A stretch of DNA of 24,590 nt, from IMG/VR virus record IMGVR_UViG_3300035698_025137, positions 1-24,590 of that record. One strand, given 5' to 3'. Shown here one piece after another: positions 1 through 24,590 of the stretch; position 1 is the stretch's first letter, and each line of letters opens with the position of its first letter. The DNA comes from a virus. The translations under genes were made by a program, and so were the position numbers. Under the pieces are notes generated by a model. The model did not search any database and had not been told where the DNA came from. It was given only the letters and a program-made list of their open reading frames with translations.

Positions 1-33
1 AATACAACCATATACAATCTTTGGGAGTTAAGA

Positions 34-669
34 ATGCAGGTAAAAATTGAAGGATATCCGACCATTCAGGTTACATCATTTGATGAATATAGTGCTTCCG
101 CGGCCGCGCAGGTAAGTGATATAACTTGTGTAGCAGATATTGGTAGTAGTCTGAATAATAAGCGTTTTTATCTGTTTTCTGCAAATAATGCCATAACTTA
201 TACAGTTTGGTTTAATGTAGGCGCTACTGGCTCAAATCCTCTGGTCCCTTATACGACCGGCGTTGAAGTAACTATTTCAGAAAATGATAGTGCCGCAAAC
301 GTTGCCTCCGCTCTCCAGACTGCTATTGATGCTCTTTCCGATTTCGGCGCAATTGTAACGTCGGCTGATGCTACCGTCGTTCAAGTAACGAACGCGGCCG
401 CAGGCGCAGCCCGATTGCCACTAGACCCTGGCCAATACACTTTGGAACGCAATTCCTCAGATGGTACAGGATTTACTTTCGCGGAAGACACCAAAGGCGT
501 CACTGATCCTACCATACCATCCAGTCTTATAATGTATCGAATCATCGGCACAATTTATGACCAAGGTGCGCGTCAACAAGGTAACACTTTCAAGGAATTT
601 GCCTTCAAACGTAATGCGGTGGATTTGATTGTGGAAACTCACAGAATCTCAGAAATTGTCGAGGATTAA
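34..669 (+). CDS. Putative phage virion (tail/neck) protein with a repeat-type structural module
   Basis: The protein has 211 residues and starts at an ATG preceded by GGGAGTT. Residues about 28-157 resemble a module that recurs in phage structural and fibre-associated proteins: it begins DITCVADIGSSLNN, continues with VWFNV, TGVEVTI and VTNAAAGAA, and ends near DGTGFTF. I recognise this module by pattern and cannot name a solved fold. The flanks (1-27 and 160-211) do not belong to it, and the C-terminus ends in a basic-acidic segment (FAFKRNAVDLIVETHRISE). This looks like a module inserted into another small structural protein. It probably ends a structural gene block, because the next genes are replicative and follow a promoter. 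The specific virion role is unknown. Confidence 0.5.
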   Translation: MQVKIEGYPTIQVTSFDEYSASAAAQVSDITCVADIGSSLNNKRFYLFSANNAITYTVWFNVGATGSNPLVPYTTGVEVTISENDSAANVASALQTAIDALSDFGAIVTSADATVVQVTNAAAGAARLPLDPGQYTLERNSSDGTGFTFAEDTKGVTDPTIPSSLIMYRIIGTIYDQGARQQGNTFKEFAFKRNAVDLIVETHRISEIVED

Positions 670-671
670 TA

Positions 672-700
672 TTGACTTTTTGATATAGGTTTGCTAACAT
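672..700 (+). promoter_or_regulatory. Sigma70-like promoter upstream of uvsX
   Basis: TTGACT (672-677) and TAACAT (695-700) are separated by exactly 17 bases, close to the TTGACA/TATAAT consensus. The site lies in the 69-base gap between the structural gene and uvsX, and transcription would start near position 707. It is the best promoter-like match I found and would drive the recombination/replication block. A phage middle promoter is also possible, but I see no clear MotA-type box. Confidence 0.55.
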
Positions 701-738
701 AGTTGTCTGTTAAAAGATTACAATTATGGAGTTAATCT

Positions 739-1803
739 ATGTCATTAGCCGCTCGCCTAGTCAAGGCGTCCAAAAACCCTTTCGTTCATATAGCAACCGA
801 CGACCTTGTAAAAGTCCGTGATTGGATTGATACAGGCAACATCCTACTTAATTCTCAAATTTCAGCTAATCCTTATGGTGGTATTCCTTCTGGTGCCATC
901 ATTCAATATGCCGGTCCCGAATCTAGTGGTAAAACGTTTCTCACTGTAGAAACTTTGAACAGGGCCCAAAAAGCCGGTTACACAATTCTTTATTACGATA
1001 CTGAAGGTACGATTACCAAATCAGGCCTTCAAGACCGTGGACTTAACACCGATAATGTCGTGCTTTCGCCTATGTCTACGGTAAGGTCTCTCCAGACTGA
1101 CATCCTCAATCTATTAGAAGAAGTTGCAGGTAAGGATAAACTTTGTGTGGCTATTGACTCGCTCGGTATGCTAAACTCCAATAAGGAAGTTGCAGACGCC
1201 CTATCAGGTACAGATAAGGTGGATATGACCCGGGCTAAAGAGTTGCGCTCTCTATTCCGTACCATCACAGTACCTTGCAAGCTGAAACAAGTCCCGCTTA
1301 TTGCAATCAACCACACCTATGATACTTTGGACATGTACTCTGGTCCGCAGGTAGGCGGGGGCGGCGGTTCTAAATTTTCTTCCTCAGTAATTTTGGTGAT
1401 TTCCAAGTCTCAGAACAAAGACAAGAAAACGAAAGAAGTACTAGGTTCCTATGCAGGCATTACGGCGGTAAAAAATCGTTTCGCCAAGGAAAAGACTAAA
1501 ATTAAAATTGAGATTAATTTTGACACAGGCCTGAATCGCTGGTCTGGTATGTTTGATTTTGCGTATGAAGTTGCTAACTTTATTACAATGCCGAAAAATG
1601 GTTGGTATCAGACCGCATTGTCAAGTAAGGACGATCCAATGTTTCGGCGTGATGATGTTGAATTCGACCAGGATTTTTGGTTAGAAATGATGGAGAACGG
1701 TTTGGAAGAAGAACTCAAATTACATTTCGCCTATCAGGCTCACACGGATGGTTTATTCGATAAAGCCGATTTGAATGACGAAGAACTCTTAGATTTGGAT
1801 TAA
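739..1803 (+). CDS. uvsX: UvsX-like RecA-family recombinase
   Basis: This 354-residue protein is a RecA/UvsX strand-exchange recombinase, which coats single-stranded DNA and promotes pairing in phage recombination-dependent replication. Walker A is GPESSGKT (59-66). Walker B is LCVAIDS (about 135-141). An NH pair (191-192) and a glycine-rich loop GGGGGSKFSSS (206-216) fit the DNA-binding L2 region. The length is slightly below that of T4 UvsX (about 390). The ATG at 739 is preceded by GGAGTTA (728-734) at normal spacing. The gene follows the promoter at 672-700, and the helicase gene starts five bases after its stop, as expected for a replication operon. The C-terminus is acidic (DLNDEELLDLD). 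Confidence 0.92.
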   Translation: MSLAARLVKASKNPFVHIATDDLVKVRDWIDTGNILLNSQISANPYGGIPSGAIIQYAGPESSGKTFLTVETLNRAQKAGYTILYYDTEGTITKSGLQDRGLNTDNVVLSPMSTVRSLQTDILNLLEEVAGKDKLCVAIDSLGMLNSNKEVADALSGTDKVDMTRAKELRSLFRTITVPCKLKQVPLIAINHTYDTLDMYSGPQVGGGGGSKFSSSVILVISKSQNKDKKTKEVLGSYAGITAVKNRFAKEKTKIKIEINFDTGLNRWSGMFDFAYEVANFITMPKNGWYQTALSSKDDPMFRRDDVEFDQDFWLEMMENGLEEELKLHFAYQAHTDGLFDKADLNDEELLDLD

Positions 1804-1807
1804 ACCA

Positions 1808-3220
1808 TTGCTAACTGAAAGTATATTTAACCAATTGCTTAACAATGAGCGATTTTATAGTATTGTATATCCACACCTTTCACCAAGATATTTCCGTGAA
1901 TTGCCGGAACAAATTCTATTTAAAGAAATTCAAAAATATGTTACGGACTATTCGAAACGACCAACCGTAAAGGAGGTTAGATTACTTCTGGAAGTTGATG
2001 GCAAAATTTCAGAGGAAGACACTAAGGATGCGGTTGCTTATTTAACTCAGGCAAACGCTTTGGAGGTTTCTGATAACATTGATTTCATTATTGATGAAAC
2101 GGAAAAATGGGTCAAGGATCGTGCAATGGAATTGGCTATACTTGATTCCGTAGAGATTCTACAGGATTCAAAAAAGCCCCGTGGTGAAATTGAAGAACAT
2201 GTGCGCAAAGCTTTATCCATAGCATTCAGGAACGAATTGGGCCTTGAATATTTGACTGATGCGGATAAACAATTTGATTTCTATACCGCCGAAGAGTTGG
2301 GTATACCCGTTGATGTACCTACAATCAATGAAGCGGTTGGAGGAGGTTTCAGACGAAAAGCGTTATTCGTTTTCGTCGGGAGAACTAATGTAGGTAAGAC
2401 GATTTGGCTCTGCCATTTAGCCGCTTCATTCCGTAAATCGGGATACAATGTTTTGTACTATACGGCAGAAATGTCAGAAAATAACATTGCTAAACGTATT
2501 GACGCGAATGTGTTACAGATGCAAATGTCAGAATTGGGCGTATCTCTCAATCGTGAACGTTACATGACTAAGGTTGGTGAAACGGTTAGGAAATTTCAAA
2601 AAGGTCAACTTTATGTCAAGGAATTCCCGACGGGTTATGCTAGCCGTAATAATATCATCACACATCTACAGGAATTGAAACTGAAGGAAAATTTTATTCC
2701 TGATGTTATATTTGTTGATTATATTAACATTTTTGCGAGTGCTAGATTGCCTATGTCCGCGGCGCAAAACACTTACCTGTACATGAAATTTGTTATTGAA
2801 GAAATGCGTTCTATTGCCGTTGAGTATAATGTTCCTGTTGTTTCAGCCACCCAACTAAACCGGGATTCTTCTAATAAAGGTGCGGATAGTATGGATATGA
2901 CAGGAACAGGGGAAAGTTTTGCAATCCCCCAAACATCCGACTGGATGGGCGCAATTATACAACCAGAAGAACTCTATGAGGAAAACAAGTATTTGTTAAA
3001 GGTACTCAAGACGAGGTTTGGTGAAAATTTATACAACGTGTATACTCTGGGAGTGGACAGAACACACATGAGATTGTTAGAATTGGATGAATCGCAGCAA
3101 GATATACCAATTGTTGTACGAGACCGCATGTCTTCGGCGGATACAAAACGTGAACTGACCATGGTCAATCAAGGTGATGATTCAGTATTCATTTTTGATG
3201 AGGAACTTGGGGGTAAATGA
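1808..3220 (+). CDS. 41: Replicative DNA helicase, T4 gp41/DnaB type
   Basis: This 470-residue protein is a DnaB-family hexameric 5'-3' helicase. Residues 1-150 form the helical N-terminal domain. The RecA-like motor carries Walker A GRTNVGKT (191-198), the catalytic-Glu region YTAEMSE (218-224), Walker B DVIFVDY (299-305) and SATQLNR (346-352). The best start in this frame is TTG at 1808, four bases after the uvsX stop; there is no in-frame ATG nearby upstream, and the N-terminus from TTG matches family length. This makes it an unusual start worth noting. No intein is present, although gp41 genes of other phages are known intein hosts. It would act with the gp61-like primase encoded at 5487. 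Confidence 0.9.
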   Translation: MLTESIFNQLLNNERFYSIVYPHLSPRYFRELPEQILFKEIQKYVTDYSKRPTVKEVRLLLEVDGKISEEDTKDAVAYLTQANALEVSDNIDFIIDETEKWVKDRAMELAILDSVEILQDSKKPRGEIEEHVRKALSIAFRNELGLEYLTDADKQFDFYTAEELGIPVDVPTINEAVGGGFRRKALFVFVGRTNVGKTIWLCHLAASFRKSGYNVLYYTAEMSENNIAKRIDANVLQMQMSELGVSLNRERYMTKVGETVRKFQKGQLYVKEFPTGYASRNNIITHLQELKLKENFIPDVIFVDYINIFASARLPMSAAQNTYLYMKFVIEEMRSIAVEYNVPVVSATQLNRDSSNKGADSMDMTGTGESFAIPQTSDWMGAIIQPEELYEENKYLLKVLKTRFGENLYNVYTLGVDRTHMRLLELDESQQDIPIVVRDRMSSADTKRELTMVNQGDDSVFIFDEELGGK

Positions 3221-3291
3221 TGGTTAAAAAGGAATTTGAATTTTTGAGTAATTTCTGTTCCTCGCCTCTGTTGGTGTTTTATGAGCGATAA
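3220..3291 (+). CDS. Possible 23-residue peptide, NADAR-like fragment
   Basis: A short frame starts at an ATG overlapping the helicase stop (TGATG) and ends at a TAA that overlaps the start of the next gene. The peptide contains EFEFLSNFCSSPLLVF, which resembles the FLSNFYPSP-type beginning of NADAR (YbiA-like) proteins. It could be a remnant of such a gene, or chance. The tight stop/start overlaps at both ends are the main support that it is, or was, translated. Confidence 0.25.
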   Translation: MVKKEFEFLSNFCSSPLLVFYER

Positions 3292-3526
3292 ATTTTATAT
3301 AAGCCTTTGGCATTCCATTGCTAAATTTGGATCAGGAGAAGGTCAACAAGTAACCGTTGAGGTTAACAAGGCCTCTTTTGAACATCCCGTGGCCGATTTA
3401 CGACGCATAGTTAATACGAACATCACTTTGATTTGGTTTGAAAGGGTTTTTTGGGATGAAATATCCGAAGAGGATCGAAATTTTTATATTGATAGGATTG
3501 AAAATCACCAAGGCAGTTTGACATGA
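3281..3526 (+). CDS. Small protein of unknown function (81 aa)
   Basis: I do not recognise this 81-residue protein. It has no cysteines, membrane segment or signal peptide. It is mixed in charge and rich in aromatics in its C-terminal half (IWFERVFWDEISEEDRNFY). The gene is translationally coupled to the next one: its TGA stop lies within ATGA at 3523-3526. The position between helicase and RNase H genes suggests an accessory early gene, but no function follows from sequence. Confidence 0.65.
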   Translation: MSDKFYISLWHSIAKFGSGEGQQVTVEVNKASFEHPVADLRRIVNTNITLIWFERVFWDEISEEDRNFYIDRIENHQGSLT

Positions 3527-4066
3527 AAGGCCTTTTGAAGTACTATATAAAAGAATCATCGGCAAACTTTTCGGAAGATTACAAATATAGGTACTGTCTT
3601 TCTAGGTTTTTTCATCCAGATACCTTATCGGTTATGATGTCTGAAACCGCGATTATCCCTAAGGGTGAACTTGTTTTTTTAATGTTAAATCCTTCCACTG
3701 CTACAGAACACACGGATGATCCAACCGTTTCTAAATGCACATTGATAGCCCACCGGGAAGGTTATTCAGGTGTACATATTTTAAATTGTTTTTCTTTCAG
3801 GTCCACCGATCCTAAAAAAATGTACAGAGAAAAGTATCCAGTGGGCCCTGACAATGACAGTTTCATTTTACACACAATAGGAAATAGAGACGTGGTGTGC
3901 TTGGGGCAATCACGCCCAATATAAAAACCGATTCAATGAAGTAATGCGGTTACTAAAAGAATCGGCAGACCGTTTGTTTTACCTAGAAATGAATAAAACC
4001 GGGATGCCTAAACATCCTCTATATGTAAGAAACGATCAACCATTACAAGAATGGATTACATTATGA
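3523..4066 (+). pseudogene. DUF1643-family gene interrupted by a frameshift
   Basis: The first frame (3523-3924) shows clear DUF1643 signatures: LMLNPSTA (53-60), DDPTVSKC (65-72), NCFSFRSTDP (88-97) and PVGPDND (106-112). At VVC (3892-3900), where the family continues with A-W-G-x-H, this frame runs into an unrelated tail and a stop at 3924. In the +1 frame the sequence reads CAWGNHAQYKNRFNEVMRLL and continues to TGA at 4064-4066. That stop overlaps the next ATG (ATGA), like its neighbours. The conceptual protein is about 180 residues. A one-base insertion or two-base loss in the GTGGTGTG stretch explains it. It could be a real lesion, a sequencing or assembly error, or less likely a programmed shift. 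The biochemical function of DUF1643 is unknown to me. Confidence 0.75.
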
Positions 4067-4923
4067 GCCTAGTAATTGATTTTTCACATCTGTTTTACAG
4101 GAATGTATTAGCGTCGGCCAATACAATTCGAGATTCCGAAAACTGTAATTTGGTAGCACATTTACTATTGAATTCACTATACACCGTTGTCGACCAATTC
4201 AAAGTGTCTGCGGACAATCCTCTTTTTGTAGCGGTTGATTGTAAACGGACTGCTAACTGGCGGTCTAAATATTTCAATGAACATTCTCAAAAATTTCCAG
4301 AATATGCCGGCCTGACATATAAAGGTCATCGTGTGCGGGACACCTCCATTCCTTGGGATGAAATCTGGAAGGTTTACAACGATGTAATTGACTACTTGAA
4401 TGATAGTACCGATGTTGTAATGCTAAAACACGACAATGCGGAAGCTGATGATGTTATCAATGTGTTGTCTCAATTTGAAAACGGTTTGACGATTATATCT
4501 TCGGACAAAGATTTCAAACAATTGATTAGTGACAAGGTACGTCAGTGGGACCCCCTCAAAAAATCTTATGTGGATAAGGAGGACAACTACCTGACGTCAC
4601 ATATTATCATGGGCGACAAATCGGATGGTATCAAGGCAATAGAGCCCCGGGTGGGCATTAAGACAGCAACCAAGTGGGCTACTAATTTAGAGGCATACTT
4701 ACACGGAAAACCAGAACGACAAGCCCGATACGATTTCAATGAAATGATGATTGACTTGTCAAAGTTGCCTGAATGGATCAAAGACGATATAATTGAAGAT
4801 ATAAAAGAAAAAAGAAACGTTGCAACTAAGGCTCGTTGGGACATGCAGGACACAATCAAATTTTATCGTAAATATGGTTTGAGGAAGTTAGCTGAAAAAA
4901 TTGACAAACTAAAGTTCGTATAA
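4063..4923 (+). CDS. rnh: T4-type RNase H / 5'-3' flap exonuclease
   Basis: This 286-residue protein belongs to the FEN/T4 RNase H family, which removes RNA primers from lagging-strand fragments. Metal-site acidic residues are visible at D6 (VIDFS), D59 (VAVDC), E127/D129/D130 (NAEADD), D148/D150 (SSDKD) and D185/D188 (MGDKSDGI). The last is followed by a helix-hairpin-helix-like segment (PRVGIKTATKWA). I start it at ATG 4063 rather than the in-frame ATG at 4051. The 4063 start makes an ATGA overlap with the repaired DUF1643 frame, and residue 4 then begins the conserved VID strand. Its place between the helicase and primase genes fits lagging-strand synthesis. Confidence 0.88.
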   Translation: MSLVIDFSHLFYRNVLASANTIRDSENCNLVAHLLLNSLYTVVDQFKVSADNPLFVAVDCKRTANWRSKYFNEHSQKFPEYAGLTYKGHRVRDTSIPWDEIWKVYNDVIDYLNDSTDVVMLKHDNAEADDVINVLSQFENGLTIISSDKDFKQLISDKVRQWDPLKKSYVDKEDNYLTSHIIMGDKSDGIKAIEPRVGIKTATKWATNLEAYLHGKPERQARYDFNEMMIDLSKLPEWIKDDIIEDIKEKRNVATKARWDMQDTIKFYRKYGLRKLAEKIDKLKFV

Positions 4924-4931
4924 GGAGAAAT

Positions 4932-5141
4932 ATGGCAGCAAAAATGAAATTTAAAATGACGGAATACAATGCCTGCGCGGCACAATCGCGGCCATCGTAT
5001 TGTAAGTTTGAAACGGCCGTCTGTTGTTTCGGTTGTGAACACAATGATGAATGTTTAGCAATCGCTATTGATACGAAGCAAATGCGACCTTGTTCAATGT
5101 CAATTTTTGAACCTGAAGAAATTTGTGAATTTGCCTTATAA
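4932..5141 (+). CDS. Small cysteine-rich protein (69 aa), unknown
   Basis: This 69-residue protein has nine cysteines, including a CCFGCEHNDEC cluster (about 31-41) and C24, C54 and C65. The spacing suggests a small zinc- or metal-binding fold, but I cannot assign a family. AAGGAGAAAT just upstream gives a strong ribosome-binding site. It lies in the replication block between rnh and primase. The composition differs from the next gene, which has a simpler C4 zinc ribbon. Confidence 0.6.
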   Translation: MAAKMKFKMTEYNACAAQSRPSYCKFETAVCCFGCEHNDECLAIAIDTKQMRPCSMSIFEPEEICEFAL

Positions 5142-5150
5142 GGTGGTAAC

Positions 5151-5480
5151 ATGACTAAACTAGAGTTTTTGAAAACGGTTAAAGAATTCACTGAAAATTA
5201 TGATATTGAATTGTCACAATTTTTAGCCTTAAAATTCAAGGATTCTCCTGATGTGGCTGAAGATTTTAAGACCGCGTATGAGAGACTTTCCAAGGAAAAT
5301 ACCTTACAATGTTCAAAATGTAAGGAATATTATTCCGAAGAAACTGTGATTGAAGGCCTCTGTAGAGTGTGCTGGCATAGGAATGAGGATCAAGTCTTGG
5401 AAAGAATAAAGAATAACAAGTTCTGGATGCCTTCACAAAAAACACTTAACAAGTGGTTGAAAGACGAAGACTGGATTTAA
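5151..5480 (+). CDS. Small protein with C4 zinc ribbon (109 aa)
   Basis: Residues 1-50 are predicted mostly helical and charged. A zinc ribbon follows, with C54-x2-C57 and C71-x2-C74 (CSKCKEYYSEE...LCRVC). The basic/aromatic C-terminus ends in LKDEDWI. I recognise no named family. GGTGG at 5142-5146 is a plausible ribosome-binding site. The location directly before the primase gene (six bases apart) suggests a role in DNA replication or transcription control, but this is inference from context. Confidence 0.65.
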   Translation: MTKLEFLKTVKEFTENYDIELSQFLALKFKDSPDVAEDFKTAYERLSKENTLQCSKCKEYYSEETVIEGLCRVCWHRNEDQVLERIKNNKFWMPSQKTLNKWLKDEDWI

Positions 5481-5486
5481 TTTCCA

Positions 5487-6494
5487 ATGCTCCACAAATA
5501 CCAAGAAATAGAATTTGTCGGACAATTACATCTGCCCCGTTCCAAAAAGGTATCGGCTGGATATAATTTTGAATGTCCGTATTGTGAGGAAGGCCGTTCA
5601 ACAGGACGTAAACGGCGCGGCTATTTTTTACTAAATAATCCGAAACACGATCACATACGTTTCTTTTGTCATAACTGTGAGAGAGATGTATCACTAAAAC
5701 AATACCTTCAAGATCATAATAATGTACTCTTTGACGCCTACGCGGAAAAAGAGCGTGAAGTTTTCCTACAACAATTGAAAGAAGGTAAAACTAAAAGTAG
5801 GAAAAATGTAATACATGAGGTTAACAATGAATTTGATATTATCAGACTTGACAGAGAAATTTTCAAAGCTGTGGCGACAGTTCCTAAAGCGTTATTATAT
5901 TGCAGAAAACGTAAGATACCTGAAAGCGTCATTCAGAGACTCTTTTATGTTCCGGATGATGCGAACATACCACAAGAACGTAAAGAGGAACTTGAACCTT
6001 TACGCGGAATGGTTATATTTCCGTTTTACCGAAATGATGACATTTACGGCTACCAAGGCCGATCAATTAGCCGGAAATTATTCCATACCAAGTCGTTTCC
6101 AGGATATAAGGTATACGGTTTATTCGATGCTAATTTTTCTAAGTGTGTGTATGTATTTGAGTCTATTATTGATTCTATTTTCATTCCTAATAGTATTGCT
6201 ATGCTTGGCGGCCATCTTTCCTCTGCCCACAAGGATAGAATAAGGGATCGAGTCTTTTGTTTTGACAATGATGATTCAACATCTACATACAAGAAAATGT
6301 TGAAACTCATTGAGGAAAAGGAAAAAGTATTGTTGTGGCCAGATTGGTTACAATACAAAGACGTAAATGATATGATTGTCAAAGGTGATATGACTATAGA
6401 TGAAATTTTAAATATCATTCAATCTAATGTGAAAACGGGCTTTGCGGCCCGCGTTGAAATTGGTCTCAGATTAACTAAAAAACTAAGGAAGTAA
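5487..6494 (+). CDS. 61: DNA primase, T4 gp61-like
   Basis: This 335-residue protein matches the layout of T4 gp61. An N-terminal zinc-binding domain has C30-x2-C33 and C61-x2-C64 (CPYC...CHNC), which recognises the template initiation site. A TOPRIM-type catalytic core follows, with RGMVIFPFY (173-181), E225 in VYVFES, the FDNDD cluster (259-263) and DVNDM (292-296). The gene would make RNA primers with the gp41 helicase. Length is close to that of T4 gp61 (342). The first ATG is at 5487; the upstream gene ends at 5480. The last approximately 25 residues are basic. Confidence 0.88.
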   Translation: MLHKYQEIEFVGQLHLPRSKKVSAGYNFECPYCEEGRSTGRKRRGYFLLNNPKHDHIRFFCHNCERDVSLKQYLQDHNNVLFDAYAEKEREVFLQQLKEGKTKSRKNVIHEVNNEFDIIRLDREIFKAVATVPKALLYCRKRKIPESVIQRLFYVPDDANIPQERKEELEPLRGMVIFPFYRNDDIYGYQGRSISRKLFHTKSFPGYKVYGLFDANFSKCVYVFESIIDSIFIPNSIAMLGGHLSSAHKDRIRDRVFCFDNDDSTSTYKKMLKLIEEKEKVLLWPDWLQYKDVNDMIVKGDMTIDEILNIIQSNVKTGFAARVEIGLRLTKKLRK

Positions 6495-6497
6495 ACT

Positions 6498-6659
6498 ATG
6501 GATTTTTTTATTTTTACCCTACCAGAGGCGCAGGCCTTGAGTCCTGAAAGTACAAAGTATTACACGGAACACATACAAAAAACTTTAGGTGTTGACAAAA
6601 AGATTTTAGTATTGCCCTATGATAGTGATTTAACCTATTATGACAATGAAAATTTCTAA
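6498..6659 (+). CDS. Small protein (53 aa), unknown
   Basis: A short frame starts with ATG three bases after the primase stop and ends at TAA 6657-6659. It encodes a 53-residue protein beginning MDFFIFTLPEAQALSPES and including the hydrophobic strand KKILVLPYDSD. The 20-base overlap with the following glycosyltransferase start (6640) and the AAGGAAG upstream support translation. The sequence resembles the opening beta-strands of a Rossmann-like fold, but the product is too short for an enzyme. Function unknown. Confidence 0.5.
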   Translation: MDFFIFTLPEAQALSPESTKYYTEHIQKTLGVDKKILVLPYDSDLTYYDNENF

Positions 6660-7425
6660 ATTGAAAGCTTCAATGATAATGTCGACCTGGAAGCGACCTC
6701 ACCTCCTGAAATGGGGATTGAGGTCGCTTTCTAAACAGGTCCGCGATTTTGATTTTGAGTTGTTGTTACTGAATGATGCCTACCATGAAGATAGAGAAAC
6801 TGTCAAACTATACGAACAGTTTAAGGATAGTCTAAACATTCGGTACTTTCATACAGGCGCGTCCAAGGGCGCGGACGTGCGTAGGGAACAATGTTTTGCC
6901 TTGAATTACGGTATCAAGCAATCGACTGGCGATGTAATAATTTTGACTTGTCCCGAAATATTTCACGTTCACCCACAAAATCTCAACAATCTCATTCGTC
7001 CTTTTGAAAAACAACAGAAATTATTGACCACACCTAAGTATGCCCGTGACGATAGAACTCAACACTATTCTAAGCACTTAGAATCATCCGGTCTCCATGA
7101 TGAAAATTTGTGGGAAGGTTGTAAGCTACTGAAAAATAATCTAAATTTCTGTATGGGATTTTGGAAACAAGAACTGATCGACATTGGCGCCTTTGACGAA
7201 GATTTCATTGGCTATACTAATGATGATGCGGACCTAATACATCGTTTACTATTGAATGGTTGTGAGTATGATTATGTGAATGCTAAAATTATACATATCT
7301 GGCACCCCCGCGGAAATGCCAAAGGACCTGATACGACTGCAAAGAATGCGTACAATAGGAATTTATTTGAGGAACGTAAAGGTACTATCAAACGAAACAT
7401 TGGACGGGAATGGGGTATACTTTGA
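6640..7425 (+). CDS. GT-A fold (family 2-like) glycosyltransferase
   Basis: This 261-residue protein (259 if the ATG at 6646 is used) looks like a GT2 glycosyltransferase. MIMSTWKRP (12-20) begins the nucleotide-binding fold, followed by FELLLLNDAY (39-48), a GADVRRE region and TGDVIILTCPEIF (96-108). The last stands where a DXD metal motif is usual, so the metal motif appears changed. An acceptor-side acidic stretch FDEDFIGYTNDDADLIHRLL (about 185-204) and a C-terminal HIWHPRG complete the picture, similar to GT2 enzymes with a galactosyltransferase-like C-terminus. It opens the glycan island, and sugar donor and acceptor cannot be read from sequence. Confidence 0.8.
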   Translation: MTMKISKLKASMIMSTWKRPHLLKWGLRSLSKQVRDFDFELLLLNDAYHEDRETVKLYEQFKDSLNIRYFHTGASKGADVRREQCFALNYGIKQSTGDVIILTCPEIFHVHPQNLNNLIRPFEKQQKLLTTPKYARDDRTQHYSKHLESSGLHDENLWEGCKLLKNNLNFCMGFWKQELIDIGAFDEDFIGYTNDDADLIHRLLLNGCEYDYVNAKIIHIWHPRGNAKGPDTTAKNAYNRNLFEERKGTIKRNIGREWGIL

Positions 7426-7467
7426 TAATCGGCTCACAAACAGAGATAGTTTAATGGAAGGTAGAAT

Positions 7468-7770
7468 ATGATTAATGAAGTATGGAGACACAATGAGACT
7501 GGGTATTTTTATGTAATCATGTGGGAATGTAAGGTTAAAAATCAGGAAACCCGTGAATGGTAAGACGGATTTGTATATAACAGGCCAGTGAGGGGCGGTG
7601 GAAATTTAATTCAGTATGTGAGAACACAAGCTGATTTTCGGGATAAGTTTACATTGGCAACTACTATGAAGGGACATGTTAAATATGTAGGTACTGGAAT
7701 GCGCGGAGGAATGTTTAACGATGAAATTCAAACTTTGGAGTGGACGATAAAAAAGGAAAAACAAGAATGA
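7468..7770 (+). pseudogene. Small DUF1653-like gene with an in-frame TAA
   Basis: From ATG 7468 (preceded by GGAAGGTAG) the frame encodes MINEVWRHNETGYFYVIMW and runs to ...ETREW, then TAA at 7561-7563. The same frame then continues uninterrupted (DGFVYNRPV...IQYVRTQADFRDKF...) to TGA 7768-7770. That TGA overlaps the next gene as ATGA. The two halves together (about 100 residues) look like one small protein of the DUF1653-like type, with a pattern of YRH-G-Y-V followed by VRT-DF-KF. The codon after EW is likely an original Tyr or Gln turned to TAA. The 3' half could be translated separately from GTG 7588. Function is unknown. Confidence 0.55.
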
Positions 7771-8561
7771 TAATAGGGTTTGCTCAATTGCGCAACGAAA
7801 TTGTCAGGGGAAATCTGGAAAATTGGTTCCGTTCTATGTGGCAACTTTGTGATTATATCTATATCTACGATCAAAATTCTACTGATGGAAGTAAGGAATT
7901 TTATAAGACTCAGACTAATACAATTGTGATAGAATCGCCTATCAATGACTTTGAACATGAACTACAATGTAAGTCACAATTATTAGAACGGCTCAGGAAA
8001 GATCACAAGGACCCAAACGATTGGATTCTCTGGATGGACGGTGACACAATTCTGGACGCCGGCCTCAATCGTTCTAATATTTACGGATTGTTAGGTGACG
8101 CCGATGGCGTGCAATTAGGTCACTTAAATTTATGGCGCAGCGACACCTACTATCGAGTTGACAACCAGTTTCATTCCTTAAATCAACGAGGTGTCACCGC
8201 TTTCTGGAGAAATGCTCCACATGTACAATTCAACGTTGTGCCCGGTCTGCATAAGGGTAACTGTCCAAAGGGCTTCCAGAAGCTAAAAAGGCTGAATGAC
8301 GCCTATCTAATTCATAGAGGTTTCGCAACCGATAAACAAATTATTGATCGCCTTGAATCTTGGAAACATCATAATCCAGATTCTTGGCGCAACGGTCGTT
8401 CCGGCATACAAAAACATTGGAATCGGTTTTTCGATGAAACTAATCTGAAGGTAGAACGTATCCACGGTGATATATTGCCGCCATGGTTTAAGGTAACTGA
8501 CAATGAAAATCCTTGTCTGAAAAAATCTCTGAAATCCCTATATAAAATGCCAAGTTTCTAA
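7767..8561 (+). CDS. Family 2-like glycosyltransferase
   Basis: This is a 264-residue GT-A protein of the Glyco_tranf_2_4-like type. It opens MIIGFAQLRNE, and has YDQNSTDGSKE (34-44) and a clear DXD-bearing stretch ILWMDGDTIL (87-96). Later segments include VPGLHKGN and the C-terminal IHRGFATDKQ. A GTG at 7740 lies in frame, but the ATG at 7767 forms an ATGA overlap with the upstream frame and gives the expected short N-terminus before the first beta-strand, so I prefer it. It is likely cytosolic, since no membrane segment is seen. Donor sugar is unknown. Confidence 0.78.
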   Translation: MIIGFAQLRNEIVRGNLENWFRSMWQLCDYIYIYDQNSTDGSKEFYKTQTNTIVIESPINDFEHELQCKSQLLERLRKDHKDPNDWILWMDGDTILDAGLNRSNIYGLLGDADGVQLGHLNLWRSDTYYRVDNQFHSLNQRGVTAFWRNAPHVQFNVVPGLHKGNCPKGFQKLKRLNDAYLIHRGFATDKQIIDRLESWKHHNPDSWRNGRSGIQKHWNRFFDETNLKVERIHGDILPPWFKVTDNENPCLKKSLKSLYKMPSF

Positions 8562-9280
8562 TGACTGATCTATTGATAAGATGCCCAGCCGGCCTAGGTG
8601 ACATTCTATTCTGTCTGAAGATTGGTATTGAATCCTGCAAGAAATATGATAGCGTTATTTGGCCGGTATCACCCTATCACCTCTACCTTAAAGATTATTT
8701 GGAACTTCCTGATAATCTTGATATGAGTATATCCGCAAACAGCAATTTTCCAGGTAAAGAATTTTTTGCCGATGATGGTCCGACAGGCCATTTGGCCATT
8801 CAAATGAATTCATTACATTATCTACCATTAGAATTGGCAAGCCGGAATTATCCTGGTGAACTGATAATGAAATCGAAGTATAGGTTAGCCGGTATGGAAT
8901 GGAATGATTGGCTCTCATATATAAAATTGAAAAGAAATCCCAAAAAGGAAAATGATCTAAGGAAAAGATTTCCCAACCAATACAATCTGATTTGTAATAC
9001 TTTCGCCACACAACCTGATGTGAGACACATATCAATTCGTGTACCTGATAATGGTCTGGACAACCATTTCGTTGATTTCCTACCAGGATACAATCCTTTC
9101 GATTGGATAAAGGTCATAGAAGATGCCTATACTTTGAATTTCGTTGATACATCTTTTAGTTACATTATTGAAATGTGTGATTTGTCAGCCGTTGAAATGA
9201 ATCTATATTCCAGGCGTCTAGGCAAAAAGTCTTACCAACAAACCCAATTCATTTTCACTAAGCCTTGGAGTTATGTTTAA
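8561..9280 (+). CDS. GT-B (family 9-like) glycosyltransferase, short
   Basis: The protein has 239 residues. The opening LLIRCPAGLGDILFCLK has the GLGD motif typical of heptosyltransferase-like (GT9) proteins. Near the C-terminus, DAYTLNFVDTSFSYIIEMCDLSAVEM (about 189-214) recalls the GT9 donor-site region that reads T-x-S-G/H in family members. It is shorter than the usual 320-350 residues, so some helices are missing. The start overlaps the upstream stop as TAATG (8559-8563), and its own stop overlaps the next ATG the same way. I infer sugar transfer in the same pathway as its neighbours. An inactive or diverged homologue cannot be excluded. Confidence 0.55.
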   Translation: MTDLLIRCPAGLGDILFCLKIGIESCKKYDSVIWPVSPYHLYLKDYLELPDNLDMSISANSNFPGKEFFADDGPTGHLAIQMNSLHYLPLELASRNYPGELIMKSKYRLAGMEWNDWLSYIKLKRNPKKENDLRKRFPNQYNLICNTFATQPDVRHISIRVPDNGLDNHFVDFLPGYNPFDWIKVIEDAYTLNFVDTSFSYIIEMCDLSAVEMNLYSRRLGKKSYQQTQFIFTKPWSYV

Positions 9281-9765
9281 TGATATTTGAGTATAAGAAC
9301 AGCTTCTATCCTGATTATTTAAAGGAAGGTAATGCACAAAAATTTATAGCGCCTGCCGCGGAACATTTTTGTCAAGGCAAAGGCTTGGACATTGGCGGAT
9401 TCGGTGATTGGACACTACCTGGTGCAACACCAATCAATATACTTGACGCCACACCTTACGATGCAATGAATTTTCCTGGAGGTGATTTTGATTACATTTT
9501 CTCAAGTCATTGTCTTGAACATATTGATGATTATATGGAAACATTAGAATATTGGAAATCGAAACTAAAAGACGGCGGCGTTTTATTCTTGTATCTACCT
9601 CATTATGATATGGAATATTGGCGGCCGCAAAACAACCGAAAACACAAACACCAATTTTATCCAATTAGTATGCATAGCCTTTTCGTTGACCTAGGTTTTC
9701 ATCCAGTGTTCCATAGTGAACGGGATATGAACTGGAGTTTTTCAGTGGTAGGCATTAATGGGTGA
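9280..9765 (+). CDS. SAM-dependent methyltransferase-like protein
   Basis: This 161-residue protein has a short class I methyltransferase fold. Motif I is GLDIGGFGDW, the acidic strand is NILDATPYDA, the post-motif is DFDYIFSSHCLEHIDD (typical of Methyltransf_11: S-x-x-x-L-E-H), and LKDGGVLFLYLPHYD follows. An in-frame TTG at 9265 would extend it by five residues. I choose ATG 9280 because it overlaps the previous stop (TAATG). The substrate is probably a sugar or glycan, by context. The protein is short, so it may be a minimal or partial enzyme. Confidence 0.75.
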   Translation: MIFEYKNSFYPDYLKEGNAQKFIAPAAEHFCQGKGLDIGGFGDWTLPGATPINILDATPYDAMNFPGGDFDYIFSSHCLEHIDDYMETLEYWKSKLKDGGVLFLYLPHYDMEYWRPQNNRKHKHQFYPISMHSLFVDLGFHPVFHSERDMNWSFSVVGING

Positions 9766-10348
9766 TCTATACATTCACGACCTACAACCCTTCATTGACG
9801 AATTTAAACTTAAGAATTTCGTAGAGACAGGCACAGGCATTGGCACAGGCCTGAAGTATGCTATGAAATTTCCATTTGAAAATTTGTACAGTATTGAAAT
9901 AATGCTAGAATTATTTGATAGAGTTTCACTCGATATAACTGATCCGCGAGTGAAACTTATTTGCGCAAATTCCAGAGGCGGCCTTATGGATATTTTGGAA
10001 AATATCAAAACCGGACCGACTCTATTTTGGCTTGATGCCCATTTTCCAGGTGCAGATTTTCAATTAGGTAGTTATGAGGATGAACATCCTGAATCCATCA
10101 AAACACCATTAGTAGGTGAAGTTTTGATGTTAAAGGATTTTCGTGATTGTTCTAAAGATGTGTTCATTCTTGATGATCTAGGACTATATGAAGATGGTCC
10201 TTTTCAGAAACAATATCATCGGCTAGAACATTTTCGGAAGAAGTTGAAATTGGATAACTCTCCTATATACAGAGAAATGACAGGCACACATGAGATAAAT
10301 AAAGACTACAGACACCAAGGATTTTTAATCCTAACACCCAAGAGGTAA
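9758..10348 (+). CDS. Methyltransferase-like protein (Rossmann fold)
   Basis: This 196-residue protein has FVETGTGIGTGLKYA as a glycine-rich loop, YSIEIMLELFDR with an acidic end, GPTLFWLDAHFPG and VFILDDLGLYEDGP. This order resembles class I SAM methyltransferases acting on small molecules, with the WLDAH motif often seen in phage and capsule-locus proteins. The start at 9758 overlaps the upstream gene by eight bases. I am confident of the fold but not of catalysis or substrate. Confidence 0.65.
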   Translation: MGDLYIHDLQPFIDEFKLKNFVETGTGIGTGLKYAMKFPFENLYSIEIMLELFDRVSLDITDPRVKLICANSRGGLMDILENIKTGPTLFWLDAHFPGADFQLGSYEDEHPESIKTPLVGEVLMLKDFRDCSKDVFILDDLGLYEDGPFQKQYHRLEHFRKKLKLDNSPIYREMTGTHEINKDYRHQGFLILTPKR

Positions 10349-10351
10349 TGA

Positions 10352-11329
10352 ATGAAAGTGCTGTTTATCAACCCCGCGTGGGATGCTGCCGGTTGTTCCT
10401 GGAAACAGGCAGATGCAATTAACAAACATACAGATTGGTCCGCACGCCATTGGCGCACAGTCAATACCTTTGACTTTCCTGCGGACCTTACACCACAAAA
10501 TTATAACAAAGATGAATTTGTTGCGTTGATTGAAGGCGCTGATATACTACATTTTTGTTCTGCAACACACGATTGGGATGTGTCTCGCCGCAAATTTAGC
10601 TGGGGCTTCAATTGGGAAGATTTCATTAAAACCAAACCCAAAATTTTCCACGATTATTGTAGTTTTCATGGTACCTGGGAGGATCGTGCCAAACATAAAG
10701 ATTATTGGAATAAACGGGCGGAAATTGGCTATCAGGCAATTTTTTCCTCGATACCTCAAGCAGTAAATGTCTACGATGGTTGTATCTACATTCCGGATAT
10801 CGTAGACGAACAATCACCTGAATTCACTCCGGCAGTAAATAGAGATTTTAGTCGATTGAATATAGGTCATTGGCCAACAGGTAAAGGTAATAACAAAAAT
10901 CAGGACGAATTTAGACAAGCCGTTGGATATGCCGAACAAGACATAAAAAATCTAAACGTTCCAGTTCAACCCAAGTTCACACACGGAGAACTGACAAGGG
11001 AAAAGAAGAAATACAATCTTTCTTTTGACTCACTTTGGAGAGGGTATCATGGCATGACTACTGTTGAAAATCTGGCATTGGGAATCCCTACTATGTGCCG
11101 TATGGATAGAGATTTTCAAGTGAGATTTACAGAATTTTGGCAGACTGATCGATTTCCTTTTGAACATGTTGAGAACGGAATAGAAATACTCAAGACCATA
11201 AAGAGATATGCGAATAATCTTGATAAATTGGAGTATCGTGCCGGTGAAGTGAGGAAGTTCATGGAAGATTACTGGTCTTACGAAAATGTTGCCAAAATAA
11301 TCGTGAGTGAATATGAAAAATTACTATAA
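10352..11329 (+). CDS. GT-B type glycosyltransferase
   Basis: This 325-residue protein has the features of a GT-B glycosyltransferase. It opens with MKVLFINPAWDAAG, the usual first strand, and contains ADILHFCSATHDWD (68-81). A C-terminal donor half carries GYHGMTTVENLALGIPTMCR, which matches the 'E-x-x-A-x-G-x-P' donor motif of GT4-like enzymes, and ends with a helix WSYENVAKIIVSEYEKLL. The stop at 11327 lies inside the next gene. No signal peptide or membrane segment is seen. Donor and acceptor are unknown. Confidence 0.72.
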   Translation: MKVLFINPAWDAAGCSWKQADAINKHTDWSARHWRTVNTFDFPADLTPQNYNKDEFVALIEGADILHFCSATHDWDVSRRKFSWGFNWEDFIKTKPKIFHDYCSFHGTWEDRAKHKDYWNKRAEIGYQAIFSSIPQAVNVYDGCIYIPDIVDEQSPEFTPAVNRDFSRLNIGHWPTGKGNNKNQDEFRQAVGYAEQDIKNLNVPVQPKFTHGELTREKKKYNLSFDSLWRGYHGMTTVENLALGIPTMCRMDRDFQVRFTEFWQTDRFPFEHVENGIEILKTIKRYANNLDKLEYRAGEVRKFMEDYWSYENVAKIIVSEYEKLL

Positions 11330-11930
11330 GAATACCACAAATAGTGAAAAATGCGTTGAGATAGAATTCATGCAAATAATGCTCGACAAATATTTGGAAC
11401 GGACCATGAAAGTTTTAGACGTTGGCGGCATCGCAACCAGAGAAATTAACAATGTGCCTTATCTACAAAAGATAGAACAAATGATGTTGAAGCGGAAAGT
11501 TGCGGATTTCCGCGCCGGTGCAGATTATAGAGGTGATTTTGTTAAGTTTGATTTCGGTGAAGAAGTTTTTGACGCGATAGTTTTTCTCTCAAGTTTAGAA
11601 CATTTTCCTCAATGTACCGAAGGCGACCACATTTATCGGAAGGAAGAGGATATTCGAGGTTATTGGAAGGCTCTTTCTTTGCTATTACCTCATGGTAAGA
11701 TTTTTCTGACAGTGCCTTTCGGTAAACAATATTTTGAAGGTACCTCACATCAGAATTACGATATGGAAGGTATTTTAAATTTAACACAAGGCTCAACAAT
11801 TGTTGAAAGCCATACCTATCAACTATCCGAAGATAAAGTGTTATGGACTAAGACGCCGCCGGAAGATATGATTGATTTGCCCTATCCTTGGGGCGTAGGA
11901 TGTTTCGTATTGGAGAAAAACGAAGAATGA
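11313..11930 (+). CDS. SAM-dependent methyltransferase
   Basis: The protein has 205 residues from ATG 11313; a GTG at 11307 would add two. Motif I is MKVLDVGGIATRE, followed by DYRGDFVKFDFGEEVFDAIVFLSSLEHF, the standard acidic strand and 'L-E-H' helix of Methyltransf_11 proteins. LLPHGKIFLTVPFGK is the later strand. The gene overlaps the upstream glycosyltransferase by 17 bases and the next ATG by four (ATGA). Its target is likely a sugar or nucleotide-sugar intermediate, by context. Confidence 0.8.
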   Translation: MKNYYKNTTNSEKCVEIEFMQIMLDKYLERTMKVLDVGGIATREINNVPYLQKIEQMMLKRKVADFRAGADYRGDFVKFDFGEEVFDAIVFLSSLEHFPQCTEGDHIYRKEEDIRGYWKALSLLLPHGKIFLTVPFGKQYFEGTSHQNYDMEGILNLTQGSTIVESHTYQLSEDKVLWTKTPPEDMIDLPYPWGVGCFVLEKNEE

Positions 11931-12979
11931 GAATATTAATAACAGGCGGCGCTGGATTGATTGGTAGTCATGCAGCGGAATATTTTGCCATTAGAGGAAA
12001 TGAAGTTGTAGTACTAGATAATCTAATGCGATCAGTACTTTTCGGAAGTGATTTGGATACTGTTGAATATAATTGGAAATACCTTAAGAAAATTCCTAAT
12101 ATCAAATTGATCCGAGGCGATGTACGAAAAGGAAAGGACGTCTGTAAAGCTTTAGGAGACGGCGTAGATGCCGTAATTCACACAGCAGCCCAGCCGGGTG
12201 TTCCTTCTTCGGTCCGTATGCCGATTGAAGATTTTACGATTAATGCCCTGGGCACTTTAACCGTTTTGGAAAAGACCCGACAAATTAGTCCTCTAGCGGC
12301 TTTCATTTACTGTTCAACGAATAAGGTCTATGGTGAAAATCCAGACAAGGAACTGGTTGAATTAGACACCAGATATGATTTTGCGGATCATACGGGCATT
12401 CGCGAGGACCTGCCCGTGGATCATACTGGTCACACACCTTACGGCGTTAGTAAATTGGTAGGTGATTTGTACGTTCAAGAATATCACAAAATTTATAACA
12501 TGAACACCGCCGTGTTCCGAATGTCCTGTATTTACGGAGATCGTCAATTCGGCTTTGAGGATCAAGGCTGGGTAGCCTGGTTTGTAATCGCCGCGTTGAC
12601 TGGTCAACCCATTACAATTTTTGGTGATGGAAAACAAGTTCGGGATATGCTTTACGTTGATGATGTGGTACGCGCTTATGAGCAATTTATCTGGCGTTGT
12701 ATGCTCTCAAGTGGTCGGGAGCATGGAGTTTATAATATCGGCGGCGGTTACAAAAATACCATTTCATTGAATGAATTTGTAACTATACTTGAGGAAAAAT
12801 TGGGCGTGAAGATGGATATTACCTATACTGATTGGCGTCCGTCAGACCAAAAAGTCTACATTTCAGATATAGAAAAGGTTACAAAATCTCTCAATTGGAA
12901 ACAGGAATATTCTTTAGATCAAGGTATTGACAAATTGATCGACTGGGTAAAATCTAACATTTCAATATTTGAGAAATAA
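11927..12979 (+). CDS. NAD-dependent nucleotide-sugar epimerase, CDP-paratose 2-epimerase-like
   Basis: This 350-residue extended SDR protein has Rossmann motif GGAGLIGS (7-14). The catalytic region is STNKVYG (130-136) and YGVSK (172-176) with Tyr172/Lys176. Characteristic of the CDP-paratose/tyvelose 2-epimerase branch are IHTAAQPGVPSSV (84-96), NALGTLTVLE, RMSCIYG and EDQGWVAWF (211-219). The branch carries Gln and Trp in this last block. Length fits the family. ATG 11927 forms an ATGA overlap, so I reject the upstream frame start at 11888. It would invert C2 of a nucleotide sugar in the cytosol. The exact substrate is not shown; no other CDP-dideoxysugar gene is present here. Confidence 0.85.
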   Translation: MRILITGGAGLIGSHAAEYFAIRGNEVVVLDNLMRSVLFGSDLDTVEYNWKYLKKIPNIKLIRGDVRKGKDVCKALGDGVDAVIHTAAQPGVPSSVRMPIEDFTINALGTLTVLEKTRQISPLAAFIYCSTNKVYGENPDKELVELDTRYDFADHTGIREDLPVDHTGHTPYGVSKLVGDLYVQEYHKIYNMNTAVFRMSCIYGDRQFGFEDQGWVAWFVIAALTGQPITIFGDGKQVRDMLYVDDVVRAYEQFIWRCMLSSGREHGVYNIGGGYKNTISLNEFVTILEEKLGVKMDITYTDWRPSDQKVYISDIEKVTKSLNWKQEYSLDQGIDKLIDWVKSNISIFEK

Positions 12980-13689
12980 TGGAACTAATAAACAATGAGA
13001 AGGAAATAAACAACACACCTCAATCGGTGTATGATTCCTTCAACGATTTCATTTTCAGCACTGATACGAAAGTGTTAGCAAAACTCATTGCTCGCAATAC
13101 GATATTGAATTGGACTAAAAACGTTCCAGGTGATATAGTGGAAGCTGGCGTTTTCAAAGGGTCAGGTATGCTCTCTTGGCTTAAACTAAAACGAATTCTA
13201 TATCCTAGGCAATTCAAGAAAGTGATTGGTTTTGATTTTTTCAATCCGTCTGAATTGATAGATAAATTAACTGACCATGATCGGGAACGTATGCATAACC
13301 TTTTTGTTGAGCGTGACTTTTTCGGTCACGTTGGTTATGAAAATATCGTAGATGATTGGATTAAAAATGCAGGATTTGACGAAGGTGATTTTGAGTTGAT
13401 TGTGGGAGATATTTGTGATACGTCTTTAGAGTTCCATGAAAAAAGGCCCGGTGCTAAGATATCTGTATTGTATATGGACCTTGATATCCAAAAACCCACA
13501 TACGAAACGTTATGCAATTTATGGCCTAATGTTTCTGTAGGCGGCATGGTAATTTTCGATGAATACGGTTACCATCAATGGTCTGAATCTAAAGGTGCTG
13601 ATGAATTTGCCCTAGAAAATAATCTAAGGATTAATTCCTTACCCTTCTCAGCCCCTACAGCTTGTATTGAGAAAAAAACGGATGATTAA
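12979..13689 (+). CDS. TylF/MycF-like O-methyltransferase
   Basis: This 236-residue protein belongs to the TylF/MycF family of metal-dependent sugar O-methyltransferases. SAM-binding GDIVEAGVFKGSG is at 51-63. Metal/substrate residues lie in YMDLDIQKPT (165-174; the usual DxDxY-type motif has DLDIQKP here) and FDEYG (193-197). SGVGGM-like VSVGGMVIFDEY resembles the family's GG-V-x-x-D-D-Y. It starts in a TAATG overlap. It probably methylates a hydroxyl of a sugar made by the neighbouring epimerase, which is inference. Confidence 0.78.
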   Translation: MELINNEKEINNTPQSVYDSFNDFIFSTDTKVLAKLIARNTILNWTKNVPGDIVEAGVFKGSGMLSWLKLKRILYPRQFKKVIGFDFFNPSELIDKLTDHDRERMHNLFVERDFFGHVGYENIVDDWIKNAGFDEGDFELIVGDICDTSLEFHEKRPGAKISVLYMDLDIQKPTYETLCNLWPNVSVGGMVIFDEYGYHQWSESKGADEFALENNLRINSLPFSAPTACIEKKTDD

Positions 13690-15028
13690 AACGATAGTTT
13701 TTGATCTGGACGGAGTACTAGTTGAAACGAAAAATATTCATTATGAGGCTTTGAATGAAGCCTTGAAATTTTTCAACTATGAGCCTATTTCTAGGGAAGA
13801 TCACATCCATAGATTTGATGGTTTGCCGACTCACAACAAATTACTAAGACTGGGTATAGTTGATTGGCGTCCAGTTTATGAAAAGAAACAGGAAATAACT
13901 ACCGAACTTTTGGAACGTAGTGTATATCCTAACGATGCTATTATAAAAACGTTTCAATATTTGACCGATCAAGGATATAAGATTTGTGTAGCCTCCAATG
14001 CTATTAGAAAAACCGTATTCATTTGCATCAAAAAATTGGGTGTTTCATCTTATGTGAAGCATGTAGTTTCAAATGAAAATGTAAAACATCCTAAGCCACG
14101 GCCGGAAATGTATCTGCGGTGTATGATATTGACTAATGCAGGTCCGAAGGAAACTTTGGTTGTAGAAGATTCTTATATTGGCCGCAAAGGTGCTCATACA
14201 TCAGGCGCGCATGTATACGCGGTGAATAGTCCAAAGGATATTACCCGGAATTTGTTAGAAAAGGAAATATCGAACCTATACACTAAACGACAAATTCCTT
14301 GGAAGGAAAGAGATATGAATATTTTGATACCTATGGCAGGTGCCGGCTCTAGGTTTGCCCGCGCGGGTTACACGTTTCCGAAACCATTGATTGAAGTGAA
14401 TGGCAAACCAATGATTCAAACTGTAGTAGAAAATTTGAACATTGATGCCAACTATATTTTCCTAGTTTTAAATGAACATTATAACAAGTATAACTTGAAA
14501 TATATGCTGGAACTTTTGGTGCCAAACTGTAAGATTGTGGTAGTAAACACTATCACGGAAGGTTCGGCCGCGACAACATTACTGGCCAAGGACCTGATTG
14601 ACAGCGACCAAAAATTATTGATTGTAAATTCAGATCAATGGATTGATTGGGATAGTAGTGATTTCATGTATTCATTGAATGTTAGGGATTGTGATGGTTC
14701 TATTGTATTGTTTAAGAACACACATCCAAAATGGTCTTATGCGCGATTAAATGAGACTGGTACTGCAATTTTAGAAGTAGCGGAGAAAAAAGTCATTTCA
14801 GATAATGCTACTGTCGGCATCTATTATTGGCGTCATGGTAAGGATTATGTTGAAGCCGCGCAGGCAATGATTCGAAAAAATATCCGAACAAACGGAGAAT
14901 TTTACATCGCGCCCGCATACAATGAAGCCATCCAAAATGAAAAATTCATAATACCATATTATGTTGAATCAATGTATGGCCTAGGTACACCTGAGGATTT
15001 GAACAGATTTTTAGCGGAGCAACATTAA
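13682..15028 (+). CDS. Fusion: HAD phosphatase + sugar nucleotidyltransferase
   Basis: This 448-residue protein has two domains. Residues 1 to about 205 are a HAD-superfamily phosphatase of the beta-phosphoglucomutase type: the nucleophile motif FDLDGVLVE (7-15), SNAIRK, KPRPEMY and VVEDSYIGRKGA are seen. From about 212 begins a nucleotidyltransferase: ILIPMAGAGSRFARAGYTFP, then KPLIEVNGKPMI, and NSDQWIDW as the metal motif, ending in YYVESMYGLGTPEDLNRFL. This order suggests dephosphorylation of a sugar phosphate and activation to a nucleotide sugar in one polypeptide. The ATG at 13682 sits at the usual spot before the HAD strand; the in-frame TTG at 13667 is rejected. The identity of the sugar is unknown. 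Confidence 0.85.
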   Translation: MIKTIVFDLDGVLVETKNIHYEALNEALKFFNYEPISREDHIHRFDGLPTHNKLLRLGIVDWRPVYEKKQEITTELLERSVYPNDAIIKTFQYLTDQGYKICVASNAIRKTVFICIKKLGVSSYVKHVVSNENVKHPKPRPEMYLRCMILTNAGPKETLVVEDSYIGRKGAHTSGAHVYAVNSPKDITRNLLEKEISNLYTKRQIPWKERDMNILIPMAGAGSRFARAGYTFPKPLIEVNGKPMIQTVVENLNIDANYIFLVLNEHYNKYNLKYMLELLVPNCKIVVVNTITEGSAATTLLAKDLIDSDQKLLIVNSDQWIDWDSSDFMYSLNVRDCDGSIVLFKNTHPKWSYARLNETGTAILEVAEKKVISDNATVGIYYWRHGKDYVEAAQAMIRKNIRTNGEFYIAPAYNEAIQNEKFIIPYYVESMYGLGTPEDLNRFLAEQH

Positions 15029-15471
15029 TGATTCTGATATCTCATAGAGGAAATCTCAACGGCAAACAATCTAAATTTGAAAATGATCCGTTATACATTC
15101 AACAGGCAATATCTTTAGGTTACGATGTTGAAGTTGATGTTTGGAATGCATACGGCAAATTTTTTCTAGGCCATGACGGACTTGAATATTCAGTACCATT
15201 CGAATGGTTCATTGAAAATAAAAATAGTCTCTGGATACATGCTAAAAATGCTGATGCCCTTTCAGCCTTGAGAGGTCCGTGTAATACATTTTTTCACCAA
15301 CAAGACGATTACACCTTAACATCGAAAGGCTACATTTGGTCTTTTCCTGGAATGTATCTACCTCATAATTCCATTGTTATTTCGCCTGAAATTTTCGATA
15401 TAAAACCTGGTAATGAAAAAATGAAAAATAGTGTTGGTGTTTGTAGTGATTTCATTGAGGATTGGAAATGA
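15028..15471 (+). CDS. Short GDPD-like TIM-barrel protein
   Basis: This 147-residue protein resembles the first half of glycerophosphodiester phosphodiesterases. It has HRG (H6-R7), E35-x-D37 (VEVDVW), H49-D50 (GHDG) and K73 (IHAKN). Full GDPD proteins are about 240 residues, so it is short. The conserved N-terminal acid/base histidines are all present. In capsule and LPS loci, such short proteins accompany the NTP-transferase family, so a phosphodiester-linked side group (glycerol phosphate or similar) is possible. The start overlaps the upstream stop as TAATG. Confidence 0.7.
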   Translation: MILISHRGNLNGKQSKFENDPLYIQQAISLGYDVEVDVWNAYGKFFLGHDGLEYSVPFEWFIENKNSLWIHAKNADALSALRGPCNTFFHQQDDYTLTSKGYIWSFPGMYLPHNSIVISPEIFDIKPGNEKMKNSVGVCSDFIEDWK

Positions 15472-16187
15472 AAAAAATAGGGTTTTGTATTTCAATGCAT
15501 GATGAACGGGACGCGGTAATTGAAAGTATAGCAAATATCAGAAAAAGCTTTTTCAGCAATTCCACTATTGTTGTCTCTCAATCAAAAACTGATCCCGTTT
15601 TATATGTAGGTCAAAGTGATTGGTTGGAACTGGAAACTAATTTGGCTGGTACAATAGATCAATGGCGTCTACCCGCACATTCATTAGTTCGGAACTTCAA
15701 TAGTGCATTTAACGCGATGTATGAAAGGTTTTCACATGACTGTGATTTGATTGTAGGACTTACAGGTGATACATTGATAACTGATGCATCAACGTTCGAT
15801 CACCTTTATGAAGAAATGAAACAGAAAAAAGTACAACTCTATGTATCGCAAGCGATGGGCCAAGACTTCCACGGACCTGATGCGGACCCAGCACACGGGA
15901 GAACAGGCGGCCGATTTCAACATAAGTATACTACAGACTTTATGCCTCAACTTTTTATGGTGGATGGTAATATTGCCTATCAGACCGCGGCCTTTTCTAA
16001 GATTAAACTGGTCAATGAATTCTGCACGGAACATTGCCTTGGTGAGGAAGTGTTGCGTATACAGGAAGAAGTTCCAACGGTCAAAATGGGAAGATATTGT
16101 GAAAAACCTAACAGTTTCAAAGACGGTGTATTTTTTCAGGCATTAGGCAAAACGACAATTACTGGTAAACGAAAACATGGCAAATAA
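15468..16187 (+). CDS. Putative glycosyltransferase-like protein (GT-A type)
   Basis: This 239-residue protein starts MKKIGFCISMHDERDAVIES, like the first strand and helix of GT-A enzymes (SMHDE resembles the S-x-N-E loop). A later DCDLIVGLTGDTLITD (about 91-106) is the best candidate for a metal site, with GD-T replacing a standard DXD. The rest (AHGRTGGRFQHK; PQLFMVDGNIAY) is unfamiliar. The ATG at 15468 overlaps the upstream TGA (ATGA), so I reject the in-frame TTG at 15462. I call it a glycosyltransferase with caution. Another function is possible. Confidence 0.5.
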   Translation: MKKIGFCISMHDERDAVIESIANIRKSFFSNSTIVVSQSKTDPVLYVGQSDWLELETNLAGTIDQWRLPAHSLVRNFNSAFNAMYERFSHDCDLIVGLTGDTLITDASTFDHLYEEMKQKKVQLYVSQAMGQDFHGPDADPAHGRTGGRFQHKYTTDFMPQLFMVDGNIAYQTAAFSKIKLVNEFCTEHCLGEEVLRIQEEVPTVKMGRYCEKPNSFKDGVFFQALGKTTITGKRKHGK

Positions 16188-17166
16188 ACAATCATTCACG
16201 GCTGCAAGCACCTTGCCGGCCAAACTTATCGTGGACAATGATCTAACTGAAAGTATTAAAAAACAATATATTCCACCGATTCACATTCAGATCAATCCTA
16301 CCAACAAATGTCCTTACGCTTGTACATTTTGTAGTTGCGGTAATCGAGACCTAAAACAAAGCTATGATTATGATAAATTTAAAATCATGCTCGATAAGTT
16401 CGGTTTGTTAGGTACTAAGGCTGTGACGATTACAGGCGGCGGTGATCCTCTAGCCTATAAATATTTTTCAGCCTTGTTACATTACATTGTCAATGTTAAG
16501 AAAATGGAAGCGGCCATGGTAACGAACGGCTTCATGTTTCCTCAATTCGTTAATGATAAAAATTTAAACAAAATGACTTGGTGTCGCATTTCCGTCTATG
16601 ATGAATATCCATTTCGTCCTGAAAAAATTGAGGAAACAATCCAGAAATGTCCTGATGTGGATTGGGCCTTTAGTTATGTCGTTACTGACAAATATGATTA
16701 TACCAATCTCCGTAAATGCTTAGTGTTTGCCAATCAATATAAAGACAGATTTTCTCACGTCCGCGTAGTTAGTGACATTTTCAATGAAAAGGTTGAATTG
16801 GGAGATATTCAAGAAAAATTAGAAGCTGAAGGTATTGATACAAGTATGTGCATTTGGCAAGGTCGGAAAGATTATGGCCGGGGCGCTAAGCGATGTATGA
16901 TTAGTCTAATGAAGCCTAACATTGACCCAGAAGGCAAGTTTATGCCTTGCTGTGGAGTGCAGTATGCCGTTGATGATGATATCCGGGATTTTGACGGCCG
17001 ACTTAGTATGGGTAACGCCTTTGAGGGTGATACTATTGAAAAAATCTATGAAAAACAGGAATACTTTGATGGTTCGATTTGTAATAAGTGCTTTTACTCA
17101 GGATACAACAATACCCTGAATGCATTATGGGATTCAGGTGATTTGGTCCATAAGAATTTTGTATAG
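16177..17166 (+). CDS. Radical SAM enzyme with SPASM-like Cys-rich C-terminus
   Basis: This 329-residue protein has the radical SAM motif C45-x3-C49-x2-C52 (CPYACTFC), which binds a 4Fe-4S cluster, and GGGDP (87-91) for SAM contact. The C-terminal third has extra cysteines C240, C258-C259 and C302-x2-C305, like the SPASM/auxiliary-cluster region. It overlaps the preceding gene by eleven bases and is followed six bases later by the sulfotransferase. The substrate is not visible. Related enzymes in such clusters may carry out radical-based epimerisation, dehydrogenation or methylthio-type chemistry. Given its place, action on a sugar, lipid or nucleotide is plausible. This is inference. Confidence 0.88.
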   Translation: MANKQSFTAASTLPAKLIVDNDLTESIKKQYIPPIHIQINPTNKCPYACTFCSCGNRDLKQSYDYDKFKIMLDKFGLLGTKAVTITGGGDPLAYKYFSALLHYIVNVKKMEAAMVTNGFMFPQFVNDKNLNKMTWCRISVYDEYPFRPEKIEETIQKCPDVDWAFSYVVTDKYDYTNLRKCLVFANQYKDRFSHVRVVSDIFNEKVELGDIQEKLEAEGIDTSMCIWQGRKDYGRGAKRCMISLMKPNIDPEGKFMPCCGVQYAVDDDIRDFDGRLSMGNAFEGDTIEKIYEKQEYFDGSICNKCFYSGYNNTLNALWDSGDLVHKNFV

Positions 17167-17172
17167 GATGAT

Positions 17173-17826
17173 ATGACAGTAATTAACGAACAAAAGAAAT
17201 ACATTTTCATTCATATTCCTAAAAACGCCGGTACTGCCATGTACCGTGCTTTAGGTTCTGCCTCCAATACTTGTGATTGGCACGCCCCGGCCAAGGCAAT
17301 TCGCGATGTTTATCCACAACAATTCAAAGATTTCTACAAATTTGCCTTTGTGAGGAATCCATGGGAACGCATGGTTTCCATGTTTTCATTCATCATACTC
17401 CGGGATGAATGCCAACGTAACATACCTGACAAAAACAAGAAATTGAGTTTGAACGCCGGAGATTTTGAATATTGGCTGGAAAATTATGATGATTCGAATG
17501 ACCGAGCCGCATATCAAAAGAATGGTTCATGGTTTGGTCAGAATGCTCACTGGGAGTCTACAAAACGCACCCCAGTCAAACCCCAATTGGAATACATCAC
17601 TGACGATAATGGAGAAATTATTGTTAATACGGTAGGTCGTTTTGAGACTTTACAAACTGATTTGGCCGATTTTTGCCGAATACTAAACATACCTTTTGTG
17701 AGTTTGCCAATGGTTCGCAAAGGTGCTTTTAACGGTAGATATCAAGATTTATATACGCCGATCACCAAAGCCTTTGTGGATAAATATTTTGCAAGCGATA
17801 TTAAACGATTTGGATACGAATTCTAA
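17173..17826 (+). CDS. PAPS-dependent sulfotransferase-like protein
   Basis: This 217-residue protein has the 5'-phosphosulfate-binding loop HIPKNAGT (14-21), preceded by a hydrophobic strand YIFI, and the 3'-phosphate-binding segment FVRNPWERMVS (59-69). Both are characteristic of carbohydrate sulfotransferases of the Sulfotransfer_2 family. Length fits the compact bacterial/viral members. It would move a sulfo group from PAPS to a hydroxyl. PAPS must be made by the host because no APS kinase gene is seen. It lies six bases after the radical SAM gene (RBS AGGATG) and is coupled by TAATG to the next gene. Confidence 0.85.
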   Translation: MTVINEQKKYIFIHIPKNAGTAMYRALGSASNTCDWHAPAKAIRDVYPQQFKDFYKFAFVRNPWERMVSMFSFIILRDECQRNIPDKNKKLSLNAGDFEYWLENYDDSNDRAAYQKNGSWFGQNAHWESTKRTPVKPQLEYITDDNGEIIVNTVGRFETLQTDLADFCRILNIPFVSLPMVRKGAFNGRYQDLYTPITKAFVDKYFASDIKRFGYEF

Positions 17827-18503
17827 TGATAGAAGTAGTTTGCGTAAAATGGGGTGATTTGTATTCTCCCAATTATGTTAATAAATTGTTCCGGGCAGTA
17901 TCTAGGAACACAAATAGGGATTTCAATTTTACTTGTTACACTGAAGATAGAAACGGTGTAGATAAATCCATTAATTGTCACGATTTGCCCGTGAAGGTAT
18001 TGAATGGTTGGTGGAATAAGATGTATTTGTTTAGTAGTGACGCTGGCTTGCGAGATAAGAGGGTCCTGTATTTTGATCTTGATACAGTAATAGTTAATGA
18101 TATCAATGAACTAATGGATTTTACAGGCCCCTTCGGCATCATAAGAGATTTGTATTTCGCCAGACGTAAACCGGATGCCTATGCTTTTGGCTCAGGTGTA
18201 ATGGCCTGGCAAGGTCAAGAATGGACAGAACAGATATGGTCAAATTTCTATGGTGGTTGGGAAAGGAACGTAAGAACGGGCGGAGGGGACCAGAAATATC
18301 TTGAGAAGGTATTGCCTAAAAATAAGGTGATATTTTGGCAAGATTACCTCAAAGAACATAAGTTGATTAGTTACAAAGCACATGTTCGTGATACACCTCC
18401 TACGAATGTAGTGCCAGATAATACAAACGTGGTATGTTTCCACGGAAAACCAAGGCCACATGAAATGGAAACGTTACCATGGATGAAACAACATTGGAAG
18501 TAG
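17826..18503 (+). CDS. GT-A type glycosyltransferase (GT8/GT32-like)
   Basis: This 225-residue protein has VLYFDLDTVIV (80-90), a DXD motif on a strand as in GT8/GT32 glycosyltransferases. NGWWNKMYLFS (60-70) precedes it, and VVCFHGKPRPHE lies near the C-terminus, where a His-x-x-x-x-P metal/donor feature is usual (208-219 approximately). The donor is probably a nucleotide sugar in the cytosol. It is the last recognisable glycan gene. Its 3' end overlaps the first ParB-like gene by 25 bases, so the island and the array appear linked in one transcript. Confidence 0.78.
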   Translation: MIEVVCVKWGDLYSPNYVNKLFRAVSRNTNRDFNFTCYTEDRNGVDKSINCHDLPVKVLNGWWNKMYLFSSDAGLRDKRVLYFDLDTVIVNDINELMDFTGPFGIIRDLYFARRKPDAYAFGSGVMAWQGQEWTEQIWSNFYGGWERNVRTGGGDQKYLEKVLPKNKVIFWQDYLKEHKLISYKAHVRDTPPTNVVPDNTNVVCFHGKPRPHEMETLPWMKQHWK

Positions 18504-18931
18504 AAGAATATCCAATTAGGATGATACACACTAATAAACTACGGTATATGGTAGAACATCCGAATTTTAAAGGTTCGGGAAAATCAAATGGTGGTTTCCT
18601 AAATCGTCACTTGATTTTCCTCGGTCAATTACAAAGGCAGGGATTTGTACGAGGTGTCATTGATGCTCATACCGGCAATGAATCAATGACCTTGACTAAC
18701 AATATCAATAAATGTTGGCAGGATTTTAAGAAACATAATGGCCGCATGATTAATCCTTTAATTGCTAAGGAACATGATGGCTTCTTTTACGTTTTTGTCG
18801 GCAATCAAAGACTGACTTGCCTTAAAGCGATGGGTTTTGAAGGTGAAGTGCCGTTAAGAATTGCAGATAATGATGATGTTTGGACGAGTAATTGCAAACC
18901 TCTGAAAGCACATCCTTATGTCGAAGTATAA
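18479..18931 (+). CDS. ParB/Srx-like domain protein 1 of 5
   Basis: This 150-residue protein belongs to a paralogous set of five. Features: an L-x-Y element near the start (LRYM, 21-24), NPLIAKEH (92-99), YVFVGNQRLTCLKAMGF (104-120; GNQRL at 108-112, similar to the ParB GERR/GxxR loop), EVPLRIA and the C-terminal DDVWTSN (132-138). In ParB proteins the equivalent loop binds nucleotide. I see no DNA-binding helix-turn-helix. It starts inside the upstream glycosyltransferase gene, and the next paralogue begins at ATG in its HPYV codons. Function unknown; a sequence-specific nucleic-acid or nucleotide-binding role is possible. Confidence 0.75.
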   Translation: MDETTLEVEEYPIRMIHTNKLRYMVEHPNFKGSGKSNGGFLNRHLIFLGQLQRQGFVRGVIDAHTGNESMTLTNNINKCWQDFKKHNGRMINPLIAKEHDGFFYVFVGNQRLTCLKAMGFEGEVPLRIADNDDVWTSNCKPLKAHPYVEV

Positions 18932-19352
18932 AATAATTTATGTTGATATATCCGAACTATGTTATAGATGGGAATATGAGCATTATTCAACGCCTTCCAA
19001 AAGGAGTACACGTTTAAGATTTTTTTATACCTTGGAAACCATGATGTTTAAAGAGTTGGAGAAATTGCCTTATCGAGAAATGCGAGAACTCTGGCAATCC
19101 ATTTTTGATAATGGTTTGATTCATCCTCTGGTGGTAAAATTTGTGGAAAATAAATATTATGTAATTACAGGCAATCAGCGGTTGTGTTGTTTGAAAGTTG
19201 CTAAGAGAAAAGGTACGATAACGGGCAAACGTATACCTGTTATTGTTGCATCCGAGGAAGATACTTGGGGTGATAATACCTATCCACAAATTATAATAGA
19301 CGAGATTATCGATAATGATCCAGGGTTTGACACGGGAAGAAAGGTTAGTTAA
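18918..19352 (+). CDS. ParB/Srx-like domain protein 2 of 5
   Basis: The protein has 144 residues. It shares LCYRWEY (14-20), PLVVKF (70-75), YVITGNQRLCCLKV (81-94; GNQRL 85-89) and DTWGDNT (115-121) with its neighbours. Between lie divergent stretches. Its start ATG overlaps the end of paralogue 1 by 14 bases. Its C-terminus is longer and acidic (IIIDEIIDNDPGFD), unlike the HPY-type ends of paralogues 1 and 4. It overlaps the next gene by 38 bases, the largest overlap in the array. Confidence 0.75.
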   Translation: MSKYKIIYVDISELCYRWEYEHYSTPSKRSTRLRFFYTLETMMFKELEKLPYREMRELWQSIFDNGLIHPLVVKFVENKYYVITGNQRLCCLKVAKRKGTITGKRIPVIVASEEDTWGDNTYPQIIIDEIIDNDPGFDTGRKVS

Positions 19353-20214
19353 ACGTAGACAGGATAGAGAAAAGCGCCGTCAATCGTTGCTAGTACAGAA
19401 AACGGTAAACGATCAACGCCGGCAAGAAATGGCTCGACAAAGGGCCATAGCAAATGAAAAGCGAAAGAATGGAGAAATTCCTCCTCTACCTGCTCCCACA
19501 GCGGCAAACCGTAAATCTGCCAGACCAGTTCGACCTGTACAGAATAGACAAAATCGCGTAAAGCAAATTCAACAACCTTTACGCACGAATGCCCGCAAAC
19601 CTGCCAATCTAAGTAAACCTGATCCTCAGAACTATCCGATCAAGTTTGTCAAATTGAAGTTACTTGATTATCGCTGGGCCGCACCAGTATTTGACAGAGC
19701 GAAACAAATAAAATTGCTTAACAGGTTTGCAGATCAAGAAAAGGTACTTTCGCGGGAAGTAAGTTCAAGGAGTAATTCTGTTGAAGCGCGTATGAAGGAA
19801 GTTTATGATTCATTTAATACAACAGGTATGGTGAATCCTTTGGCAGTAAAACAACACCATTATAATGAGGATTTTGATGGATTAAATGATCCACATTATG
19901 TGGTCGTTGGAAATCAACGTCTATGTTGTTTGCGGGTTTTAGCTGCCAAGTTAGGTGTACCTGCCTTCAAGGAAATAGTTTGGAAAAATTTCAAGACTCC
20001 GGCTGAAATAAGTAAAGCAATCGAAACGGACAATATTTTACTTGAGGAAGCCGATCCACTCCAACGTAAAGAACTGAGACTAAAGTTGAATTTGGAAACT
20101 GAAATTGCTTCGCGAATCGCAAGAAGTGTGGATTCCTGGACCGATAGCACTGAACCTGTAAGAGCGGTGCCATACACTTATGTTAACGGATATAAACATA
20201 ATAGAAAAATATAA
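19315..20214 (+). CDS. ParB/Srx-like domain protein 3 of 5, with basic N-terminal extension
   Basis: This protein has 299 residues, twice the size of its paralogues. Residues 1-100 are extremely rich in R, K and Q (REERLVKRRQDREKRRQS) followed by a proline-rich stretch PPLPAP, so likely a nucleic-acid-binding or disordered tail. The ParB-like domain follows: LDYRWAAP (117-124), NPLAVKQ (174-180), YVVVGNQRLCCLRVL (195-209; GNQRL 199-203) and DSWTDST (273-279). A roughly 50-residue charged helical insert lies at 225-270. If the ATG at 19315 is wrong, ATG 19429 would shorten the tail to about 60 residues. The last codons are followed by an endonuclease gene inserted with a duplicated 16-base sequence. 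Confidence 0.7.
   Translation: MIQGLTREERLVKRRQDREKRRQSLLVQKTVNDQRRQEMARQRAIANEKRKNGEIPPLPAPTAANRKSARPVRPVQNRQNRVKQIQQPLRTNARKPANLSKPDPQNYPIKFVKLKLLDYRWAAPVFDRAKQIKLLNRFADQEKVLSREVSSRSNSVEARMKEVYDSFNTTGMVNPLAVKQHHYNEDFDGLNDPHYVVVGNQRLCCLRVLAAKLGVPAFKEIVWKNFKTPAEISKAIETDNILLEEADPLQRKELRLKLNLETEIASRIARSVDSWTDSTEPVRAVPYTYVNGYKHNRKI
20195..20210 (+). repeat. Left copy of 16-bp direct repeat
   Basis: AACATAATAGAAAAAT at the end of ParB-like gene 3. The same 16 bases recur at 21040-21055 in the same orientation. The two copies flank the endonuclease gene, 845 bases apart. The bases just outside differ (A before, A after here; T before, C after in the right copy). Confidence 0.85.
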
Positions 20215-21041
20215 TGAAATATGACATTGAATACGTTAAAAATTATTTTTCCGAAAGAAAATGTTTGTTATTGAATGACAACTATATCAATAACAAACAA
20301 AGATTGAACTATATTTGTAAATGTGGTCGCAAAACTCATACTCGTTTTGATACTTATAAAAGAGGTAAGGGATGGTGTAAGACGTGTAGAAATCGGTCCA
20401 TAGCAAATAGTAAAAAATTGAGTTTTGATTACATTAAAAATGTTTTCGAAAGAGAAGGCTGTACGCTTTTATCTAAAGAATATACCAATAATAAGGAGAA
20501 GTTAGATTACATTTGTAGTTGTGGATTTATATCCAACATCCGTTTCGACATGTTTCAAACAGGTAACCGTTGTTCTAATTGTAAGAGACAGAGAATAAAG
20601 GATACATGTTTAAAAAGGTATGGTGTTGACAATATATTCAAACTTCCAGGAAATTCGAAAAAGGTTGTGGCTTCTTTGGGTAAATGTAAAAGTGTCAAAA
20701 CGCCGTCCGGAAAGATTATTAAATTATATGGTTATGAACCGTTTGCTTATAAGACTTTGCTAAGAGAATATTCCGAAGAAGAGATAAAACATGAAACTAT
20801 AGATAAACCAATTGTTAATTATGTGACGGAAGATGGCAAATCACATAATTATTATCCGGATTTTTTCATACCTAAGGATAATCTGATTGTTGAGGTAAAA
20901 TCCAATTACACGCTATACGATGCGAAATGGATTGAAGTCAATAGATTGAAACAAAAGGAAAGTAAAAGAGCCGGTTATTTTTTCAAATTTATGGTTTTTG
21001 ATAGAAAAGAAAATTTAAAAACAATTTCTTATGAGATTTAA
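20214..21041 (+). CDS. Putative homing endonuclease, Zn-ribbon repeats + PD-(D/E)xK core
   Basis: This 275-residue protein has two tandem zinc-ribbon repeats: residues 3-58 (C35, C37, C55, C58) and 73-123 (C101, C103, C120, C123), each with a FDT/FDM element, likely DNA-recognition modules. A linker has CLKRYGVDNIFKLPG (132-146), a phrase found in many phage freestanding endonucleases. The C-terminal part has YYPDFFIPKDNLIVEVKS with P215-D216 and E227-x-K229, a PD-(D/E)xK nuclease core of the Vsr-like type. It is AT-rich compared with neighbours. The gene interrupts a tandem array of ParB-like genes, and the 16-base repeats suggest recent insertion. The stop at 21041 overlaps the next start. 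Confidence 0.82.
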   Translation: MKYDIEYVKNYFSERKCLLLNDNYINNKQRLNYICKCGRKTHTRFDTYKRGKGWCKTCRNRSIANSKKLSFDYIKNVFEREGCTLLSKEYTNNKEKLDYICSCGFISNIRFDMFQTGNRCSNCKRQRIKDTCLKRYGVDNIFKLPGNSKKVVASLGKCKSVKTPSGKIIKLYGYEPFAYKTLLREYSEEEIKHETIDKPIVNYVTEDGKSHNYYPDFFIPKDNLIVEVKSNYTLYDAKWIEVNRLKQKESKRAGYFFKFMVFDRKENLKTISYEI

Positions 21042-21474
21042 CATAATAGAAAAATCTGATCCGGAATATCCTCTTTACGGTATACCGATTGATGATTTGC
21101 AATATAAACGCCTGGCGCCAAGGGGTGATTATGTTAAAATGTCAAATGAATATTTGAATTGGTTCACCTATATGGAAACTCAGTTACCTAATAGACGGCC
21201 AGATAAGTTCAATAAATGGTATCGTAAAGAATTGATACTTTATCAGGTGTATGACCACATGCTGGAATCGCGTAAGATGTTTTATCCGTTGATCGCAAAG
21301 GAACACCGTAGACACCTTTATATAATTCGGGGCAATCAGAGACTTTGCAGCCTTCGGGCCCTAGGCTTTACCGGCGAAGTGCCGTGCTATTTGGCCAAAT
21401 CTACCGATTCCTGGAACGATAACACAAAAGCTTTTGTAAGGCATCCTTATGGTGACATTCAAATCCCCACCTAG
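21031..21474 (+). CDS. ParB/Srx-like domain protein 4 of 5
   Basis: This 147-residue protein has LQYKRLAP (23-30), PLIAKEH (86-92), YIIRGNQRLCSLRALGF (97-113; GNQRL 101-105), EVPCYLA and DSWNDNT (126-132), ending HPYGDIQIPT. It is closest to paralogue 1 in the GNQRL to GEVP segment. The present start ATG lies inside the endonuclease gene, so the first three residues (MRF) are encoded by endonuclease sequence. Before insertion the gene probably began at an ATG now within gene 3 (20180). Paralogue 5 begins inside its HPYG codons. Confidence 0.75.
   Translation: MRFNIIEKSDPEYPLYGIPIDDLQYKRLAPRGDYVKMSNEYLNWFTYMETQLPNRRPDKFNKWYRKELILYQVYDHMLESRKMFYPLIAKEHRRHLYIIRGNQRLCSLRALGFTGEVPCYLAKSTDSWNDNTKAFVRHPYGDIQIPT
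21040..21055 (+). repeat. Right copy of 16-bp direct repeat
   Basis: AACATAATAGAAAAAT, identical to 20195-20210. It covers codons 4 to 8-9 of ParB-like gene 4. Together with the left copy it marks the borders of the inserted endonuclease segment. Confidence 0.85.
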
Positions 21475-21883
21475 TGAATATGAAATTCGTGAAGTACCCA
21501 TGGCTTGTCTCCAGTATAGATGGAACGCACCCCAGTTCATTAATTGGAAGGGTAAAATACATCCGATGATTCGGAAATTTGCTGAATGGGAGCGAGGTGA
21601 AAAGTACAATGGTCTGATTGAAAGTATACTCAAAACGATTAAAGACGTGGATGGACATGGTTTGGTGAAACCGCTTATAGTCAAGCAAGATAAGTATGAT
21701 GAAAAATTTGACTTTTCCACATACTATGTTATAATAGGCAACCGTCGTTTGTGCGCTTTGAGAAGGAGTGGATACACCGGTACTGTGCCTTGTGTAATTT
21801 CCAAAGATATAGACACCTGGAATGATGCTACCCAAGCGAACAAATATTGGAAACGTATAAAGGTTGAAGGAATAGACAAATAA
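21449..21883 (+). CDS. ParB/Srx-like domain protein 5 of 5
   Basis: The protein has 144 residues. LQYRWNAPQF (21-30) matches the start of paralogue 3, PLIVKQ (75-80), YVIIGNRRLCALRR (93-106; GNRRL 97-101, the most ParB-like of the set), TVPCVIS and DTWNDAT (122-128). The start ATG overlaps paralogue 4 by 26 bases within the HPYG codons. Its stop overlaps the macro-domain gene as TAATG. The group shares an N-terminal L-x-Y-[RK] element and a C-terminal W-x-[DS]-x-[TC]-like element, so each is a full domain and not a fragment. Confidence 0.75.
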   Translation: MVTFKSPPSEYEIREVPMACLQYRWNAPQFINWKGKIHPMIRKFAEWERGEKYNGLIESILKTIKDVDGHGLVKPLIVKQDKYDEKFDFSTYYVIIGNRRLCALRRSGYTGTVPCVISKDIDTWNDATQANKYWKRIKVEGIDK

Positions 21884-22434
21884 TGGAATTAATATACAAA
21901 AAAGGTGATCTTTTTGATGAATTGGCCAAAATTAGAACATATTCAACTTCAAAGATGGGTCTTAGCAAACCAGACGCGATTGCCCATGCCTGCAACGCTA
22001 AAGGTGTATGGGGATCAGGCTTTGCAAAACAGTGTAAAGAAAAAGCGCCGGACGCCTATGAAGTCTATCGAGATTATTGCATAGGTACAAAATTCGACGA
22101 TTACAAAAAGAATGTGTTGGATTCCATGGATATCCGAGGCACTTGTCTACTTACATCCTCAAAGTTAGGACCGGAAATTGCCAGTCTCATAACTAGTGAT
22201 GGTTACGGAAAATTTGTCGATCCTGTTAAGGATATTCTGGCTTATACATACCATTCAGTATTGGAAATGCTTTCCTTGGTGAATCGCGGAGTCATAATTT
22301 GGTCGCCTAAAATTAACTCAGGTTTCTTTGGTGTGCCTTGGGAAAGAACTGAGGAAATCATAAAAATAGCATGTAAGGATTTTCAAAGTACAGAAGATTT
22401 GTCTATTCAATGGGTTGTCTGGGAATTGAAGTAA
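21883..22434 (+). CDS. Macro-domain (ADP-ribose-binding) protein
   Basis: This 183-residue protein has a macro domain of the Poa1p-like type. AIAHACNAKGVWGSGFAKQ (32-50) corresponds to the conserved N-x-x-G-x-x-x-G-G/S-G-x-A region and SPKINSGFFGVPWE (141-154) to the ribose/phosphate loop. Such proteins bind ADP-ribose or hydrolyse ADP-ribose-1''-phosphate or acyl-ADP-ribose. Its start overlaps paralogue 5 (TAATG). It could reverse or read NAD-dependent modification, or serve the phage's own tRNA/RNA ligation. Neither is shown here. Confidence 0.82.
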   Translation: MELIYKKGDLFDELAKIRTYSTSKMGLSKPDAIAHACNAKGVWGSGFAKQCKEKAPDAYEVYRDYCIGTKFDDYKKNVLDSMDIRGTCLLTSSKLGPEIASLITSDGYGKFVDPVKDILAYTYHSVLEMLSLVNRGVIIWSPKINSGFFGVPWERTEEIIKIACKDFQSTEDLSIQWVVWELK

Positions 22435-22437
22435 GAT

Positions 22438-22445
22438 GATAAATA
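22438..22445 (+). promoter_or_regulatory. Possible late-type promoter element
   Basis: GATAAATA fits the NATAAATA late promoter motif of T4-like phages and lies in one of the few true intergenic gaps, 33 bases before the FmdB-type gene. The genome is AT-rich, so the match may be chance; the same eight bases occur inside coding sequence near 10293. Confidence 0.25.
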
Positions 22446-22477
22446 ATGTCCACGTTTACGGGAGATAAGAGAAACTT

Positions 22478-22768
22478 ATGCCACTATATGAATTTGAATG
22501 TAACGATTGTCACTCCAAGGTTGAACACCTGATTTCCATTTCGGCTTACGAAAACAAAGATTATGATGATAAGTGTGCGGCCTGTCAGGGAGACATGGAC
22601 CGTGTCATTAACAGACTGAATTTCAGTTTGGTCGGTAGTAATTGGCATAGAGACGGATATTACAGTAATATCGACGCTGAATACAATCACGAAATGGGAA
22701 TCTATGAACACAATCTAAGACAGGTTGACAAACGAGATTCGATGGAACAAAATTTGCCTGAGATATAA
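22478..22768 (+). CDS. FmdB-type zinc-ribbon protein (96 aa)
   Basis: Small protein beginning MPLYEFECNDCHSKVEHL with cysteines C8-x2-C11 and C33-x2-C36 (CAAC), the putative-regulatory FmdB/CxxC zinc ribbon. The rest is hydrophilic with NWHRDGYYSN. GGAG at 22461-22464 lies upstream. Its role in phages is not known to me; a transcription-factor-like zinc ribbon is likely. It stands alone between the macro-domain gene and nrdJ. Confidence 0.7.
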   Translation: MPLYEFECNDCHSKVEHLISISAYENKDYDDKCAACQGDMDRVINRLNFSLVGSNWHRDGYYSNIDAEYNHEMGIYEHNLRQVDKRDSMEQNLPEI

Positions 22769-22831
22769 TTTTCTCCGTTTTCCTTTTTGTTACAGATAGT
22801 TAGCTTTTTACCTTTTTTCCTGCGGAGAAAA
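22769..22831 (+). promoter_or_regulatory. Inverted repeat that could hide the nrdJ ribosome-binding site
   Basis: TTTTCTCCG (22769-22777) and CGGAGAAAA (22823-22831) are perfect 9-bp inverse complements, 45 bases apart, in the leader between the FmdB-type gene and nrdJ. The right arm contains the Shine-Dalgarno GGAG (22824-22827), eight bases before the nrdJ ATG. Pairing would block ribosome entry. The loop is pyrimidine-rich (22778-22822). It is too short for a B12 riboswitch. Confidence 0.45.
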
Positions 22832-22835
22832 TTGC

Positions 22836-24434
22836 ATGACCGATTTTTTGCCTACTCCTTATCAAGACTTCATCCACAAATCACGTTATGCCCGATGGCT
22901 AGATTCCGAAAAAAGGCGGGAAACCTGGACTGAAACTGTTACTAGATATTTTGATTTTTTCACAGAACACCTCCAAGAAAACCATAATTTTGATTTAACC
23001 GAAGAAGATCGTAAGAGATTGCAAGATTCTGTTCTTGAATTGAAAACGATGCCTTCTATGCGTTGTCTTATGACTGCCGGGCCCGCGCTCAAAAAGGAGA
23101 ACGTGGCCGGGTATAACTGTTTTAGTAAAGATACAGAATTTGTTACTGTAGCTGGAATAAAGTCATTTTCAGATTTTGAAGATGGTGATTCAGTAGAAAT
23201 TTTAGGTGAAAAAACCTTCAAAAAAGCCACAGTAAAACGATTCGGCATTGAAAAATTACATAAACTTGTTTTTACAAAAGGTGGAAAAACAAAAAGTGAA
23301 TGTCTCGTAACTAAAAATCACAGATGGGTTATTATAGAAAACAAAGGAACGGGAAAAATTCGTGTTGAAAAGACAACACTTGAATTGCTACCTGGCGATG
23401 TTGTAAAATATGTTCCTAAGAATATAAGAAATGAAAACCTAGAGCCTTGTAGGATAGGAATGCAACATGGTATGGTTTTTGGAGACGGTACTTTTGATAA
23501 GAGTAAGGGTTACACTAAAATACAACTATGTGGTGATTCTGTTCAATTTGAAAATATTTTTACAACAGGACATAAAACAAATGAAGATGGACAACCTCTA
23601 TTTGTTCAATTGCCTTGGAACTGGAAATCTCTACCAGATATAAAAGCAAATCGTAGTTACTTATTAGGGTTCTTATCGGGATGGTTCGCCGCAGACGGTA
23701 CTATAGGAAAAACAGGTTCCAATGTTGTAATTTCAAATAGTAAAAAGGATAATCTTCAGTTTTTTCGTTCTATCGCAGCAAAATTGGGAATTTTCACGTC
23801 AGATATCAAAGAAAATAGGCGTGAAAATCCCTTTAAGAAAAATGATATAAAACCGATTTATTCTCTTACAATTTACAGAGATACGTTACCTCATAATTTC
23901 TTTTTGAAAGATATACACATCAAAAGATTTGATTCCATTAAGAAAATGGAAAATTTTGTTTGGACCGTTAAAGATTGCCATGAGACGGATTTAGAGGAAG
24001 ATGTTTGGTGTGTTCAGGAACCTGAAAATGAAATTTTCACACTGGCAAATGGCATTCAAACAAAGAATTGTGCCTTTGTGTCTGTGGACCATCCACGGGT
24101 TTTTGACGAAATTCTTTATGTTTTGATGAATGGATGTTTTGAAAAGAATACCTTAGTTAAAACTGATTCAGGTGATAAGAAAATTTCTGACGTTTCCTTA
24201 AATGATAAAGTTCTTTCCTATAACATAGAATATGACAATTTTGAATTCAAACACCCAGAACGTGTTGTAGAGACGCCACACTCAAAAGAAAAGAAAAAAA
24301 TGGAGTTAACTTTTGAGGATGGTACTATTATTAAATGTACTGAGGATCATGAATTTTATACAACTAATCGCGGTTGGATTGCTGCAAAAGACTTAAAGGA
24401 AGATGATGATATTAAGAATTTCCATGAGGTCTAG
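22836..24434 (+). CDS. nrdJ: Class II (B12-dependent) ribonucleotide reductase, N-terminal part with inteins
   Basis: The N-terminal extein (1-94) has YQDFIHKSRYARWLDSEKRR and ETVTRYFDFF, typical of monomeric class II NrdJ, and ends ENVAGYN. The central extein segment 412-433 (CAFVSVDHPRVFDEILYVLMNG) carries the redox Cys region. Intein 1 is residues 95-411. Intein 2 begins at C434 and the reading frame stops at 532, inside that intein. So this frame encodes NrdJ residues for only about 116 extein positions, and the rest must lie downstream of the window. NrdJ reduces ribonucleoside triphosphates using adenosylcobalamin, giving dNTPs without oxygen. SD GGAG at 22824-22827. Intein regions are AT-richer than exteins. 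Confidence 0.88.
   Translation: MTDFLPTPYQDFIHKSRYARWLDSEKRRETWTETVTRYFDFFTEHLQENHNFDLTEEDRKRLQDSVLELKTMPSMRCLMTAGPALKKENVAGYNCFSKDTEFVTVAGIKSFSDFEDGDSVEILGEKTFKKATVKRFGIEKLHKLVFTKGGKTKSECLVTKNHRWVIIENKGTGKIRVEKTTLELLPGDVVKYVPKNIRNENLEPCRIGMQHGMVFGDGTFDKSKGYTKIQLCGDSVQFENIFTTGHKTNEDGQPLFVQLPWNWKSLPDIKANRSYLLGFLSGWFAADGTIGKTGSNVVISNSKKDNLQFFRSIAAKLGIFTSDIKENRRENPFKKNDIKPIYSLTIYRDTLPHNFFLKDIHIKRFDSIKKMENFVWTVKDCHETDLEEDVWCVQEPENEIFTLANGIQTKNCAFVSVDHPRVFDEILYVLMNGCFEKNTLVKTDSGDKKISDVSLNDKVLSYNIEYDNFEFKHPERVVETPHSKEKKKMELTFEDGTIIKCTEDHEFYTTNRGWIAAKDLKEDDDIKNFHEV
23118..24068 (+). other. Intein 1 in NrdJ, complete, with LAGLIDADG endonuclease
   Basis: This 317-residue intein runs from C95 (CFSKDTEFVT, splicing block A) to N411 (GIQTKN). 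Block B is TKNHRW (159-164). LAGLIDADG-type motifs are IGMQHGMVFGDG (207-218) and YLLGFLSGWFAADG (275-288), so the homing endonuclease looks intact. The C-terminal splice region is VWCVQEPENEIFTLANG followed by IQTKN, with +1 Cys at 412. The penultimate residue is Lys, where His is usual. The intein interrupts exactly before the conserved redox Cys of NrdJ (C119-equivalent in the Lactobacillus leichmannii enzyme, by family alignment). Confidence 0.88.
24135..24434 (+). other. Intein 2 in NrdJ, N-terminal half (split or truncated)
   Basis: The 99 residues after VLMNG start CFEKNTLVKTDSGDKKISDV (block A) and contain TFEDGTIIKCTEDHEFYTTN (block B, with the TEDH motif), then GWIAAKDLKEDDDI, and stop at TAG 24432-24434. 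This is the length and content of a natural split-intein N-half. No C-half is present before the window ends. The next in-frame codons contain TAA at 24444-24446 and then GTG at 24447, the start of an endonuclease-like frame. The C-half with the rest of NrdJ should lie downstream. Confidence 0.8.
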
Positions 24435-24446
24435 GACAAATTATAA

Positions 24447-24590
24447 GTGAATCCTATTCCAGTATGGAGTTTGGGTAGGTTGGAAACAAATAAAAAACAT
24501 GGCCAAGATAATGCGTTCTTTGGAAGAAAACACACAAAATCTTCTATAAGAAAGATGCTTGAAACAAAGAAAAATAGAGATGTTTTGAGA
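24447..24590 (+). CDS. Start of a NUMOD3-bearing homing endonuclease (partial)
   Basis: From GTG 24447 the frame reads MNPIPVWSLGRLETNKKHGQ and then DNAFFGRKHTKSSIRKMLETKKN up to the window end (48 codons). G-x-x-N-x-F-F-G-x-x-H is the NUMOD3 DNA-binding motif of phage GIY-YIG and HNH homing endonucleases. The catalytic domain lies outside the window. It begins 12 bases after the intein-2 N-half stop and in the same frame, and no ATG is available in frame. A weak GAGG at 24426-24429 is upstream. The gene is cut by the window edge. Confidence 0.65.
   Translation, partial: MNPIPVWSLGRLETNKKHGQDNAFFGRKHTKSSIRKMLETKKNRDVLR

What the first reader, a model, noticed from the sequence alone, without database searches (positions are those of the whole stretch)
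24135..24590. Fractured nrdJ: intein N-half, stop, then an endonuclease gene in the same frame
NrdJ stops 99 residues into its second intein, exactly the content of a split-intein N-half (block A CFEKNTLV, block B with TEDH). Twelve bases later a GTG begins a NUMOD3-type endonuclease in the same frame. Known phage 'fractured genes' have endonuclease genes between split-intein halves, with the two gene parts joined by trans-splicing. The same frame with two stops (TAG and TAA) could instead mean an old contiguous intein broken by stops. The insertion after VLMNG, where family members continue T-G-V-G-F, may be a different site from the known NrdJ split inteins.
Basis: partly seen in the sequence, partly recalled or inferred. 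Interest (0 to 1): 0.85.

Follow-up and report, generated by a model that had tools for sequence, protein, structure and literature searches.

The report
Split-intein nrdJ with truncated homing endonuclease
A phage gene for making DNA building blocks is broken in two by a split intein, so its two protein halves must join themselves after translation, and the parasitic endonuclease gene that normally sits in the break appears to have lost its cutting half here; this is a further case of a known arrangement, caught in decay.

Summary
NrdJ stops (TAG 24432) 99 residues into a second intein, and 12 nt later a GTG opens a NUMOD3-like frame that is still open at the contig end. The window is a whole virus record, so nothing downstream can be read. 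Relatives supply the rest. Six viral contigs (L001, L100, L101, L111, L112, L114) carry the complete arrangement at the same nrdJ site (LMNG|T-G-V/I-G-F): an N-half ending at the same column, a GIY-YIG+NUMOD3 homing endonuclease gene, an intein C-half ending HN, then the rest of NrdJ. The window is sister to L001. So the split-intein "fractured gene" reading is well supported.

The endonuclease reading needs correcting. The window fragment aligns only to the C-terminal part of those GIY-YIG endonucleases. About 620-640 nt are missing: the catalytic domain and the hairpin/late-promoter leader. The likeliest reading is a 5'-truncated remnant, not an intact endonuclease starting at GTG. One contig (L096) has lost the endonuclease completely and its halves are fused in frame, nested inside the split clade. 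Trans-splicing is inferred, not shown. The site differs from the known NrdJ-1 split intein (NPC|SEI).

The parts
22836..23117 (+). nrdJ N-terminal extein (class II ribonucleotide reductase), up to AGYN
   Evidence: ORF 22836-24434; RNR_Alpha E 1.7e-6; tblastn to phage RNR genes
23118..24068 (+). First intein, contiguous, 317 aa, LAGLIDADG type, inserted AGYN|C; ends ...QTKN
   Evidence: LAGLIDADG_3 E 1e-10 and one of two Intein_splicing stretches; boundaries; L001 lacks it (AGYNCSYVAV)
24069..24134 (+). 22-codon nrdJ extein between the two inteins (CAFVSVDHPRVFDEILYVLMNG)
   Evidence: continues uninterrupted into TGVGF/Y in 37 relatives
24135..24431 (+). Split-intein N-half (99 aa), block A CFEKNTLV, block B CTEDHEF
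   Evidence: 70% aa identity to L001 N-half; nearest solved structure by profile NrdJ-1 8ubs E 4.7e-12; dN 0.21 with saturated dS versus L001
24432..24434 (+). TAG stop ending the N-half, at the same position as in six complete relatives
24435..24446 (+). 12-nt spacer ending in TAA; in relatives this interval holds a hairpin/late-promoter leader and most of a GIY-YIG endonuclease gene
24447..24590 (+). 3' remnant of the GIY-YIG+NUMOD3 homing endonuclease gene (linker W..GRL + NUMOD3), open at the contig end; GTG 24447 may or may not be a start codon
   Evidence: HMM E 1.7e-10 to positions 198-239/283; blastp to L111 45% over fragment residues 1-44, E 4e-12

Best explanation
The phage nrdJ gene is broken at LMNG|TGVGF by a split intein. 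The upstream product (NrdJ N-part + N-half) is made from this contig. The downstream product (C-half + NrdJ C-part) should be encoded just beyond the contig end. After translation the halves associate, excise themselves and join the two NrdJ parts (class 1 trans-splicing); the contiguous first intein must splice in cis as well. The element was once a mobile cassette: a GIY-YIG+NUMOD3 homing endonuclease gene sat between the halves with its own hairpin-masked start and late promoter. In this phage about 0.63 kb (leader, start, catalytic domain) has been deleted and only the 3' end remains, so the element can probably no longer home but should still splice. Shown: N-half, stop position, intact arrangement in relatives, homology of the fragment to the endonuclease C-terminus, missing leader and GIY-YIG part. 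Inferred: that the C-half follows, that it trans-splices, and that the remnant is kept because the C-half's ribosome-binding site and start lie inside the endonuclease 3' end, as in relatives.
For: Complete fractured nrdJ with N-half / GIY-YIG+NUMOD3 gene / C-half ending HN|TGVGF or HN|TGIGF in L001, L100 and L101, L111, L112 and L114. Pfam on the L001 endonuclease: SegE_GIY-YIG E 1e-5, NUMOD3 E 3e-4. Window is sister to L001 in the N-half tree (90/90). N-half is constrained: dN 0.21, dS saturated; codon-position identity 76/87/39 of 99. The fragment hits only the endonuclease C-terminal part, and no GIY-YIG part is found in six frames of the window. Distance from stop to the conserved W codon is 33 nt in the window against 650 (L001) and 669 (L111). 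Leader hairpin with TATAAATA in the loop in L001, L101, L100; window lacks it. C-half start and its ribosome-binding site overlap the endonuclease 3' end in relatives. The fused natural version L096 is predicted as a complete HINT fold (pLDDT 93.7; best PDB match NrdJ-1 8ubs, E 1.2e-8).
Against: The contig ends before the C-half, so neither the C-half nor the rest of NrdJ is seen in this phage. A nuclease domain C-terminal to the fragment cannot be excluded. No splicing data exist. The fragment is short (48 aa), and its NUMOD3 score alone is below Pfam's cut-off.
Confidence: 0.72

Rival explanations
1. The GTG frame is an intact, different homing endonuclease: NUMOD3 at the N-terminus and a nuclease domain (HNH or PD-(D/E)XK type) further on, so this is an ordinary fractured gene with an active endonuclease.
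For: The fragment stays open to the contig end; other fractured genes carry other nuclease types, e.g. L002 at the equivalent RNR site.
Against: Homology to the GIY-YIG endonucleases includes the linker upstream of NUMOD3 and runs to the first residue of the frame (L111, residues 1-44), whereas other NUMOD3 proteins in phages match only residues 17-44. The nearest relative by N-half, L001, has the GIY-YIG form. There is no leader and no well-placed ribosome-binding site before GTG.
Confidence: 0.2
2. nrdJ is a decayed pseudogene: the endonuclease deletion also removed or broke the C-half, and no functional NrdJ is made.
For: A partial deletion and an in-frame TAA are present next to the N-half; the contig ends before the C-half.
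Against: N-half and extein are intact and the N-half is strongly constrained relative to L001; the first intein keeps LAGLIDADG and splice motifs.
Confidence: 0.07
3. The gene is really one contiguous intein; the TAG (and TAA) are sequencing errors or are read through.
For: N-half, both stops and the fragment share one frame; a contiguous version of the family exists (L096).
Against: The stop is at the same position in L001, L100, L101, L111, L112 and L114; the sequence after it is endonuclease-derived, not intein-derived; the L096 fusion lacks the stop and joins straight to the C-half.
Confidence: 0.04

Closest known systems
Fractured genes with split inteins and endonuclease genes between the halves (Dassa et al. 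2009, NAR 37:2560; paper not held, known here through citing papers and memory)
   Same: Phage nucleotide-metabolism gene broken by a split intein, endonuclease gene in the break in the complete relatives, same strand and order; two nrdJ cases were already reported from ocean metagenomes (PMC3653736)
   Different: In the window the endonuclease is only a 3' remnant; in relatives it is GIY-YIG+NUMOD3; I could not check whether this nrdJ site was among the 2009 cases
NrdJ-1 split intein (PDB 8ubs)
   Same: Class II RNR host gene; closest solved structure by profile and by fold
   Different: Inserted at NPC|SEI with Ser +1 (PMC13123727); here LMNG|TGVGF with Thr +1 in relatives, and the NrdJ-1 site is uninterrupted (TNPCSEI) in L001
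T4 I-TevI / SegB / Aeh1 MobE expression control (hairpin masking the RBS, late promoter inside)
   Same: L001, L101 and L100 have a hairpin covering the endonuclease RBS with TATAAATA in the loop, the layout described in PMC2988022
   Different: Here it sits inside a split intein; it is absent from the window
Aeromonas phage Aeh1 split nrdA (mobE insertion)
   Same: RNR gene broken by an endonuclease insertion (PMC2988022, PMC3653736)
   Different: In Aeh1 the two polypeptides form a working enzyme without an intein; here intein halves flank the break

Membership tests
Split-intein fractured gene | Conserved enzyme gene ends in an intein N-half with its own stop | tested here: met
Split-intein fractured gene | Intein C-half followed by the rest of the host gene downstream | not testable with these tools
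   Contig ends at 24590; met in L001, L100, L101, L111, L112, L114
Split-intein fractured gene | Free-standing endonuclease gene between the halves | tested here: inconclusive
   Only a C-terminal GIY-YIG/NUMOD3 endonuclease fragment in the window; complete gene in relatives
Split-intein fractured gene | The two products join by trans-splicing | not testable with these tools
   Needs experiment; class 1 residues C1 and T-x-x-H in the window N-half, D (block F), HN and T+1 in the relatives' C-half
GIY-YIG homing endonuclease (SegE-like) | GIY-YIG catalytic domain | tested here: not met
   No significant match to the GIY-YIG part of the model in six frames of the window; present in L001
GIY-YIG homing endonuclease (SegE-like) | C-terminal NUMOD3 DNA-binding region | tested here: met
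   Family model E 1.7e-10; Pfam NUMOD3 alone below cut-off
NrdJ-1 split intein | Insertion at NPC|SEI with Ser +1 | tested here: not met
   Site is LMNG|TGVGF, Thr +1 in relatives; NrdJ-1 site from PMC13123727
T4-type hairpin/late-promoter endonuclease control | RBS-masking hairpin with TATAAATA before the endonuclease | tested here: not met
   Absent after 24434 in the window; present in L001, L101, L100

The most novel reading that the evidence does not exclude
Gene fracture by split inteins is reversible: after an endonuclease splits an intein, decay of the endonuclease (window: catalytic half deleted) can end in its complete loss and in-frame re-fusion of the halves into a contiguous mini-intein (L096). 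In L096 the intein halves differ by 3 of 396 nt from the split element of L111, a smaller distance than between the split elements of L101 and L111 (5 of 396).
Probability: 0.5. Interest if true: 0.62.

Novelty: new variant of a known kind. Interest (0 to 1): 0.45.

Why it matters
Split inteins are central protein-engineering tools, and their natural origin is tied to endonuclease insertion into inteins. One closely related family now shows four states at one gene position: empty site, split with full endonuclease, split with truncated endonuclease (window), and fused without endonuclease (L096). This makes the life cycle of fractured genes, including its exit, testable by sequence and by splicing assays. 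It also adds a split-intein family with Thr at +1 (in the relatives) and native context LMNG|TGVGF.

Tried and rejected
Looked for the continuation of the contig with an exact 30-mer from its end in viral contigs: none. Cultured phages show no split intein at this nrdJ site in the listed matches. My first gapped alignment of the fragment to L001 (8 identities) was misregistered; the ungapped one gives 18 of 38, so the dN/dS of the fragment printed is not used. Considered sequencing error, stop read-through and pseudogene, and rejected them as main readings because the stop is shared and the N-half is constrained. Dassa et al. 2009 is not in the paper library, so priority for this site could not be checked.

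Full report
What is in the window. The window is the whole of a 24590-base virus record. Its early part encodes a UvsX/RecA-like protein and a DnaB-type helicase, so a T4-like phage replication region is likely. nrdJ runs from 22836 to a TAG at 24432-24434. It holds a contiguous 317-residue LAGLIDADG intein after AGYN (23118-24068), 22 codons of extein (CAFVSVDHPRVFDEILYVLMNG), and then 99 residues of a second intein (24135-24431) with block A CFEKNTLV and block B CTEDHEF. After the TAG come 12 nt that include an in-frame TAA, then GTG 24447 and 48 codons open to the contig end.

What lies downstream in relatives. A scan of viral contigs with the N-half found L001, 70% identical over the whole half. 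In L001 the N-half ends at the same column (DIKNYHES*), a 284-aa gene follows with a GIY-YIG (SegE) domain and NUMOD3, and then an ATG opens a C-half (...YWDMTIPKNNNYVLENGNVVHN) joined directly to TGVGFSVE and the rest of NrdJ. A scan for HN-TGVGF and profile scans with N-half, endonuclease and C-half gave L100, L101, L111, L112 and L114 with the same complete order, plus partial L083, L099 and L135. L002/L003 are split at the equivalent position of another RNR with a different endonuclease-like gene. Thirty-seven fetched contigs have the uninterrupted site. Stop positions agree in all complete copies, to within one residue in L100, which makes a chance error in the window very unlikely.

Is it an intein, and is it maintained? 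The N-half profile's best solved structure is NrdJ-1 (8ubs, E 4.7e-12). A natural fused copy (L096, same contig as L115) is predicted with mean pLDDT 93.7 and matches NrdJ-1 and many other inteins. Between window and L001, N-half codon positions 1, 2 and 3 are identical at 76, 87 and 39 of 99; dN is 0.21 and dS saturated. The half is under strong constraint.

The endonuclease in the window. A profile of the L001, L100, L101 and L111 endonucleases hits the window only at 24447-24590, model positions 198-239 of 283, E 1.7e-10 over 962 six-frame segments. No GIY-YIG part is present. Blastp to L111 covers fragment residues 1-44 at 45%, so homology reaches the first residue of the frame and includes the W..GRL linker upstream of NUMOD3; other phage NUMOD3 proteins match only residues 17-44. 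From the intein stop to the conserved W codon is 33 nt in the window, 650 in L001 and 669 in L111. In L001, L101 and L100 the interval after the stop begins with a hairpin (-23.5, -21.1, -18.3 kcal/mol) that covers the endonuclease's ribosome-binding site and carries TATAAATA in the loop; in L100, L101 and L111 this is the only TATAAATA in the locus. This is the layout described for I-TevI, SegB and MobE, where only late transcripts expose the start (PMC2988022). The window has none of it. The window is sister to L001 in the N-half tree (90/90), and L001, L100 and L101 all have the full gene, so loss in the window lineage is the simplest account. I rate a truncated remnant at about 0.75 and an intact different nuclease at about 0.2; the contig end prevents a decision.

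Why a remnant might stay. In relatives the C-half's start codon and upstream purine-rich ribosome-binding site lie inside the last codons of the endonuclease gene (L001 overlap at 4350-4353). A deletion reaching that far would silence the C-half. PMC2988022 makes the same argument for promoters embedded in T4 endonuclease genes. This is inference.

Mobility. Between L101 and L111 the element (N-half, leader, endonuclease, C-half) is 98-99% identical in DNA, while the N-extein is 77% and the C-extein 84% then 76%. That is the signature of recent horizontal movement of the element between diverged nrdJ genes.

Re-fusion. In L096 the N-half runs in frame into the C-half (...DDVKN-CQRKRNS-MKLVSRK...) with no endonuclease. 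N- plus C-half DNA differs from L111 by 3 of 396 nt, while L101 and L111, both split, differ by 5, so the fused copy lies inside the split clade. The junction sits at a short repeat AAAAATT present at the end of the N-half and near the 3' end of the L101 endonuclease gene, and the former AGGAAA ribosome-binding site reads AAGAAA. This is one contig that begins at the first intein codon, so an assembly fault is not fully excluded.

Known context. Split inteins with endonuclease genes between the halves are known as fractured genes (Dassa et al. 2009; not held), and two nrdJ cases were reported then according to PMC3653736. NrdJ-1 sits at NPC|SEI (PMC13123727), a different site that is uninterrupted (TNPCSEI) in L001. 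The window thus extends a known kind; the truncated endonuclease and the L096 fusion are the less expected parts. I found no description of a natural re-fused split intein in the searches made, which is weak evidence of absence.

Noticed in passing
window 20214-21041: Free-standing nuclease-like gene (Pfam DUF7487 E 1e-26, weak TnsA/PDDEXK matches) inserted among a run of related small genes.
   Followed up: partly
window 18479-18931, 18918-19352, 19315-20214, 21031-21474, 21449-21883: Five neighbouring genes share a G-N-[QR]-R-L-x-C/A-L motif; two match the ParB N-terminal domain. They look like a tandem family of ParB-like proteins.
   Followed up: partly
window 23118-24134: A contiguous LAGLIDADG intein and a split intein only 22 codons apart in one gene; NrdJ needs both to splice.
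   Followed up: no
window 21883-22434: Macro-domain protein upstream of the nrdJ region.
   Followed up: no
L096 (reverse strand): Second contiguous mini-intein further on in the same nrdJ, at KPSG|T-V-S-Q.
   Followed up: no
L120, L123-L127, L131: Other phage genes (an unidentified gene after GGAG, a terminase-like gene, an NrdA/E-like RNR) end in intein N-halves and continue after a C-half, some with HNH or other nuclease-like genes between.
   Followed up: no
Salmonella phage S16 record NC_020416.1 105313-105591; Campylobacter phage CPt10 NC_027996.1 119087-119353: Cultured phages with N-half-like matches in uvsW and nrdA respectively; may be fractured genes open to experiment.
   Followed up: no
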